64,000 nt of DNA, taken from contig JAUYAK010000010.1 in the NCBI GenBank assembly GCA_030693515.1, positions 62,001 to 126,000 of the forward strand, in the 5' to 3' direction. Both the position numbers and the translations under genes were made by a program. Positions 1-64,000 of the stretch are shown piece by piece (the first letter of the stretch is position 1; the number at the start of each line of letters is the position of its first letter). The DNA comes from Opitutaceae bacterium. Its GTDB lineage: Bacteria; Verrucomicrobiota; Verrucomicrobiia; Opitutales; Opitutaceae. Below the pieces are notes generated by a model, which ran no database searches, was not told the DNA's origin, and was given only the letters and a program-made list of their open reading frames with translations.

Positions 1-2051
1 TGGTCGCCGAGGGTTTTCTCGACGAGCTTGGCCCACTGCTCGGCGAAGAATTTCAGTTTGTCGGGGTTCGGCCCGCGAAACAGGTGGTGGATCAGGTGCC
101 GGTAGGGCGGATAGCGGAAATCCTTTCGCACCTTCAGCTCGCTCGCGGCGAAGCCCGCGTAGTCTGCGTGCCGCGAGAACTGGATCGCCTCCGCCTGCGG
201 CGTGAACGTCTGCACGATCACCTCGCCCGCGCGATCGCCGCGACCGGCGCGGCCCGCCACCTGCACGAGGAGCTGGAAGGTCCGCTCGTTGGCCCGGAAA
301 TCCGGGATGTGCATCGACATGTCGGCGTCGATCAGGCCGACGAGCGTCACGTTGGGGAAATCGAGGCCCTTGCCGATCATCTGCGTGCCGACGAGCACAT
401 CGATCTTGCCGGCACGGAAGGCGGCGAGCACTTCGCGGAAGCGGTTCTTCTTGGACATCGTGTCGGTGTCCATGCGCTCGACACGCGCGCGCGGGACCAC
501 GCGGCGCACGCTCTCCTCGATGCGCTGCGTGCCGAGGCCGCGCCAGCGAATGTCGGGCGCGGCGCACTTGGGGCAGCGCGCGGGCGCCGGGCGCTGGTCG
601 CCGCAAAGGTGGCAGCGGAGCGTCTCATCCGTGCGGTGGTAGGTCAGCGCGATGCTGCAATGCGTGCATTCCTCCACGTGGCCGCAGGAGCGGCAGAGCA
701 TCGACGACGAGTAGCCGCGACGGTTGATGAACAGGATCGTCTGCTCGCGCCGCTCCAGGCGGTCCTGCATCGCGCGCACGAGCTTGCCCGAGAGCGCGGG
801 CAGGCCGCGCTGTTTCGCCGCCTCGATGCGCAGATCGACGATGTCGATGTAGGGCAGCTTGCGCGCATCGACCCGCTGCGTGAGCTGGAGCAGGCGGTAT
901 TTCCCGGCCTCGACGTTGGTGAAGCTTTCGAGCGACGGCGTGGCGGAGCCGAGCAGCGCATGCGCGGCCGCGAGCTTGGCGCGCATCACCGCCACGTCGC
1001 GCCCGTGGTAGCGCGGGGTCTCATCCTGCTTGTAGGCGGGCTCGTGCTCCTCATCGACCACGATGAGCTTGAGGTTCTGCACCGGCGCGAAAATCGCCGA
1101 GCGCGCGCCCACCACCACGCGCGCCTCGCCCGTTGCCAGCGCCAGCCAGCCGTCGAGCCGCTCGCCTTCGCTCAGATGGCTGTGCCACACGACGCAGCGC
1201 TGCCCCTGCGCGATGGCCTCGAGCCGCGAGCGCAGGCGCGCGACCGTCTGCGGCGTGAGCGCGACCTCGGGCACCAGAAACACCACGCCGCCGCCCGCTT
1301 TCAGCGCCGCATCGATCGCGCGCAGATAAACCTCGGTCTTGCCGGAACCCGTCACGCCGTGGAGCAGCGACACGCCGAATTTCGACTCGGCGATGCTCGC
1401 GGCGAGCGCGGCCATGGCGACCTGCTGTTCGGCGTTGGGCGTGTGCGGCTGCGCGGCCACGAGTTCGCCCGCCGCATGATCGTCGGCGTAGGCGATGCGC
1501 TCGATGCGGCGGGATTCCTCGCGGATCACGCCGCGCTTCACGAGGGCGTTGACCACCGCGGCGGTCTGGCCGAGACGCGCGAGCACCAGGGCCTTCGCCT
1601 GCGGGCGGAACTGCTGCTCAAGAAAATGGTAAAGCCGGGCCTGGGCGGGGGCGCGCTTCTCCAGCGCCGCAACCTCGTCGTCGGCGAGCTTCGTCGCGAT
1701 CGCGAGGAGTTTTTCCTGTTTGAGCCCGGCGCCGCGCCGCACGGCGGCGGGGATCATCGTCTCGATGATGCTGTCGAGGCCGCACGCGTAGTAGCCAGCC
1801 ATCCAGCGCGCGAGCCCGAGCAGATCCGGCGGGAGCGCGGGAAACGGATAGACGACCTGTGCCACCGCCTTCAGCCGCTCGATCGGGAAATCCTTCGGCG
1901 CACCGATCTCGCCGACGATGCCGAGCTTCATCGTGTTCACGATTGGCACGCGCACGAGCGTGCCGACCGCCACCGAGGCGCACAGCAGCTCCGGCACCCG
2001 GTAGTGCAGCACCTTGTCGAACCCCGCGAGCGGATGGACGCCTACGATCAT
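1..2051 (-). CDS. priA: Primosomal protein N' (replication restart helicase PriA), C-terminus beyond the window
   Basis: Superfamily 2 DNA helicase that reloads the replisome at stalled forks. Read on the minus strand from the ATG at 2051, the frame stays open to the left edge (683 codons), so only the last few dozen residues of a usual 730-750 aa protein are missing. The N-terminus matches the 3'-DNA-binding domain ([18 protein letters not shown]). Walker [13 protein letters not shown] lies near 1350-1385 and a DEEHE box near 1045-1065. A cysteine-rich zinc module (LCRSCG, CTHC, CHLCG, CPKC) lies between about 545 and 705, directly after RRGYSS. All hallmark motifs are intact. It is divergent from the Fur-family gene with about 60 nt between the starts. 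Confidence 0.95.
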
Positions 2052-2111
2052 CGCGCCACTGTGGGCGGCCGGCCGCGACGCGCGCAATCCCCGCGTTGCG
2101 CCGCGCGGCCC

Positions 2112-2621
2112 ATGATCCGTTTGACAGCGCCGGGCGCGACGGCGAACTGTCGCGCCGTGACGACCGATGCCGCGCGTGAAAAATTCCGGGCCTATCTCGC
2201 CGGGAAAGGGCTCCGCGCGACCAGCCAGCGCCTGGCCATCTTCGACGCCGCCTTTGGCCAGGCCGACCACTTCACCGCGGATCAATTGCTCCGCCACGTG
2301 CGCGCGATCGACGACTCGGTCTCCCGCGCCAGCGTTTACCGCACCCTCCCCCTGATGACGGCGAGCGCGCTGCTGCGCGCCGTGGACATCGGCGCCGACG
2401 AAAAATTCTACCGCCCGAACCGCGACGGCACGGCCACGCAGGTCGCGCAGGTGGTGTGCATCGACTGCACCCGGATATTCGAGATCAGCGCGCCGTTCAT
2501 GGCGTGGTATGGCAGCACGGTTTCATCCAAACTCGGCCTCACGCCCCAGTCGCAGCGCCTCCAGGTGAGCGCGCACTGCGATTCCTTCCGCCAGACTGGC
2601 ACGTGCCCGCGGCGCGGCTGA
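2112..2621 (+). CDS. Fur-family transcriptional regulator
   Basis: Predicted metal- or peroxide-responsive DNA-binding repressor of the Fur/Zur/PerR family, 169 aa from the ATG at 2112; a GTG at 2157 would give 154 aa and begins nearer the conserved part. The winged-helix half contains [32 protein letters not shown] and [12 protein letters not shown]. The C-terminal half keeps one CxxC pair (VVCIDC), but the usual HxxCxxCG is Q-VVC-IDCT. It ends in [11 protein letters not shown], giving a further late Cys. The altered site leaves the metal specificity open. The gene is divergent from priA, and a small TPR gene starts 15 nt downstream, possibly co-transcribed. Confidence 0.88.
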
Positions 2622-2636
2622 CACCACCTCTTTCCC

Positions 2637-3011
2637 ATGCCCAAGCCCAAGGACTCCGATCCCGCATTCGAGATTCAGTTCTTCGAGTCGGTCCTCCGCC
2701 GCGAGCCCGGCTATGCGCTCGTCGTCGAACTGCTCGGCGGGCTCTACACACGGCAGGGCCGCATCGCCGACGGCCTGAAAATGGATCGCAAGCTCGTGAA
2801 GCTGCAGCCGGCCAACGCCACCGCGCGCTACAATCTCGCGTGCAGCCTCGCGCTCTCGAAGCGCAAAGCCGACGCGATCGCCGAGCTGCACCGCGCCGTC
2901 GCCCTCGGCTACCGCGATGTCGAGTGGATGCTCAAAGATCCCGACCTCGACGGGCTGAAACGGCACCCGGAATTTCAGGCGCTGCTCCAGACGCTCCAGC
3001 CGCAGAGCTAG
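2637..3011 (+). CDS. Small tetratricopeptide-repeat protein
   Basis: Cytoplasmic 124 aa protein with no signal peptide. Residues 20-100 form about two TPR-like helical hairpins (EPGYALVVELLGGLYTRQGRIADGLKMDRKLVKLQPANATARYNLACSLAL), with the typical P/A spacing of TPRs. The C-terminus (LDGLKRHPEFQALLQTLQ) is the 'TPR end-associated' form common in Verrucomicrobiota proteins. No enzymatic motif. It starts 15 nt after the Fur-like gene. A protein-binding role is all that can be inferred. Confidence 0.8.
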   Translation: MPKPKDSDPAFEIQFFESVLRREPGYALVVELLGGLYTRQGRIADGLKMDRKLVKLQPANATARYNLACSLALSKRKADAIAELHRAVALGYRDVEWMLKDPDLDGLKRHPEFQALLQTLQPQS

Positions 3012-3046
3012 CTGCTGTGATGCTCTTCGCCATCGTTCACACGAGA

Positions 3047-3127
3047 GGTGGAATGCAGGCACGTCCCTGTGCCTGCATTCCACCGCGAAACACGGGCGAG
3101 TCCATGCGGGCACGGGGACGTGCCCGC
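3047..3127. repeat. Double hairpin palindromic element between the TPR gene and lipB
   Basis: Two adjacent inverted repeats. GGTGGAATGCAGGCAC at 3047-3062 pairs perfectly with 3069-3084 (16 bp, 6-nt loop). GCGGGCACG at 3106-3114 pairs with 3119-3127. No T-tract follows, so it is not a classical terminator. Its two-hairpin design matches the other palindromic elements in this window. Confidence 0.8.
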
Positions 3128-3165
3128 CCACCGCGGCACTCGCTCTGACACGACCGACGTTTGCG

Positions 3166-3864
3166 ATGCCTCCGAACACGTCATCACTCGCTGTCGTCGA
3201 TTGGGGCCGCACCGCCTATCGCGATGCCTGCGATCGCCAGGCCGCGCTCGTCGAGCATCACCTCACCGGGGCGATTGGCGACACGCTCGTCTTCACCGAG
3301 CATGAGCCGGTGTTCACCCTCGGCCTGCGCCGCGGTGCGGAGTCGCATCTCGTGTGGAACGCCGAGCGCCTGGCCCGGGAGGGTGTGGCGGTGGAAAACA
3401 CCAACCGCGGCGGCGACATCACCTACCACGGCCCCGGCCAGATCGTCGGCTACCCGATCGTCTCGCTCGCGGCCCAACGCGATTTACACGCTTACCTGCG
3501 GCTGCTCGAGGAGGTCGTCATCGCCGCGCTCGCCACCTTCGGCCTCGTCGCCAAACGACGCGACGGCCTCACCGGCATCTGGGTCGAGCGACGGAAAATC
3601 GCCGCCATCGGCGTCGCCGTGCGACGCTGGGTCGCCTACCACGGCTTCGCGCTCAACGTGGACCCCGACCTTGCGCATTTTGGCGGCATCGTGCCGTGCG
3701 GCATCGGCCCGGCGGATGGCACAGTGACCTCGCTGCGCGCGGAATTAGGCCGCGAGATCGCGCCTGCGGAGGTGAAGCGCGCCCTTGAGGAAGCGTTTCG
3801 CGCACAGTGGGCCGTGTTTTCCCGCGCAGAAAGCCCTCGCGATTTGCGCGCGGACCCGCGCTAA
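3166..3864 (+). CDS. lipB: Octanoyl-[acyl-carrier-protein]:protein N-octanoyltransferase
   Basis: Transfers octanoate from octanoyl-ACP to lipoyl domains, the first step of de novo lipoate synthesis in the cytoplasm. The 232 aa length is normal. The signature RGGDITYHGPGQ is at residues 81-92, the catalytic Cys178 lies in GGIVPCGI, and its partner Lys144 is in ERRKIAAIGV. lipA follows after 18 nt, so the pair forms a lipoate operon. A palindromic element lies upstream. Confidence 0.97.
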   Translation: MPPNTSSLAVVDWGRTAYRDACDRQAALVEHHLTGAIGDTLVFTEHEPVFTLGLRRGAESHLVWNAERLAREGVAVENTNRGGDITYHGPGQIVGYPIVSLAAQRDLHAYLRLLEEVVIAALATFGLVAKRRDGLTGIWVERRKIAAIGVAVRRWVAYHGFALNVDPDLAHFGGIVPCGIGPADGTVTSLRAELGREIAPAEVKRALEEAFRAQWAVFSRAESPRDLRADPR

Positions 3865-3882
3865 TCCTCGTCCGTATTTTTC

Positions 3883-4779
3883 ATGACCGCCCTCCGCAAA
3901 CCGTCCTGGCTCCGCGCCAAGCTGCCCAGTGGCCCCGGCTACGCCGCCACGCGCCGGCTCGTCGATGAGAACAAGCTCCACACCGTCTGCCAGAGCGCGC
4001 AGTGCCCCAACCTCGGCGAGTGCTGGTCGCGCGGCACCGCGACCGTGATGATCCTCGGCAACATCTGCACGCGCTCGTGCAACTTCTGCGCGATCGCCAC
4101 CGGCCGCCCCACCGAGCTCGACCTCGGCGAGCCCGCGCGCGTGGCCGATGCCGTCGCCAAGATGAATTTGAAGCACTGCGTCATCACCAGCGTCGCCCGC
4201 GACGAGCTCGCCGACGGCGGCGCGAGCGTCTGGGCCATGACGATCCGTGCCGTGCGCCACCGCAACCCGCAGACCGCGATCGAGGTGCTCACGCCCGACT
4301 TCAAGGGCAACACCGCGCACGTGGACATCGTGCTCGATGCGAAGCCCGACATCTTCAACCACAACCTCGAGACCATCGAGCGCCTGCAAAAGCCCGTGCG
4401 CGTGCAGGCCCGCTACGACCGCTCGCGCTCCGTGCTGCGCCACGCCAAGTCCCGCGGCTTCGTCACCAAGACCGGCATCATGCTCGGCCTCGGCGAGGAG
4501 CCGGCCGAGATCGAGCAGACACTCCGCGACATCGCCGCCGATCAGACCGACATCCTCACCATCGGCCAATATCTCCAACCGAGCGACAAGCACCTGCCCG
4601 TCGCGCGCTGGGCGCCGCCCGAGGAGTTCGTGCACTGGAAAACTTTCGGCCTCGGTCTCGGCCTCGGCGTCGTGGAGAGCGGCGCTCTCGTCCGCTCCAG
4701 CTACCACGCCGACGAACAGTCGCAGAAATACACCGGCGTGGAGCACCTCAACACGGCGAACGCGCTGGCGGGAGCATGA
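3883..4779 (+). CDS. lipA: Lipoyl synthase (radical SAM)
   Basis: Inserts two sulfur atoms into protein-bound octanoyl groups. The 298 aa length is typical. The auxiliary [4Fe-4S] cluster ligands are Cys36, Cys41 and Cys47 (HTVCQSAQCPNLGECW), completed by the conserved RSSYHA serine near the C-terminus. The radical-SAM cluster CTRSCNFC is at residues 62-69. It is 18 nt downstream of lipB on the same strand, so the substrate-forming and sulfur-inserting enzymes are co-expressed. Confidence 0.98.
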   Translation: MTALRKPSWLRAKLPSGPGYAATRRLVDENKLHTVCQSAQCPNLGECWSRGTATVMILGNICTRSCNFCAIATGRPTELDLGEPARVADAVAKMNLKHCVITSVARDELADGGASVWAMTIRAVRHRNPQTAIEVLTPDFKGNTAHVDIVLDAKPDIFNHNLETIERLQKPVRVQARYDRSRSVLRHAKSRGFVTKTGIMLGLGEEPAEIEQTLRDIAADQTDILTIGQYLQPSDKHLPVARWAPPEEFVHWKTFGLGLGLGVVESGALVRSSYHADEQSQKYTGVEHLNTANALAGA

Positions 4780-4831
4780 GGCAGGGTCCGCGAGGAATCC
4801 TCCCTCGCGCTCCAGACCCGTTCTGTCGGTG

Positions 4832-5671
4832 ATGCCCGCGACCCCGCCAACCGACGCGACGGGCGGTTCGCCTGCGACGCTCAGCCTTCGTCCGATTGGT
4901 CACCTGCGCACCCGCCAGCAGGTGAAGTTTCAGGCCGGCCACCAGCCCTCGGCGGCCGCGGAGGAGCGCAACGAAGTGGAACTGCTCGCGGGCTGCGGCT
5001 ATGAGCAGGCATTGCAGGACCTCGCCGGATTCGAACGCATCTGGCTGCTGTCGTGGTTTCATCGCAACGACAGCTGGCGTCCGCTCGTGCTGCCACCGCG
5101 GGGCCCATCGCGCCGCCGCGGGGTCTTTGCGACGCGCTCCCCGCACCGGCCCAATCCCCTCGGCCTGACGGCCGTGGCCCTGCTGGGCATCACCGGCCGC
5201 CGGCTGCACGTCGGCCCGTGCGACCTGGTGGACGGCACACCGATCCTCGACGTGAAGCCCTACGTCGCCGCCTACGATGCATTTCCCGCCGCTCCCGCCG
5301 GCTGGATCGACGCACTGGAGGCGGAGCTGAGCGCACCGGCGCGCTTTACTGTGACGTTCACGGCTTCCGCGCAGGCGCAGGGCCAGTGGCTGCGGGAACA
5401 CTGGCAGATCGATTTCACGCCGCGTCTGATCGAGTTGCTGTCGCGCGATCCCGCCCCGCATCGCACGCGGCGCATCCGGCGGCGCAACGCCAGCGAGTTC
5501 GAGATCGGCTGCGGCGCGTGGCGGGCGGTGTTCGTCGTGGAGGGCACCTCCGTCTGCGTGCGATCGCTCGAGGCCGCCTACCCGATGAAATTCCTCGGGC
5601 GCGCCGACTACCTCGATGTGCCAGACCGCGAGGCCCAGCTGGCGTTTCTGGCCCGATGGCGCGTGGGCTGA
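4832..5671 (+). CDS. trmO: tRNA (N6-threonylcarbamoyladenosine37-N6)-methyltransferase TrmO/TsaA family
   Basis: SAM-dependent methylation of t6A37 in tRNA-Thr. The start ATG at 4832 gives 279 aa. The N-terminal fold opens with LSLRPIGHLRTRQQVKFQAGHQP. The family signature TRSPHRPNPLGLTAVAL is around residues 95-112, followed by GPCDLVDGTPILDVKPYV. The roughly 140-residue C-terminal part (KFLGRADYLDVPDREAQLAFLARW) is the usual TrmO accessory domain. It starts 52 nt after lipA and may be read through from it. A gene end at 5707 on the other strand is convergent. Confidence 0.92.
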   Translation: MPATPPTDATGGSPATLSLRPIGHLRTRQQVKFQAGHQPSAAAEERNEVELLAGCGYEQALQDLAGFERIWLLSWFHRNDSWRPLVLPPRGPSRRRGVFATRSPHRPNPLGLTAVALLGITGRRLHVGPCDLVDGTPILDVKPYVAAYDAFPAAPAGWIDALEAELSAPARFTVTFTASAQAQGQWLREHWQIDFTPRLIELLSRDPAPHRTRRIRRRNASEFEIGCGAWRAVFVVEGTSVCVRSLEAAYPMKFLGRADYLDVPDREAQLAFLARWRVG

Positions 5672-5706
5672 ATCCGCAAAGGGCCGGCACGCACGTTCAC
5701 CCACTT

Positions 5707-5940
5707 TCAGCACCGGCGCATAAACTCGCCGATGAAGCGATCGACGTTTTTGCCTGAGACTTGGCATTCGATGTCACGATGCAGGCCTCGCGGGCGCTGC
5801 TTCAACTGCAGGTTCACCTCCAGCTGCTGCGCGAGCTCGACAATCCGCCGCGCCCTGCGCCGCTGCCAGCGCCAGCAGGTCAGACCAACCGAGATGGGCT
5901 TGGCTTGCGCATGGGCGAGGGTGGCGATGGCTCCTTTCAT
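5707..5940 (-). CDS. Small basic hypothetical protein (77 aa)
   Basis: Open frame read on the minus strand from the ATG at 5940. The product is very basic in its centre (WRWQRRRARRIVELAQQLEV) and ends VSGKNVDRFIGEFMRRC, which looks like a short alpha/beta fold rather than random sequence. I do not recognise a family. There is no clear Shine-Dalgarno. It lies alone between convergent trmO and the end of the amidase gene. It could be real or a remnant; it is the best coding candidate in 5672-6036. Confidence 0.45.
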   Translation of the reverse strand: MKGAIATLAHAQAKPISVGLTCWRWQRRRARRIVELAQQLEVNLQLKQRPRGLHRDIECQVSGKNVDRFIGEFMRRC

Positions 5941-6036
5941 GGCGCGGTCTTTTCAGACGCGAAAATCGTGCCAACGGCCGGCCGATCTTCTCGGAGAAAC
6001 ACCACTCCTGTCTGGATCAAATCCGATGAAAAATCC

Positions 6037-8229
6037 TCACGGCACCTCGTAGACTTCCACGAGCGCCTCGCCGGTGGTCGTGCCTGCACCCACGACCTGC
6101 ACGCTGTAGCTGCGGCCTGCCGGGAGCGTGAGCACCACGGCGGCGTCGCGGCTGCCGGGCGGGAGCGCAAACGCCCCGGTCGCGGCAAAGACGGGCGCGA
6201 GGCTCGCTTCCCAGTTGTCGTTTTCCGCGATGCGGGCGGTGGCGTCGCGCACTTCCAGCCGTGGATCGGCGAGCACGCCGGTCACGCCGAAGGGCGCGAG
6301 CCCCGGGCCGATCGCGCGGATGAGCACTTGCTGCGTTCCCGTGCCGGCAATCACGAAGCCCGCGATCAGCACGTCCGCGCCCGTGCCGACGCGGTTGCGC
6401 GCGGAGAGGTTCAGGAGCCGCACGGCGCTGCCGGTGCCGGCATCGTAGCCCTCGACGAGCACCACGCCGCCCGCGGTGCCAGTCACAACCGCCGTGCCCG
6501 CTCCTTCGATGGCCTGCAGCACGGCGGCGTCGCGGCTCGCCGCGGGAAACGCAAACGCGCCCAGGCTGGCAAAGGCCGGCGCGAGCCCCGGGGGCCAGTC
6601 GTTGTTTTGCGCGACGCGCGCGGCTCCGCTGAACAACTCGATCCGCGGATCAGCCATCGCGGTCGCGAGACCGAAGGCCGCGAGCGCCGGACCCGCCGCG
6701 CGCACGAGCAGCTGCTTGCCTGGCGGGCGCACGACAAAGCCCACGATCACGTTGCGGCCCGCTTCGAGCGACGTGCGCAACGAGAGATTGCTGAGCCATG
6801 CGGCCGGCCCATCGCCGGGAATAGCCGGCGTGAGATCCCGCATCGGCGAGGCCAGCGTGAGTTCGTTTGACGACTGCCCCGATGATCCGGCCGCGTTGAA
6901 CGCCTGCACCCGATAGGTGTAGGCTTCGTTTCCAGAGACAGTGGTGTCGCGGTAATTCGTGGCGCCGGCCGGCAATGTAGCGACCGTCGTCCAGGCCTCC
7001 GCCGCCGGCTCGCGACGTTGCACACGGTAGCCGGTTTCATTGGTCGCGTGGTCCGTCCACGTGAAAGTGACGGCTCCAGCCTCGTTGATCGCGGCCAGCC
7101 CGCTCGGCGGGGCCGGCACCGGACCCTCGACGAATTCGCGGATGCCATCGGCAATCGCGGCCGAGACGATGCGCTTGAAGCGCTCGTCGCGCAGCGCGGC
7201 GTTGTCGGGCGTTGGTCGATCCATGAACGCGATTTCCAGGATGACGGCCGGGCGGGTCGCGAGGCGGTTTTCGCCGTAGCTGCCATTGAAGCCCTGCACG
7301 CGACGGTCGGCCCACGTCGGATCGTAATCGCGGCGGATCGCGGTGATGACGCGGGCGTGCAGCAAGTCGGCCAGGCGGCGGCTCTCGGCCGCGGCGACGT
7401 GGTTGGTGTCGTAGAGCGTCTCGGTGCCGGTGCCCCCGCCGCCGTTGTTGTGGATGCTCACGAGCAGCTCGGCGCCGATAGCGTTGGCGTAGAGCGGGCG
7501 GCACCGGATGTCCTGGCTGATGTGATCGAAACCGGGTTCGTTCCACACCGACTCGGCGGCGCCGAGTGCCTTCACGTGATAGCGCGCGGCCTCCTGCCAG
7601 CGCGGGAAGGCGGACTCGCCGTCGCCCGCACCGCGGTCGAGGTTGCGCGTGGGCCGCACATCGGCACCCCACGCCGTGAGCTGGGCCGCGACGAGCGATA
7701 CGAAATCGTGGTTCACAAAATCCTCCACGATGTCCGAGAAAAAACTCCGCTGGAGCACCCAGCGGCTGGAAGTGTTGAGGTAGTAGCCGTGCCCGGGGCT
7801 CAGTGCGATGCGACGGCCGTTGAGCGCACCGCGCGCCGGCGCTTGGGCACCCGGAGCCGCCGGGGCCGCAGCACGTGCGGGCCCGCCATGCAGTTCGCCA
7901 ATGAGATCGGGCAACGGCGTGCCCGCGATGCGAAACTCAAACTCGATGGCCGATACCCGTTCGCGCAGCGCCTCGCCCGCAGCGAACTGCACGTGCTTCG
8001 TCAGCAAGGCGAACATCGCTGAGCCCGGAAGCAACGCCCGCGCCTCCCCGCCGAGATCCACCGTGAGCCGCTCGCCGTCGAGCGTGGCGGAAAGCAAGCG
8101 CACGCCCGGCGCGTGCTCGGCCAGCGCCGCCGCGATCGCGGCGTGCGCCGGCGCATCGACGGTCGGCGCCGCCACAAGGCGGACGACGGCGAAGACCAGG
8201 AAAACGAGCACGGTCCGGGGCGGAGGCAT
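6037..8229 (-). CDS. Secreted N-acetylmuramoyl-L-alanine amidase with fibronectin III and two C-terminal repeat domains
   Basis: Peptidoglycan-cleaving zinc amidase (Amidase_3 fold), 730 aa. The ATG at 8229 is chosen because it follows a GAAGG ribosome-binding site and begins a signal peptide (residues 1-21, MPPPRTVLVFLVFAVVRLVA). Catalytic domain about 138-368: zinc ligands in LSPGHG (His147) and VSIHNNGGGGTGTET (His260), with catalytic Glu332 in VILEIAFMDRP. A fibronectin type III domain spans about 373-461. Two homologous repeats of about 120 residues follow (about 479-600 and 606-730), each with GF(V)..(R)A.GP.LA.FG...ADPR.E and the second ending LVEVYEVP. The tail resembles domains common in Opitutaceae secreted proteins. 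Divergent from the gene at 8482. Confidence 0.88.
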   Translation of the reverse strand: MPPPRTVLVFLVFAVVRLVAAPTVDAPAHAAIAAALAEHAPGVRLLSATLDGERLTVDLGGEARALLPGSAMFALLTKHVQFAAGEALRERVSAIEFEFRIAGTPLPDLIGELHGGPARAAAPAAPGAQAPARGALNGRRIALSPGHGYYLNTSSRWVLQRSFFSDIVEDFVNHDFVSLVAAQLTAWGADVRPTRNLDRGAGDGESAFPRWQEAARYHVKALGAAESVWNEPGFDHISQDIRCRPLYANAIGAELLVSIHNNGGGGTGTETLYDTNHVAAAESRRLADLLHARVITAIRRDYDPTWADRRVQGFNGSYGENRLATRPAVILEIAFMDRPTPDNAALRDERFKRIVSAAIADGIREFVEGPVPAPPSGLAAINEAGAVTFTWTDHATNETGYRVQRREPAAEAWTTVATLPAGATNYRDTTVSGNEAYTYRVQAFNAAGSSGQSSNELTLASPMRDLTPAIPGDGPAAWLSNLSLRTSLEAGRNVIVGFVVRPPGKQLLVRAAGPALAAFGLATAMADPRIELFSGAARVAQNNDWPPGLAPAFASLGAFAFPAASRDAAVLQAIEGAGTAVVTGTAGGVVLVEGYDAGTGSAVRLLNLSARNRVGTGADVLIAGFVIAGTGTQQVLIRAIGPGLAPFGVTGVLADPRLEVRDATARIAENDNWEASLAPVFAATGAFALPPGSRDAAVVLTLPAGRSYSVQVVGAGTTTGEALVEVYEVP

Positions 8230-8481
8230 CGCGGAACCTTCACGCGCAGGAGCAGCCGTTGGCAAGAAAGCGGTTCGGGCGCGCCCGCGCCGCGGACGCA
8301 TCGGAGCGAAGCGCGCGGGCGATTCTCCCTTGGCTTTTCCACCGCGCAGAGGTGAATTCGGCCATGATTGATGCCCTGCCCCCGGTGCGTCGTGCGAACC
8401 GCTCCCGCCGCTGAACCTTGATCCCATGAGACCCTTTTCAACGACGGATCTCGCGTTCACCGGCGCTTAAGCACCCACCCA
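8230..8481. other. Divergent intergenic region, no gene seen
   Basis: 252 nt between the amidase start (minus) and the start at 8482 (plus). It must hold both promoters. Open frames upstream of 8229 continue the amidase frame but lack a ribosome-binding site and a signal peptide. I could not assign promoter boxes and see no strong palindrome. Confidence 0.6.
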
Positions 8482-9639
8482 ATGAAGACCGGCCTTCCCG
8501 TCGCCATCACACTGCTTTTCGCCTTCACGCTCGGAATGCGGGGCGCCGACACACCACAGGCACCGAACGCTGGCTCCGCCGCCGAGTCGTTGCCGGCGTT
8601 CAAAGCTAAGCTGCGCGACACGCTGACTCGCCATCTCGACAAGCTGCTCGGCGCCGACGGTTCGGTCCGCGCGCTGAAAGGCAAAACCGCCGAGGGCAAC
8701 GGCGCGCTGGCCTTCTACCTGATGTTCGAGGTCACCGGCGAACAGAGATACCGCAAGGCCGCACTCAGCCTGGCGGACCAGGTGTTGAAGGACATGCGCG
8801 CGACGAAATTCGGCGTGCTGCCCATCAAGGAAAAGGACAAGCCCGGCGGCATCACGATCGTCGGTGGCGGTCCGCCCGCGCTCGGGGCCTACACTTCGAG
8901 CGTCGCCTACATCCTGCACCAGGAAGGCGGGCGCCCCGACGATCTCCGCTACATCGCAACCGTGCTCGACCGCTATGCGTGGAGCGAAAACGGCTGGTGG
9001 GCCGCGACGATCGACGTGAAGACCGGCGAGTCGAAACTGCCGATGACGAAGCCGTCGATCATCAACAAAGCGGCGGCGATGGCCATGGCTGCCGGCATCG
9101 TCAGCGGCTACCTGCGGGACATCGACCCCGCGCTCGCCGCCAGCCTGAAGCGCAAGACGGACAAGTGCCTTTACGACCAGATCATCCCCGCTCAGCTCGC
9201 GGATGGCTTCTGGCACTACGGGCTCAACGAGAACGATCCGAAGGACAAGGACGTCTTCGGCTACTTCATGCTCACGACGAAGGAGCTGATGAACCTGCAG
9301 CGCTTCAACCCGGCCTATCGTGAGGAACGCCTCAATGCCGCGCTCAAGAAAGCCCAGGCCTTCGCGTTGCAGCAGATCGTTCCGATGACCGAGCCCAACT
9401 CCGGCCCCGCCCCGCGCCCGCACGCCACCCCCGGCACGCCGAAACGGTATTCGGTGCAGGACGAGGCCAAGCGCAGCTACCAACTCGGCCTCATCCTCCT
9501 CGAAGGCGGACAAGTGAATGAAGGCCTCAGAATCCTGAGCGCAGCCCTCGCGCAATTCCCCGTCGGCAACGCCGGCCAGGAAGGGGCTCACGCCTCGGAA
9601 CCTTCCGCGCTCATTCTTTCCGGCTCGCTCTTGCACTGA
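8482..9639 (+). CDS. Secreted alpha/alpha-barrel protein of unknown activity
   Basis: 385 aa with an N-terminal signal peptide (about 1-21, VAITLLFAFTLGMRGA). The rest is alpha-helical with repeated hairpins (ALAFYLMFEVTGEQRYRKAALSLADQVL, YTSSVAYILHQEGGRPDDLRYIATVLDRYAW, KRSYQLGLILLEGG), the pattern of six-hairpin glycosidase/lyase-like proteins. No catalytic motif could be assigned, so substrate and activity are unknown. It precedes a predicted periplasmic sugar oxidation pair, which would fit a role in carbohydrate use. Confidence 0.75.
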   Translation: MKTGLPVAITLLFAFTLGMRGADTPQAPNAGSAAESLPAFKAKLRDTLTRHLDKLLGADGSVRALKGKTAEGNGALAFYLMFEVTGEQRYRKAALSLADQVLKDMRATKFGVLPIKEKDKPGGITIVGGGPPALGAYTSSVAYILHQEGGRPDDLRYIATVLDRYAWSENGWWAATIDVKTGESKLPMTKPSIINKAAAMAMAAGIVSGYLRDIDPALAASLKRKTDKCLYDQIIPAQLADGFWHYGLNENDPKDKDVFGYFMLTTKELMNLQRFNPAYREERLNAALKKAQAFALQQIVPMTEPNSGPAPRPHATPGTPKRYSVQDEAKRSYQLGLILLEGGQVNEGLRILSAALAQFPVGNAGQEGAHASEPSALILSGSLLH

Positions 9640-9934
9640 GTCGTCTCACGCGGCCCGCACTCGCTGCAACCACGACGCAAACTCCGTCAATGCCTCCGCC
9701 AATCCACCGCTCGCCTCCCCCGGAATCTTTTTCGGCAGGAGCCGCGGCTACTTATCCTGAGCACGTGCTTGATCTCCGTAGATCGAGCTGACTGTCGCAG
9801 AACCCAACCGGCCACGACATCGATCGTAAGGTCCACGATGCAAGCCGGCGCGCGACGTTTCTTTCGCTCGCGTCACGCCGGTCGTAGCGACGAGAGTCCC
9901 TTGCACGCACTCTGGTCAGCATTCGTCTCACCCC
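9640..9934. other. Intergenic region with a short gene remnant
   Basis: About 295 nt without an intact gene. Apart from the short minus-strand coding relic annotated at 9646-9747, I see no RNA gene or repeat. Promoter and leader sequence for the cytochrome c gene must lie here. Confidence 0.5.
9646..9747 (-). pseudogene. Possible C-terminal remnant of a lost gene
   Basis: On the minus strand a 33-codon stretch (PRLLPKKIPGEASGGLAE...SWLQRVRAA, stop at 9646-9648) reads like the amphipathic C-terminal helix of a protein. It has no start codon and a TAG stop directly upstream (9748-9750). No family recognised. It could be chance in high-GC DNA. Confidence 0.25.
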
Positions 9935-9967
9935 GTGATCTCCCCGAAATTCCCTTGTCGCGCTCGC

Positions 9968-11722
9968 ATGCTTGTCGCACTTGGTGCGATAGCCTTGGCC
10001 TGTTTCGCGGCCGAGGCTCCGACACCGGCAGCGACGCCATTACTATCGCCACCGCCGAACTATCCGCGCGATGAGGTCACCCTCAGCCGCGGACGGACGC
10101 TCTTCACGCAGCTCTGCGCTGGATGCCATGTGCTCGACCGCGATGGCATCGGGCCGCCGCTCGGTGGCGTCACGCGCGTGCTCACGCAAGCGGAGTTGCT
10201 GCGTCACGTCCGCGATCCGGCGGCGGTCATTGCGTCGGGCCACCCGCGCGCGATAGCGCTCTTTCGTCGCTACAAAGTCGTGATGCCGCCATTCGCTGCG
10301 TTGCCGGAAGATCAGCTCGTGGCGATATTGGCGCACATCGATCACGAGACGGTGAAGTCCAAACTCGCGCCCTTCGCCGTCGATCTTACGCTACCGACCG
10401 GAAAGGAAGTCCGGCTGGCCCCGCCCGTGGAAAAATCCTCGCTCGTGATTGAGCTGGAGGACTGGGTGCAGATCCCGCTCGCGCCAAATCGCCGGCCTGA
10501 CAAGGGCATCGCCACCCTGCGCAGCAGTCCGCGGAAGGACGGAGCGGTGTTCATCAGCGATCAGATGGGCGTGATCTACCGCGTAAAGGACCGGCAGCCT
10601 GCCGTGTTTCTGGATATCCGCGACCGTTTTCCCGCCTTCGTCTTCGAGCCGGGCATCGCCACAGGCTTGGGTAGCTTTGCGTTTCATCCGGATTTTTTGC
10701 GCAACGGCCTCTTCTACACGACCCACGCCGAAATCACGCCGAACCAACCTGCCATCAACGACGCGTGGTATGAGAAGGTCGTCATCCCGAACTTCGTCAC
10801 GCCGCCGCTCTATTGGATCGTGACGGAGTGGCAGGCCAGCGACCCGACGGCCGATCGTTTCGCCGGGACGCGCCGCGAAGTGCTGCGACTCAAGACGCCC
10901 ACGACGGCGCACGGCTGCCAGGATATCGCGTTTGCGCCGGTGACGGATCGCAACGACCCGGACTACGGCCTGCTCTTCATCGGCGTCGGCGACGGCGGCT
11001 CGGTGAACTTGAAGATGCCGGAGCTGTCGCACACGCCGCGCTCGCTGCTCGGCACGTTGCTCCGGATCGATCCGCGCGGGATAAACGCCCCGGCCGGCGG
11101 CTACGGGATTCCGGCCGACAATCCTTTCGCGCAGAGTGCGGACCCGCTGGCGCGTCCGGAAATCTGGGCCTACGGGTTTCGCAATCCGCATCGCATGTGC
11201 TGGGACCTCTCCTATGGAAAACGGCTCATCGTGGCCGACATCGGCGAATCGAATGCCGAAGAGATCAACCTGATCGAAAAGGGCGGCGACTACGGTTGGA
11301 ACAAGATCGAGGGCCTCGCCCGCGTCGATGTCATGAAGGACGCCAAAATCGTCCAGCCCGCGACACCCGCCGAGCTCACGCCGTATCGTCTGCCCTTTGG
11401 CACCTATGACCACACCGACGGCAAGGCGATCTCCGGCGGATTCGTCTACACGGGTCCGATCGAGGCGCTGCGGCATCAATACATCTTCGGCGATATCGTG
11501 ACGGCGCGCCTCTTCTTCATGCGCATGGGTGAAAAACTGTCGGACGCGAAAATCTACGAACTGAACGTGGAGCGCGAAGGCACCGCCACCAGCATCGCTA
11601 CGCTCTCGCGCACCAAGCGCGCGCATCTCCGCATCGGCTACGACGAACAAACCGGCGATCTGTTTTTCATGACCAAGGAGGACGGCCGCGTGCGCCGCGT
11701 GACGAAGGCCTTTACCCGATGA
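9968..11722 (+). CDS. Periplasmic cytochrome c fused to a glucose/sorbosone dehydrogenase-type beta-propeller
   Basis: Predicted PQQ-dependent sugar or aldehyde oxidising enzyme that passes electrons to its own c-type heme. The ATG at 9968 starts a signal peptide (MLVALGAIALACFA); an in-frame GTG at 9935 would add 11 residues. The 584 aa product has a heme site CAGCH at about residues 50-54, an axial Met in KVVMPPF near 106, and from about 170 a GSDH-like propeller (GSFAFHPDFLRNGLFYTTH, HGCQDIAFAP, VGDGGS, GFRNPHRMCWD, VADIGESNAEEINLIEKGGDYGWNKIEG). The next gene (mutarotase) overlaps its stop by 4 nt (ATGA), implying coupled translation and a sugar substrate. Confidence 0.85.
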   Translation: MLVALGAIALACFAAEAPTPAATPLLSPPPNYPRDEVTLSRGRTLFTQLCAGCHVLDRDGIGPPLGGVTRVLTQAELLRHVRDPAAVIASGHPRAIALFRRYKVVMPPFAALPEDQLVAILAHIDHETVKSKLAPFAVDLTLPTGKEVRLAPPVEKSSLVIELEDWVQIPLAPNRRPDKGIATLRSSPRKDGAVFISDQMGVIYRVKDRQPAVFLDIRDRFPAFVFEPGIATGLGSFAFHPDFLRNGLFYTTHAEITPNQPAINDAWYEKVVIPNFVTPPLYWIVTEWQASDPTADRFAGTRREVLRLKTPTTAHGCQDIAFAPVTDRNDPDYGLLFIGVGDGGSVNLKMPELSHTPRSLLGTLLRIDPRGINAPAGGYGIPADNPFAQSADPLARPEIWAYGFRNPHRMCWDLSYGKRLIVADIGESNAEEINLIEKGGDYGWNKIEGLARVDVMKDAKIVQPATPAELTPYRLPFGTYDHTDGKAISGGFVYTGPIEALRHQYIFGDIVTARLFFMRMGEKLSDAKIYELNVEREGTATSIATLSRTKRAHLRIGYDEQTGDLFFMTKEDGRVRRVTKAFTR

Positions 11723-12795
11723 ACCTGATCATCCGATTCGTTTCGTGCACACTCGCGCTCGGCGCCGCCGTTGGTTCGACCGCCGTGGCCGCCACGCCAC
11801 CGCGCTATTCCCTGCGCGAGATAACGACCGCGGAAAAAATTCCGCTCATCGTGTTGCGCGATGACACGGGCCGGCTTGAGGCTGCGGTCGCGCCGACGCA
11901 GGGCGGCGAGTTGTCTGGTTTGGCGGTCGAGTTTCAGGGTCGCTGGGTCGAGCTGCTCTATCGTGGCCGCGACTACAAATCCGCTCCCGGCTTTCGCGGC
12001 AAAGCCTCAATTCTATGGCCGGCGGTGGGTTCGAGCGTCCCCGCGAATGCGACGCCCGTGAACGGAAAAATCGAGAGCGCCTACGACTACCAAGGGAAAC
12101 GCTACCCGATGCCGCAACACGGCTTCGCGCGGCTCAAGCCCTGGCAGGTCGCGCGGACCTGGTCGAACGCCACGGAAGCGGCCGTCGAGTTGGTGCTGAA
12201 GGACGATACGGCCACCCGCGCCCAATATCCCTTCGGCTTCGCGATGCACGTGACTTACCGGGTGACCGAAGGGCGTGTCGAAATCCACCACGAGGTGAAA
12301 GCCGCGGCGGACAACGCGACGCCGATGTTCTTTTCCATCGGCAATCACATCGGCTTTGCCGTTCCGCTGCTCGCTGGATCCACAGCGGAGGGTTTCACAA
12401 TCGAGAGTCCGTCCCGCTTCGAGTATCTGCGCGGGGCGAACGGCGCGCCCGATGGCACGACGCGCGAACGTCGCTTCGCCCTCACTACACCGCTCGCAAG
12501 ACAGCAGTTCGTGCCCGCGATGGCGGTCGGCGCTTACGACGGCGACCCGTGGTTTCGAGTGACCGATGCCGGCGGACTCGGCGTGAAAGTAAGCCACCAC
12601 GCGCAATCCACGCCGGCGCCGCCCTTCATCCAGTTCAACCTCTGGGGCGGAACAGCCGAGGGCTATTTCTGCCCCGAGCCCTTCGTCGGCCTGCACAACT
12701 CCCTCAACACTCAGACCGGCCAGATCAACCTCGCGCCGGGAAGAAGCTGGAGCTGGCGGATCCGCGTCGAGCCGGAGCGAACCGCGGGCCTGTGA
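11719..12795 (+). CDS. Secreted aldose 1-epimerase (mutarotase) family protein
   Basis: Galactose-mutarotase-fold protein, 358 aa with signal peptide 1-25 (ending VAATPPRY). Fold markers are [38 protein letters not shown] (candidate catalytic His), [12 protein letters not shown] (second His) and [13 protein letters not shown] near the end. It would convert sugar anomers in the periplasm. Its ATG overlaps the TGA of the dehydrogenase gene, so the two are co-translated, and anomer conversion upstream of oxidation is a sensible pairing. Confidence 0.85.
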
Positions 12796-12807
12796 CCTCC
12801 GCTTTCG

Positions 12808-12831
12808 GCGGGCGCGGCATTCCGCGCCCGC
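12808..12831. repeat. GC-rich hairpin between the mutarotase gene and pgi
   Basis: Perfect 10-bp inverted repeat, GCGGGCGCGG (12808-12817) with CCGCGCCCGC (12822-12831), 4-nt loop CATT. No T-tract. It may slow transcription or stabilise the upstream mRNA end. Confidence 0.6.
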
Positions 12832-12886
12832 TCGATTCGCCGGCGTGCTTGCGCCTGCGGGCCACGTCTGGATGCTCGGCGGCACC

Positions 12887-14470
12887 ATGTCCACCTGGTC
12901 CCGCTTCCAAGCCCACTTCTTCCACCAAGCCGACCTCGGCGTCTCGCTCGACCTCTCGCGGCTGCCGATCCCCGACGGCTGGCTCGCCTCGATGGAGCCG
13001 CGCATGCAGGACGCGTTCGCCGCGATGAAGCATCTCGAGGGGGGCGCCATCGCCAACCCCGACGAGCAGCGCATGGTCGGCCACTATTGGCTGCGCAAAC
13101 CCGAGCTCGCCCCCTCGCTTGATCTCTCCAACGAAATCATCACCACCCTCGCCGCCATCAAGGGCTTCGCCGCCCAAGTCCATGCCGGCACGGTCGCCGG
13201 GCCCAAGGGAAAATTCAAAAACCTCCTCGTGATCGGCATCGGCGGCTCCGCGCTCGGGCCGCAGCTTGTCCACCACGCGCTCGGCCGGCCCCGCAAGGAC
13301 AAGATGGCCGTCTCGTTCTTCGACAACACCGATCCCGACGGCATCGACTACGTGCTAGCCGGCCTGCGCGGCCAGCTCGCTAAGACGATCGTCGTCGTCA
13401 TCTCCAAGTCCGGCGGCACCGCCGAGACGCGCAACGGCATGCTCGAGGCCATCGCGGCGTTCAAGGCCGCGGGGCTGGAGCACGCGAAGCATTTCGTCGC
13501 CGTCACCGGCGTGGGCTCCAAGCTCGATGTCACCGCCAAGGCCGAGGGCTGGATCGCCCGTTTTCCGATGTGGGATTGGGTGGGCGGCCGCACGAGCGAA
13601 CTCGGCGCGGTCGGCCTGCTGCCCGCGGCGCTCCAGGGCCTCGACATCCAGGCGATGCTCGACGGCGCGGCGGCGATGGATGCGGTCACGCGCGGGATGG
13701 TCACCGCCAAAAACCCCGCCGCGCTCCTAGCACTCGCGTGGCACTTCGCGACCGACGGTCGGGGCGCGAAGGACATGGTCGTGCTGCCTTACAAGGACCG
13801 GTTGCTGCTCTTCTCGCGCTACCTCCAGCAGCTCGTGATGGAGTCGCTCGGCAAGGAGTTCGACCTCGATGGCAAGGTCGTGAACCAAGGCATCGCGGTC
13901 TATGGCAACAAGGGCTCGACCGACCAGCACGCCTACGTGCAGCAGCTCCGCGAGGGCGTGAACAATTTCTTCGTGACCTTCATCGAGGTGCTCAAGGACC
14001 GCGACGCCAAGACCTCCCTCGAAGTAGAGCCCGGCATCACCGCCGGCGACTACCTGCAAGGATTCCTCCTCGGCACCCGCGACGCGCTCAGCGAAAAGGA
14101 CCGCCACTCCATCACGCTCACGCTGCCCGACATCTCGCCGCGCTCGCTCGGCATGCTGATCGCGCTCTACGAACGCGTGACCGGTCTCTACGCCTCGCTC
14201 GTCGGGATCAACGCCTACCACCAGCCCGGCGTCGAAGCCGGCAAGAAAGCCGCCGGCACCGTGATCGCACTGAAGCTCAAGCTCGTCGCCGCGCTCAAGG
14301 CTGCGCCCGGCGACTCGTTCACCGCCGAGCAACTCGCCGCCAAGGCGGGCGCCCCCGACCAGGCCGAGCTGGCCTTCAAGATCCTCGAACACCTCGCCGC
14401 CAACAAGGGAAGTGGCGTGAAGAAACGCGCGAAGACGCCGGTCGTGAACTCAACCTACCGCAGCGCTTGA
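12887..14470 (+). CDS. pgi: Glucose-6-phosphate isomerase
   Basis: Interconverts glucose 6-phosphate and fructose 6-phosphate. The start ATG at 12887 ([12 protein letters not shown]) gives 527 aa; ATGs at 12845 and 12872 are possible but read through non-conserved sequence. SIS folds include [11 protein letters not shown] and [14 protein letters not shown]. The PGI signature [12 protein letters not shown] is intact, as are [19 protein letters not shown] and the late [15 protein letters not shown] lysine region. The last 70 residues ([18 protein letters not shown]...) form a winged-helix-like tail found in a subset of bacterial PGIs. Confidence 0.96.
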
Positions 14471-14475
14471 TGGTT

Positions 14476-14546
14476 GTGGGAGGGGCTTTATGCCCCGACT
14501 CACGCTGCTAACCGCGCAACGCGTCGGGGCATAAAGCCCCTCCCAC
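14476..14546. repeat. Perfect 24-bp inverted repeat after pgi (GTGGGAGGGGCTTTATG family)
   Basis: Arms 14476-14499 and 14523-14546 are exact reverse complements, separated by 23 nt. The arm opens GTGGGAGGGGCTTTATG and ends CCCCGAC. No T-run follows. It lies between pgi and the coiled-coil gene, which starts 18 nt later, so it may also sit in that gene's leader. Confidence 0.9.
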
Positions 14547-14564
14547 CCTCGGAGCCAAAGCCCC

Positions 14565-15338
14565 ATGCATCGCCTGCCGCTCATCCTCTGCGTCGTCGCG
14601 CTGCTCGGTTCAGCCACGTCGGCGGTGCTGTTTTTCCGCATCGGCAACTCGAAACAAGTCCTGGAGCAACGCCTCGCCGACTCTGGCGCGCGCGCCGCCA
14701 AGCTCGACACCGACCTCGCCGCGGCCCACGAGCAGGCCGGCGTGCTCAAAGCCCGTGTCGCCCTGCTCGACACTGATCTCACCGCCACGCGGGCCGCGCT
14801 CGACACGACCCGCACACAACTCACCACCGCCGACACCCGGGCGCAGCAACTCGACCGCGACCTCGGCCAGGCGAAGGACGTGCTCGCCTTTTACGAAGCC
14901 ACCGCGCGCGCCCTCACCGACGACGTGGCGGCGCTGCAACGCGACCTCGCCGACAGCCGCGCCTCCAATGCGTCGCCGGATGCCGTCGCCGCCTACAAGT
15001 CCACCATCACCGAACTTGAGCGCCAGCTCGCCACGGCCCGCAACGGCGCAGCCGCCCCCGCCACCGCCGGCGCCTCCACCGCCGTGTTTGCGAGCCGCGC
15101 CGGACGCGCCACCGTGCTCACGGTCGGACCAGGCAATGCCTTCGTCGTGCTGAACTTCGGCGAGGCCCGTGGCGCCAAGCTCGGCCACAAACTCACCATC
15201 AGCCAGGGAACCAACACCGTGGCTACGGTCCAAATCAGCGACCTTCGCACCAATTTCTCGGTCGCCCAAGTGCTACCCGAGACTCTGCGAGGGGTCTTGC
15301 AGAAAGGCGATTCCGCCGTATTGATTCGCACACCATGA
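14565..15338 (+). CDS. Membrane-anchored coiled-coil protein
   Basis: 257 aa. An N-terminal hydrophobic segment (about 4-24) acts as signal anchor. A long coiled coil spans about 30-165 with heptads rich in L/A/D/R (KLDTDLAAAHEQAGVLKARVALLDTDLTATRAALD). A compact beta-rich domain follows at about 175-257 (RATVLTVGPGNAFVVLNFGEARGAKLGHKLTISQG, GDSAVLI), reminiscent of SH3-like modules. No enzyme motif. The downstream 54-aa lipoprotein gene overlaps its stop (ATGA), pointing to an envelope-associated pair. Function unknown. Confidence 0.8.
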   Translation: MHRLPLILCVVALLGSATSAVLFFRIGNSKQVLEQRLADSGARAAKLDTDLAAAHEQAGVLKARVALLDTDLTATRAALDTTRTQLTTADTRAQQLDRDLGQAKDVLAFYEATARALTDDVAALQRDLADSRASNASPDAVAAYKSTITELERQLATARNGAAAPATAGASTAVFASRAGRATVLTVGPGNAFVVLNFGEARGAKLGHKLTISQGTNTVATVQISDLRTNFSVAQVLPETLRGVLQKGDSAVLIRTP

Positions 15339-15499
15339 AGTCCCTCCGCCAACCCCTCCTTGCCCTGCTGCTCGCCGCCGTCGGCGCGATCGTGACCGGC
15401 TGCAGCACCCAATCACCGAAGCAGACCTCCATTCCATGGAGCCGCCCCGCCGGTTGGGAAGGCCAGATTCCCGGCATGGGCCAGCCCACGGGCCGCTGA
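15335..15499 (+). CDS. Small lipoprotein (54 aa)
   Basis: The ATG at 15335 overlaps the TGA of the coiled-coil gene. The signal sequence MKSLRQPLLALLLAAVGAIV ends in the lipobox VTGC, with Cys23 as the lipidation site. The mature peptide is only about 32 residues, rich in Trp/Pro/Gly (PWSRPAGWEGQIPGMG), and ends at the TGA 15497-15499. A strong terminator follows, closing the two-gene unit. Translational coupling, the lipobox and the terminator together make this a confident small gene. The function is unknown; an envelope tether or partner of the coiled-coil protein is inference. Confidence 0.82.
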   Translation: MKSLRQPLLALLLAAVGAIVTGCSTQSPKQTSIPWSRPAGWEGQIPGMGQPTGR

Positions 15500-15526
15500 G
15501 TTTCGCGCCTCACGCATCCGCTTTAC

Positions 15527-15555
15527 GACCCGGCTTTCTCGCCGGGTCTTTTTTT
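15527..15555 (+). terminator. Rho-independent terminator after the small lipoprotein gene
   Basis: Stem GACCCGGC (15527-15534) / GCCGGGTC (15541-15548), loop TTTCTC, followed by seven T residues. Confidence 0.92.
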
Positions 15556-15598
15556 GTAGCCATGCGCCCCGGCCACCCGACGCTGGCCCTGCGCTCCG

Positions 15599-16315
15599 AT
15601 GGAAAAGGAAAACAACTCCCTCACGCCGCAACCCGGCCATCTCTACGTCGTCGCCACGCCCATCGGCAACCTCGCCGACCTGACCGACCGCGCCCGCGCG
15701 ATCCTCGGCGGTGTTGACCTCGTCGCATGCGAGGACACCCGCACGACCGGAGCCCTGCTCTCGCGCCTCGGCCTGCGCAAAGACCTCACCGCTTATCACG
15801 AGCACAACGAGACCGAAGCCGCCGAAAAACTCGCCGATCTAATCGCCGCGGGGAAATCCGTCGCCGTCGTGAGCGACGCCGGCACCCCAGCGCTCAGCGA
15901 CCCGGGCTTCCGCGTCGTGCGCGCGTGCCGCCGCCGCGGCCTGCCCGTCGTGCCCGTGCCGGGCGCGAGCGCACTCACCGCCGTGCTCAGCGCGAGCGGG
16001 CTGCCGAGCAACGGTTTCCTCTACGTCGGCTTCCTCCCCCCGAAGAGCGCCGCGCGCATCGCATTTCTGGAGCGGCACCGCGACTTCGCCTACACGCTGG
16101 CACTTTTCGAGAGCTGCCACCGCATCGACAAGGCCGTCGATGAGATCGCTGCCACCCTCGGCCCCGCGCGCGTGATCTGCGTGGCCAAGGAAGTCACCAA
16201 ACTGCACGAGGCCTTCTTCGTCGGATCCGCCGCCGACGTCCAGGCCCGCCTCGCGAAAGCCAGCCTCAAGGGCGAATTCGTCCTCCTGATCGCTCCAGCG
16301 GAGTTCGAGCTCTGA
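15599..16315 (+). CDS. rsmI: 16S rRNA (cytidine1402-2'-O)-methyltransferase
   Basis: Methylates the ribose of C1402 in the ribosomal P site. 238 aa of tetrapyrrole-methylase fold: GHLYVVATPIGNLADLTDRA at residues 13-32, EDTRTTGALLSRLGL, VVSDAGTPALSDPGFR, VPGASALTAVLSASGLP and FLPPKSAAR are all present. Length is slightly short of E. coli RsmI because the C-terminal extra domain is absent, which is common. It starts 44 nt after a terminator, so it needs its own promoter. Confidence 0.95.
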   Translation: MEKENNSLTPQPGHLYVVATPIGNLADLTDRARAILGGVDLVACEDTRTTGALLSRLGLRKDLTAYHEHNETEAAEKLADLIAAGKSVAVVSDAGTPALSDPGFRVVRACRRRGLPVVPVPGASALTAVLSASGLPSNGFLYVGFLPPKSAARIAFLERHRDFAYTLALFESCHRIDKAVDEIAATLGPARVICVAKEVTKLHEAFFVGSAADVQARLAKASLKGEFVLLIAPAEFEL

Positions 16316-16319
16316 GTTG

Positions 16320-16376
16320 CCCACGGAATACACGGAAAGGAAACTTCACTTCCGTGGGTTCCGTGTGTTCCGTGGG
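16320..16376. repeat. Palindromic CCCACGGAA element in the leader of the Ppx/GppA gene
   Basis: Left arm 16320-16336 (CCCACGGAATACACGGA) pairs with 16360-16376 at 16 of 17 positions. It ends 3 nt before the ATG of the next gene, so folding could affect its translation. It is related in sequence style to the element at 43979-44052 (ACCACGGATTTCAC). Confidence 0.75.
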
Positions 16377-16379
16377 CCA

Positions 16380-17312
16380 ATGTCTGGCCCCGTCGCCGTC
16401 ATCGATATCGGCAGCAACTCGATCAAAGTGCTCGTCGCCGTGCGCGGCGCCGATGGTTCGGTGCTGCCGCTGCACGTGCGCTCGCTCGATACGCGCATCA
16501 GCGCCGGCCTCAGCCAGGCCGAGCCGCGCCTGGGCGAAGAAGGCATGGCGCGCGGGCTCGAGGCCATCCGGACGCTGCTCGCTGATGCCAACCGCTTCTC
16601 CGCCGAAAAAATCGTGCTCGTCGCGACCAGCGCCGTGCGCGACGCCCGCAACGGCGCCGATTTCCGCGCTCGTGTCCAGGCCGCCACCGGCCACGCCATC
16701 CGCATCCTCACCGGCGAGGAAGAGGCCAACCTCATCGGCCGCGGCCTCACCTGCGATCCCGCGCTGCGCGGCTTGCGCGATTTCTACGTCTTCGATCTCG
16801 GCGGCGGCAGCCTCGAGTGCCTGGCGTTTCGTGACCGGTGCATCGCGCAGGCCGCAAGCCTCCAGCTCGGCTGCGTGCGGCTTACCGAGAAGTTCGTCGC
16901 CGATCCCACGATGCCCCTGACACCCGCCGCGCGGGCCGCGATTGCCACGCACACCCGCGCCGAGCTGACCCGCGTGGGTTTCCGCCTCACGCCGACCGCC
17001 GAAGCCATCGGCACGGGCGGCACGGTGGCCACCGCACGCGCCATCCTCGGGGCGCGCCAAGGCTTGTCCCTCGGTCAGACCGATCCGCTGATCTCACTGG
17101 CGCAGATGAGAGAGATGCTCGCCTGGCTGGGCGCGCTCCCGCTCGCCGAGCGCCAGCGCATCCCCGGCCTGCCCGCCGCGCGCGCGGACGTGTTTCCCAC
17201 GGCGCTCGTCACGTTCATCGCCGTCGCCGAACTCGGCGGCTTTTCGAGCTTCCGTAATTCCCTCTACAACCTCCGCTACGGCTTGGCGGACGCGACGCTG
17301 GGTGATTCGTAG
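16380..17312 (+). CDS. Exopolyphosphatase / guanosine pentaphosphatase (Ppx/GppA) family
   Basis: ASKHA-fold phosphatase acting on polyphosphate or pppGpp. The ATG at 16380 (MSGPVAVIDIGSNSIKVLV) gives 310 aa, the short two-domain form. Motifs: DIGSNSIK (P-loop-like), SAVRDARNG, ILTGEEEANLIGRG, FDLGGGSLECL, GTGGTVATA. The second domain contains Y-less IPGLPAARADVFPTALV, matching the usual IPGLxxxRADVI. Its TAG stop (17310-17312) is part of the palindromic element at 17309-17372. Ppx and GppA cannot be told apart here. Confidence 0.93.
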   Translation: MSGPVAVIDIGSNSIKVLVAVRGADGSVLPLHVRSLDTRISAGLSQAEPRLGEEGMARGLEAIRTLLADANRFSAEKIVLVATSAVRDARNGADFRARVQAATGHAIRILTGEEEANLIGRGLTCDPALRGLRDFYVFDLGGGSLECLAFRDRCIAQAASLQLGCVRLTEKFVADPTMPLTPAARAAIATHTRAELTRVGFRLTPTAEAIGTGGTVATARAILGARQGLSLGQTDPLISLAQMREMLAWLGALPLAERQRIPGLPAARADVFPTALVTFIAVAELGGFSSFRNSLYNLRYGLADATLGDS

Positions 17313-17372
17313 GGCTCGACCTTGGTCGGCGCCCATCCGGGGATTCGCGGCCCGAGCAAGCTCGGGCCCTAC
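17309..17372. repeat. Palindromic element (GTAGGGC..GGGCCCTAC) that provides the stop codons of both convergent genes
   Basis: Begins GTAGGGCTCGACCTTGGTCG and ends CCCGAGCAAGCTCGGGCCCTAC, with an inner hairpin CCCGAGC/GCTCGGG. The plus-strand TAG at 17310-17312 ends the Ppx/GppA gene and the minus-strand TAG at 17369-17371 ends the RluD-family gene. It is related to the elements at 51101-51148, 56425-56472 and 20591-20783. Confidence 0.85.
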
Positions 17373-18370
17373 ATCCGAAGCCCGCGGTTCGCGACCGTGT
17401 CGTCGTCGCGCCGTTTCGGCTTCACTGCGGCTTTCGCGACGGGCTTCGCCACTTTTTTCAACTGCTTGATCATCGCCGCAAAGTCGGCCGGCAGCGGCGC
17501 ACGCAGATTGAGTTCCTTGCCGCTGATCGGATGCGTGAGGATGAGATGCTCCGCATGGAGCATCACGCGCGCGGGCTGCGTCGGGAGGCGCGCGTCGGGC
17601 TTCCAGCCGTAAAGCGGATCGCCGAGGATGGGGTGCCCGAGCGATTTCAGATGGACGCGAATCTGATGCGTGCGACCGGTGAAAATCTGGCAGCGCACGA
17701 GCGCCGCGAGGTCACCATAGGCCTCCGAGCGCTCCCAATCCGTGCGCGCGGGCTTGCCGCCTTCGCCGATGGTCATCCGGTGCCGATGCGTCGGGTGGCG
17801 AGAGATCGCGCTGTCGATCGAGCCGCTCAGGAGCGGCGGCACACCGGCCACGAGCGCGACGTAAAATTTCTTCAGGCTGCGCGTGGCGAATTGATCGGCG
17901 AGCGCGCGATGCGCGGCGTCCGTCTTGGCGACCACGATCACGCCGGTCGTCTCCTTGTCCAGGCGATGGACGATGCCGGGGCGCTCCACGCCGCCGATGC
18001 CGCTGAGCGAGTCGGCGCAGTGCCCGAGGAGCGCATGCACCAGCGTGTCCTCGCCCGTCGCCGCGCCCGGATGCACGACCATGCCCGAGGCTTTGTTGAG
18101 CGCGAGCATGTGCTTGTCCTCGAAAATCACATCGAGCGCGATGTCGGCGCCCTTGATGTCCATCGGCACGACGTCAGGAAACGAAAACTCCAGCGTGTCG
18201 CCGGCCTTCACCGAAACGTCGCGCCTGATGGCGGCGCCGCGGAGCGTGACGTGCCCCGCGTCGAAGGCTCGTTGCAACGCGGTGCGGCTGTGCTCGGGAA
18301 ACGCGAGCGCGAGCGCCTTGTCGGCCCGCAGGGATCGGATGCCCTCGGGGACAGTGTGGGTTTCGGTCAT
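17369..18370 (-). CDS. RluA/RluD-family 23S rRNA pseudouridine synthase
   Basis: Isomerises uridines in RNA. 333 aa. An N-terminal S4 RNA-binding domain spans about 18-80 (RTALQRAFDAGHVTLRGAAIRRDVSVKAGDTLEFS). The catalytic motif is HRLDKETTGVIVVAK around residues 136-150, with the catalytic Asp in it, followed by FYVALVAG and RCQIFTGRTHQIRVHLKSLGHPILGDPLYG. A basic tail (KKVAKPVAKAAVKPKRR) follows. The last codons run into a palindromic element that supplies the TAG stop. It ends convergently with Ppx/GppA and starts 6 nt from the end of the deaminase gene. Confidence 0.93.
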   Translation of the reverse strand: MTETHTVPEGIRSLRADKALALAFPEHSRTALQRAFDAGHVTLRGAAIRRDVSVKAGDTLEFSFPDVVPMDIKGADIALDVIFEDKHMLALNKASGMVVHPGAATGEDTLVHALLGHCADSLSGIGGVERPGIVHRLDKETTGVIVVAKTDAAHRALADQFATRSLKKFYVALVAGVPPLLSGSIDSAISRHPTHRHRMTIGEGGKPARTDWERSEAYGDLAALVRCQIFTGRTHQIRVHLKSLGHPILGDPLYGWKPDARLPTQPARVMLHAEHLILTHPISGKELNLRAPLPADFAAMIKQLKKVAKPVAKAAVKPKRRDDDTVANRGLRM

Positions 18371-18376
18371 TGGAAA

Positions 18377-19354
18377 TCAGTTCGCGGCCGCGAGCCGCTG
18401 GATGGTGTCGAGCATCGCATCGCGCATCGCGGCGGGCACGTCCGCGACTGCCCAGCCGTTGCGCGCCACCTGCGCCAGCTCCGCGCGCGTGAAGGCGAGC
18501 TCGGCGGCGAGCGCCGCATACTCCTCGGTGATCGAGTTGGCGAAGGAGAGCGGATCATCGGTGCTCACGGTGCAATTCACACCGGCCTGCATGAGCCGCC
18601 GGATCGGGTGCGCGGCGAGCGACGGCACGACGCGGAGGCCGACGTTGCTCAGCGGGCACACGTCGAAGGTCGTGCCGGTGGCTGCGGCGAGCTGCACCAC
18701 CGTCGGGTCCTCGATGGCCCGCACGCCGTGCTGCACCCGGCGCACGCCGAGCACCTCGATGGCCTCGCGCACGCGCGCCGCGCCGTCGAACTCGCCCGCG
18801 TGGCACTTGGTGACTTTGCCCGCCGCACGCAGCCCGGCCCAGAGAGCGGCCGTATCCGCGGGTGTGGCCATGATCTCGTGGCCATGCAGGTCCACGCCCG
18901 CGAGCTGTTCCCACGTGTGCAGGCGATCGATGGTCGGGCGGAGGTCGCCGACGATATCGCTGCGCAGCATTCCCGCGAAGACGCGCACCTCGAGCCCGGC
19001 CGGCGCGGCCGAGCGGATCGCCGCGATGATCTCGGGACCGGGGACATTGATGAAGCCCGTGACCGGCAAGTGGAAACTGGTCTCTACGTAGCGGACGTTC
19101 TGCGCGACGTGCTTGGCGAAAATGAGTTTGGCTGCCTCATGGTAGCGTTCGGCGCTCGTGAACCAGGGCAGCGCATGATCGAGCAGGATTTGCTCGAAAG
19201 CGGGAAACGTCGCGTAGCGATAGGAGCGGGCGCGAAAGGCCGGATCCGGCGGCCACTTCACCGGATCCCACGCGCAGAGCAGCTCGTAGGGCAGTGCGCC
19301 CTCGATGTGCAGGTGCGTCTCGGTCTTGGGGAGCGCTTGGATGAAATCGTGCAT
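18377..19354 (-). CDS. Adenosine deaminase family protein
   Basis: Zinc amidohydrolase of the adenosine/AMP deaminase superfamily. The ATG at 19354 gives 325 aa ([19 protein letters not shown]); an ATG at 19402 lies inside a repeat and is less likely. Zinc ligands His14 and His16 are in [21 protein letters not shown] carries a further His and the catalytic Glu. [10 protein letters not shown] and STDDPLSFA (Asp) complete the site. The substrate could be adenosine, adenine or another aminopurine nucleoside; the family alone does not decide. It lies directly upstream of the RluD-family gene. Confidence 0.88.
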
Positions 19355-19364
19355 GACGGCTTGA

Positions 19365-19414
19365 GGCAGGAGCCCGCTGGCGGGCGATTCAATCGCGCGC
19401 AAACGCGCTCCTAC
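19365..19414. repeat. Palindromic element (GTAGGAGC..GCTCCTGCC family)
   Basis: Read on the minus strand it begins GTAGGAGCGCG and ends GCGGGCTCCTGCC, with GCGAT and ATCGC near the middle. Its TAG (19411-19413) is the stop codon of the M29 aminopeptidase gene. It is the same family as 28837-28913 and is related to 37131-37196. Confidence 0.82.
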
Positions 19415-20532
19415 TTTTTCCCGAGCAGATATTCCGGATTCAATTTATGCAGGGCCTTGGGCACGAACTGTCCGTCTTTGCGGATGAGTTTGCCGTCGAA
19501 ACGAATTTCGCCGCCGCCGTAATCGGGGCGCTGGATGCAGACCATGTCCCAATGGACCTGCGACTTGTTGCCGTTGCCCACGCCGTCGTAGGCCTGGCCC
19601 GGCGTGAAGTGAAAAGAGCCCGCGATCTTCTCGTCGAAGAGGATGTCGCGCATCGGCTCCAGGATGTGCGGGTTGAAGCCGATCGCGAATTCGCCGATGT
19701 AGCGCGCGCCCGGATCGCTATCGAGGATTTCGTTGAGGCGTTTCGTGTTGCTGGAGGTCGCGGCGGTGATGCGGCCGCGCTTGAACTCGAGGCGGATATT
19801 ATCGAACGACGCGCCGAGATAGACCGTGGGGGCGTTGTATTGGATGTGGCCCTCGACGCTGTCCTTCACCGGGCAGGAGAAGACCTCGCCGTCGGGGATA
19901 TTGCGGAGGCCGCCGCAGGGCTGCGCGCCGATGCCCTTGATCGAGAAACGCAGGTCGGTGCCGGGGCCGGTGATGTGCACGCGGTCGGTCTTCTTCATCA
20001 GGTCCGCCAGCGCCTTCATGCCGGGCACCATGCGCGCGTAGTCGAGGGTGCAGACGTTGAAATAAAAATCCTCGAAGGCCTCAGTGCTCATGCTGGCCTG
20101 CTGCGCCATCGCCGAGGTCGGCCAGCGGAGGACGACCCACTTGGTCCGGCCCACCCGGTAATCGAGCACCGGCTTCATGAGGCGGGAGACGAGCTGCACG
20201 CGATCCGAGGGGACATCGGAGGCCTCGAAGATGTTATCCGAGCCGCGCAGCGCGATGTAGGCGTCCATCTTCTGCATGCGGGCGAGCTCGATCTCGGCGT
20301 GCGGCGCAAACTGCGCCTCCTCGGCGCCCAGCGACATCTCGCGCGCGACCCGCGCGCGGTGGAGCTGCACATACGGATGGGCGCCGCGGGCCCGGGTGGC
20401 GCGGATGAGGGCGATGACCATCGCATCGGGCACATCGAAGGCGTCGATGAGCACGCGCTCGCCGGCCTTCAGCGCCGTGGAAAATCCGGTGAGGCCCTCG
20501 GCCAGCTGCATGTAGCGCGGATCGATAATCAT
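19411..20532 (-). CDS. M29-family aminopeptidase
   Basis: Metal-dependent exopeptidase (AmpS/T, thermophilic aminopeptidase family), cytoplasmic, 373 aa. Features: N-terminal domain ([28 protein letters not shown]), then the metal-site segment [49 protein letters not shown] and [10 protein letters not shown] with [14 protein letters not shown] at the end. These provide the expected Glu, Glu, His, His and Asp ligands. Stop TAG comes from a palindromic element. It starts next to a long repeat-filled gap. Confidence 0.9.
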
Positions 20533-20590
20533 GGTGGGCGACCACTAACGGCGCGGGCCTGTGATGCCGCAAGGGGAAAGGCGGGCGGCC

Positions 20591-20792
20591 GTAGGGCCTG
20601 AACTGGCTCAGGCCAGGCCTCAGTGGGCGTCGAAAAAGGGTTCAGTTGTTTGTCATTCTGAGCGGAGCGAAGAATCCAGCAGGAGCCTCGCCCCTCTCAA
20701 AGCGCCGCGAGGATCGAAGTGGATTCTTCGCTCCGCTCAGAATGACAGTCCTTTTAGACATCCTCTCAGCAAGCTGAGGCCCTTGTTGCTAC
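20591..20792. repeat. Nested palindromic elements between the M29 aminopeptidase gene and lpxK
   Basis: A GTAGGGCCTGA-family element appears split. Its left half is 20591-20623 (GTAGGGCCTGAACTGG... to GGCCTCAG) and its right half is 20765-20792 (CTCAGCAAGCTGAGGCCC...GCTAC). Between them lies a different palindrome with perfect 28-bp arms 20651-20678 and 20720-20747 (TGTCATTCTGAGCGG...). CTCAG occurs at both junctions (20619-20623, 20765-20769), like a 5-bp target duplication. Together this fills the gap 20533-20797, in which I see no gene. Confidence 0.78.
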
Positions 20793-20797
20793 AAAAA

Positions 20798-22009
20798 TCA
20801 AAACCCCGCCCGGCTACCCTTTTGCGGGAAACAGATCCGGCCCACGGCCTCATCGAAATCCGCGGCCCCGCGCAAAATCTCGATCTCGAGGCGCAGGTGG
20901 TAGAGCGGCAGCGGGCACGGCAGATTGGCGGCGATGCGGACGGCGTCCTTTTCCGTCGTCACGAGGCACGCGGCGCGCTCGCGCTGCGCCATCGCGAAGA
21001 GTTCGGCCAGATCCTCCTGGTCGAAGCGGTAGTGGTCGAGGAAACGCTCGCGGCCGACGAGCAAGGCGCCGTAGTCACGGAGGAACTTTTCGAAGCTCTC
21101 CGGCGTGGCGATCCCGCTGAACGCGAACACCCGCCGCCCCTTCAGGAACGCCAGCTCCTCGCGCGCCCCCGGCGCGCCCTCGGCGACGCCGAAGCGCCGC
21201 AGATACTGCGGGCGGTGTGCGCACTCGATGATGTCGGCGGCGGGATTGTGCGCGGTGATCAGGGCCTCGAGCTCGGGGTCGCGCTGGCCGTTGGACTTGG
21301 TGAGGAACACATAGCTCGCGCGCTTCAGGTGCTTGATGGGCTCGCGGAGGATACCGCGCGGGAGGAGGTGGCCGTTGCCGAAGGGATTGGTCTTGTCCAC
21401 GAGGAGCAGGTTGAGGCTCCCCTTGAGCGGCAGGTATTGGAAACCGTCGTCGAGCACGAGCGTGTCGCAGCCGAATTCCTTGATCGCATACTCGCCGGCT
21501 TTCACACGGTTCTTGTCCACGAGCACGATCACGCCGGGGAGATTTTTCGCCAGCATGTAGGGCTCGTCGCCGGCCTGCTCGCTGTCGAGCAGCACTTCGT
21601 GGCCGTCGCTCACGATGCGCGGCGGCGGGGGCTCGGTGTGCGTGAGCTCCCACCACCATTTTTTCCAGAGCGGCGGGGCCTTGCTTTTGTAGCCGCGGCT
21701 GAGGATGGCGACGCGCCGGCCGCGGTCGCGCAGCGCCCGCGCGAATTTCTCGACCACTGGCGTCTTGCCCGTGCCGCCGACGGTGAGGTTGCCCACCACA
21801 ACGACCAGACAGCCCAGCGGCTGATCGTGGAGGATGCGGTGGCGGTAGAGCCACAGCCGCGCCTGCGCGATCCCGTTGAACAGCCAGGAGAGCACCTGCA
21901 AAAACGCCCCGTAGATCGCCGCCCCTACGCCCGCGCGCCGCCCATAGATGAGATCGATCGTGTAGAGTTCGAGGGCGTTGACCTTCTTCTTCAGCCAGGG
22001 CTGCGACAT
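20798..22009 (-). CDS. lpxK: Tetraacyldisaccharide 4'-kinase (lipid A synthesis)
   Basis: Phosphorylates the 4' position of the lipid A disaccharide at the inner membrane, so this organism makes LPS. 403 aa, longer than E. coli LpxK (328 aa) mainly through inserts such as [22 protein letters not shown]. Walker [22 protein letters not shown] is near residues 72-92 and follows a hydrophobic N-terminal anchor ([20 protein letters not shown]). [27 protein letters not shown] and [10 protein letters not shown] follow. Divergent from the aminotransferase gene across 70 nt. Confidence 0.94.
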
Positions 22010-22079
22010 GCGTAAATAGGAATCAAGGTTGACGCGCCCTCACGCACAAACACTTTTCGGCCGCCTACGCGTGCATTCC

Positions 22080-23171
22080 ATGAGCTACAAACTTTTCATT
22101 CCCGGTCCCATCGCCGTCTCGGAGAAGACCCTCCGCGCCATGTCGCAGCCCATGATCGGGCACCGCAGCACGGATTTCGTCGCGCTCTACAACTCCATCC
22201 AGCCGGAGCTGCAGGCCCTCTGCTACACCATGGACCCCGTCTATCTCTCGACCAGCAGCGCCTGGGGCGTGATGGAGGGTTCCCTCCGCAACGTCGTGAA
22301 AAAGAAGGTGCTCAACTGCATGAACGGCGCCTTCTCCGACAAGTGGTATGATGTCGCGCTCCGCTGCGGCAAGCAGGCCACCGCGCTTAAATTCGAGTGG
22401 GGCCAGCCCGTCGATCCCGAGGCCATCCGCAAGGAGCTCGCCACTGGCGCCTACGACGCCCTCACCCTCATCCACAACGAGACCTCGTGCGGCTGCATGA
22501 GCGACCTCGCTGCGATCATGAAGGTCGTGCGCGAGTTCCCCGACGTCATCGCGATCGTCGACACCGTCAGCTCGCTCAGCGCCCTCCCGATCAAGAAGGA
22601 CGAACTCGGCATCGACGTGCTCGTCGCCGGCTCGCAGAAGGCCTTCGCGCTCCCGCCCGGCCTCTCGTTCCTCTCAGTCTCCAAGAAGGCGCTCGACCGC
22701 GCCGCGACCATGAGCGACCGCGGCTACTATTTCGACTACGTCGAATTCCAGAAAAACCACGAGGCCGGCATGACGCCGAGCACGCCGGTGATTTCGCTCT
22801 TCTACGCGCTCCGCTCAAAACTCGACGACATCAAGGCCGAGGGCCTCGAGAACCGCTACGCCCGCCACGCGCGCCTGAACCAGACCGTGCGCGACTTCGT
22901 CTTCGCGAAAGGCTTCAAGCTGTTCCCCAAGGAGGGCTACGGCTCCGTCACGCTGAACTGTTTCGCCAACACGCAGAACATCGACCTCGCCGCGCTGAAC
23001 AAGACGCTCAAGTCGAAGCACAAGCTCGTGATCGATGGCGGCTACGGCAAACTGAAGGGGAAGACCTTCCGCATCTCGAACATGGGCGACGAGACCGACG
23101 AGACGATTGCCGCGATGCTTAAGTCGCTCGATGCGGCGATGGCGGAGACGCCGAAGCTGCCGGCGGCGTAA
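22080..23171 (+). CDS. Class V PLP-dependent aminotransferase (serine/alanine-glyoxylate type)
   Basis: Small-subunit-like aminotransferase, 363 aa from ATG 22080 (MSYKLFIPGPIAVSEKTLRAM). Motifs: MIGHRSTDF, LIHNETSCGCMSDL, AIVDTVSSLSALPIKKDELGIDVLVAGSQKAFALPPG, where the Lys in GSQKA is the PLP Schiff-base residue. The C-terminal domain ends FRISNMGDETDETI. The family includes serine-glyoxylate and alanine-glyoxylate aminotransferases and phosphoserine transaminase of the SerC2 type; a role in serine/glycine metabolism is likely but not proven. A strong terminator follows. Confidence 0.9.
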   Translation: MSYKLFIPGPIAVSEKTLRAMSQPMIGHRSTDFVALYNSIQPELQALCYTMDPVYLSTSSAWGVMEGSLRNVVKKKVLNCMNGAFSDKWYDVALRCGKQATALKFEWGQPVDPEAIRKELATGAYDALTLIHNETSCGCMSDLAAIMKVVREFPDVIAIVDTVSSLSALPIKKDELGIDVLVAGSQKAFALPPGLSFLSVSKKALDRAATMSDRGYYFDYVEFQKNHEAGMTPSTPVISLFYALRSKLDDIKAEGLENRYARHARLNQTVRDFVFAKGFKLFPKEGYGSVTLNCFANTQNIDLAALNKTLKSKHKLVIDGGYGKLKGKTFRISNMGDETDETIAAMLKSLDAAMAETPKLPAA

Positions 23172-23196
23172 AACCGCCCCGCTTTCCTCCGCAAAA

Positions 23197-23223
23197 ACGC
23201 GAGCCGGACGGCTCGCGTTTTTT
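23197..23223 (+). terminator. Rho-independent terminator after the aminotransferase gene
   Basis: Stem ACGCGAGCC (23197-23205) / GGCTCGCGT (23210-23218), 4-nt loop, then six T residues (23218-23223). Confidence 0.93.
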
Positions 23224-23292
23224 GTTTTCCGCCGTGGTGAGCAAAACAATTTCTTGCACTTCGTTCGCGCGCCAGTAACCGCTCGCGACCAC

Positions 23293-26091
23293 ATGAAGTC
23301 ACTTGTCATCGCCGAGAAACCGTCCGTCGCGGCGGATCTCGCCAAAGCGCTCGGCAAAGTTCCCAAGTCCGGCGACCACTACGAGAACGACCGCTACGTC
23401 ATCTCCTACGCGCTCGGCCACCTCGTGGAACTCGAGATGCCCGAGGACATCGACAAGAAGAAATACGGCTTCTGGCGCCTCGAGACGCTGCCCATCATCC
23501 CGGAGAAATTCGGCCTCAAGCCCATCGAGGATTCCAAGGAGCGCTTCAACGCCCTGAAAAAACTCCTCGCCCGGAAGGACGTCACCGAAGTCATCAACGC
23601 CTGCGACGCCGGCCGCGAAGGCGAGCTCATCTTCGCCTATCTCTACCAGCTCACGAAATCCAAGCTGCCTGTGAAGCGCGCCTGGATGCAGACGATGACC
23701 ACCGGCGGCATCCAGGACGCGTTCAAGAATCTGCGCCCCGGCGAGCAGCTCGCCGGCCTAGCCGACGCCGCGCGCTGCCGCAGCGAGAGCGACTGGCTCA
23801 TCGGCATCAACGGCACGCGCGCCCTCACCAAGCGCATGTTTGGCTCCCGCGCCGGCAACGTCGCCTCCGTCGGCCGCGTGCAGACGCCCACCCTCGCGAT
23901 CATCTACAGCCGCGAGCTGGAGATCAGGAATTTCAAGCCGCGCGACTACTGGCGCGTGACCGCGACCTTCGAGGTCGCCAAGGGCCGCTACGAGGGCGTT
24001 TACCAGCGCGCCAAGTTCAAGAAGAACCCCGACGACGAGCACGATCGCATCGACCGCATCTGGGAAAAAGCCCTCGCCGAGGCCGTGCTCGCCGCCTGTC
24101 AGGGCCAGCCACTCGCGAAGGTCACCGAGGAGAAGAAGGCCAGCACGCAGGCCTCGCCCCGCCTCTACGATCTCACGACGCTCCAGCGCGAGGCCAACAA
24201 CCGCTTCGGCCTCCCCGCGCGCCGCACCCTCCAGATCGCGCAGGCGCTCTACGAGCGGCACAAGATGATCACCTACCCCCGCACCGATTCGCGCGCGCTG
24301 CCGGAGGACTACGTCCCGACCGTGCGCGAGACGATGGCCAACCTCGGCGGCGATCTTGGCGTGCACGGCGCGAAGGCACTCGAAGCCGGCTGGGTGAAGC
24401 CCAACAAGCGCATCTTTAACAACGAGCAGATCAGCGATCACTTTGCCATCATCCCGACCGCCTCCGAGGCCAAGAACCTCGATGAGATGGAAACCAAGCT
24501 CTACGACATGATCGCGCGGCGCTTCGTCGCGGCGTTTTACCCGGCGGCGGAGTTCGATGTCACCACGCGCACTTCGACCGTCGCGCCCGGCCACGATTTT
24601 AAGACCGAGGGCAAGGTCCTCACCTTCCCCGGCTGGCTCGCCGTCTATGGCAAGAACACCGTGGACGACGACTCGCCCGACTCCAAGGCCCTGCCCGCGC
24701 TTAGCGCCGAGGATGGCTCGCCCGCCAAGGCCAAGACCCACGATCCGGTGCTCCACGCCGAGTCCACCAAGCCGCCCCCGCGCTACACCGAAGCGACGCT
24801 CCTCTCCGCCATGGAAGGCGCGGGCAAGCTCGTGGACGACGAGGAACTCGCCGAAGCCATGAAAGAGCGCGGCCTCGGCACACCTGCGACGCGCGCCGAC
24901 ACCATCGACGGCCTGATCAACCAGAAGTATGTGGATCGCCCGCAGCGCGAACTCATCCCGACAGCCAAGGCCGAGCAATTGATCCAGTTTCTCGGCGCGG
25001 TGAAGGCCGACGCGCTCACCCAACCCGCCATGACCGGCGAGTGGGAGTTCAAGCTCCGCCAGATGGAGCACAGCAAATTCCCCCGCGCGAAGTTCATGGA
25101 GGAGGTCATTGAGCAGACCAAGGGCATCATCGAGCGCGTGAAAGGCTTCGAGGAGGACGACTCCGTCGCGCGCGTCACCGACATCCCCTCGCCCACCGAT
25201 GGCAAGCCGCTGCGCGAAACCCTGCGCGGCTACAAATCGCAGGACGGCGAGTTCATGATCTACAAGGTCATTGGCGGCCGCCGCATGGAGGAGGACGAGG
25301 TCCGCACCCTCGTCACCGCCGGCCAGATCGGACCGCTCGACGGGTTCATCTCCGCCAAGACCCGCGCGCGCTTCTCGGCGCTGCTCAAGCTCGTCAAGGA
25401 CGAGGAAAAGGGAAAGTGGGTCGCGCAGTATGATTTCGGCGACAAGGTCGATCTCGGCACCGTCGAGCCCTACTGGACCGATCCCGCGACCGGCGCAGGC
25501 CTCTGCGAAGTCGGCTCCAGCCACGTGCTCCGCGAGCGCGATGGCGAGGGCTGGAAGCAGACCTTCCGCATCGGCCGCCTCATGTGCCAGAAGCCGATCA
25601 CCCGCGAGATGGCCATCGCGCTCGTCTCCGAGGGCAAGACCGGCGTGATCGAAGGCTTCATTTCCAAAAAAGGCCGGCCGTTCAACGCCATCCTCAAGCG
25701 CGAAGGCCCGAAGTTCTCGTGGGAATTTCCGCCCCGCGCGCCCAAGCTCGACAAGGACGGCAAGCCCATCGTCCGCAAGGCCAAGGCCCCGCCCGATCTC
25801 TCGAAGGCCACCGTCATCGGCACGAGCAAACAGCACAAGGGCGCCGAGGTGCTCGAGACGCCCGAGGCCTTCTACGTCCGCAAACCAGATCAGGACAACC
25901 GGATCGTGATGACGTTGAAGAAACAACTCTGCGGCCTCGACCTGCCGAAGGAGGAAATCCTGCGGATGTTCGAAGAAGGCCGCACGAACCTCATCCAAGG
26001 CTTCATGTCCAAGCGCGGCATGCCGTTCGGCGCCTACCTCGTGCTCTCCAAGACGGGGGCCAAGGCGGAGTTCGAGTTCCCACCGCGGTAA
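23293..26091 (+). CDS. topB: DNA topoisomerase III (type IA) with extra C-terminal repeats
   Basis: Type IA topoisomerase that decatenates DNA. The ATG at 23293 (MKSLVIAEKPSVAADLAKALG) gives 932 aa. Toprim acidic residues are Glu8 and DAGREGE (105-111). The nucleophile is Tyr328 in MITYPRTDSRALP. ERGLGTPATRADTIDGLINQKYV is conserved. From about residue 640 there are at least three topoisomerase C-terminal repeat units, recognisable by GFISAKTRARFSALL, GFISKKGRPFNAILK and GFMSKRGMPFGAYL, which replace the zinc fingers of TopA. The length is larger than E. coli TopB (653 aa) because of this tail. Confidence 0.93.
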   Translation: MKSLVIAEKPSVAADLAKALGKVPKSGDHYENDRYVISYALGHLVELEMPEDIDKKKYGFWRLETLPIIPEKFGLKPIEDSKERFNALKKLLARKDVTEVINACDAGREGELIFAYLYQLTKSKLPVKRAWMQTMTTGGIQDAFKNLRPGEQLAGLADAARCRSESDWLIGINGTRALTKRMFGSRAGNVASVGRVQTPTLAIIYSRELEIRNFKPRDYWRVTATFEVAKGRYEGVYQRAKFKKNPDDEHDRIDRIWEKALAEAVLAACQGQPLAKVTEEKKASTQASPRLYDLTTLQREANNRFGLPARRTLQIAQALYERHKMITYPRTDSRALPEDYVPTVRETMANLGGDLGVHGAKALEAGWVKPNKRIFNNEQISDHFAIIPTASEAKNLDEMETKLYDMIARRFVAAFYPAAEFDVTTRTSTVAPGHDFKTEGKVLTFPGWLAVYGKNTVDDDSPDSKALPALSAEDGSPAKAKTHDPVLHAESTKPPPRYTEATLLSAMEGAGKLVDDEELAEAMKERGLGTPATRADTIDGLINQKYVDRPQRELIPTAKAEQLIQFLGAVKADALTQPAMTGEWEFKLRQMEHSKFPRAKFMEEVIEQTKGIIERVKGFEEDDSVARVTDIPSPTDGKPLRETLRGYKSQDGEFMIYKVIGGRRMEEDEVRTLVTAGQIGPLDGFISAKTRARFSALLKLVKDEEKGKWVAQYDFGDKVDLGTVEPYWTDPATGAGLCEVGSSHVLRERDGEGWKQTFRIGRLMCQKPITREMAIALVSEGKTGVIEGFISKKGRPFNAILKREGPKFSWEFPPRAPKLDKDGKPIVRKAKAPPDLSKATVIGTSKQHKGAEVLETPEAFYVRKPDQDNRIVMTLKKQLCGLDLPKEEILRMFEEGRTNLIQGFMSKRGMPFGAYLVLSKTGAKAEFEFPPR

Positions 26092-26105
26092 CGGTCGTTT
26101 CGAGC

Positions 26106-26177
26106 GTAGGGCGCCTGTGACCCGCCCTCGGTTCGGACACTCAAAGCGCAAAAGGGCGGGTCACAGACCCGCCCTAC
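26106..26177. repeat. Palindromic element (AGGGCGGGTCACAGACC family), copy 1
   Basis: Begins GTAGGGCGCCTGTGACCCGCCCT and ends with the AGGGCGGGTCACAGACC..GCCCTAC arm (about 26153-26177). The 3' arm is shared over at least 25 nt with the element at 53681-53749. It lies between topB and the next gene's GTG start. Confidence 0.85.
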
Positions 26178-26219
26178 TCTCCGCGGGAACTTTGCCCCCG
26201 CCGAGCCGTCTCGCACGCC

Positions 26220-27251
26220 GTGAACTCCGCGAAGACCTGGCTCGTCGTCCTCCTCGCGCTCACGACGGCGTGCGGCGGATTCGTCGCGTGGCAGCAGCAG
26301 CAGGAGCTCACCGCCCTGCGCACCGCCGCGCTGCCGCGCGACGAGCGCTCCGGCCTGCAAAAACGCGTCTGGGATCTGGAGAAGGCCAACCGCGAGCTGA
26401 AGAACCAAGCGACCTCGCGCCGTGAGGGCGACGCCGGAGGCGCCCACGCCGGTCCCGGTTCCCCCGCGGCGCGCGGCGGCGCCACCGCTGGCATCGCGAA
26501 CAAGGCCGACCAGAAATTCGACACGATGCGCGATCTCGTGGCCAAGCCCGAGGTGCAGGCGCTGATCCACCTCCAGCAACGCGGCGTCATCGAATCCCGC
26601 TACGCCGCGCTGTTCCGCCACCTCAACCTGCCGCCCGATCAGGTCGCGAAGCTCACCGCTCTGCTGGCCGAGCGCACCGCCTCCCTGCTGGATGTGTCGG
26701 CGGTCGCCCGCGATCAGGGGGTCGATCCGCGCAGCAACATCGCGGGCTTTCAGCAACTGGTCGCCAGCACCCAGGACGAGATCAACCGCTCCATCAAGGG
26801 CCTGATCGGCGATGCGGGTTTTGCGCAGCTCACCGGCTACGAGCAGACCCTCGCGCAGCGCAACACCGTGAGCGAACTCCAGCAGCGACTAAGCTACACC
26901 GCCGCGCCGCTGACCAACGCGCAGGCCGAACAGCTGGCGCAGATTCTCGCCAGCAATCCGCTCGCCCTGCCCGCCAATCCCAGCGCCACACCCAAGCCCG
27001 CCGCGCGCACCCCCGATCTCAACGCGGCGCTTGGCACCCTGTTGGCCGGCGGAGCCGACGCCGGACGCGCCCCCAGCCTGATCAGCCCGGCGGCCCTTAC
27101 CCAAGCCCAAGGCGTGCTCAGCCCGCCGCAGCTCACCGCCCTGCAACAGCTCCAACAGCAGCAACAGGCCCAAATGCAGCTGCGCAAACTCGTGGCGGAG
27201 ACGTTTACCCCCGACCCGCCGGCTCCCGCCGGCCCCGACGGCAAACGGTAG
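26220..27251 (+). CDS. Membrane-anchored Gln/Ala-rich hypothetical protein
   Basis: 343 aa with a GTG start. An N-terminal signal anchor (about 5-23, TWLVVLLALTTACGGFVAW) is followed by a coiled coil (QKRVWDLEKANRELKNQA), a Gly/Ala-rich linker (about 70-95), and a helical region that could be two-helix repeats (LFRHLNLPPDQVAKLTALLAERTASLLD; ELQQRLSYTAAPLTNAQAEQLAQIL). A Gln-rich stretch LQQLQQQQQAQMQLRKL and a Pro-rich tail end the protein. No motif for function. It is flanked by unrelated genes. Confidence 0.75.
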   Translation: MNSAKTWLVVLLALTTACGGFVAWQQQQELTALRTAALPRDERSGLQKRVWDLEKANRELKNQATSRREGDAGGAHAGPGSPAARGGATAGIANKADQKFDTMRDLVAKPEVQALIHLQQRGVIESRYAALFRHLNLPPDQVAKLTALLAERTASLLDVSAVARDQGVDPRSNIAGFQQLVASTQDEINRSIKGLIGDAGFAQLTGYEQTLAQRNTVSELQQRLSYTAAPLTNAQAEQLAQILASNPLALPANPSATPKPAARTPDLNAALGTLLAGGADAGRAPSLISPAALTQAQGVLSPPQLTALQQLQQQQQAQMQLRKLVAETFTPDPPAPAGPDGKR

Positions 27252-27369
27252 CCGCGCCCTGGCCGCACCCGCGGTATCCACCCCGCCCGTCATCATCCGC
27301 GTCATCCCCGAGAAAACCCTTGCCCGCCGCCGCGCTGGGCTGGAACCTCACCCTTTACCTTATCCGACC

Positions 27370-28320
27370 ATGATCGTCACCACCGCGCAGCTGTTCAAAC
27401 ACGCCTACGGGAAATACGCCGTCGGCGCCTACAACATCAATAACGCCGAGCAGGCGATGGGCCTCTTCAAAGGCTGCATCGACTCCAAGGCGCCGTTCAT
27501 CATCCAGATTTCCAAGGGCGCGCGGAAATACACCGACAAGCGCATGCTCGAGGCCATCATCCGCTCGGCCGGCGAGATTTTCCCCGACGCCATCTTCGCC
27601 GTTCACCTCGACCACGGCGACGAGCAGACCTGCTACGAGTGCATCGACTCCGGCTTCTTCAGCTCCGTGATGATCGACGCCTCACACGATCCGTTCGATG
27701 AGAACGTCGCCATCACCAAGCGCGTCGTGGACAAGGCCCACGCCAAGGGCATCTCCGTCGAGGCCGAACTCGGCATGCTCGGCGGCGTGGAAGAGGACAT
27801 CAAGGTCGAGGAAGGCAACGCGTGCCTCACCGATCCCGTCGAGGCCGAGGATTTCGTAAAGAAGACCGGCTGCGACTCCCTCGCCTGCGCCATCGGCACG
27901 AGCCACGGCGCCTTCAAGTTCAAGGGCAAGCAGTCGCTGCACTTCGATGTGCTCGAGAAGATCAAGGCCCGCCTCCCCGGCTTCCCGCTCGTCATGCACG
28001 GCTCCTCCTCGGTCCCGCAGGACGAGGTCGCCCGCATCAACGCCGCCGGCGGCCAGATCGCCGGCTCAATGGGCGTCGATGTGAACGAATACCTCCCCGC
28101 CGCCAAACGCGGCGTGACCAAGGTCAACATCGACACGGACGGCCGCCTCGTCTGGACCCGCGTCCACCGCGAGTATTTCCGCGACAAGCCGGGTGACTTC
28201 GATTTCCGCCCGCCGGGCAAAATCTTCATCGAGGAATACGCGAAGTTCATCGCGAGCCGCAACAAGCTCCTCGGCAGCGCCGGCCAGCTCGACGACCTGC
28301 GCGCCAGCCTGAAGAAATAA
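27370..28320 (+). CDS. fba: Class II fructose-bisphosphate aldolase
   Basis: Zinc-dependent cleavage of fructose 1,6-bisphosphate in glycolysis/gluconeogenesis. 316 aa. Zinc ligands and active site: VHLDHGDEQTCYECI, MIDASHDPFDENV, VEAELGMLGGVEED, IGTSHGAFKFKG, VMHGSSSVPQDEV, KVNIDTDGRLVWT. The start ATG at 27370 follows a 118-nt gap that should hold its promoter. A terminator-like hairpin immediately follows and touches the next start codon. Confidence 0.96.
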   Translation: MIVTTAQLFKHAYGKYAVGAYNINNAEQAMGLFKGCIDSKAPFIIQISKGARKYTDKRMLEAIIRSAGEIFPDAIFAVHLDHGDEQTCYECIDSGFFSSVMIDASHDPFDENVAITKRVVDKAHAKGISVEAELGMLGGVEEDIKVEEGNACLTDPVEAEDFVKKTGCDSLACAIGTSHGAFKFKGKQSLHFDVLEKIKARLPGFPLVMHGSSSVPQDEVARINAAGGQIAGSMGVDVNEYLPAAKRGVTKVNIDTDGRLVWTRVHREYFRDKPGDFDFRPPGKIFIEEYAKFIASRNKLLGSAGQLDDLRASLKK

Positions 28321-28328
28321 TCTCCCCC

Positions 28329-28357
28329 ACGCCCCGCCGAAACGCGGGGCGTTTTTT
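28329..28357 (+). terminator. Terminator hairpin after fba, abutting the next start codon
   Basis: Stem ACGCCCCGC (28329-28337) / GCGGGGCGT (28344-28352), then six T residues (28352-28357). The ATG of the next gene starts at 28358, with no spacer. It may act as terminator for fba and as a structure hiding the GGGGCG ribosome-binding site of the next gene. Confidence 0.88.
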
Positions 28358-28840
28358 ATGGCCGCAAAGAAGAAGACCTGGCGCGAAAAGCTCGCCGACA
28401 GCAAAGACCTGCCGAAGGTCGTGCCGATTCCCCCCGCCGGGCGGAAACGGTGGGGCGGCGCGACCCTCGCGATCCCGGCACCGCGCGACGTCGACGCCCT
28501 GATGCGGACCGTCCCCAAGGGCCGCGTGACGACCATCAACGAGCTGCGCGCCGTCATCGCGAAAAAACACCGCGCCGCCGCCGGCTGCCCAATCACCACG
28601 GGCATCTTTTCCTGGATCGCGGCCCAAGCGGCGGAGGAAGCGCTCACCGCGGGCGAGCGCGCGCCGACGCCCTATTGGCGCACGCTCAAGAAGGGCGGCG
28701 AACTGAATCCCAAATACCCTGGCGGCACCGCCGCACTGGAGCGCAAGCTCGCCGCCGAGGGCCACACCTTCGTGCGTAAGGGTGCGCGCGTGCTGGTCGC
28801 AAATTTGGAGCAGGTGCTGTATTCCCCGACCGCCCGGTAG
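28358..28840 (+). CDS. MGMT-like DNA-binding protein (alkyltransferase-like)
   Basis: 160 aa. Residues 45-145 match the winged-helix DNA-binding domain of O6-alkylguanine DNA alkyltransferases (MRTVPKGRVTTINELRAVIA ... GIFSWIAAQA ... TPYWRTLKKGGELNPKYPGG ... LERKLAAEGHTF). The catalytic PCHR is replaced by PYWR, so it cannot act as an alkyl acceptor but may bind damaged bases, as alkyltransferase-like proteins do. The ATG directly follows the T-tract of the fba terminator. Its TAG stop comes from a palindromic element. The N-terminal 30 residues are basic and unique. Confidence 0.7.
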   Translation: MAAKKKTWREKLADSKDLPKVVPIPPAGRKRWGGATLAIPAPRDVDALMRTVPKGRVTTINELRAVIAKKHRAAAGCPITTGIFSWIAAQAAEEALTAGERAPTPYWRTLKKGGELNPKYPGGTAALERKLAAEGHTFVRKGARVLVANLEQVLYSPTAR

Positions 28841-28913
28841 GAGCTTGCTTGCAAGCGATTCAGCGCGTTCGCATTCGCGGCCGATAGCCCATCGCCTGCA
28901 AGCAGGCTCCTAC
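28837..28913. repeat. Palindromic element (GTAGGAGC..GCTCCTAC family)
   Basis: Starts GTAGGAGCTTGCTTGCAAGCGAT and ends ATCGCCTGCAAGCAGGCTCCTAC; it is outwardly palindromic with two inner hairpins (CTTGC/GCAAG, CCTGC/GCAGG). Its TAG (28838-28840) terminates the preceding gene. Family members: 19365-19414 and, more distantly, 37131-37196. Confidence 0.87.
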
Positions 28914-28944
28914 TTCAAACCGCGTCTCGCCACCCGCCTGCGCC

Positions 28945-29478
28945 ATGAAACTGATCCTCCTCTATGGCCGCCCCGCCGTCGGCAAAGTCACCGTCGCCCG
29001 CGAACTCGCACAGCTCACGGGCTGGCGACTCTTTCACAATCACCTCGCGGTGAATCTCGCGCTCGCACTCTGCGATTTCGGCACGCCGAGCTTTGTCGCC
29101 CTGCGCGAGCAAGTGTGGTGGGCCGGCTTCCGCCGCGCGTTGATAGATCGCCTGCCCGTGCTGATCTTCACGTTCAACCCCGAGAACACCGTGCCGCAGC
29201 GCTTCATCGACGAACTCTGCGCCGAGATCGCCGCGGCCGGCGGCGAGGTGATCCCGGTCGAACTCACTGCGCCCGAGCCCGAGATCGAGCGCCGGCTCGG
29301 CTCCGACTCGCGTCACCGCGACGGCAAGCTGATCGACCTCGCACTCTACCGTCAGGTGCGCGATGCGGGAGCGTTCGAGACTCCGCTACTCCCGCCGCCG
29401 CGCCTGCGCCTCGACACCGCCACGCTCGCGCCTACCGAGGCCGCGGCACGGATCGCCGCGCTGGTGCGGACGCACTGA
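28945..29478 (+). CDS. Small P-loop kinase-like protein
   Basis: 177 aa NTP-binding protein. The N-terminus MKLILLYGRPAVGKVTVARELAQ is a Walker A (GRPAVGKV, residues 8-15) of the shikimate/adenylate-kinase-like AAA_33 group. LPVLIFTFNPENTVPQRFIDEL is a Walker B-like strand, and IERRLGSDSRHRDGKLID is a lid-like region. The phosphate acceptor cannot be named. It stands between two palindromic elements. Confidence 0.78.
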   Translation: MKLILLYGRPAVGKVTVARELAQLTGWRLFHNHLAVNLALALCDFGTPSFVALREQVWWAGFRRALIDRLPVLIFTFNPENTVPQRFIDELCAEIAAAGGEVIPVELTAPEPEIERRLGSDSRHRDGKLIDLALYRQVRDAGAFETPLLPPPRLRLDTATLAPTEAAARIAALVRTH

Positions 29479-29487
29479 ACGGTTGGC

Positions 29488-29569
29488 GGTGGAGCGCGCT
29501 GAGCCCACCGCGCTTTCAGGACGTGTGAGTGTTCCCCAACCCAGCGCGTTGAGATCAACGCGCTCCACC
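29488..29569. repeat. Palindromic element (GGTGGAGCGCG family)
   Basis: Left end GGTGGAGCGCG (29488-29498) pairs with CGCGCTCCACC (29559-29569). An inner hairpin AGCGCGTTGA/TCAACGCGCT is at 29543-29562. No gene lies in 29479-29730; the remainder to 29730 should hold the promoter of the efflux operon. Confidence 0.78.
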
Positions 29570-29730
29570 TCAGCCTGTGCCCGTGCCGCGCGCAACCACC
29601 GCCGCTCCCGCGGCGTCTGGGGCGCTTCACCGCTGACCTTCTTTGGGGTTGTAGGCCCCGAAGCATACTCACTCTCTGTAGTTTCCATTTTTCTGTCTCA
29701 CTCTCGTCTCGCTCCTAGCCACCCCGCCGC

Positions 29731-32700
29731 ATGAATTTTCTGCAACTGGCCCTGCGCCGTCCCCTCACCGTCGTGGTTCTCGTCCTCGCGGTCGCGCTCG
29801 CCGCCGGGCTCGGCATCCAGCGGATGTCGCGCGACATTTTCCCGCCGCTCGGCATCCCGACGATTTACGTCGCGCAGCCTTTTGGCGGCATGGACCCGGC
29901 GCAGATGGAGGGCTACCTGACCTACCGTTACGAGTATCACTTCCTCTACATTTCGGGGATCGAGCACGTCGAATCGAAGTCCATCCAAGGCGCTTCGATC
30001 ATGAAGCTCCAGTTTCACCCCGGCACGGACATGTCGCAGGCCATGTCGGAGACCGTGGCCCAGGTAAACCGCTCGCGGGCCTTCATGCCGCCCAACACCG
30101 CCGCGCCGTTCATCATGCGCTTCGATGCCGGCAGCGTCGCCGTCGGCTACCTCGTTTTCTCGACCGACAACCCGAACCGCACCCTCGGTGAGATGCAGGA
30201 CCAGGCGCTCAACCGCGTCCGCCCCGCCTTCGCCACGCTCCCGGGCGTCTCGGCTCCGCCGCCCTTCGGCGGCAGCTCGCGCAGCATCGTGGTCAACGTG
30301 AACCCCGAGCGCATGCGCTCCTACGGCCTCTCGCCCGACGAGATTGTGAAGGCCTTGGCCGAGTCCAATCCCATCAGCCCCTCGGGCAACATGAACCTCG
30401 GGGACAAGTATCCCATCGTGGAAATGAACGCGATCGTGAAGAACCCGAAGGACCTTGAGGCCGTGCCGCTCCGCCGCGGGAAGCAGGGCGCCGTCTTCCT
30501 CCGCGATGTCGCCACCGTCTCGGACGGCGCCGACACCACGACCGCCCACGCCCTCGCCAACGGCCTGCGCACGGTTTACCTGCCCGTCACGAAACGCGGC
30601 GACGCCTCCACCCTCGCCGTCGTCGATCTCGTCAAAAAGAACATCCCCGAGTTTCAAAAAATCCTGCCCGACGACATCAAGGTCAGCTACGTCTTCGACC
30701 AGTCGCCTGTGGTCAACCGCTCGATCCGCGATGTGCTCAAGGAAGGCGGCCTGGGCGCCCTCCTCACCGGCCTGATGGTGCTCCTCTTCCTCCGCGATTG
30801 GCGCAGCGCCCTCATCGTCGTCATCAACATCCCGCTCTCGCTCCTCGGCGCCCTCTTCGCCCTCTGGATCACGGGCCAGACGATCCACCTCATGACACTC
30901 GGCGGCCTCGCGCTCGCCATCGGCATCCTTGTGGACGAATCGACCGTCGCCGTGGAAAACATCCATGCGCACCTCGCCCGCGGTGCCTCGCTCTCGCGGG
31001 CCGCCCTCGAAGGCACGCGCGAGACCGCCCTGCCCCGCCTGCTCGCGATGTTGTGCATCCTCGCGGTGTTCATCCCGGCCTTCTTCATGGTCGGCGCCGC
31101 GCAGGCGCTCTTCGTGCCGCTGGCCCTCGCCGTCGGCTTCGCGATGATCGCGTCGTATCTGCTGTCGAGCACCCTGGTGCCGGTGCTCTCCGTGTGGTTT
31201 CTCCGCGGCCACGCCGCCGAAATCCACGAAGCGTCCTATTTCGCCAAGATGCAGCGCGCCTACGCGGGCCTGCTGCGCGGCCTCGTCGCCCTGCGCTGGC
31301 CGCTCGCGATCGGCTACCTCGTCGCCTGCGGCGCGATCGTCACGATCTTCGGCGCGCGGCTGGGCACGGAGATTTTCCCCAAGACCGACAACGGCCAGTT
31401 CGCCCTCCGCTTCCGCGCCCCCAGCGGCACGCGCGTTGATCTCACCGAGGCCATGGCCAAGCGCGTGCTCGCCCTCATCAACCGCGAGGTCGGCGGCGCC
31501 GAGAAGGTCGAGGTCTCCATCGGCATGGTCGGCGTCCACAATTCCAGTTTCCCGGTCAACCTCGTCCACCTCTGGAACGGCGGCCCCGAGGAGGGCTGGC
31601 TCGCCGTCGAGCTCAAGCCGGGCACCGGCATCCGCATCGAACCGTTGAAGGAAAAACTCCGCGCCGTCTTCGCGCGCGAGCTGCCCGAGATGCGTTTCTC
31701 CTTCGAACCGCAGGACATCGTCTCGCGCGTCATGAGCTTCGGCTCGCCCACGCCCGTCGAGATCGCCGTGAGCGGCTCCGCGCTGCCCGTCAGCAAGGCC
31801 TACGCGGACAAGATCATCGAGCAGATGAAAAAGATTCCCTACCTGCGCGACATCCAAATTGCGCAGACCCTCGACTATCCCAGCATCGGCGTAAACGTGG
31901 ACCGCGAACGCGCCGGCCTCCTTGGCGTGCAGGTCTCGGATGTCACGCGCTCCCTCGTCGCCGCGACCACCTCCAGCCGTTTCACCACCCCGCTCTTCTG
32001 GGCCGATCCCGGCTCCGGCATCAGTTTCAACGTCCAGGTGCAAATCCCCGAGGCCCGCACCACCTCGCTCGAGGACTTGGGCAACATCCCGGTCAGCTCC
32101 GCCAGCGGCACCCCGGTCCTCCTGCGCAACCTCGCGAGCATCACGACCGGCACCTCCGTCGGCACCTACGAACGCTACAACCTCGTGCGCCTCGTCAGCA
32201 TCACCGCCAACATCCACGGCTCCGATCTCGGCACCGCCACCCGCGCCATCCGCCAGGCCATCGCCGAGGCCGGTGCCCCGCCCGAAGCTCGCACCAAAGT
32301 GGACCTCCGCGGCCAGATCATTCCGCTTGAGCAACTGCTCGGCGGTTTCCGCTCCGGCCTGATCATCGCCATCATCGTGATTCTCCTGCTGCTCGCGGCC
32401 AACTTCGAGTCCGTGCGGCTCTCGCTCACCGTCATCTCCACGGTGCCCGCGGTGCTCGCCGGCGTCGTGCTCGTGCTCTGGTTCACCGGCATGACGCTCA
32501 ACATCCAGTCCGCCATGGGCGCGATCATGGCCGTGGGTGTCGCCGTCGCCAACGCCATCCTGCTCGTCACGTTTGCCGAGCGCAGCCGCCGCCAATCCGG
32601 CGATGCCCGCGCGGCCGCCGTCATCGGCGCCGGCAGCCGCCTGCGGCCGATTCTCATGACCAGTTGCGCCATGCTGGCCGGCATGATGCCGCTCGCGCTC

Positions 32701-32895
32701 GGCCTCGGCGACAGCGGTGACCAGACTGCCCCGCTCGGCCGCGCCGTCGTCGGCGGCCTCGCCCTCGCCACGCTCGCGACGCTCTTCATCCTCCCGCCGT
32801 TCTTCGCCATCCTCGCCGGCCGCAACACGCGCTCCTCGTCGCTCGACCCCGACGACAGCGCCAGCTCCTTCTACGAAAAACCCGCCCAGCGCTAA
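29731..32895 (+). CDS. RND efflux transporter permease
   Basis: 1054 aa inner-membrane AcrB/MexB-type proton antiporter. TM1 is at about 12-30 and TM2-6 start near residue 345. Two large periplasmic loops (about 40-340 and 560-880) and the C-terminal six-helix bundle give the classic duplicated layout. TM4 has GILVDESTVAVENI, so the usual Asp-Asp pair is Asp-Glu. TM10 has GVAVANAILLV, where AcrB has a Lys. This altered proton relay suggests a divergent subgroup. The adaptor and TolC genes follow, making a complete tripartite pump with the permease first. Substrate unknown. Confidence 0.92.
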   Translation: MNFLQLALRRPLTVVVLVLAVALAAGLGIQRMSRDIFPPLGIPTIYVAQPFGGMDPAQMEGYLTYRYEYHFLYISGIEHVESKSIQGASIMKLQFHPGTDMSQAMSETVAQVNRSRAFMPPNTAAPFIMRFDAGSVAVGYLVFSTDNPNRTLGEMQDQALNRVRPAFATLPGVSAPPPFGGSSRSIVVNVNPERMRSYGLSPDEIVKALAESNPISPSGNMNLGDKYPIVEMNAIVKNPKDLEAVPLRRGKQGAVFLRDVATVSDGADTTTAHALANGLRTVYLPVTKRGDASTLAVVDLVKKNIPEFQKILPDDIKVSYVFDQSPVVNRSIRDVLKEGGLGALLTGLMVLLFLRDWRSALIVVINIPLSLLGALFALWITGQTIHLMTLGGLALAIGILVDESTVAVENIHAHLARGASLSRAALEGTRETALPRLLAMLCILAVFIPAFFMVGAAQALFVPLALAVGFAMIASYLLSSTLVPVLSVWFLRGHAAEIHEASYFAKMQRAYAGLLRGLVALRWPLAIGYLVACGAIVTIFGARLGTEIFPKTDNGQFALRFRAPSGTRVDLTEAMAKRVLALINREVGGAEKVEVSIGMVGVHNSSFPVNLVHLWNGGPEEGWLAVELKPGTGIRIEPLKEKLRAVFARELPEMRFSFEPQDIVSRVMSFGSPTPVEIAVSGSALPVSKAYADKIIEQMKKIPYLRDIQIAQTLDYPSIGVNVDRERAGLLGVQVSDVTRSLVAATTSSRFTTPLFWADPGSGISFNVQVQIPEARTTSLEDLGNIPVSSASGTPVLLRNLASITTGTSVGTYERYNLVRLVSITANIHGSDLGTATRAIRQAIAEAGAPPEARTKVDLRGQIIPLEQLLGGFRSGLIIAIIVILLLLAANFESVRLSLTVISTVPAVLAGVVLVLWFTGMTLNIQSAMGAIMAVGVAVANAILLVTFAERSRRQSGDARAAAVIGAGSRLRPILMTSCAMLAGMMPLALGLGDSGDQTAPLGRAVVGGLALATLATLFILPPFFAILAGRNTRSSSLDPDDSASSFYEKPAQR

Positions 32896-32920
32896 ACCGC
32901 CCCTCCTCCCCATTTCCTCC

Positions 32921-33946
32921 ATGCGCCTCCTCCCTCTCCTCCTCGCCCTCGCCGTCGTCCCCGCGCTCCACGCCGCCACCGAGGTCAAAATCGTCCGCCC
33001 CGCCCGCGGCGACGTCGTCCGCTATGTGACGCTGCCCGGCTCCCTCAAGGCCAACCAGCAGGCCACGCTCTACGCCAAAGTCGGCGGCTACCTGAAGTCC
33101 ATCACGGTGGACAAGGGCGACACTGTCGCCGCCGGCCAGCTCCTCGGGGAGCTGGAGGTGCCCGATCTGGTCGCCGATTTTGCCCGCACCCGCGCCGAGG
33201 CGAACGTCGCCGCCACCGAGCTGGCCCGGCTCGAGGCCGCGGCCACCAAATCCCCCGAACTGATCACGCCGATCGCCCTCGATACCACCCGCGGCCGCGC
33301 CGAGATCGCTCGGGCCAACCAGGCTCGCGCCGAGACGCTCCTCGGCTTCGCCAAGGTCTCGGCTCCGTTTGCCGGCATCGTCACCGCGCGCTACGCCGAT
33401 GTCGGTGCCTTCATCCCCGCCGCCACCGCCAGCAGCACGCCGCAGGGCGCGGCCCTCGTCACCCTCACCGATTTCCAAACCATCCGCGCCACCGTCGCCA
33501 TGCCCGAGCTGGAGGCCGCCCGGGTCAAGGTAGGCCAGCCCGTCCGCGTGAGCGTCGAAGGCGTCACCTCCACCGCACTCGAAGCCAAGGTTTCCCGCCT
33601 CGCCTACGTCCTCGATGAAGTCACGAAGACGATGCTCGTCGAGGCCGACCTGCCGAACCCCAACCTCGCCCTCCGCCCCGGCATGTATGCGACGATCAAG
33701 GTCGGCGTGGAAAAGCACACCGATGTCCTCGCGATTCCCGTCGAGGCCCTGGTGATGGAAAAGGCCAACGCGTTCGCCTACGTCGCCACCGACGGCAAGG
33801 CCAAGAAGACCGCGATCAAGATCGGCTTCAACGACGGCGCCCGCGTCGAGGTCGTCTCCGGTCTCGACGCCTCGGCCGCCGTCATCCTCGTCGGCAAGCT
33901 CGCCCTCGCCGACGGCCAGGCCATCACCGCCACGGAGGCCAAATGA
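32921..33946 (+). CDS. RND efflux periplasmic adaptor (membrane fusion protein)
   Basis: 341 aa from ATG 32921, starting with a signal peptide (MRLLPLLLALAVVPALHA). Barrel/lipoyl half-motifs GSLKANQQATLYAKVGGYLKSITVDKGDTVAAGQLLGELEVP and FAKVSAPFAGIVTARYADVGAFI flank a short helical hairpin (about 80-125, DFARTRAEANVAATELARLEAA). The beta-barrel and membrane-proximal domains follow (RLAYVLDEVTKTMLVEADLPNPNLALRPGMYATIKV). It lies 25 nt after the permease, and its upstream sequence is pyrimidine-rich with no Shine-Dalgarno, hinting at coupled or leader-independent initiation. Its TGA overlaps the TolC start. Confidence 0.93.
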   Translation: MRLLPLLLALAVVPALHAATEVKIVRPARGDVVRYVTLPGSLKANQQATLYAKVGGYLKSITVDKGDTVAAGQLLGELEVPDLVADFARTRAEANVAATELARLEAAATKSPELITPIALDTTRGRAEIARANQARAETLLGFAKVSAPFAGIVTARYADVGAFIPAATASSTPQGAALVTLTDFQTIRATVAMPELEAARVKVGQPVRVSVEGVTSTALEAKVSRLAYVLDEVTKTMLVEADLPNPNLALRPGMYATIKVGVEKHTDVLAIPVEALVMEKANAFAYVATDGKAKKTAIKIGFNDGARVEVVSGLDASAAVILVGKLALADGQAITATEAK

Positions 33947-35247
33947 AACGCGCCGCGCTCCTCGCCCTCCTCTCGGCCGCCACGGTGGCCGCGGCCGACG
34001 CCCCCTACCCGATCGATCTCGCCACGGCCCTGCGCCTCGCCGGCGCGCAGAGCCTCGATGTGGCCGTCGCGCAGGAACGCCTCGCCGAAGCCGAAGCCGC
34101 GCACGAGCAGGCCCGGCAGAAGTTTTTCCCGTGGATTGCGCCCGGCGTCGCGTGGCGTCGCCACGACGGCCGGCTGCAGGATGTCGTTGGCAACATGCTC
34201 GACACCCGGAAGCAGACCCTCGGCCTCGGCGTGACGGTCGCCGCGCAGGTCGATGTCGGCGAAGCCTACTACCAGTCACTCGCCGCCAAGCAATTGAGCC
34301 GCGCGGCCAGCGAGTCGCTCGCCGCCCGCCGGCTCGAAGCCGTGGCGCAGGCCGCCGCCGGCTATTTCGAATTGGCCCGCGCGCAGGCCGCAGTCGGTGC
34401 CGCCAGTGAAGCCCAGCGGGTGGCCGACAGCTATGCGACCGAGGTGCGCAACGGCGTCGATGCCGGCGTCGCCTCGCCCGGCGATGCGGCCCGCGCCGCC
34501 GTGCAGTCGGCCAAGAACCGCACGCTCGCCGCCACCGCCGCCGAGCAGCGTGCCATCGCCGCCGCCCGCCTCGCCACGATCCTGCGCCTGCCGCCCGCCA
34601 CCGATCTCCAGCCGCGCGATGGCGAACTCGCCCCGCTCACCCTTTTCCCCGCCGATGCGATGCCCGGCACGCTCATCACCCAGGCGCTCGCCCGCCGGCC
34701 CGAGCTCAACCAAGCCGCCGCCGTCACTGCCGCAGCCGAGACCCAGGCCAAGGGCGCGCGCGTCGGTCCGCTGCTGCCGAGCGTCGGAGCCTCCGCGCAG
34801 GTCGGCGGCCTCCGCGGTGGCCGCGGCAGCAATGCCTCGGGCGAATTTCACGACAGCCAAGACTACGCGATCGGCGTGAGCTGGCGTGTCGGCCCCGGCG
34901 GCCTCTTCGACTCGGCGCGCACCCGCGGCGCCGACGCCCGCAGCCGCAGCGCCAAGCTCGAGCAGGAGCGACTGCGCGACCAAGTCACCCGCGAAGTCAT
35001 CGAAGCCCACGCCCGCGTCCGCGGCAGTGCCGCGCGCCTCGAAGCCGCGACGCAGGCGCTGAAGGCCTCCGAAACCGCGTGGAAATTCTCCCGCGAGCGC
35101 CGCGACTTCGGCGTCTCCGCCGTGTTCGAGACGGTCTTGGCCGAGCAGGACTACACCAAAGCCCGCCTCGACTACCTGCAGACCATCGCCGAGCACAACG
35201 CCGCGCACTACGCGCTCCAGCGGGCGGTGGGTGGAACGGCGCAGTAG
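33943..35247 (+). CDS. TolC-family outer membrane efflux protein
   Basis: 434 aa outer-membrane channel subunit with signal peptide (about 1-18). Two OEP repeats have the usual alternating helices (IDLATALRLAGAQSLDVAVAQERLAEAEAAHEQARQKFFPWI; RPELNQAAAVTAAAETQAKGARVGPLLPSVGASA). The start overlaps the adaptor stop (ATGA), so permease, adaptor and channel form one operon. The last 86 nt (35162-35247) recur at 36292-36377, evidence of a duplicated or deleted neighbour operon. Confidence 0.92.
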   Translation: MKRAALLALLSAATVAAADAPYPIDLATALRLAGAQSLDVAVAQERLAEAEAAHEQARQKFFPWIAPGVAWRRHDGRLQDVVGNMLDTRKQTLGLGVTVAAQVDVGEAYYQSLAAKQLSRAASESLAARRLEAVAQAAAGYFELARAQAAVGAASEAQRVADSYATEVRNGVDAGVASPGDAARAAVQSAKNRTLAATAAEQRAIAAARLATILRLPPATDLQPRDGELAPLTLFPADAMPGTLITQALARRPELNQAAAVTAAAETQAKGARVGPLLPSVGASAQVGGLRGGRGSNASGEFHDSQDYAIGVSWRVGPGGLFDSARTRGADARSRSAKLEQERLRDQVTREVIEAHARVRGSAARLEAATQALKASETAWKFSRERRDFGVSAVFETVLAEQDYTKARLDYLQTIAEHNAAHYALQRAVGGTAQ

Positions 35248-35258
35248 GAGACCCGGCC

Positions 35259-35882
35259 GTGAAAGCGAAGCGGCTCATCCCAATTTTCGCTTCCTTCGCC
35301 TGCCTCATACTCGTGGCCGTCTATTATCAGCATCTGGTGGACGACATCCCCCGCGCACACACCAGCGGCACTCATCTCAAAGTCTCAACGCTCGCAAATG
35401 ACGAGGAATTGACCGCCAGCTACGTTTTCGACCACCGGACTCGTTTCGCTCGGCAATACGAGATCCGCCGCCGCAATGGCGCTCTCTCACTGGCGATCTT
35501 CTCGGCTTCGGTCGAATGGCAGGGGACGAAAGCCGTGACCAAGGCCGACCAACTGCTCGGCACTCACATTCTGACGCCCGCGGAGCAGCAAGGCCTCGAC
35601 GCGCTCATTGCCTATTTTCGCACGCGGCGTGAGGAGCACTCCTCCGCTTTCACCCAGACCGCCCTTATCCATCGCCGCGCCGGCAAGGTAATCGGCGAGG
35701 AAATCTACGTCGGCTTTGGCCTGCCCGGCTCACTCGATTACCTGGATCAGGAAGCGAAAAACGGCGCGGCTACCACCCACGACTACGACAAGCTCGCCGC
35801 GGACTACGGCCTCACCCGGGCTGAACTCGATCGCATCGTGCCCTTCGAGCGCCTGACCCGACGCGCCACCGGGAATCGATGA
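35259..35882 (+). CDS. Membrane-anchored hypothetical protein downstream of the efflux operon
   Basis: 207 aa from a GTG start at 35259 preceded by GGAG. The N-terminal anchor AKRLIPIFASFACLILVAVYY (about 2-22) is followed by a globular part rich in charged residues, with EEHSSAFTQTALIHRRAGKVIGEEIYVGFGLPGSLDYLDQEAKNG. No known family. A second, decayed copy lies at 36398-36590, next to a second tolC tail, so this gene was part of an ancestral tolC-linked unit. The sulfatase start overlaps its stop (ATGA). Confidence 0.7.
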   Translation: MKAKRLIPIFASFACLILVAVYYQHLVDDIPRAHTSGTHLKVSTLANDEELTASYVFDHRTRFARQYEIRRRNGALSLAIFSASVEWQGTKAVTKADQLLGTHILTPAEQQGLDALIAYFRTRREEHSSAFTQTALIHRRAGKVIGEEIYVGFGLPGSLDYLDQEAKNGAATTHDYDKLAADYGLTRAELDRIVPFERLTRRATGNR

Positions 35883-36292
35883 TCGCTCAGCCACCGCCAA
35901 CCATGTTCCCCCTCCGCCTGTTTCTAGTGTTCCCCTGGCGTATGGGGCCGATCGTCGCCGTCGCCGCGTGCGTGCTCACAGCCCAGCCTCCCGACATTCT
36001 CCTGCTCATGCCCGATCAGATGCGGGGCGACGCGCTGTCCGCGGTCGGCCATCCCGTGGTGCGCACGCCGACGTTTGACCGGCTCGCGGCGCAGGGCGCG
36101 CTGTTTCGCCGCGCCTATGCCACCAGCCCATCATGCATCCCGGCGCGGCTTTCGCTGCTCACGGGCACGTTTCCCGCGACGAGCGGGCTGGTGGGCTACG
36201 CGCCGTTCCGCATCACTCGCCCCACCTTGCCCGCGCGGCTCGCGCAGGCCGGCTACGCGACCGTGCTCGTCGGCCGCAACATGCACCAGAAC
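35879..36292 (+). pseudogene. Truncated sulfatase (N-terminal part only)
   Basis: Encodes about 137 residues of an arylsulfatase-type enzyme and then breaks. A probable signal peptide (MFPLRLFLVFPWRMGPIVAVAACVLTA, start at 35903) is followed by DILLLMPDQMRGDALSAVGHPVVRTPTFDRLAAQGALFRRAYATSPSCIPARLSLLTGTFP. CIPAR is the CxPxR formylglycine motif, and the metal-binding Asp is in PDQMRGD. After GYATVLVGRNMHQN (about 36290) the family sequence stops and copied tolC DNA begins. The full family is about 450-550 aa, so this is non-functional. Confidence 0.85.
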
Positions 36293-36377
36293 CCGCCTCG
36301 ACTACCTGCAGACCATCGCCGAGCACAACGCCGCGCACTACGCGCTCCAACGGGCGGTCGGCGGAACCGCGCCGTAG
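36292..36377 (+). pseudogene. Duplicate of the tolC 3' end
   Basis: 86 nt matching 35162-35247 at about 81 positions, including the TAG stop (36375-36377). It is joined directly to the truncated sulfatase in a different frame. It is best explained as the remnant of a second RND/TolC operon fused by deletion. Confidence 0.88.
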
Positions 36378-36397
36378 CGGCACACCACCTGCACACC

Positions 36398-36590
36398 ATG
36401 AAGGCCCGGCGAAACATCGCAGTATTCGCGGCTTTCGCCGCGGGCGGGAGGAGCACAGCTCGGCCTATGAGCGCTACCGCATCTTGCATCGGCGGGCGGC
36501 TAAGTGTTCGGTGAAGGACACTTCGTTGGATTTTTTCTTCCCGGACACAGGGAGAAATGCTGGCGAAGACCGCACCTGGAATCGCGGCGC
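36398..36590 (+). pseudogene. Decayed, internally deleted copy of the gene at 35259
   Basis: The ATG at 36398 starts MKARRNIAVFAAFAAG, homologous to residues 1-16 of the 35259 product (KAKRLIPIFASFAC). The middle (roughly residues 17-125) is missing. After a frameshift the frame reads REEHSSAYERYRILHRRAAKCSVKDTSLDFFFPDTG, homologous to REEHSSAFTQTALIHRRAGKVIGEEIYVGFGLPG. Deletion plus frame change make it a pseudogene. Exact right end uncertain. Confidence 0.72.
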
Positions 36591-36611
36591 AATAACAGCA
36601 GTTTCCAGCGG

Positions 36612-37121
36612 CTACTTTTTATCCAACCGGCTCCGCAAGAAACTCAGCACATCCTGAAATTTGGCCCGGTTTTTCTCGTCGGCCGCGACGAGGTTCTCGT
36701 GCGCCTCGAGCACGAGCCGCGCTCCCGCCAGCTCATCGGGTCGCTTCGTCTCAAGCACCATCGCACCACCCGCCGCCGGCAAGGCGGCCTCGGGCGGCGC
36801 GATCGTAAGCAGCCGGTGGAGGCCGAGACCGCGCATGAGTTCGACGTGGCGCGGGCTCGCACGCGCGACCACGAGGCTGCCCGCCGGGCCGAACTTTCTC
36901 AGCGTGATGGCGGCACCCGCGAGCACCCCGAGAAACGTGCTGTCCATCGCGGCGCAGTCCTGCAAATCGAGCACGAAGCGCCGCCGGCCCTCGGCCGTCA
37001 TCGCCGCGATGAAGTCGCGCAGTCCGCCGCAATTTTGAAACGATCCCCGGCCCTCAATGCGAATCAGCACCGGATCCGAACGAGGATCGACGAGATAGGC
37101 GGACTTGGTCGGATCGGACAT
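36612..37121 (-). CDS. STAS-domain anti-sigma factor antagonist-like protein
   Basis: 169 aa, SpoIIAA-like. The STAS fold covers residues 17-110: PVLIRIEGRGSFQNCGGLRDFI, RRFVLDLQDCAAMDSTFLGVLAGAAITLRKF, where Ser61 in AMDSTFLG is the expected phosphorylation site. A C-terminal tail of about 50 residues (ELAGARLVLEAHENLVAADEKNRAKFQDVL) is unusual for the smallest members. It is downstream of aconitase on the same strand, separated by a palindrome. No partner kinase or sigma factor is nearby. Confidence 0.88.
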   Translation of the reverse strand: MSDPTKSAYLVDPRSDPVLIRIEGRGSFQNCGGLRDFIAAMTAEGRRRFVLDLQDCAAMDSTFLGVLAGAAITLRKFGPAGSLVVARASPRHVELMRGLGLHRLLTIAPPEAALPAAGGAMVLETKRPDELAGARLVLEAHENLVAADEKNRAKFQDVLSFLRSRLDKK

Positions 37122-37130
37122 GGCTGAGAA

Positions 37131-37196
37131 GCAGGAGACGGCGGACAGGCGATGGTGAACTGAGGGTTAACGCATCGCCTGCCCGCAGTCTCCTGC
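37131..37196. repeat. Palindromic element between the aconitase and STAS genes
   Basis: Arms 37131-37154 (GCAGGAGACGGC..AGGCGATG) and 37173-37196 pair at 22 of 24 positions. The AGGCGATG/CATCGCCT and CTCCTGC parts resemble the GTAGGAGC family. Confidence 0.8.
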
Positions 37197-37206
37197 AAAA
37201 ACTCGG

Positions 37207-40047
37207 TCAGCTGCGGGCCACGATCTGGCGCAGCACGTAGGGTAAAATCCCGCCGTGCTGGTAGTAGTCAATTTCGATGGGCGTATCGATGCGGCAGCGC
37301 ACCGGCACGTTTTCGACCGCGCCGTCCTTGCGCGTGATCTTCAGCGTGAGGTCCTGTTGCGGCTTGATCGAGGCGTCGAGGCCGACGACGTCGTAGGTCT
37401 CGGTGCCGTCGAGCTTCAGGGTCTGCGCGGTCGTGCCTTCCTTGAACTGGAGCGGCAGCACGCCCATGCCGACGAGGTTGGAGCGATGGATGCGCTCGAA
37501 GCTCTGCGCGACGACGACTTTCACGCCGAGGAGAGTGGTGCCCTTGGCGGCCCAGTCACGCGAGGAACCGGTGCCGTATTCCTGGCCGGCGAGGACGATC
37601 AGCGGCGTCTTGGCCGCGATGTGCTTCGCCGAGGCGTCGTAGATCGACATCTCTTCGCCCGTGGGCTGGTAGATGGTGTTGCCGCCCTCTTTGCCGCCGA
37701 GCATCAGGTTCTTGATGCGGACATTGGCAAAGGTGCCGCGCGTCATGATACGGTCGTTGCCGCGACGCGAGCCGTAGCTGTTGAAGTCCTCAAACGCGAC
37801 GCCGCTATCGACGAGGAACTTGCCCGCGGGCGAGCTCTTCTTGATCGCGCCGGCCGGCGAGATGTGATCGGTCGTGACCGAATCGCCGAAGAGGCCGAGC
37901 ACCCGCGCGCCGGTGATGGGCTTGATGGCGCCAGGCGTCAGCGAGAAGTCCGTGAAGAACGGCGGCTCCTGGATGTAGGTGGACTGGGCGTCGAACTGGT
38001 AAACATTGCCCGTGGTCGAGGGAATCTCGTTCCACTTGGGATTCTGGGCGGCAAAATCCTTGTAGAGCCGGCGGAAGACTTCGGGCTTGAGGGCGGCCTG
38101 CATCTGGTCGCGGACTTCCTGCAAGGTGGGCCAGATGTCCTTCAGCATCACCGGCCGGCCATCCTTGCCCATGCCGATCGGGTCGGTGGTGAGGTCGAGG
38201 TCGGCGCGACCCGCGAGGGCAAAGGCGACGACCAGCGGGGGCGACATGAGGAAGTTCGCCTTGATGTTCTGATGCACGCGCGCCTCGAAATTCCGGTTGC
38301 CGGAGAGGACCGAGGCCGCGATGAGATCGTTTTTTAAGATCGCATCCTCGATCGGGGCCGACAGCGGGCCGGAGTTGCCGATGCAGGTCGTGCAGCCGTA
38401 GCCGACGGTCTGGAACCCGAGCTGATCGAGATAGGGCGTGAGACCGGTCTTGTTGAGGTAGTCGGTGACGACGCGCGAGCCCGGGGCCAGCGACGACTTC
38501 ACGGCGGGGTTCACCTTGAGGCCTTTTTCGACGGCCTTCTTGGCGAGCAGCCCCGCGGCGAGCATGACGCTCGGGTTGGAGGTGTTCGTGCAGCTCGTGA
38601 TCGCGGCGATGAGCACGGAGCCGTGGCCGATCTCGGTCTCGCCTTTCATCGCCGGGCCGTCGGCGAGAGTGTTCGGCGTGGGGCGGTTGTTCGCCATTTC
38701 CATCTCGGTCTGGACATTCGTGTTGCCGGCTTTCGCCCGGACCACGCTGACCGGCTCCTGGCTGCCGCCGCCACTCACCGGATGGTGGTTGTCGACGACC
38801 TTGACGCGGAGCCCGTAATCTTCGGCTTTCTTGCCGAAGCCCGACTCGGCGACCGGTCGCGAGAAGGTCGCGATAAACTCCCGCTTCAGGTTCGGGAGCT
38901 CGATGCGATCCTGCGGACGCTTGGGTCCGGCGACGCTCGGGACGACGCTCGCGAGATCGAGCGCGAGGTCCTGCGAATAGTCGATCTGGCCCTGCTGCGG
39001 GATGCCCCAGAGGCCCTGCGCCTTGTAGTAAGCCTCGTAGAGGGCGACGTGCTCGTCGTCGCGCCCGGTGGCGCGGAGGTAGTTGGTGCACTCGGCGTCG
39101 ATGGGGAAGAAGCCCATCGTCGCGCCGTCTTCCGGCGCCATGTGGGCGATGGGGGCGCGGTCTACGCCCGGCAGGGCCGCGGCGCCGGGGCCGTAAAACT
39201 CCACGAATTTCCCGACGACCTTCGCCTTGCGCAGCATCTGGGTGAGCGTGAGCGCGAGGTCCGTGGCCGTGACACCTTCGCGCAACGCCCCGGTGAGGTG
39301 GACGCCGACCACATCAGGCGTGAGGAAGTAAACCGGCTGACCAAGCATGCCGGCTTCGGCTTCGATGCCGCCGACGCCCCAGCCCACGATGCCGAGGCCG
39401 TTGATCATCGTCGTGTGCGAATCGGTGCCGACGAGGGTGTCGGGGTAAAAGACGCCGTCCTTGTCGCTGAGCACGCCCTTGGCGAGATACTCGAGGTTGA
39501 CCTGGTGCACGATGCCAATGCCCGGCGGCACGACCTTGAACGTGTCGAAGGCCTGCATGCCCCACTTCAGGAACTGATAGCGCTCACGGTTGCGCGAGAA
39601 CTCGAGTTCGAGGTTCTTCGCCATCGCCTCGGCGGAGCCGGCGAAGTCCACCTGCACCGAATGATCCACCACGAGATCGACGGGCACGAGCGGCTCGATG
39701 ATCTTCGGGTTTTTGCCCATGCGCGCGACGGCGGAGCGCATCGCGGCGAGGTCCACGAGCAGCGGCACGCCGGTGAAATCCTGCAGCACGATGCGCGCGA
39801 CGACGAACGGAATCTCCTCCGTGCGCGGCGCCTTGGCCCCCCACCCCGCGAGATCGCGGATGGCGCCCTCGGCCACGCGCTTGCCGTCGCAGTTGCGCAG
39901 CAGCGACTCGAGCACGAGCCGGATCGAGACCGGCAGGCGCGAGACCTTGAAGCCGGCCTTTTCCAGCGCGGGCAGCGAGTAGAACTTGTGCGCCGCGCCG
40001 TTGGCGGAAAACGACTGCAGCGTATTGAACGGATTCGGGAGACTCAC
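37207..40047 (-). CDS. acnA: Aconitate hydratase (AcnA/IRP1 type)
   Basis: TCA-cycle isomerase of citrate/isocitrate with a [4Fe-4S] cluster, 946 aa as usual for AcnA. Marker regions: [120 protein letters not shown] and [15 protein letters not shown], which provide the three cluster cysteines. The C-terminal swivel domain has [22 protein letters not shown] and [16 protein letters not shown]. Upstream 40048-40125 is AT-rich. Confidence 0.97.
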
Positions 40048-40125
40048 GTGATTTTCGATTTCAGATTTTTGATTCCAGTTTAAAAAAAGACCGGCGAATC
40101 GCGCGTCGATCCGCCCGTCGAAAAC

Positions 40126-40599
40126 TTACTTGGCCAGCGCCGCTTTCAGCGCTGCGAAATTTGGCAGCTCCTTGGGCGTCGGCGTCTGCTCGGCGTATTT
40201 CACCACGCCATCCGTGCCGATGACGAAGGCCGCGCGCGCCGCCGACTCATACATGCCTGCGAGCGTGGGAAACACGACGCCATAGGCCTTGATCACGGTC
40301 TTGTTCAGATCGCTGAGCAGCGTGATCTCGATTTTGTTTTGCTTCGCCCACGCCTCCTGCGCGAACGGACTGTCGACGCTGATGCCATAGACCGTCGCCC
40401 CGAGCTTCTCGTATTCGGCGAGACCGCTGCTTTGATCGCACATCTCCAGGGTGCAATTACCGCTGAAAGCCGCTGGGAAAAATAGCAGCACGGTCTGGTG
40501 CTTGCCGAAATTGTCGCTCAGCTTCACATCCTTGGGGCCGTCGGCGGTCCTGGTCTTCAGGGTGAAATCGGGGGCTGTGGAACCAACGGCGATGGGCAT
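40126..40599 (-). CDS. Peroxiredoxin (AhpC/TSA, PrxQ/AhpE-like)
   Basis: Thiol peroxidase of 157 aa. The peroxidatic Cys49 and candidate resolving Cys54 lie in FFPAAFSGNCTLEMCDQ (residues 40-56), the CTxxMC spacing of PrxQ/BCP-like enzymes. Opening APDFTLKTR and later VYGISVDSPFAQEAWAKQNKI and FPTLAGMYESAARAAFVIGTDG fit the family. Divergent from tyrS over 229 nt, in which I see no gene and which must contain both promoters. Confidence 0.92.
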   Translation of the reverse strand: MPIAVGSTAPDFTLKTRTADGPKDVKLSDNFGKHQTVLLFFPAAFSGNCTLEMCDQSSGLAEYEKLGATVYGISVDSPFAQEAWAKQNKIEITLLSDLNKTVIKAYGVVFPTLAGMYESAARAAFVIGTDGVVKYAEQTPTPKELPNFAALKAALAK

Positions 40600-40828
40600 G
40601 GGAAGAAGGGAGCGTGGATTGGATTAACCCGCGCGCCAGCGGGCGCACGGAGAGGAAAGACGACGTTGAGCCGCGCCATGGGCCGCCGCAAATGGTTTTT
40701 CGGCGCAGCGTCGGGCTAACAGCGCGATTTCTATTTTTCTCCCCTGCGCCATTAGCGCCACGCATTGCGCTGCGCACAAACACTCTTGCACGGCCGCCCC
40801 TGCGCCGCGTTGATTCGCCGCTCCCGCA

Positions 40829-42106
40829 ATGACGATCCTCGACGACCTCCGCTGGCGCGGCCTCCTCGCCGACTGCACCGACCTTGATGCGCTCACGCAG
40901 CGCCTCGTCCAAGGCCCCGTCACGCTCTATTGCGGCTTCGATCCCACGGGCGACTCCCTCCACGTTGGGCATCTCGTGCCCCAGCTCACGCTGCGCCGCT
41001 TTCAGCTCGCGGGCCACCACGCGATCACCCTCGCCGGTGGCGCCACCGGCATGATCGGCGATCCCGGCGGGAAATCCGCCGAGCGCAACCTCCTCACGCG
41101 CGAGCAGCTCGCCCACAATTTCTGCTGCATCAAGGCCCAGCTTGAGCGGCTGCTCGATTTTGCCGCTCCCGGTAATCCCGCCCGGATCGTGAACAACGCC
41201 GACTGGACCGCCCCCATCGGGGTGCTCGATTTCCTGCGCGACGTGGGAAAGCACTTTTCCCTCAGCAGCATGATCGCCAAGGACAGCGTGAAGTCGCGTC
41301 TGGGCAGCGAGGCTGGCATCAGTTTCACCGAGTTCAGCTACCAGCTGCTTCAAGCGAACGATTTCTGCCACCTGCGGCAGACGATGAACTGCGAACTCCA
41401 AATCGGCGGCACCGAGCAATGGGGCAATATCACCGCCGGCACCGATCTCATACGGAAAAAACTCGGCGTGCCGGCGTGGGGCTGGACGTTTCCGCTCATC
41501 ACCAAGGCCGACGGCACCAAGTTCGGCAAGACCGAGGGCGGCGCCGTGTGGCTCGATCCCAAAAAGACCAGCCCCTACAAGTTCTACCAGTTCTTCGTGA
41601 ACACCGAGGATGCCAAGGTGAGCGAATACCTGCGCAAATTCACCTTCCTCCCCCGCGCCGAGATCGAGGACCTTGAGGCGAAGCATGCGGCCAACCCCGG
41701 CGCCCGCGAGGCGCACAAGGCGCTCGCCCGCGCCGTGACCGAACTCGTGCATGGCGCCGATGCCCTCGCCGCCGCGCTGAAGGCGAGCGAGATCCTTTTC
41801 GGCGGTTTGCTCGACGGCGTGACGGAGGAAATCTTCCGCGATGTCGTCGGTGAAGTGCCAACCAAGGACCTCGAGGCGGCGAAGCTCGCAACTCCCGGCA
41901 CCGCGCTCACCGACCTGCTCGTCCACGCCGGCCTGTGCCCCTCGAAAGGCCAGGCGCGAAAAGACATCGAAGGCGGCGGCATCTACCTGAACAACGTCCG
42001 CATCGCCGAAGCCGCTCGTGCCGTCACCACGGCCGACCTGCTCTTCGGCCAGCATCTCCTCCTGCGCAAGGGCAAGCGGACGTATGCCGTCATCCGAGTG
42101 ACCTGA
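40829..42106 (+). CDS. tyrS: Tyrosyl-tRNA synthetase
   Basis: Class Ic aminoacyl-tRNA synthetase, 425 aa, TyrRS type 1. CGFDPTGDSLHVGHLVPQLTLRRF carries the HIGH motif as HVGH. GGATGMIGDPGGKSAERNLL, YQLLQANDF and GGTEQWGNITAGTDLIRK line the tyrosine pocket. The KMSKS loop is KFGKTEGGAVW. A C-terminal S4 RNA-binding domain (TDLLVHAGLCPSKGQARKDIEGGGIYLNNVRI) follows. Its stop codon is part of a small inverted repeat shared with the convergent ligase gene. Confidence 0.97.
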   Translation: MTILDDLRWRGLLADCTDLDALTQRLVQGPVTLYCGFDPTGDSLHVGHLVPQLTLRRFQLAGHHAITLAGGATGMIGDPGGKSAERNLLTREQLAHNFCCIKAQLERLLDFAAPGNPARIVNNADWTAPIGVLDFLRDVGKHFSLSSMIAKDSVKSRLGSEAGISFTEFSYQLLQANDFCHLRQTMNCELQIGGTEQWGNITAGTDLIRKKLGVPAWGWTFPLITKADGTKFGKTEGGAVWLDPKKTSPYKFYQFFVNTEDAKVSEYLRKFTFLPRAEIEDLEAKHAANPGAREAHKALARAVTELVHGADALAAALKASEILFGGLLDGVTEEIFRDVVGEVPTKDLEAAKLATPGTALTDLLVHAGLCPSKGQARKDIEGGGIYLNNVRIAEAARAVTTADLLFGQHLLLRKGKRTYAVIRVT

Positions 42107-42124
42107 GCGGCGCGACCGCGCTCA
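42104..42124. repeat. Inverted repeat spanning both stop codons of convergent tyrS and ligase genes
   Basis: TGAGCG..CGCTCA: the left arm contains the TGA of tyrS (42104-42106) and the right arm contains the TGA of the minus-strand ligase (42122-42124). No T-tract. It could be a compact bidirectional hairpin or chance. Confidence 0.4.
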
Positions 42125-43375
42125 GCCGACGATTTTCCAGCGCCGAGATTTGAACTCGGACACCGGCAGCGTGCCCGCCGGCACGCGTTCGACGGCGATG
42201 CGCAGCTGGAACGCCGCGCGCAAGTGAGCCGCCAGCTCGGCGGTCGGATCAGATTTCTCGTCGAGGGGTTCGTAGCGCAGCCGCACCTCCGGCAAGGTGG
42301 ACCGGCGATCGATTTCGACCTGGTATTCATGCACCCGGCCAAACGTCGCCAGCGCGGCATCGACTGCCGCCGGGTAGAGGTTCACGCCACGCACGATCAC
42401 CATGTCGTCCACGCGGCCGAGGATGCCCCCGGCGAGGGCAAACGCGCCCTCGGGTTCGCCGGGCAATGCGACCGGAAGCACGAGATCCCCGGTGCGGTAA
42501 CGGAAAACCGGGCACGCTGCGCGGCCCAGCGTGGTGAGGACCAGTTCGCCGGTCGCACCGGAGGCGGCGGGCGTGTGGGCGCCGGGCACGAGCACCTCGG
42601 CGAAATAGCGGTCGTGCATGATGCGCAGGTGCGCCGGATCATCCGGGGTGCCGTAGGAGACCGGGCCCACCTCGGTCATGCCGTGGTGATCGACGATGCA
42701 CGCGCCGGGCCAGCCGCGCTCCAAGCGCGCGCGAATCTCCGGCACGCTGCCGCCGGGTTCGCCGGCGACCATCACCAGTTCCACGCCTGCGGCCGAGAGG
42801 TCGAGCGACTCCTGCCGCGCGACCTCGGCCAGCCGGAGCGCATAGGTGGGCGTGCAACAGAGGATGCGCGGCCGCCGCGCGAGGAGGAAACGGAGCCGCT
42901 CCACCGAGCCCATGCCGCCCGCGGAGATCGTGCGCAATCCGAGCTGCTGGCCCGAATCAAATGCACTCCAAAACCCGAGGAACGGCCCGAATGAAAACGC
43001 GAAGAACACCGAGTCCCCTGCTCTCGCCCCGGCGTGCCGCCAGATCATCTTCCAGTTTTCCAAAATCCACTGCCAGCTCTCGGCGTTGTCGAGCCAGGCG
43101 ATCGGCCGGCCGCCCGTGCCGCTCGTCTGGTGGTAGCGCGTGTAGCGCTCGGCCGGATAGGTGAGCGTCGTCCCGAAGGGCGGATGCTCGGCTTGATCGC
43201 GCACGAACTCGGCTTTGATCGTGAATGGCATGCGCGCGGCGAAGTCCTCGAGCGAGGCGAAACCGCCGAGCCCGCCCGCGGCGGCGAGCCGCGGGCGATA
43301 GAAGGCGTTGCTCGGGGCGACCTCGGCGACGAGGCGGTTGAGCGCCGCGAGTTGCGTATGCGCCAGCGCCGCCAT
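42122..43375 (-). CDS. Phenylacetate-CoA-ligase-like adenylating enzyme
   Basis: ANL-superfamily enzyme that activates a carboxylic acid, probably aromatic, as AMP or CoA ester. The start ATG at 43375 gives 417 aa. The phosphate loop YHQTSGTGGRPIAW is near residue 84. CCTPTYALRLAEVARQ, VMVAGEPGGSVPEIRARLE, DHHGMTEVGPVSYG, FRYRTGDLVLP and GRVDDMVIVRGVNLYPAAVDAAL are conserved. It is last of the same-strand run that includes a chorismate-lyase-like and a halogenase-like gene, so 4-hydroxybenzoate is a plausible substrate (inference). Confidence 0.85.
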   Translation of the reverse strand: MAALAHTQLAALNRLVAEVAPSNAFYRPRLAAAGGLGGFASLEDFAARMPFTIKAEFVRDQAEHPPFGTTLTYPAERYTRYHQTSGTGGRPIAWLDNAESWQWILENWKMIWRHAGARAGDSVFFAFSFGPFLGFWSAFDSGQQLGLRTISAGGMGSVERLRFLLARRPRILCCTPTYALRLAEVARQESLDLSAAGVELVMVAGEPGGSVPEIRARLERGWPGACIVDHHGMTEVGPVSYGTPDDPAHLRIMHDRYFAEVLVPGAHTPAASGATGELVLTTLGRAACPVFRYRTGDLVLPVALPGEPEGAFALAGGILGRVDDMVIVRGVNLYPAAVDAALATFGRVHEYQVEIDRRSTLPEVRLRYEPLDEKSDPTAELAAHLRAAFQLRIAVERVPAGTLPVSEFKSRRWKIVG

Positions 43376-43380
43376 GTCGC

Positions 43381-43911
43381 TCAATGCGGCCCGGGCGCCG
43401 TCGGCGCGATGGCAGCCGGCACGGCCTTGGCGGTCTTCGGCGCCGGCGCCGGCTTGTAGTAGCTCACGAGGCAGCCACCGGCCGCGGCCAGAATGATCCC
43501 GGCCCAGAATTGCCAGGCGATGCCGCCCCATCCGTCCTTGGGCGGGTGCATGAGCGTCGCCGCGATCGCATTCACAATCGGGGCGCAGGCGAAGACAATC
43601 GCCATCACGACGGTCGGCGTGCCCTTGGCGCCAAACGCGAGCAAAATGCCAAACGCGCCGACCGCACCGAGCGCACCCGCGAAGAGCGACAGCCACACCC
43701 CTTTGGCGGGGAAGCTGAAGTCGGCGCCGTTGATCTTCAGCACTGCGAGCGGCGCGAGGACGGCGATGATGAAGTAGGCCACGCCGACGAGGAGGAATGC
43801 CTTGTAGCGGCCGTTGATGGGATCGCCCATGGCCATCTGGCCGCTGTGGAGATAGACCCCATAGAGACCCCAGGTCGCGACGGTGAGGAAGGCGTAGAAG
43901 AGCCAGTTCAT
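43381..43911 (-). CDS. EamA/DMT-type small membrane protein
   Basis: 176 aa inner-membrane protein with five predicted transmembrane helices (NWLFYAFLTVATWGLYGVYL; FLLVGVAYFIIAVLAPLAVL; GVWLSLFAGALGAVGAFGILLAFG; TVVMAIVFACAPIVNAIAATLM; WQFWAGIILAAAGGCLVSYY). This equals one EamA half plus one helix. The Ala/Pro-rich tail is cytoplasmic or periplasmic. It ends 5 nt before the ligase start, so the two are co-translated. Possibly a flippase/exporter for the locus product. Confidence 0.8.
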   Translation of the reverse strand: MNWLFYAFLTVATWGLYGVYLHSGQMAMGDPINGRYKAFLLVGVAYFIIAVLAPLAVLKINGADFSFPAKGVWLSLFAGALGAVGAFGILLAFGAKGTPTVVMAIVFACAPIVNAIAATLMHPPKDGWGGIAWQFWAGIILAAAGGCLVSYYKPAPAPKTAKAVPAAIAPTAPGPH

Positions 43912-43978
43912 AGTAGGATAAAAGATGGGTCTGGGATTTGGGAGTTAGAGCCTGGGAGATCGAAGTTTGGAATTTTTA

Positions 43979-44052
43979 ACCACGGATTTCACGAATGAAC
44001 ACGGATAAAGGCGGCCAAAAAACAATCGGTATTCGTCCGTGAAATCCGTGGT
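43979..44052. repeat. Palindromic ACCACGGATTTCAC element
   Basis: Arms 43979-43992 (ACCACGGATTTCAC) and 44039-44052 pair perfectly, with ACGGATAAAGGC..ATTCGTCCGT in between. It lies between the thioesterase stop and the EamA-like gene start, within an otherwise tight operon. Confidence 0.82.
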
Positions 44053-44056
44053 CAAT

Positions 44057-44512
44057 TCAGGGCTTCCCCGACATCGCGGCTTCGAGTTTCGCCCGCAGCG
44101 CGGGCGGGATCGGGGTCTTGCGGATCTCGCGCGTCGCGGTGTCGATCTCGACGTGGATGATGCCAAACGATCCTGTGGCGAGCACGGGGCGTTCGGGGGC
44201 GTCGGCGGCGAGGATGGCGAAGGTGTAGCTGAGGCTCGTGGTGCGCAGCTCGGTGAGGCGGAGGCCGATCTCGAGCGTTTCCTGAAACCGCGCCGGCCGG
44301 AGATATTTGCAACTGACCTCGATGCGCGGCCACCCGGCATGCCGCGCGCCCTCGGAGGTGTGGATGCTGAAGCCGAGCGAGCGGAAGAACGCATGCTCCG
44401 CCGCCTCCACGTAGCGGAAGAAATTCGCGAAATGCACGATGCCCGCGAGGTCGGTGTCGGCGAACTCGACGAGGCGGCGGTGGCGAAAATGAAAAGGGGC
44501 GGCGGCTTCCAT
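44057..44512 (-). CDS. Hotdog-fold acyl-CoA/acyl thioesterase (4HBT/YbgC-like)
   Basis: 151 aa. VEFADTDLAGIVHFANFFRYVEAAEHAFFRSLGFS holds the catalytic Asp of the YbgC/4-hydroxybenzoyl-CoA thioesterase family (motif DTDLAGIVHFANF, residues 19-31). EVSCKYLRPARFQETLEIGLRLTEL follows. It would release a free acid from a CoA or ACP thioester in the cytoplasm. It starts 12 nt after the GT4 gene on the same strand, within the biosynthetic run. Confidence 0.9.
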   Translation of the reverse strand: MEAAAPFHFRHRRLVEFADTDLAGIVHFANFFRYVEAAEHAFFRSLGFSIHTSEGARHAGWPRIEVSCKYLRPARFQETLEIGLRLTELRTTSLSYTFAILAADAPERPVLATGSFGIIHVEIDTATREIRKTPIPPALRAKLEAAMSGKP

Positions 44513-44524
44513 GCAGGTTTCCCT

Positions 44525-45820
44525 TCAGGCGGGGGCGAGGTGCGCCGTGGCCCGGAGAAAATCCGCCGCCATCGTCGGGGCGGAAAAACATTTTTCAACG
44601 CCCAATCGGCCCGCGCGGCCGAGCGCCTCGCGGCGCGGCGCATCGGCCAGCAGATCGCGCCAGGCGGCGGCAAGCGCGGCGGCATCACGCGGCGGCACGC
44701 ACACGCCCCCGCCCGTGGCGGCGACGATCTCCGGGAAGGCCGCGGAATCCGGCTGCACCACCGGCACGCCGCAGGCCATCGCCTCGACCACGTAGAGGCC
44801 GAACGCCTCGGGATAGGCCGTGGGCACGGAAAAAAGCGTGAGCCCGCGGAGGAACGTGATCTTCTGCTCGCGGGTGACGTTGGGCAGCCATGTGGCGCGG
44901 TCAGCGAGGCCGGCGGCGGCGAGGCGCTGCTGCTGCTGGGCAATAAAGGTCTCGTCCCCAGCCGTGGCTGCGCCCGCGATGCGCAAGCGCGTGGTGCGGT
45001 CGCCTCGATCGCGGGCGAGGATGATGAAAGCCTCGATCAACAGATCGAGGCCCTTGTCCCGGCACATCCGTGCGAGGTAGCCGATGGCGGGCGGGTTCGG
45101 CGCTGCGTCGGCGGCCGTGTAGCCGTCGAGCCGGATGCCATTGGGCACCACCGCGAGCGAGCCCGCCGCCAGACCGAGGCGCGGCGCCATGTAGCCGGCG
45201 TAGAACCGAGTTGGGGCGATGAGCAAATCGGCGGCGGGCAGGCGACGCTTGAGCGCGGCCCAAGCCTCCGTGCGGTAGGGTTCGGGCAGCCCGTCGAGAA
45301 ACGTGTCTTCGCCTTGGAAAAACACCGCGACCGGCGCATTCAGCCGGCGCTTGAGCTCATCGGTGAAGCCCGCGAGCAACGCGTTCGACAGGCACACAAG
45401 ATCGGGCTGCGCGACGGTGGTGAGCCACTCCAGGAGCTTGTCGAGTTCGCGGCGAAACGGGCCCGTGTCCACGTTGAGCATGTCGAGCATCATCTCGCCG
45501 TGCGTGCGCGCGGAGGTCATGTGGCTGTGGCGCGCCGCCCACTTGAGCAGGCCGGTGGAGTTGAGTAGTCGGTGCAGCCAGACCGGCGTGCGGCGGAAGA
45601 TCGCGAGGCGGCGCTGGAGGTAAACGTTGATGCCACCGAAGAAGACCGGGACGTCTTTCGAGTTGTCGAGCGTCGTCTCGTCGAGGATGAGCGGCAGATA
45701 CATCGGCGCGATCGTGACGTCGTGCCCGAGGTGGTGCAGCTCGCGCGCGAGGGCGTTGTCGCGCATGCAGGCGCCGCAGTAGTAGCTGCCGGTGCCTGCG
45801 GTGAGAAAGACGATCTTCAT
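44525..45820 (-). CDS. Glycosyltransferase family 4
   Basis: GT-B enzyme, 431 aa from ATG 45820 (MKIVFLTAGTGSYYCGACMRDNALARELHHLGHDVTI). The N-terminal domain carries the acceptor-side motif CGACMRDN. The C-terminal donor domain has VVPNGIRLDGY, IGYLARMCRDKGLDLLIEAFIIL, LRIAGAAT, WLPNVTREQKITFLRGLTLFSVPTAYPEAFGLYVVEAMACGVPVVQPDSAAFPEI with the EAFG.Y.vEAMA motif. Sugar donor and acceptor unknown. 22 nt downstream of the halogenase-like gene; thioesterase follows after 12 nt. Confidence 0.92.
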   Translation of the reverse strand: MKIVFLTAGTGSYYCGACMRDNALARELHHLGHDVTIAPMYLPLILDETTLDNSKDVPVFFGGINVYLQRRLAIFRRTPVWLHRLLNSTGLLKWAARHSHMTSARTHGEMMLDMLNVDTGPFRRELDKLLEWLTTVAQPDLVCLSNALLAGFTDELKRRLNAPVAVFFQGEDTFLDGLPEPYRTEAWAALKRRLPAADLLIAPTRFYAGYMAPRLGLAAGSLAVVPNGIRLDGYTAADAAPNPPAIGYLARMCRDKGLDLLIEAFIILARDRGDRTTRLRIAGAATAGDETFIAQQQQRLAAAGLADRATWLPNVTREQKITFLRGLTLFSVPTAYPEAFGLYVVEAMACGVPVVQPDSAAFPEIVAATGGGVCVPPRDAAALAAAWRDLLADAPRREALGRAGRLGVEKCFSAPTMAADFLRATAHLAPA

Positions 45821-45842
45821 GCGCGCCGGAACGTCAGGGGGT

Positions 45843-47117
45843 TCAGCGCACCGTGGCCGGCACGCGGCCGTGCGCGAGGGGCGCGGGCAGCGTGGCAAAG
45901 TTCTGCATCGCGGCAAAGAGCGGCGCGTAGTCGCGGTCGATGACATGGCCGATGAGGCAGTCGGTCAGCGGGCCGCGCTGGTCCTTGTGCGCCCGGATGA
46001 GGTCGGCGAAACTGAACTTCGGATCGTAGAAAGCATAGACGATCTTGCGCATCGTCTCGATGCCTTGGCACAGGCGCTCGCCGTAGTCGGCGAAGGCCTC
46101 GGCGGGCACCGGGCCGGGAGTCGCGAGCGCCGCATGGATGGTATCGGCGGCGAGTTCGCCGCTCTTCAGGGCGAGGAAGACACCCGAGGAAAACACCGGA
46201 TCGAGGAACGCAAACGCGTCGCCCACGAGCACGAGCCCGTCGGCCGCGCAGTGCTCGCCGCGATAGGAAAACTCGCCCGTCACCCAATACTCGCCGAATT
46301 GCTGTCCGCAGGAGAGGTGCTCCTCGATCCACTTGTTGTTTTTAATCTCGCGCTCGAAGATCTCGCGACGGTCCTGCGTGCCGGAGAAGAGGTAGTCGCG
46401 CTCGGCGACGATGCCGGAGCTGACGATGTCGTTGGCGAGCGGGATGTGCCAGAACCAGCCCTTGCCCTCGAGATAGGCGACGGTGGTCGAGCCCTCGTCG
46501 AGGCCGGGGTCGCGCTTGGCGCCCTTGTAGTAGGTCCAGAGCGCGACTTTGTTGAGCCGGGCGTCGCGCTTGCGCGTTGCGGTCTTGCGCAGGTGCAGCG
46601 CATCGCGGCCCGTGGCATCGACGACCACGCGGGCGCGGTGCTCGGTGAGCGCGCCCGAGGCGTCGCGCGCCTGCACGCCGGTGACCGTGCCGGTGGCATC
46701 GGTGAGCAGCTTGAGCACCTCGGTCTCCTCGCGGACCTGCGCGCCCCTGGCGCGGGCGTTGTTGAGCAGCATCTCGTCGAACTCCGCGCGCGGCACCTGC
46801 CAGGTCTTGGCCGCCGGGTGGTCGTAGTGCTGGAAGAAGTAGAACGGCGTCGAGACCTTCCCCTCGCGGCCGACGAACTGCACGCTGAACTTTTCGACGA
46901 ACGCGCGCTCCTTCAGCTGCGGCAGCACACCGAGCCGCTCAAAGGTGAAGTAGCACCACGGCATGAGCGACTCGCCGATGTGGTAGCGCGGAAACTTTTC
47001 CTTCTCGAGGATGAGCACGTCGCGGCCTTGCGCCGCGAGCAGCGCGCCGGTGGTCGAGCCCGCCGGGCCGCCACCGATGACGATGGTGTCGTAAATGTGG
47101 GTGGCGGGAGCGGTCAT
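45843..47117 (-). CDS. Flavin-dependent halogenase-like oxidoreductase
   Basis: 424 aa FAD-binding protein, ATG at 47117. Dinucleotide fold IGGGPAGST is at 14-22 with Glu at the end of strand 2 (LILEKEKFPRYHIGES). The halogenase signature WxWxIP is present as W221-F-W-H-I-P226, and Lys76 in FVEKFSVQF is positioned like the catalytic lysine of phenol/pyrrole halogenases. GDAFAFLDPVFSSGVFLALKSG is the second flavin motif. Related reductases can carry similar motifs, so halogenation is likely but not proven. Its ATG overlaps the stop of the chorismate-lyase-like gene (ATGA), suggesting a hydroxybenzoate-type substrate. Confidence 0.82.
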   Translation of the reverse strand: MTAPATHIYDTIVIGGGPAGSTTGALLAAQGRDVLILEKEKFPRYHIGESLMPWCYFTFERLGVLPQLKERAFVEKFSVQFVGREGKVSTPFYFFQHYDHPAAKTWQVPRAEFDEMLLNNARARGAQVREETEVLKLLTDATGTVTGVQARDASGALTEHRARVVVDATGRDALHLRKTATRKRDARLNKVALWTYYKGAKRDPGLDEGSTTVAYLEGKGWFWHIPLANDIVSSGIVAERDYLFSGTQDRREIFEREIKNNKWIEEHLSCGQQFGEYWVTGEFSYRGEHCAADGLVLVGDAFAFLDPVFSSGVFLALKSGELAADTIHAALATPGPVPAEAFADYGERLCQGIETMRKIVYAFYDPKFSFADLIRAHKDQRGPLTDCLIGHVIDRDYAPLFAAMQNFATLPAPLAHGRVPATVR

Positions 47118-47704
47118 GAGGCGGGATGCGGCGGGAGGATTTCCATGATCCAAGCGAGCGGTTCGCCCGAAGGAGCGGCAAGGCAGTTGAAACGACCGTA
47201 GCAGCGGGCGCCAGCCGGGACTGGCAACGGCGTGCCCACGAGCCCAGCCGCATCGGTGGAAAAAAATCCGATGGGCGCGCTGACAAAGGGAATCGCGAAT
47301 TCATGCAGCAGCGCACCGAGCGGCTTCCGCCCGGCCTCGATGGCGGCGCCCGCATCGGGGGCAAACTGCGCCAGCGCCACGGCCAGCACGCCATACTCGA
47401 CGACGCGATCGGCTGGCACAGGGCCGACGGCGGCGGTGGTCCGGAGGAAAACCTCCCGCAGGTAGAGCCCGCCCTCGGTGTGGCTGCGAAGCACCTCGAC
47501 GCGCAGCGCGCTTCCGTGGTGCGTCGCGAGCGTGGAGGTCATATCGCGGTCGTGGTCGAGCAAGGTGCGCGCTGTCTGCGGGAGCGCAGTGCCGTGGTGT
47601 GGGTCGAACTTTGCAACGTTTAGCCCACAAGTCACGCGAAGGAACAATTGCAACGCGGTGGGTAAACTAGTCTCGAATGTAGTCGGTGCGGCGGGCACGT
47701 GCAA
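47114..47704 (-). CDS. Chorismate pyruvate-lyase-like protein (4-hydroxybenzoate forming)
   Basis: About 196 aa; the start is TTG at 47704 or GTG at 47698, so the exact N-terminus is uncertain. The pattern resembles the UbiC/Rv2949c fold: ARTLLDHDRDMTSTLATHHG, YLREVFLRTT (Arg83), IEAGRKPLGALLHE (Gly130) and the late strand GEPLAWIMEILPP (Glu188), the three positions that are conserved in chorismate lyases. This would convert chorismate to 4-hydroxybenzoate plus pyruvate. Recognition is from memory and divergent. Co-translated with the halogenase-like gene. Confidence 0.68.
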   Translation of the reverse strand: MHVPAAPTTFETSLPTALQLFLRVTCGLNVAKFDPHHGTALPQTARTLLDHDRDMTSTLATHHGSALRVEVLRSHTEGGLYLREVFLRTTAAVGPVPADRVVEYGVLAVALAQFAPDAGAAIEAGRKPLGALLHEFAIPFVSAPIGFFSTDAAGLVGTPLPVPAGARCYGRFNCLAAPSGEPLAWIMEILPPHPAS

Positions 47705-47709
47705 AAATT

Positions 47710-48192
47710 CTAAGGGCGTGCGATGCGTTCCGAAGTAGCCCCGGAAGGCACCGGGGCGGTCCTTTCGAGCATGGGTTCAAACTTCGCAGGAGTCGGGAGG
47801 AATATCGGCGGCCCCACCAAAATCTCCACTTCACTCGCAGTCGAAATCTTCGCTCGCTCGACATAATGATCTCCCCATTGAGTCCGAGCCAGATCGCCAG
47901 CTGAGAATCGATAGGCACCATAGTGCGGCACGCTACAGGAGAATCTACCATTAGTATCAGTAGTAACCTCTAGTAAGGGGGTGAAGGATGCAATCGGCCA
48001 CAGAGTCAGCCATGAACTCACTTTCACGTGCGAACCTTTCACAATGACGGGAAGGTTTGGAACAGGCGATCTGTCGTCGCGGTCGCGCACGACACCTCGT
48101 ATTTCGACTGTTGCGCCTCCGATGCGCGTGATCGAATTGCAGCCAGCAAGCAGGCCCAATGAAAGCGCAAGAAACACACCAGCAGCTTTCAT
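47710..48192 (-). CDS. Lipoprotein with a carboxypeptidase-regulatory-like (Ig-like) domain
   Basis: 160 aa. Lipoprotein signal MKAAGVFLALSLGLLAGC has its lipobox LAGC at 15-18. The mature part has VEIRGVVRDRDDRSPVPNLPVIVKG and VTTDTNGRFSCSVPHYGAYRFS, the pattern of a beta-sandwich regulatory/CarboxypepD_reg-like domain. Its DNA is visibly richer in A/T than its neighbours (for example 47881-48060), hinting at later acquisition. No obvious link to the pathway genes around it. Confidence 0.78.
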   Translation of the reverse strand: MKAAGVFLALSLGLLAGCNSITRIGGATVEIRGVVRDRDDRSPVPNLPVIVKGSHVKVSSWLTLWPIASFTPLLEVTTDTNGRFSCSVPHYGAYRFSAGDLARTQWGDHYVERAKISTASEVEILVGPPIFLPTPAKFEPMLERTAPVPSGATSERIARP

Positions 48193-48211
48193 GTCTGGTC
48201 AAAAACAGACC

Positions 48212-49543
48212 TCACACGATTTTCGACGTGCGATGCTGCGAGAGGAAGAACTCGTGCAGCAGCGTGTCCACGCAGAGCAGGCCGTCGCGTGAGAGCACGA
48301 CCTGCGCCGGGGTGACCGTGACGAAGCCTTCCGACGCGAGGTGCGCGAGCTGCGCAGCGAAACGCTGCGCGATATCGACGCCGAACTTCTCTTGAAAATA
48401 GCCGAGCTCCACGCGGCCGAGCTTCATCTGCAAAATGAACTCGCGGATCATCCGCTCTTCCGGCGAGGTGCGGAACGCGCGCTTAATCGGCAGGTCGCCG
48501 GCCGCAACCGCGGCGTGGTAGGCCTCGATTTCGGTGAGGTTCTGGTAGTGGACGCCGGCGGCGTGGGAGAAGGACGCCACGCCGAGGCCGAGCAGATCGG
48601 CGCCGCTCCAGAGTTCGTCACGATAGACGAACTTGGTGCGCTTGGGATCGAGCACGGCGGTGTAGCCGCTCGCGATGGTGTAGCCGGCGGACTCGAGCGC
48701 GGCAAAGGCCTCCTTCACCCAGCGGCGTTTCGTCGCCCAATCGGCCACGGGCGCGACGAGTTTCCCCTCGGCCTTCATTTCCTTGTAGATGGTCGTGTTG
48801 TAGGGGACCTCCATCTGGTAGACGGTCACGCTGTCGGGCCGCAGCTTGATCGTCTCCTCGATGTTGCGCTGCCAGAGGGCCTCGGTCTCCTCGACCATGC
48901 CGGCGATGAGATCGATGTTGATCTGGGAAAACTGCTCGGCGCGCGCGCGCTCGTAGGCCGTGTAAACTTCGCCGGAGCGGTGGGCGCGGCCGTTGATCTC
49001 GAGCACGTGGTCGTCGAAATGTTCGACGCCGAGGCTCAGGCGCGTGACGCCGACCTGCTTGATCGCGGCGAGCTTGGCAGCGTTGAGCGTGCCGGGCTCA
49101 CCCTCGAAGGCGATCTCCTCGGCGGCGTCCCACGGGAGAATCGCCTTCATGCGATCCGTTAGCTCGATGAGCTGCTTCGCGGAGAGATACGATGGCGTGC
49201 CGCCGCCGAAATAGACGAAGTGCGGCTTGCGGCCCCGGATGAGCGGGCGCGCGGCGAGCGACTTCAGCTCGGTGATCGTGGCGTCGAGGTAGGCCTGGAT
49301 GTCCTTCGCGTTCTTGTCGGTATAGACGCGGAAGTAGCAAAAGTGGCAGCGCTTCCGGCAAAACGGAATGTGGTGGTAGAGCCCGAGCTTGGCACCGGGC
49401 ACGGGCTCGGAGTTGAGCGCCATCTCGACCTCGATTTTCTGGTCCTCGGACCAGAAGGAGAACGGCGGATAGTTCGAGACGAAGTAATTGCCGGCGAGGG
49501 TTGAGCTCTTGGCAGGCGCGGGGGAGGGACTGGCGGTATTCAT
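48212..49543 (-). CDS. HemN-like radical SAM protein
   Basis: 443 aa from ATG 49543. The radical-SAM cluster CRKRCHFC is at 62-69 in HIPFCRKRCHFCYFRVY. FVYFGGGTPSYLS, IAFEGEPGTLNAAKLAAIKQVGVTRLSLGVEHF and the HemN C-terminal domain (RTSPEERMIREFILQMKLGRVELGYFQEKFG) identify the coproporphyrinogen-oxidase-like family. This family includes true HemN, HemW chaperones and class C methyltransferases or cyclopropanases of natural product pathways. The position inside the minus-strand locus makes a biosynthetic role worth considering. Confidence 0.85.
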   Translation of the reverse strand: MNTASPSPAPAKSSTLAGNYFVSNYPPFSFWSEDQKIEVEMALNSEPVPGAKLGLYHHIPFCRKRCHFCYFRVYTDKNAKDIQAYLDATITELKSLAARPLIRGRKPHFVYFGGGTPSYLSAKQLIELTDRMKAILPWDAAEEIAFEGEPGTLNAAKLAAIKQVGVTRLSLGVEHFDDHVLEINGRAHRSGEVYTAYERARAEQFSQINIDLIAGMVEETEALWQRNIEETIKLRPDSVTVYQMEVPYNTTIYKEMKAEGKLVAPVADWATKRRWVKEAFAALESAGYTIASGYTAVLDPKRTKFVYRDELWSGADLLGLGVASFSHAAGVHYQNLTEIEAYHAAVAAGDLPIKRAFRTSPEERMIREFILQMKLGRVELGYFQEKFGVDIAQRFAAQLAHLASEGFVTVTPAQVVLSRDGLLCVDTLLHEFFLSQHRTSKIV

Positions 49544-49590
49544 CGGGAGCGCGCGGGGAAAGACGCACCGCACACCGCAGATGTTGTGCC

Positions 49591-50913
49591 CTATTTCACG
49601 CGCGGTCCAGCGCGTAGGGCGAAAACCGTGCCTTTCTCGCCGCCGACGATGATCAACCCGGCGCCAAAGACCGGCGACGCCACGAGCGCCTCGCCCAGGT
49701 CAAGCTGCCAGAGCTCCGTGCCGCGATCCAAGCTCGCGGCGTAGAGGCGTCCGTCGGTCGAGCCGAAGAGCACCCCGTCGGAAAAAATAACGGGCGATCC
49801 CTCGACGCGCCCACCCGTTTTGAAGGTCCAGACCCCCTGCCCGCTCGCGCGATCGATCGCGTGGAGGTGCTTATCGCGCGAGCCGATGATCACGAGGCGA
49901 TCATTGACCGCGGGCGAACTGAAGAACGGAAGCTGCCGATCCTGGTAGGTCCAGGCGACTTTGCCACCGGCGACATCGAAGGCGACCGCCTCGTTGGCAT
50001 AGTTGCCGCAGAAGGCCATCGTGCCATGCGTCGCGATCGAGGCGGGGATCTGCGCGCTCGTGGGAATTTTGTGCACGAGCTGGCCATCGGCGAGCTGGAC
50101 GACGTGGAGCTGCGCATCGCAGCCGCCGAAGACGAGCCAGCGCCCATCGACGACGCCCGGTGAGCCGTTGATGTAGTCGTCGGTCTTGTAGCTCCAGACG
50201 AGTTTGCCGTCGGCCGCGTTGAGCACGCGCGTGGTGCCGTCGTAACCATTGAGGAGCACCCAATCGGCACCGGGCGTGGCGGAGCCGGCGGGAGCCTTGA
50301 TCGTGATCGCGCCGGAGCTGATCTTCTCCTCGCTGGCAAATTCCCAGACCGGCGCGCCGGTGTCGGCCGCGAGGGCGTAGAGTTTCCCGTCGTTGGAGGA
50401 GAGAAACACTTTTCCCGCGGCGATGGCGGGCGCGGCCATGATCGCATCCTTGGTCTCGAAGCGCCAGACCTCCTTGCCGGTATCGGCCGCGAGGCAGTGG
50501 AGCGTGCCCTTGATCGTGCCGACGAAGACGCGACCGCCGGCGACCGAGGCTTCGGCTTGGATGCCGCCGTTGGCGGCAAAGGTCCACGCCGTCACCGGAT
50601 CAGCGGGGAGCTTCGCGGCGATGCTGCCGCTGAGGGCAGGGCCGCCCCGCGTCATGGGCCAGGAGATTTCAGGCGCGGGGGCAGGCTCGGATTTTTTAGC
50701 GGAGTCGGTGGCGGAGCGGTCGGAGCAGGCGGTGAGAAAGAAGAACGAGAGAAGGAGAGCGAGGGAGACGGAGAGAGGCGACGTGCGATGGCAGAAAGTC
50801 GCCCGAGGCTTCAGCCCGTGTCCGGAACTGCCAAGCGCAAGCTGAAGCCTCGCGCTACCAAGCGGGCCGGGCCCCGGAGCGAAGCGGACATTATTTTTCC
50901 ATTCCAAGCGCAT
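49591..50913 (-). CDS. PQQ-like beta-propeller lipoprotein (start obscured by a palindrome)
   Basis: At least seven propeller blades with repeats such as RVFVGTIKGTLHCLAADTGKEVWRFETKD, KVFLSSNDGKLYALAADTGAPVWEFAS and RLVIIGSRDKHLHAIDRASGQGVWTFKTGG. A lipoprotein signal SLALLLSFFFLTAC lies near 50700-50770. The only ATG upstream in frame is at 50913, inside the end of the Fe-alcohol dehydrogenase gene, and would add about 47 residues, part of them coded by a palindromic element (50805-50851). The true start is uncertain. Function: likely surface or periplasmic scaffold, or BamB-like. Confidence 0.8.
   Translation of the reverse strand: MRLEWKNNVRFAPGPGPLGSARLQLALGSSGHGLKPRATFCHRTSPLSVSLALLLSFFFLTACSDRSATDSAKKSEPAPAPEISWPMTRGGPALSGSIAAKLPADPVTAWTFAANGGIQAEASVAGGRVFVGTIKGTLHCLAADTGKEVWRFETKDAIMAAPAIAAGKVFLSSNDGKLYALAADTGAPVWEFASEEKISSGAITIKAPAGSATPGADWVLLNGYDGTTRVLNAADGKLVWSYKTDDYINGSPGVVDGRWLVFGGCDAQLHVVQLADGQLVHKIPTSAQIPASIATHGTMAFCGNYANEAVAFDVAGGKVAWTYQDRQLPFFSSPAVNDRLVIIGSRDKHLHAIDRASGQGVWTFKTGGRVEGSPVIFSDGVLFGSTDGRLYAASLDRGTELWQLDLGEALVASPVFGAGLIIVGGEKGTVFALRAGPRVK
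50805..50851. repeat. Palindromic GAGGCTTCAGC element at the 5' end of the propeller lipoprotein gene
   Basis: GAGGCTTCAGC (50805-50815) pairs with GCTGAAGCCTC (50841-50851). It lies between the stop of the Fe-alcohol dehydrogenase gene and the lipoprotein signal sequence, and is stop-free in the frame of the lipoprotein gene. Confidence 0.75.
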
Positions 50914-52081
50914 GGCGGTAGAGTGCCGCAAAGTCGGCGGCTTGCAATGGCCGGGGGTTGAACTTGCCGGTCCACTGGCGCGTCGCGTCGTCGGCGAGGG
51001 CGGCCACGTCCACGGCGCGGGCGTCGAAGGCCGGCAGGAGACTGGCGGAGACGAGGTCGGCGACCCACGCAATCAGCGGCGCAGCTCCAGCCGTGGTTTC
51101 GTAGGGCCTGACCTGGGTCAGGCCGGCCTGAGCAAGCTCAGGCCCTACGGGGAGCAGCCCGGCGAAATGGGCGTAGATGGCGGCGACGGCGGCATCGGCG
51201 GCGTTGAAACGCATCACCTGCGGCAGCATGAGCGCGACGGCGTGGCCGTGGGTGACACCGTGACGGGCCGTGAGCGGATTGGCGGTGGCGTGCGCGGCAC
51301 CGAGCATGGAGTTCTCAATCGCGAGACCGGCGAGCGCGGCGCCGAGCAGCATGCGGCCGCGATCCTCGGCGGTCGCCTCGCCGACGATCACGCGGGCAAT
51401 GGCGGCGGAGAGCTGGCGGAACGACGCCTCGGAATATGCGGCCGAGATCGGGTTGCGCTTTGACGTGACCGCGGACTCGAGCGCGTGGGCGAGCGCATCG
51501 AGGCCGGTAAGAATCGCAACCGCACGCGGCTGCGTGGCCGTAAGCTCGGGATCCAGGATCGCGGCGCGCGCGAGGGCCTTGGGATCGCCACAGGCCATTT
51601 TCTCGTGCGTGTCGTCGCGGCTCACGAGGGCGTAGGACTGGCACTCGCTGCCCGTGCCGGCGGTGGTGGGCACGGCGATGAGCGGGAGCAGCGGCTTCGT
51701 CGCCTTGCCGTAGCCGTGGTAGTCGCGCATCGCGCCACCGTTGGTGAGGAGAAAGTTCGTAGCCTTCGCCGTGTCCATGCTGCTGCCGCCGCCGAGGGCG
51801 ACGAAGCAGTCGAACTTCGCGGCCCGCGCCGCGTCGCGGCACGCGGCGGCGTCTGACTCGGAGGGATTCTCGTGCGCGTGATCGTAGAGCGTGACCGGGA
51901 TGCCGGCGGCCTCGAGCAACGCCGTGGCGCGCGCGGCGTGACCGGCACGGATCAGGCCGGAGTCGGTGACGAGAAAGACCGACGTGGCTCCCGCCTCGCG
52001 CACAAGTGCGGGCAGTTCACCGAGCGTGCCGGGGCCGAAGACGATCTTGGGCGACGGACGGGAGGCGAAGGGAGCGGGCAT
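50891..52081 (-). CDS. Iron-containing alcohol dehydrogenase with an inserted palindrome-coded peptide
   Basis: 396 aa type III alcohol dehydrogenase, ATG 52081 (MPAPFASRPSPKIVFGPGTL). The NAD-binding region GGGSSMDTAKAT is at 98-108, VPTTAGTGSECQSYALVS follows, and metal ligands are in GLDALAHALES (Asp194, His199), TARHGVTHGHAVAL (His274 and His278/280). Residues 312-327 (VGPELAQAGLTQVRPY) are entirely encoded by the 48-nt palindrome at 51101-51148 and interrupt a surface loop between C-terminal helices. It is downstream of the reductase and ligase genes, so it probably reduces the aldehyde they make to an alcohol. Confidence 0.9.
   Translation of the reverse strand: MPAPFASRPSPKIVFGPGTLGELPALVREAGATSVFLVTDSGLIRAGHAARATALLEAAGIPVTLYDHAHENPSESDAAACRDAARAAKFDCFVALGGGSSMDTAKATNFLLTNGGAMRDYHGYGKATKPLLPLIAVPTTAGTGSECQSYALVSRDDTHEKMACGDPKALARAAILDPELTATQPRAVAILTGLDALAHALESAVTSKRNPISAAYSEASFRQLSAAIARVIVGEATAEDRGRMLLGAALAGLAIENSMLGAAHATANPLTARHGVTHGHAVALMLPQVMRFNAADAAVAAIYAHFAGLLPVGPELAQAGLTQVRPYETTAGAAPLIAWVADLVSASLLPAFDARAVDVAALADDATRQWTGKFNPRPLQAADFAALYRHALGMEK
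51101..51148. repeat. 48-nt palindromic element inside the Fe-alcohol dehydrogenase gene, in frame
   Basis: GTAGGGCC ... GGCCCTAC outer arms and two inner hairpins (GGCCTGACC/GGTCAGGCC and GGCCTGAGC/GCTCAGGCC). Its 48 nt equal 16 codons. Only the frame beginning GTA GGG CCT is free of stops; the others hit TAG or TGA at once. It encodes VGPELAQAGLTQVRPY on the gene strand and VGPDLGQAGLSKLRPY on the other. Sister element at 56425-56472. Confidence 0.92.
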
Positions 52082-52101
52082 TACGAAGATGGTATTTTTG
52101 T

Positions 52102-52200
52102 CACAGAGGACACCGAGCCCAGACACAGAGGGCACGGAGAAACCCAACTTTCATTCTCTGTGAACTCCGTGGCAGTGCTCTGTGCTCTCTGTGTCTCACG
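52102..52200. repeat. Palindromic CACAGAGGGCACGGAG element
   Basis: AGACACAGAGGGCACGGAG (52121-52139) pairs with 52178-52196 at 17 of 19 positions, embedded in a longer CACAGAG-rich stretch. It fills the gap between the reductase stop and the Fe-alcohol dehydrogenase start, where no gene is seen. Confidence 0.75.
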
Positions 52201-52209
52201 GTTTGAAAC

Positions 52210-53643
52210 TCAGACCGCGACCAAGTCGCCCTGGAGAGCGCGGCGGCGGTAGAGGAATTCGAAGAGATTGCCCTCGTGCGGCTGCTCCCACTGCACGCGC
52301 ATCGTGGAATACGGCCCGAGGTTCAGCCGCTCGATGTTGGTGCTCGTCATGAGATCGGCGCACCACTCGCGGTCGTGCGTGAAGGCCGAGACGACGAGGG
52401 ACTCGCCGATTTGGTCGATCATTTTTTCCTGCGGGACCTGGAGGATGCTCGCGAAGGGGAACATGAACTCCGTGTTGGCCAGCGGATGATCGAGGTCGTC
52501 GCACACGATGAGCGTGGGGCGCAGGAAGGTCTGGCCGTGCAGCTCGGCGAGGCGGGGACCCTTGCGGTATTTGGCCGTGAGGTCCGTGGCGCCGGGTGTT
52601 TTCAGGAGTTCCTCGATGCGCTCGTCGATGCCCTTGCCCATTTTGGGATTGGCGAAGCCGCAAAGGATGGCGGCGGGATCGTTGCGCGCGAGGGGCTCGA
52701 TGGCGGCAAGCTTGCGCGCGAGCGCGTCGGCGAGGTCATCGCGATTGCGCCCCATGAGGACAGAGGAGCAATTGATGCAACTGCGGCCGCCGTTGGCGGA
52801 GATGGCGTTGACGATTACGTCGAGGTGCTTCTCCCAGTCGTCGGCGTAATCGTCGCCGATCAGGATTTTGCTGCGGCCGGAGCCGTGGACCTGGATGTGG
52901 CGGTAAGGCGCGTATTTTTTCAGCGTGGTATCGTTGCCAAACGCGATGGCGCGGCCGGTGCCGAACAGGAGCTGGTCGCCGCCGTCGTGGGTCGTCGGAT
53001 AAAAGCCGAAGGCCTCGCGCGGGAAGCCCGCCGCGATCATCGCCTGGATGAGGCGGAAGGGCGTGAGCGGGTCCTCGCGGCCGGGCTTGAGCACGACGGG
53101 AATCTTCATCGCGAGCGCGGGGAGCCAGAGCGAATTCACGCCCGGGGAATTGCTCGGAAGGAGCACGCCGAGGCTGTCGGTCTGCGGGAAAAAATTTACG
53201 TCGAGCCCGTCCTGGCGGACAACGCCGGTGTCGAAGAGCGCGTGCGGAAGGCCGCGCGTGAGGCCGGCGATCACGGCGCGGATGTTCGACATCGCGGCGT
53301 GGACCTTGGACATGTTGGAGCGGCCGAGGCTGTGCGGCAGGCCGGTGAGCTGCGAGAGCGCGGCGGCGTAGTCGGCGGGTGATTGCAGCCGGTCGCCGTC
53401 GCCCCACGGGAGATTGCCGTGGAGATAGAGTTCCGCGGCCTTCTCCATGTAGCCGACGAGCGTCTCGCACGGAATGGCACGGAGGGCCTCGCCGGATTTA
53501 GCGAGGTGCCGGAGGTCGCGGCGGATGAGGCCGGAGTTGGCGACGCTAACCTCGAGGGTTTCGCCACCGACGGAGTGCCGCTGGGTGTCGAGACTGCGGT
53601 AGGCCTCGCCGAGGCGGAGGATGGGAATGTGGATGGCGCTCAT
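52210..53643 (-). CDS. Aldehyde dehydrogenase-fold acyl reductase
   Basis: 477 aa of the ALDH superfamily, in a divergent subgroup starting PILRLGEAYRSLDTQRH. Catalytic Cys in NGGRSCINCSSVLMGRN, Rossmann region LGVLLPSNSPGVNSLWLPALAMKIPVVLKPGREDPLTPFRLI, and FEFLYRRRALQGDL at the end. Together with the upstream adenylating enzyme and the downstream Fe-alcohol dehydrogenase it fits a LuxE/LuxC-like route: acid activation, reduction to aldehyde, then alcohol. Whether it acts on acyl-CoA, acyl-AMP or free aldehyde is not determined. Confidence 0.83.
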   Translation of the reverse strand: MSAIHIPILRLGEAYRSLDTQRHSVGGETLEVSVANSGLIRRDLRHLAKSGEALRAIPCETLVGYMEKAAELYLHGNLPWGDGDRLQSPADYAAALSQLTGLPHSLGRSNMSKVHAAMSNIRAVIAGLTRGLPHALFDTGVVRQDGLDVNFFPQTDSLGVLLPSNSPGVNSLWLPALAMKIPVVLKPGREDPLTPFRLIQAMIAAGFPREAFGFYPTTHDGGDQLLFGTGRAIAFGNDTTLKKYAPYRHIQVHGSGRSKILIGDDYADDWEKHLDVIVNAISANGGRSCINCSSVLMGRNRDDLADALARKLAAIEPLARNDPAAILCGFANPKMGKGIDERIEELLKTPGATDLTAKYRKGPRLAELHGQTFLRPTLIVCDDLDHPLANTEFMFPFASILQVPQEKMIDQIGESLVVSAFTHDREWCADLMTSTNIERLNLGPYSTMRVQWEQPHEGNLFEFLYRRRALQGDLVAV

Positions 53644-53680
53644 GGCGGAGACAGCAGAGGAGTGGTCGGAGGCTTAAAGC

Positions 53681-53749
53681 AGGGCGGGTCTGTGAACCGC
53701 CCTTGGGACGCAATGGGTGTTCGAGGGCGGGTCACAGACCCGCCCTACT
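53681..53749. repeat. Palindromic element (AGGGCGGGTCACAGACC family), copy 2
   Basis: Left arm 53681-53703 (AGGGCGGGTCTGTGAACCGC..) and right arm 53724-53749. The right arm is identical over at least 25 nt to the 3' arm of the element at 26106-26177. It is located between the adenylating enzyme gene (stop at 53752) and the reductase start (53643). Confidence 0.87.
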
Positions 53750-53751
53750 AT

Positions 53752-54825
53752 TCAATAAACGCCCTCGATGATCGTCTTGGTGAGGGATTGGAAGGGGCGG
53801 ACGTCGCCGACGCCGTCCCACGGGAATTCGTCGCACGGGGGACGGCGGATGGCTTCGTCGCGCTCGAGGAAGCGCGGGACGAAAAATTCCTTCGTCATCG
53901 TCGTGAGCTCGACGCGGCCATACTCGCCGTAGGGCATCAGTTCCTCGGGTTTGTCGGGGTTGACGATGCGGAGCGTGGCGCGCGGCTGCGGCGCGTAGTA
54001 GGTGAGGCTGTAGTTGTCGGCCTTCGTGATTTTTTTGCTGATGGCGAGGCCCATGAGGGTGTTGCCGTAGGTGGGGGCGAAGTTGATTTTGCCCTCGAGC
54101 ACTTCCTCGACGACGAAGCGGACATACTGGGGCGTCATCGTGGTGCCGCCGACGAACACGCCCTTCAGGCCCGCCTTCACGAGTGACATGCGCTCGGCGA
54201 GATTCTCGAGCAAGCGCGGGGTCGTGAACATGTTCACGATCTTGCGGTGGCGCATGATCGTGGCGGCCTGGTCGATGACGTGCTCCTGGTATTTGCGCGC
54301 CATCGCCATCTCGCCGGTGCCGATCAGGCGTTTCACGAAGCGCGGATCGAGGTCCACGAAGTAGCAGGAATCGCCGCGATAGTTGGCGAGATGTTCGACG
54401 GCGAGGCGGAGGCGGCGCGGGCCGGTGGGGCCAACCATGAGCCAGTTGCCCTTGGGGAAAAATTTGGGGCCGTAGTGGTCGCTGTATTCCTCGTAGTCGG
54501 TCTTGTAGTCATCCCAGCCGACGCGCTGCTTGGGCATGCCGGTGGTGCCGCCGGTCTCGAAGACATTGTAAGGGCGCTTGGCGTAGGCCTTGGGCACGAA
54601 GCGCTCGGGCTGCTCGACGCGGAGCACATCGTCGTCGAAGTGCGGAAATTTCTTCGCGATGTCGGCGAAGCACGTGATCTCCTTGCGCGGATCCCACTTG
54701 GCGGCCTTGGCCCACGTGAGCCAGTAATCGCAGCCCGTCTCGGGCGAGAAGTGCCACTTGATCATCTTCCGGGTCCACGTATCGAGCGCGGCCTGGGCTT
54801 GGGGAGGAGTGAGTTTGCTGGACAT
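53752..54825 (-). CDS. LuxE/EhpF-like acid-adenylating enzyme
   Basis: 357 aa from ATG 54825 (MSSKLTPPQAQAALDTWTRKMIKWHF). The core FETGGTTGMPKQRVGWDDYKTDYEEY is the phosphate loop of ANL-type adenylating enzymes, here of the small group that includes LuxE and phenazine-pathway EhpF. ANYRGDSCYFVDLDPRFVKRLIG, MFTTPRLLENLAERMSLVKAGLKGVFVGGTTMTPQYVRFV and FAPTYGNTLMGLA follow. The large C-terminal lid of full ANL enzymes is reduced. Genes for a reductase and an alcohol dehydrogenase follow on the same strand. Confidence 0.8.
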   Translation of the reverse strand: MSSKLTPPQAQAALDTWTRKMIKWHFSPETGCDYWLTWAKAAKWDPRKEITCFADIAKKFPHFDDDVLRVEQPERFVPKAYAKRPYNVFETGGTTGMPKQRVGWDDYKTDYEEYSDHYGPKFFPKGNWLMVGPTGPRRLRLAVEHLANYRGDSCYFVDLDPRFVKRLIGTGEMAMARKYQEHVIDQAATIMRHRKIVNMFTTPRLLENLAERMSLVKAGLKGVFVGGTTMTPQYVRFVVEEVLEGKINFAPTYGNTLMGLAISKKITKADNYSLTYYAPQPRATLRIVNPDKPEELMPYGEYGRVELTTMTKEFFVPRFLERDEAIRRPPCDEFPWDGVGDVRPFQSLTKTIIEGVY

Positions 54826-54909
54826 GGAGTGGGAGGAAACGTGGAAAAACTGATGGATGCACACCGCCCGCGCGTCTGTCAAAAAACGCCGGGCCCAAGG
54901 CGCGGGATT

Positions 54910-56505
54910 TTACTTCGCGATCGCAAACACGTGGGTGATGGTCGCGACGAAGAGGGTGTCGTTGGCGATGACGGGCGAGGAGTAGATGGGGCTGTAGAAC
55001 TCCACCTTGCCGAGCAGCTTCTTCTCGCGGCCGGCGGCGAGGACGACCAGTTCGCCGTCCTCGGTGCCGCAGTAAACCTTGCCGTCGGCGACGAGCGTCG
55101 AGGACCAGATGCGGCTGTTGGTGGGGTGCATCCACTGGGTCTTGCCGGTGGCGGCGTCGAGGCAGTGGATGTTGCCGTTGTATTCGGCGATGTAGATGAG
55201 GCCGTCGGCGATGCTGGGCGTGCAGATGGTGCGGCCGATGGACTTGTTGGTCCAGATGGGCTTGCCCGTGATGTCGCCGCGCCCGGTGAGATCGATGCAG
55301 CTGAACATGCCGATGCCATCGCCGTGCTCGGGGTCCTGGCCGATGGACATGTAGGCGCGGCCATCCTGGGCGACGACCGTGCAGATGAGTTCGCTGGGCC
55401 CGTTGAACGTGGCGTATTTGAGCGGCTGGCCCTCCTTGGTGCGATACTCGGGCGGGTTGGCGTCGTAGCGGAGGAGCTCCTTGAGGACCGGCGTGCCATC
55501 CTTGTCCAGCACGGGCACGGGATCGTAAGCGTAGCACCAGCCGTCGCCGCCGCCCCAGACGATAACCCCCTTGCCGTTCACCGTGGTGAACGAGGGCGAA
55601 CTCCAGCTGCAGTGCAGCACGCGCTTGGAAACGCCGGAAACTTCCTCGCCGACGATCTTGCCGTCGCGCTTGTCGAGCACGGCGAGCGCGGGGGCGAAGG
55701 GCGCGGGGATGTTGAGGTGGGACCAATCGACGCCGTTGGAGGTGGCGATGTAGAGGCGGTCGCCGACGATGAGCGGCGAGCAGCTCGAAATATTGTGCGG
55801 GAAGATGCCGAGCTCGGTGCGCACGTCGCTCACCCAGAGGATGTCGGCGGTCTGCGCGGTCACGTCGATGGGCTTGCCCTCGGTGGCGCCAAACTTGGCC
55901 TCGTCGGCGAAGCCCTGGTTGCCGTCGGCCATGCCCTTCACGTCGAAGCACACGACCTCGCCGCGGTTGGTGACGACATAGCCGCGATCGCCCTCGATGG
56001 TGGGAGAGGAGCAGATGCCGACGTATTCCCAGTCGCTCACCTTGCCGGAGCCGAGCTTGGGGACGACGAGCTGCCAGAGAAATTCGCCCGTCTTCTCGTC
56101 AAAGCACATCAGCACGCCACGGTCACCGTGCTGCTTGGGATCGCGGGGCGACTCGTTGTTGGTGCCGACATAGACGCGGCCACCGGCGACGACCGGGGTG
56201 CCGTAGGCCTGGGAGCCGAGCTTGGCGACCCAGCGCACGTGCTTGGTCGACTTGGGATCGATGGTCTCGGTCTTGGGGAGAAACTTGCCGGCGGAGATCG
56301 CCTCGGGAGCCGGGAGGCCCTTGGAGGTCGAGACCATGTTGCGCGAAGGCGAACCGCCCCACATGGGCCAGTCGGCGGCGCCAGCAAGGGCGGAAGTGAG
56401 ACCAAAGGCGAAGGCGAGGGCAGCGTAGGGCCTCAGCTTGCTGAGGCCGGCCTGACCAAGGTCAGGCCCTACACGAGACGGGGAAAGCGAAGGGACGTTA
56501 TTCAT
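54910..56505 (-). CDS. Secreted PQQ-like beta-propeller protein with a palindrome-coded insertion in its signal peptide
   Basis: 531 aa. The N-terminus reads MNNVPSLSPSR, then VGPDLGQAGLSKLRPY (residues 12-27, encoded by the palindrome at 56425-56472), then AALAFAFGLTSALAGAADWPMWGG; without the insert the signal peptide is textbook. Propeller repeats from 45 on include WVAKLGSQAYGTPVVAGGRVYVGTNN, GVLMCFDEKTGEFLWQLVVP, GLIYIAEYNGNIHCLDAATGKTQWMHP and KVYCGTEDGELVVLAAGREKKLLGK. Start ATG overlaps the end of the upstream propeller gene by 8 nt. No catalytic Asp/Glu set of true quinoproteins could be confirmed. Confidence 0.87.
   Translation of the reverse strand: MNNVPSLSPSRVGPDLGQAGLSKLRPYAALAFAFGLTSALAGAADWPMWGGSPSRNMVSTSKGLPAPEAISAGKFLPKTETIDPKSTKHVRWVAKLGSQAYGTPVVAGGRVYVGTNNESPRDPKQHGDRGVLMCFDEKTGEFLWQLVVPKLGSGKVSDWEYVGICSSPTIEGDRGYVVTNRGEVVCFDVKGMADGNQGFADEAKFGATEGKPIDVTAQTADILWVSDVRTELGIFPHNISSCSPLIVGDRLYIATSNGVDWSHLNIPAPFAPALAVLDKRDGKIVGEEVSGVSKRVLHCSWSSPSFTTVNGKGVIVWGGGDGWCYAYDPVPVLDKDGTPVLKELLRYDANPPEYRTKEGQPLKYATFNGPSELICTVVAQDGRAYMSIGQDPEHGDGIGMFSCIDLTGRGDITGKPIWTNKSIGRTICTPSIADGLIYIAEYNGNIHCLDAATGKTQWMHPTNSRIWSSTLVADGKVYCGTEDGELVVLAAGREKKLLGKVEFYSPIYSSPVIANDTLFVATITHVFAIAK
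56425..56472. repeat. 48-nt palindromic element inside a signal-peptide coding region, in frame
   Basis: Same length, architecture and reading phase as 51101-51148. It matches the plus-strand reading of that element at 45 of 48 positions; the three differences are one loop base and one compensated pair, and all are synonymous in the shared frame. It encodes VGPDLGQAGLSKLRPY (residues 12-27 of the protein). Confidence 0.92.
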
Positions 56506-58780
56506 TGGCGGTGATGGCGAGGTTGTCGATGAACACGCGCTTCATGCTTTGCGGCGAGAAGGCGTAGACGGCAGGCGCGCCGTGCTGGTGAAGTTTGGTC
56601 TGCCGGGCTTCGATGGTCCACTTCGCCGGCTCGGGTTCGCCACGCGGCCACAGTTTGGCGCGGACGAAACCGCCCTCCCCTGTTTTGTCGCGATCAACGC
56701 GGGTTTTCAGGTGATACCACGTGTTGGCGGTGGCTTCGAAGGGCACGGTCACGTGGAAACGCTCGTGGGTGCTGGAGACCTCGAGCACGCGGTTGTTGGC
56801 GGCGAGCACGAAGAGGTAGCGCTGGTTGACGAGGCCCACATTGGACATCACGCGGCGATTGCCGTCTGTCATGACGTCGGCCTCGAAGGTATAGTTCTTC
56901 ATGTCGGGCCCGCCGATGAAGTTCATCGTGCGCATGAACAGGAGCGAATCGAGGCGGTTGCCGGCAAACTTGTTGCCGTCTTTCTCGAAGATGTGCCATT
57001 TCACGCGCGCGCCGAGCCACGCGAGCGGCGGAAAGCCGACGTCGGTGCCTTCGTTGTTTTTCTGGCCGAGCGGCAGCGACTCGAAATCCTCCCGGTGCCC
57101 GTAGGTCGCGATTACGCGGCCGCGGGTGGTGCCGGCGAGGTTGTTCCACTTGGCCTGGATCGATCCGGCGGAGAGCTTGGCCGCGGGGCCGGCCTTGATG
57201 GTGGGGCCCGTGAGTTCGGCATCCACCTCGGCCTTCACGAGCGCGGTCGGCGGGACAAACTTGGCGAAGGTCGCCTCCGTCGTGACATCGCGGACACGGC
57301 GGCCCGTGGCATCGAGGCCCCAGACCTTGAGGGTCTGCGCCTGGCCCGGGTAGAGCGCGAACTCGGCCGGCACGACCTGCAGCGCCGCAATCGGCGCGGT
57401 CGAGAGCTTGGAGGGCGCGGGCGGCGGCACAGCGGCCGGGATGATCGGCGCGGTGGCCTTGGGGCCGAAGCTGTGCAGGCCATCCTTGGTGAAGATGAAA
57501 ATCGAATCGCCGTAGAACGCCGGGGCGCCGAGGCAGACCGTGCCAGGTTCCATCCTGTTGTTCGAGACGATGACAGGCTTGCCGCTTTTCACGTCGATGA
57601 CGAAGACATGGCCCTCATGCATCGGGACGTAGAAGCGCCCGTCGGCGTAGGCCGGCGAGGCGTGCACTTGGTCGGCGCCGAGCTTCTCGCTCCACAGCGT
57701 CCGGCCGGTGGCGGCATCGGCGCAGAGGAAGTTGCCGTTGGAAATCGTGGCGTAAACCCGGCCGTCGACGAGCAACGGCGAACTGGTGAAGGCGCTGAAC
57801 TCGTCGTTGCGCCAGAGTTCCGCGTCCTTGCCGAGAATCACCGGCTTAGGGCCGGTGGGATACTCGGTCGGAATCTTCAAGGCGACGAGGCGGCCCTGCG
57901 TGGAGGCGTCGATGTTCTCCTTGCCATGAATCGCGATGAGCTTGCCGGGGCCGTCGAGCAGCACATCCGAATTGAGGCCGCCGTTGGAAAACTTGAAGCG
58001 CCAGACCGGCTCGCCCGTGCGGGCATTGACGCAGACGACATGGCCGCAGCCCGTGCCGACATAGAAAACCCGATGTTCGCCAAGGTCGGCAAACAGCGGC
58101 GCGCCGAAGGGATTGTCGATCGGTTCGAGCCCCGGGGTGCTCGACCACACGAGTTCGCCCGTGCGCTTGTCGAACGCGTAGTAGCGGCTGCGCGCCGGGC
58201 CATCCGTGCCCCAGTTGGCGGTCACGCCCTTCGCAATCATGAGGTCACCGTCCGTGATGAGGGAGCCCGTGCGTCCGTTGGGAAACGTGAGGCGGCCGAA
58301 CTCCTCCATCATCGAGCGCTGCCAGATGATTTTCCCGTCGCGCGTGAGGGCCGTGATGACGCCACCGACGGACTCGCAGTAAACGTTGCCTGTCTCCGCA
58401 TCGACGTAGGGCGCGCCGATGGCGTAGCGGTTGTAAACGGTGTCGCTGATGAAATCCTTGAAACGATGCTCCCAGAGTTTCGCGCCCGTCTTCACGTCGA
58501 GGGCGATGATGGCCTCCTCGACGTCCTCGCCGTTCTCCCCGTAGTAGCACATGGCAAACACCCGCCCATCGGCGACGACCGGCGTGCCCGCGCCGTGAGC
58601 CTTGAAGGTCCACCGGTGGTTGGGCCCGCCGAGCGCGAGATCGGTCGTGAGCTTCTGCTTTGCAGGGGAAACGCCATCTGCCGTCGGCCCGCGCCAGTGC
58701 AGCCAGCCGGAAGCGGCCGACAACGACGAAACCAGGCCGAGGGCCGCACTGAAGACAAGGAGACGGGCGGAAGTGCTCAT
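56498..58780 (-). CDS. Secreted PQQ-like beta-propeller with C-terminal lectin-like domain
   Basis: 760 aa from ATG 58780 with signal peptide (MSTSARLLVFSAALGLVSSLSAA). Propeller blades span about 25-420 (HGAGTPVVADGRVFAMCYYGENGEDVEEAIIALDVKTGAKLWEHRF; VYCESVGGVITALTRDGKIIWQR; RFYVPMHEGHVFVIDVKSGKPVI). A linker PIIPAAVPPPAPSKLS and an Ig-like stretch (AEFALYPGQAQTLKVWGLDATGRRVRDVTTEATF) follow. A C-terminal LamG/DUF1080-like jelly roll starts near 560 (FESLPLGQKNNEG ... FIDNLAITANE). It may bind a carbohydrate or product outside the cytoplasm. Start of the next propeller gene overlaps its end. Confidence 0.87.
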   Translation of the reverse strand: MSTSARLLVFSAALGLVSSLSAASGWLHWRGPTADGVSPAKQKLTTDLALGGPNHRWTFKAHGAGTPVVADGRVFAMCYYGENGEDVEEAIIALDVKTGAKLWEHRFKDFISDTVYNRYAIGAPYVDAETGNVYCESVGGVITALTRDGKIIWQRSMMEEFGRLTFPNGRTGSLITDGDLMIAKGVTANWGTDGPARSRYYAFDKRTGELVWSSTPGLEPIDNPFGAPLFADLGEHRVFYVGTGCGHVVCVNARTGEPVWRFKFSNGGLNSDVLLDGPGKLIAIHGKENIDASTQGRLVALKIPTEYPTGPKPVILGKDAELWRNDEFSAFTSSPLLVDGRVYATISNGNFLCADAATGRTLWSEKLGADQVHASPAYADGRFYVPMHEGHVFVIDVKSGKPVIVSNNRMEPGTVCLGAPAFYGDSIFIFTKDGLHSFGPKATAPIIPAAVPPPAPSKLSTAPIAALQVVPAEFALYPGQAQTLKVWGLDATGRRVRDVTTEATFAKFVPPTALVKAEVDAELTGPTIKAGPAAKLSAGSIQAKWNNLAGTTRGRVIATYGHREDFESLPLGQKNNEGTDVGFPPLAWLGARVKWHIFEKDGNKFAGNRLDSLLFMRTMNFIGGPDMKNYTFEADVMTDGNRRVMSNVGLVNQRYLFVLAANNRVLEVSSTHERFHVTVPFEATANTWYHLKTRVDRDKTGEGGFVRAKLWPRGEPEPAKWTIEARQTKLHQHGAPAVYAFSPQSMKRVFIDNLAITANE

Positions 58781-58829
58781 GGGAAAGAAAAGAAGACAGG
58801 GCGAAGGCGCGAAAGGCAACCGGGCTTGC

Positions 58830-60926
58830 TCAATATTGCAACGTCAGCTGCACGCCGAAGCGCCGCGGCGCACCCGGCGCACCGGCGGCGATCTCCGGGT
58901 TGATGAACTGGTAGTAGCCCTTGCGGAAAAGATTATGCCCGTAAAGCGCCACGCTCCACTGGTCGAAGCGGTAGCGGAGCTGCGCGTTGGCGACCCCATA
59001 GCTGGCTTGGGAGAACATCGCGGTGTTGCGCTCGTCGTAGAAGGTGCGGCCGACGATCTGGTAGCTGGCGTTGCCGGTGAAGCCACCGCCCAGGTCCACG
59101 GTCACGCCCGTGCGCAGCGTCGAGCGCGGCACGAACGGCACGCGCTTGCCGAACACACTCACGCCCGTGGCGTCGCGGTGATCCTCGAAGGTCGCGCTCG
59201 TGTAGCCGGCTTGGAAATCCCACCACACGCGCTCCACCGGGCTCCACATGAACTTGGCCTCGAACCCGCGCGACAGCACCTCGGCGGCGTTGACCACGAC
59301 GAAGTCCGTCGAGCCCGGCACCGTGCGCTCAAACTGATAGCCGCGCAACTTGGTCGCAAACGCCAGCACGCTGCCGCCAAAGCGGCCCTTGGGCTGGCCA
59401 AACGTGAGACCCGCCTCCGCCGCCAATTGCCGCTCCTCGCCGAACCGCGCGAGCGCCGGGCTGGCGGTGAACGCGCTGTAGCCCTCGGGCTTGCGCGCGA
59501 CCGAGGTGCGGGCGACGAGATTGAGCGCCGGAGTGATGACTTGCTGCACGCCGATGGTGGCGGAGGCGGTGTTGCCCGCCTGCGCGTCCACCAGCGGTCG
59601 ATCCTGCGGGGCGGGGAAACCGAGATTGTTCGAGCTGGCCTTGGTGCGGCTGATCTCAGACTCGTTGCGCTCGAGACGGACGCCAAACTTCAACGTCGTC
59701 TGCGCGCCGATGGGCTGGTCGAGGTTGCCGTAGGCGGCGTAATTTTTGCGATCCAGATCGTAGAGCGTGCGCTCGGTCTGCACGAAGTTCGGCGGGATGA
59801 AGCCGCCGGGCGGCACGATGAACTGGCGCAGCGCATTGCCGTCGCCCGCTGCATCGAAATAGAAAACACCGGCCCGCCACTGGGTCTGGTTCGCGGCGGG
59901 CGCGCTCTCGAAGCGGACTTCCTGCGTCCACGTCTCCTCACCTTGCAGCACGCGGGAAAAGGCGAGCGGCAGCGGTGAGAGATCGAGATCGGTCACGGAC
60001 GGATCAACGTCGAACTTCTGGCGCGAAGTCGTCGCGACCATCGAACCCCAGTCGAAGCGGCGACGGGCCTGGAAAGAGAAGTCGAGGCGCTCGACATTGG
60101 TGGTGCCGTTGAGATCGGATCCGACCTCGTAGCGGTTGCGGCTGAAGAGCGAGGTGAGGCGGGTCGCATCGTCGCGCGCGCGCTCGAAGGCGAGGCCGGC
60201 GCGGAGCTGCGTCTTGGCGTCGGGCTTGAAATAGAGCGCACCGCGGGCCGCGACGGAGCGGCGGTCATCGGCCGATTTGTTGAGGAAGGTGTTGCGGATG
60301 TAGCCGTCGCGTTCGGCGAGGGCGACGCTGAGGCTGTAGGCGAACTGCTGGCTGATCGGGCCTTCGGCGGCGAGCTCGCCGGAGCGGGCGTTTTGCGAGC
60401 CGTAGTCGAGCACGAGACGGCCGGCGTGCCGGTTGCCCGGCGCGCGGGTCCGAATCTCGATCATGCCGCCGGGGGCGTTGCGGCCGTAGTCCGTGCCCTG
60501 CGGGCCGGCCTTCACGACGAAGCTTTCCACGCCGAGCAGCCCGCTCGGGTAGGCCGAGACCGAGCCCGCCGGCACATCGTCAATCATGAGCGCGACGCCG
60601 GGGGTGGTGAAAAAGATCGAGTTGGTCACGCCGCGGAGCGAGAGCACGTCGCCGAAGCCGCGGGTGTCGCTGTTGCTCGTGGCGAGGTTGGGCGCGGCGC
60701 CCGTCATGTCCTGCATCCGCGCGATGCCGTGCTGCTCGAGCAGGTGGGCATTGAGCACCGCCTGGGAATTTTGGATGCGCAGGCCGTCGACGCCGAACTC
60801 GGCCTCGACCTTGAAGGGCGACATCGTGGTGACCTTGGGCTCGGCGGCGCCGGCTCCCAAAAAAACTCCCATCGCAACGAACATCGCGATAAAGGAAACG
60901 GGCGGGAGATGGCTTGAGGACGGCAT
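58830..60926 (-). CDS. TonB-dependent outer membrane receptor
   Basis: 698 aa from ATG 60926, signal peptide about 1-29 (FIAMFVAMGVFLGAGAAEP). The plug domain (about 35-165) has MSPFKVEAEF-like TonB-region sequence, LLEQHGIARMQDMTGAAPNLATSNSD, VLSLRGVTNSIFF, VALMIDDVPAGS and VVKAGPQGTDYGRNAPGGMIEIRTR. The rest is a 22-strand barrel ending in an aromatic (GVQLTLQY). It lies between the terpenoid-like genes and the propeller genes and could import a cofactor or the pathway product. The ligand is not predictable from sequence. Confidence 0.93.
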   Translation of the reverse strand: MPSSSHLPPVSFIAMFVAMGVFLGAGAAEPKVTTMSPFKVEAEFGVDGLRIQNSQAVLNAHLLEQHGIARMQDMTGAAPNLATSNSDTRGFGDVLSLRGVTNSIFFTTPGVALMIDDVPAGSVSAYPSGLLGVESFVVKAGPQGTDYGRNAPGGMIEIRTRAPGNRHAGRLVLDYGSQNARSGELAAEGPISQQFAYSLSVALAERDGYIRNTFLNKSADDRRSVAARGALYFKPDAKTQLRAGLAFERARDDATRLTSLFSRNRYEVGSDLNGTTNVERLDFSFQARRRFDWGSMVATTSRQKFDVDPSVTDLDLSPLPLAFSRVLQGEETWTQEVRFESAPAANQTQWRAGVFYFDAAGDGNALRQFIVPPGGFIPPNFVQTERTLYDLDRKNYAAYGNLDQPIGAQTTLKFGVRLERNESEISRTKASSNNLGFPAPQDRPLVDAQAGNTASATIGVQQVITPALNLVARTSVARKPEGYSAFTASPALARFGEERQLAAEAGLTFGQPKGRFGGSVLAFATKLRGYQFERTVPGSTDFVVVNAAEVLSRGFEAKFMWSPVERVWWDFQAGYTSATFEDHRDATGVSVFGKRVPFVPRSTLRTGVTVDLGGGFTGNASYQIVGRTFYDERNTAMFSQASYGVANAQLRYRFDQWSVALYGHNLFRKGYYQFINPEIAAGAPGAPRRFGVQLTLQY

Positions 60927-61048
60927 GTTTTTTCGAGTCTGCTGGCGGTATCCCAGTGGATCTGACTGGCTGGGCAAAGACGTTCGACCCTTGCCGGTGG
61001 GTGCGAGAATGCACGAGAAAAAACGCTCCAGTCGGGATTTTCGAATCG

Positions 61049-61936
61049 TCATAAGGCCAGATGCCCCAGCGCGAGGAGACCATAGTAGGTGTATTCGGCA
61101 TCCACGAAATCGTCGGCCCAGTGCCCGTGAAAACCGCCCTCGGCCGTCCAGAGCGTGTCCATAAAATCCATGCACCGCTCGTGCAGCCCGCTGGAGATGC
61201 GGCGATCCAGCGCCGAAAGGGCGTGCAGCGCAGTCGCCGTGGACAGCAGGTCCGGCAGCGGCGCGCCCGGCACGGCGAGGAACCCGCCCTGCGGATGCGC
61301 CTGGGCGAGCACCCAGTCACCCACCGCATAATTCACCGGAAATCCGAGGTGCCGGATCAGCGTGACGGCGCCCGCGGTGGCGTTGAGCGCGCCGATTTTG
61401 GCGCCGGGGAAATTGCTCCATGCGCCATCGGCGGACTCGAGGCGCTTCAGCGCCTGGATGAGCTTGAGAATATTCGGCGGGGTGTGCCCGAAATCCTGGT
61501 AGGCGCCAAGCGCGACAAAAGCCCCGTAGGCAGTGCCGTGCGCGGCCTGGCGGTTGCCCTCATAGCCGCCGTCGGGCGCGCGAAAACTCTCGACGCGCTC
61601 GAGCAGCATGCGGTCGAGACCGGGCGGCATCCGCTCCACGCCGATGCTCGCCCAGCAGCGCGCGAGCGACGAGACGTGGACAAAGTCGAGCCCCTCCCCT
61701 GCTCCAAACGTCCGCAAGAACGCCTCCACTTTTTCGACCGGCCGCGGCACGTCGAGCGCCTGCATCCCCGCGAGCGCAAAAATCGTGTAGTAGAGATCCG
61801 GCCGGCCCGCGCGATCGCGACCGCCACCTTCGGCGGTGATCTGGCGCAGAAAAAAATCCCGCACCAGATCGGTTGAATCGCCGAGCAGACGCGGCGCGAG
61901 GCGCGCCACCTGGAGGAGTTGCAGCCGGAGACTCAA
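61049..61936 (-). CDS. Prenyltransferase/terpene-cyclase-like alpha/alpha-barrel protein
   Basis: 295 aa. TTG start at 61936 overlaps the TGA of the upstream synthase gene (TTGA), so it is co-translated. Repeats such as GGGRDRAGRPDLYYTIFALAGMQAL, DGGYEGNRQAAHGTAYGAFVALGAYQ, QGGFLAVPGAPLPDLLSTATALHALSAL and EGGFHGHWADDFVDAEYTYYGLLALGHLAL match the squalene-cyclase / prenyltransferase beta-subunit superfamily (GG[FY]xG repeat). The DxDD protonation motif of squalene-hopene cyclases is absent. Role: binds an isoprenoid made by the adjacent synthase (inference). Confidence 0.8.
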   Translation of the reverse strand: MSLRLQLLQVARLAPRLLGDSTDLVRDFFLRQITAEGGGRDRAGRPDLYYTIFALAGMQALDVPRPVEKVEAFLRTFGAGEGLDFVHVSSLARCWASIGVERMPPGLDRMLLERVESFRAPDGGYEGNRQAAHGTAYGAFVALGAYQDFGHTPPNILKLIQALKRLESADGAWSNFPGAKIGALNATAGAVTLIRHLGFPVNYAVGDWVLAQAHPQGGFLAVPGAPLPDLLSTATALHALSALDRRISSGLHERCMDFMDTLWTAEGGFHGHWADDFVDAEYTYYGLLALGHLAL

Positions 61937-63717
61937 GCCGGTGCCAACTCGGCCGGCTTTTCACTGGCGACCGGGCGATCAAGCAGCATCCGGTTCACCT
62001 GCTCATGCTCTTTGCACCAGCCCTTGATTTCGACGTCGTTGAAAATCTTCCCGATGGTCCGGCGAAGCAGGCCTTTGAGATTGGCGTCCTGGAGGTCGTG
62101 CAGGGAACGGATGGCCTCTTCCTTGTAGGCGCCGAGCAGCACGTCGGCGCGATCCGTGGCGCCGAGTTCGCGATAGAGCGCCTCGATCTGCGCGGACGTT
62201 ACGCCGGCGGGCCAGGCGCGCCGCCAGAGAGACGCGAGGATTTCCTTCTGCCCGTCCTTGGCCTTCTCATGCGCAATGGCGAGCAGCAGGCTCGGGCGGA
62301 GTCCCTCGATGTCGTTCGTCTCGCCGCCGAACCCGAGGTCGTTCAGGTCGTCGCGAATCTGGTAGGCGATGCCGAGCGCCTCGCTGTAGCGGCCGATGGT
62401 TTCGGAGACATCATCGTGCGCAATCACGCCCGCGTAGAGCGCGCCCAGCCGCAACGCGACCTCAAAGGCCGGGGCGGTCTTGCGGCGGAAAATATCGAGC
62501 ACCTCGTTCGGCCGGAGCGGCTGGGGGCGGCGCGCCCAGCACAGCTCGGCACCCTGCCCGCGGCAGAGCTGGCGCTGACCCTCCGCGGCGACCTGCAGCA
62601 TTCGCACGCGCTGCTCGGCCGACACCTTGCAGGCTGCAAGGAGACGGTAGCCCTCGCCAATGAGCAGATCGCCGACGTTGAGCGCGACGGCGGTGCCATA
62701 TTGCTCGTGCAGCGTTTTCTCGCCGTAACGGAGCGTGTCGTTGTCCTCGATGTCGTCGTGGATCAGCGAGGCTTTGTGGAAACACTCGACCGCAACCGCC
62801 ACCTTGCGGAGATCATCGGGCAGCGCGGCGCCCGTGCTGCCGGACATCGCCTGATAGGTCGCGGCGGTCAGGAAGGGCCGCCAGCGTTTGCCCGCACGGC
62901 CGAGCCATTCACGGCCGATGCGCTCGGTCTCACCCTCGGACTTGCCCATGATGAGCTCGAGCGAGCCCGGCGAAAACCAGAAGTCCACTTCGTCGCGCAG
63001 CGCCCCGAGGTCCATCCGGCGCGTGCGGTCCTCGCTCGTGAGGTGGATATATTCCCACACCCAGTCGAGATCGACGGTGGTGTCGATGCAGTCGTCCTGG
63101 AGGAGCGGAATGGCCACGCCGGGAATCGCCGCGGCCTCCATGTAAGGAAAAGCCTGCTCCAGCACGCTGAGGCAGCTCACGCCCACGATGGCGTCGATTT
63201 TCCCCGTCTGGATGATCGACATGACCACCGCGCTGCCCTCGGCCACGAGCACCGCGTAGCCCAATTTCTCCGCCTCCGCCTGCAGGTCCTGAATCGTGCA
63301 GAGGCCGCACTGTTTGCACAGCAGGCCGAACTCGTCGAACGGCGCGGGGCACTTCGACTCCACGCGCATGCACTTCGGCAGCAGCAGCAGCCGGCGCTCA
63401 AAGGGCACCGCGGCGAGCGGCTCGCGCCACATTTCGTTGGAAAGGACGACGCCAATGTAATCGCGATAGATCGGATCGCAGCGCAGCAGGGCGATGACGC
63501 GGTCAGCGTGCTCCTTCAGGGTCGCGGCCGGCAACGGCGGCACGGGCTTGTGCTCGGCGACATAGTCGCGCACGGCGTGCAGCACGCGCGTCCGCTCAAA
63601 GGGCGTCTGGGGGATGTTCTGCTTTGGCTTGCGGAAACGCTGCTGCACCGTGTGGCGCGGCAAGATAAGCGAGTCGAACGTGGCGGCGGGGGTTTCCGGA
63701 AGAGTGGAGACGCTCAT
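61933..63717 (-). CDS. DUF116-polyprenyl diphosphate synthase fusion
   Basis: 594 aa two-domain protein. Residues about 75-225 are a DUF116 domain with clustered cysteines (Cys116, 123, 134, 137, 140, 182, 210; LLCKQCGLCTIQDLQAEAEKLGYAVLV, IVGVSCLSVLE, LLQDDCIDT), suggesting an Fe-S or metal site. Residues about 250-590 are a trans-isoprenyl diphosphate synthase with both aspartate motifs: HDDIEDND (Asp321-Asp325) and QIRDDLNDLG (Asp456-Asp460). An active synthase is therefore likely. The fusion joins chain elongation to a redox or sulfur-type domain. The next gene is translationally coupled. Confidence 0.9.
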   Translation of the reverse strand: MSVSTLPETPAATFDSLILPRHTVQQRFRKPKQNIPQTPFERTRVLHAVRDYVAEHKPVPPLPAATLKEHADRVIALLRCDPIYRDYIGVVLSNEMWREPLAAVPFERRLLLLPKCMRVESKCPAPFDEFGLLCKQCGLCTIQDLQAEAEKLGYAVLVAEGSAVVMSIIQTGKIDAIVGVSCLSVLEQAFPYMEAAAIPGVAIPLLQDDCIDTTVDLDWVWEYIHLTSEDRTRRMDLGALRDEVDFWFSPGSLELIMGKSEGETERIGREWLGRAGKRWRPFLTAATYQAMSGSTGAALPDDLRKVAVAVECFHKASLIHDDIEDNDTLRYGEKTLHEQYGTAVALNVGDLLIGEGYRLLAACKVSAEQRVRMLQVAAEGQRQLCRGQGAELCWARRPQPLRPNEVLDIFRRKTAPAFEVALRLGALYAGVIAHDDVSETIGRYSEALGIAYQIRDDLNDLGFGGETNDIEGLRPSLLLAIAHEKAKDGQKEILASLWRRAWPAGVTSAQIEALYRELGATDRADVLLGAYKEEAIRSLHDLQDANLKGLLRRTIGKIFNDVEIKGWCKEHEQVNRMLLDRPVASEKPAELAPA

Positions 63718-63763
63718 GAGTAAGAAAGACGGAGAAAAAGCGCGGCGATGGAAAGGAGGGAAA

Positions 63764-64000
63764 TCATGTCACGGTCGTTTCCGCCACGGCCCGCGGCGGA
63801 GCCGGCGGGGCGGAAACGAGCTGTCGGCTGAGCGACGCCGCTTTGCCGGCCGCATCGTGCGCGACGTCGCGGTAGGCGTTGAAATCGTAAAACCAGTATT
63901 TCTTCGCGAGCCGATACATCCAGTGCTTCTCCGGCACCTCCTCGCCCGGGAGCCACTGGCTGAAACGCGGCGTCATCGCGTCGAGCTCGGCCATCGCGGT
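63764..64000 (-). CDS. C-terminal part of an unidentified protein, continues beyond the window
   Basis: The frame is open to the right edge (an internal ATG at 63994 is probably not the start) and ends at 63764. The visible 78 residues read MTPRFSQWLPGEEVPEKHWMYRLAKKYWFYDFNAYRDVAHDAAGK, then a low-complexity Ala/Pro tail. Family not identifiable from this end. It is first in line before the DUF116-synthase gene (46 nt), so it may be another pathway enzyme. Confidence 0.55.
   Translation of the reverse strand, partial: TAMAELDAMTPRFSQWLPGEEVPEKHWMYRLAKKYWFYDFNAYRDVAHDAAGKAASLSRQLVSAPPAPPRAVAETTVT

Follow-up and report, generated by a model that had tools for sequence, protein, structure and literature searches.

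GTAG REPs, REPINs and BIMEs have been described as palindromes of about 20 nt with a GTAG tag, which form inverted doublets, lie mostly near the 3' ends of genes, supply TAG stop codons and accompany a transposase gene that is itself flanked by REPs (PMC3733652 and PMC3116915, sections consulted). According to the consulted sections of PMC3733652, intragenic GTAG REPs are most frequent in Opitutus terrae, two Xanthomonas species carry different REPs at about the same recB site, and intragenic REPs at N-termini were often judged to be untranslated. Mobile palindromes that are read in frame inside host proteins are also known as Rickettsia palindromic elements (RPEs), which measure about 150 bp and encode a conserved peptide (PMC10969869, sections consulted). 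In Yersinia, the small mobile repeat YPAL/RU-2 (168 bp) at YPO1552 constitutes part of a predicted signal peptide, supplies a hydrophobic cluster and is thought to create a new exported protein (PMC2229807, sections consulted). Hence, going by the consulted sections of PMC3733652 and PMC2229807, intragenic REPs, REPs at the same site and a repeat within a signal peptide are each known. Repeated REP insertion into one signal peptide is reported in none of the consulted sections of PMC3733652, PMC3116915, PMC10969869, PMC2229807 and PMC8266576; nor was repeated REP occupation of one signal-peptide n-region found in the literature to the extent consulted, with single N-terminal cases possible in the supplement of PMC3733652.

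Here, we analysed a window of 64,000 nt from the genome of an Opitutaceae bacterium (GCA_030693515.1, contig JAUYAK010000010.1, positions 62,001 to 126,000), in which a REP doublet lies within the signal peptide of an exported beta-propeller protein. Like the described GTAG REPs, it combines the tag, the palindrome and the inverted arrangement, and its family is found mostly near gene 3' ends, supplies TAG stops and has a transposase gene flanked by REPs. In contrast to known REPs, we deal with a zero-spacer 48-nt doublet in a signal peptide, whose translation is shown by excluding other starts, and with REPs that, across the genus, differ between the orthologues of one signal peptide although they lie at almost the same position. 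The in-frame reading of a mobile palindrome is shared with RPEs, but the element is shorter and a RAYT (REP-associated transposase) gene is present in the genome; classification as an RPE was rejected in view of the length of 48 nt and of a peptide that differs between orthologous copies. Compared to YPAL/RU-2, only the n-region of an established gene is lengthened, and the site was hit repeatedly. What is new here is that one signal-peptide n-region is occupied repeatedly by different REPs in orthologues. Given that the hairpins of related species differ while their positions nearly coincide, this n-region looks like a repeatedly used landing place for mobile hairpin DNA.

A REPIN translated within the signal peptide of a probably exported protein

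The first-pass annotation had described a hairpin element that is read in frame within a signal peptide, and its coordinates, element, frame and peptide were all confirmed by the sequence (Table 1). On the plus strand, the element consists of GTAGGGCCTCAGCTTGCTGAGGCC followed by GGCCTGACCAAGGTCAGGCCCTAC, with the unit boundary between the two. Both 24-nt units carry the GTAG tetranucleotide directly 5' of the palindrome, which makes the element a doublet of GTAG-type REPs, i.e. a REPIN or minimal BIME. The predicted RNA fold of the doublet reaches -32.9 and -31.6 kcal/mol (one value per strand). Identity with a known Rfam RNA element was rejected, as a search of window positions 50700-56700 returned two matches at E 0.9, far below gathering scores and located away from the doublet.

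Table 1 Features of the gene cluster with the REP doublets (positions in the window)
Feature	Position	Strand	Remarks
Exported PQQ-type beta-propeller protein (host gene), 531 aa	54910..56505	-	PF13360; single usable start ATG 56505
Upstream PQQ-type propeller gene, 760 aa	56498..58780	-	Stop TAA 56498-56500 overlaps host-gene start (ATGAATAA)
REP doublet (REPIN)	56425..56472	-	48 nt, zero spacer, two inverted GTAG-tagged 24-nt palindromes; read as VGPDLGQAGLSKLRPY
REP unit 1	56425..56448	+	GTAG + palindrome, CCTCAGC TT GCTGAGG type
REP unit 2	56449..56472	-	GTAG + palindrome, CCTGACC TT GGTCAGG type
First copy, same doublet type	51101..51148	-	In frame inside Fe-ADH, about residues 312-327; common to sister genome G018
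Fe-ADH gene hosting the first copy	50891..52081	-	PF00465, PF25137
Lipoprotein beta-propeller gene	49591..50913	-	Start ATG 50913 or another in-frame start, 51072 to 50907
Decayed REP doublet of another family (GTAGCGCGAGGCTTCAGC type)	50797..50858 (borders approximate)	-	n-region of the lipoprotein gene 3' of ADH

The host protein begins with MNNVPSLSPSR-VGPDLGQAGLSKLRPY-AALAFAFGLTSALAGAADWP, the doublet encoding residues 12-27 between MNNVPSLSPSR and the hydrophobic stretch of the signal peptide. As the upstream gene and the host gene overlap, there is no intergenic spacer, and the REPIN starts 25 nt after the upstream stop. The host frame opens at 56541 and offers a single ATG, GTG or TTG before the mature protein; none of these codons occurs within the insert or from there to the mature protein, while a CTG is found inside the insert at 56436. 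Because the only such start stands upstream of the insert, the insert must be translated, and translation through it is obligatory given ATG, GTG or TTG starts. The encoded VGPDLGQAGLSKLRPY places a K and an R ahead of the hydrophobic core.

The REP family and its putative transposase

Exact units of the family were found in eight of 54 searched genomes, with 27 in the genome of the window (G000), 25 in a sister genome of the same genus (G018), eight in G001, five in G016, two in G033 and one each in G005, G030 and G035; a reversed control pattern gave no match in any genome, and the repetition is thus well above what chance would give. With 65 of the 70 exact units in four congeners, the family is lineage-specific. 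A looser pattern (up to three mismatches) matched 144 places, compared to 51 for the control. When 38 stretches around the listed family matches were passed through a stricter finder, 33 groups remained, among them 17 inverted ('><') doublets. Twenty groups were called intergenic, at least four supply the TAG stop of a gene (C75:4258, window 17349, C121:20141 and C125) and three lie with certainty in frame inside genes (51101, 56425 and C108:201445). Together with a fourth group on contig C17, which is probably genic too, this describes a mostly extragenic family to which the 56425 copy is an exception. A doublet on contig C112, first called intergenic, terminates a reading frame with its TAG; judging by the letters, this frame appears TPR-like. 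The idea that zero-spacer 48-mers are a gene-adapted form was rejected, as the C112 doublet is a third one and sits at a gene end. Other REP families found in genes differ from this family in unit length.

Within 21 distinct units, drawn from 47 listed with zero or one mismatch, each of the stem pairs from 7:22 to 13:16 is intact in 20-21 cases, and pairs 10:19 and 12:17 show two-sided G-C/C-G swaps, at positions where pairing was permitted, though not demanded, by the search pattern. Selection on structure, one of the options raised in the first-pass annotation, is hence supported at family level by stem covariation and by a compensated change between the orthologous ADH copies (see below). 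What selects the hairpin is probably the transposase, although a role for the host is possible as well.

A candidate for this transposase is a 188-aa ORF on contig C70 (L083:2124-2690), located between back-to-back REPs of the family at 2014-2071 and 2699-2756, so that the genome has a RAYT gene with REPs of this family on both sides. The ORF matches PF01797 (Y1_Tnp) above the Pfam cut-off and NF047646 (REP_Tyr_transpos) with E 7e-17 and 61.6 bits, a score below the NCBIfam cut-off of 80. Going by this arrangement, the putative RAYT probably moves the family REPs. In total, the genome contains seven Y1_Tnp matches (on C109, C42, C25, C89, C44, C120 and C70), one of them with an internal stop; among these genes, the one on C70 alone was paired with its REPs.

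Also suggested earlier was a recent spread of the element, and this is borne out by the concentration of exact units in the four congeners, by the RAYT gene between units and by the absence of the insert from the sister genome.

Frame and peptide of the two window copies

The doublet at 56425 had been found to differ from the plus strand of 51101-51148 at three of 48 positions, namely one loop base and one compensated pair, with the same peptide encoded. This count is exact, but the plus strand of 51101-51148 is the non-coding strand of its Fe-ADH host. Comparing coding strand with coding strand, the two copies differ at seven of 48 bases and five of 16 residues (VGPELAQAGLTQVRPY and VGPDLGQAGLSKLRPY).

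Both copies are in frame, their coding strands reading VGPxLxQAGLxxxRPY. When both strands of 14 family doublets were read, frame 0 (GTA GGG) proved open in 21 of the 28 readings, frame +1 in four and frame +2 in one; the copies agree in frame because stop codons leave one frame open. The earlier proposal to look for genic copies that are random in frame or mostly disruptive gave no refutation as worded: the three surely genic groups of the 33 are non-disruptive and share one frame. With hardly any other frame open, however, their agreement says nothing in favour of the peptide. This calls for caution in general, as a shared frame is not evidence of peptide selection wherever stop codons leave one frame open.

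The ADH copy is shared with the sister genome with identical borders and missing from 11 other orthologues in an alignment of 14 rows, of which one (G014) was taken in the wrong frame and is uninformative. Between G000 and G018, three bases of this copy differ, all of them nonsynonymous, and two form a compensated stem pair, which indicates that it is the hairpin that is preserved and not the peptide; alternatively, this pattern could stem from gene conversion by other members of the family. Selection on coding, likewise considered in the first-pass annotation, fails on these data, given a forced frame and an orthologous pair with three nonsynonymous and no synonymous changes.

One n-region, different REPs

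The leaders of 28 orthologue rows were compared by eye, and REP labels were also set by eye, those of L100, L101 and L103 being less certain. Different REPs were found in the same n-region in 12 of these rows. The start overlaps the upstream gene in 25 rows, 16 of which have leaders of 66-84 nt with no REP visible by eye, while the other nine have leaders of 135-189 nt with REPs or REP-like repeats. In the sister genome, the propeller protein is 93% identical and has a 75-nt leader without the insert. In eight placeable rows (L086, L088, L090, L091, L092, L094, L215 and L225), the REP tag lies 30-43 nt past the A of the ATG. Six of the 12 REP-bearing rows (L086, L090, L092, L094, L225 and L101) have a start before the REP and none inside or after it, five (L088, L215, L091, L103 and L100) have a start codon inside or after the REP, and L213 begins at a contig edge.

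Seven leading REP units share 4-14 of 16 compared bases and are mostly of different kinds, although the leading REPs are identical in L090 and L091 as well as in L094 and L225, and those of L088, L090 and L213 are similar to one another. The peptides at this place differ in other species. A tag-free search detected eight inverted repeats in 3,143 nt of leaders, compared to an average of 1.0 in shuffled leaders; the 40,551 nt of mature coding sequence contained 16, none of them GTAG-ended by eye. On a maximum-likelihood tree of the mature proteins without leaders (30 rows given, 29 built, including the very long row L107), REP presence or absence requires six changes, four of them forced by well-supported branches, and the family labels require 11, or eight without L100, L101 and L103. 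The sister pair G000/G018 (fork 100/100) is itself discordant for the insert.

A genome sample was used to see whether signal peptides in general show the pattern. Applying loose hairpin and signal-peptide rules (hydropathy scale entered by hand) to 2.46 Mb of four genomes, 20 of 328 GTAG hairpins (6.1%) fell into predicted n-regions, compared to 2.8-4.8% for five control tags (13/470, 17/543, 13/407, 14/294 and 18/590). Nine of the 20 sit in genes of this cluster, one of them (the ADH copy of G018) by virtue of an over-extended ORF, and no excess of GTAG hairpins in signal peptides was found outside the cluster in this sample. A general preference of REPs for signal peptides is hence not supported; we claim a local hot spot, plus one probable case elsewhere, and no general rule. 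A doublet census with up to three mismatches yielded 61 and nine GTAG doublets, with several control tags equal or higher; the contigs giving the 61 were partly picked for carrying this gene cluster, and the 400-kb part giving the nine, none of which lies inside a called gene, includes 60 kb (C112) taken to resolve one 48-mer. With at most one mismatch, five samples gave 15, 15, 1, 3 and 6 GTAG doublets, compared to 0, 0, 0, 1 and 1 for GATG and up to eight in one sample for other tags (GTGG). Some of the non-GTAG doublets may be REPs with other tags.

Why does a REPIN survive in a signal peptide?

The most convincing reading, which we hold with high confidence, is that a REPIN moved by a RAYT inserted behind the upstream stop and hence into the n-region of the overlapping gene, where an in-frame insert is tolerated. 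The REPIN would be a mobile hairpin that is not autonomous and is probably copied by the RAYT encoded in the same genome; no target-site duplication was noticed, short of a systematic search. REPINs persist mostly by gene ends, right after stop codons. As the two genes overlap, the first sequence past the upstream stop is the n-region of the next gene's signal peptide. Such a region should accommodate inserts, its only requirements being a start, a degree of positive charge and an unhindered transition into the hydrophobic core. This REPIN would have survived because it has a stop-free frame and a length divisible by three, adds K and R and leaves the core intact. With frame, charge and core kept, the host protein is probably exported with an n-region longer by 16 residues. 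Most likely, the insert is tolerated without being useful; tolerance of the n-region and neutrality of the insert are what its position and composition suggest, and the hairpin would be kept by selection on the REPIN itself. This offers a concrete survival route for mobile hairpins in a genome with little intergenic space: a tolerant n-region beside a stop, read through. Since orthologues carry different REPs at almost the same place, the site can also be used to test whether hairpins between cistrons are tolerated or selected, a long-standing question about REPs.

More tentatively, and as a possibility that we consider rather improbable, n-regions after an overlapping upstream stop might be reusable REPIN docking sites, in which families replace each other or re-land and the hairpin marks the cistron boundary. 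If true, the export tag of the host protein grows and shrinks, and the order in which REPIN families followed one another within the genus is naturally recorded at one address.

A role for the host, which can coexist with tolerated insertion, appears unlikely. An RNA hairpin between the cistrons would mark the upstream 3' end and tune either the stability of the mRNA or how the next gene is translated, with the signal peptide simply being the place that accommodates it. The placement of the tag 30-43 nt past the A of the ATG in the eight placeable rows, the repetition of the pattern by the lipoprotein gene after the ADH stop and a predicted fold of about -32 kcal/mol would fit such a role, and REP function in mRNA stability is a stated hypothesis in the consulted sections of PMC3733652. 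Against it, the 16 of 25 overlapping-start rows without a visible REP have to be set. Ribosomes, moreover, open hairpins in translated stretches, which also counts against a host role.

Even less probable is an untranslated leader, i.e. a wrongly assumed start that leaves the REPIN outside the coding sequence. Many N-terminal REPs were judged possibly extragenic in the consulted sections of PMC3733652, and the five REP-bearing rows with a start inside or after the REP are in line with this view. For the host gene, however, the insert and the stretch up to the mature protein offer no start other than the CTG, and the upstream ATG is the overlapping start in 25 of the 28 rows, so that the explanation is rejected here, yet not for L088, L091, L100, L103 and L215. 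That the peptide VGPDLGQAGLSKLRPY is itself selected, e.g. as a special n-region, is barely credible and was rejected: the common frame of both window copies and the added K and R speak for it, but frame 0 is normally the only one open, the orthologous ADH copies differ by nonsynonymous changes alone and the peptides found there in other species are different.

Further REPs in genes and at shared sites

Different REPs next to an upstream stop were also seen in the lipoprotein gene of the cluster, whose start overlaps the end of the ADH gene and whose n-region contains the decayed doublet of another family. No ATG, GTG or TTG was found inside this doublet or from there to the lipobox LTAC, and an intact version is present in G018 (L152:13184-13244). 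Sixteen loci of this gene were given, four of them without a motif match; in the 12 inspected by eye, REP-like doublets or units were seen in seven (one type in G000 and G018, others in G001, G003, G017, G019 and G023), none was visible in four (G006, G008, G012 and G024), and one (G014) is cut by a contig edge.

The probable case outside the cluster is the family doublet C17:6275-6334 (L036:1501-1560), which immediately precedes the hydrophobic part of a lipoprotein leader (VGPQLAEAFRDRGLTKVRPC-NVRIALVSIAVACLAGC). Two in-frame starts, a GTG and a TTG, precede the doublet, and a second GTG follows it; this last one would leave ten residues before the cysteine and no basic residue. The REP-less orthologue of G001 reads MKRRRILCLSFVAALAFLAGC (eight loci given, six without a motif match). 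Taken together, the start positions and this orthologue make translation through the C17 doublet likely.

Use of one spot by two doublet types was also observed outside signal peptides, at one internal site of an orthologous membrane protein, with the GTAGCGGCGG type in G000 (L325:15234-15307) and the GTAGCCCGCC/GTAGCCCTGC type in G018 (L291:12773-12848). A doublet of the GTAGCGGCGG type also opens contig C89 of G000 (L326:1-80) and is followed by a hydrophobic export-type stretch (SLRLFLALLACTACAQ); this is possibly a further translated n-region insert, whose start would fall past the contig edge. In-frame doublets of two REP types occur in two long G000 genes (L319:8878-8951 and L133:15445-15507) of 924 and 1126 aa by gene calls, stop counted. 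In G018, an in-frame doublet-like insert lies at L299:15935-15986 in a 1921-aa protein, which we take to be UvrA-like. The uvrA genes of O. terrae carry REP inserts (PMC3733652, sections consulted). At window positions 17309-17372, a REP doublet located between two convergent genes provides the stops of both with its own TAGs, a phenomenon known from the consulted sections of PMC3733652. Further REP-like inverted repeats, some of them GGAG-tagged, were observed at 14479-14543, 20651-20747, 26106-26177 and 28837-28913, which suggests several co-resident families.
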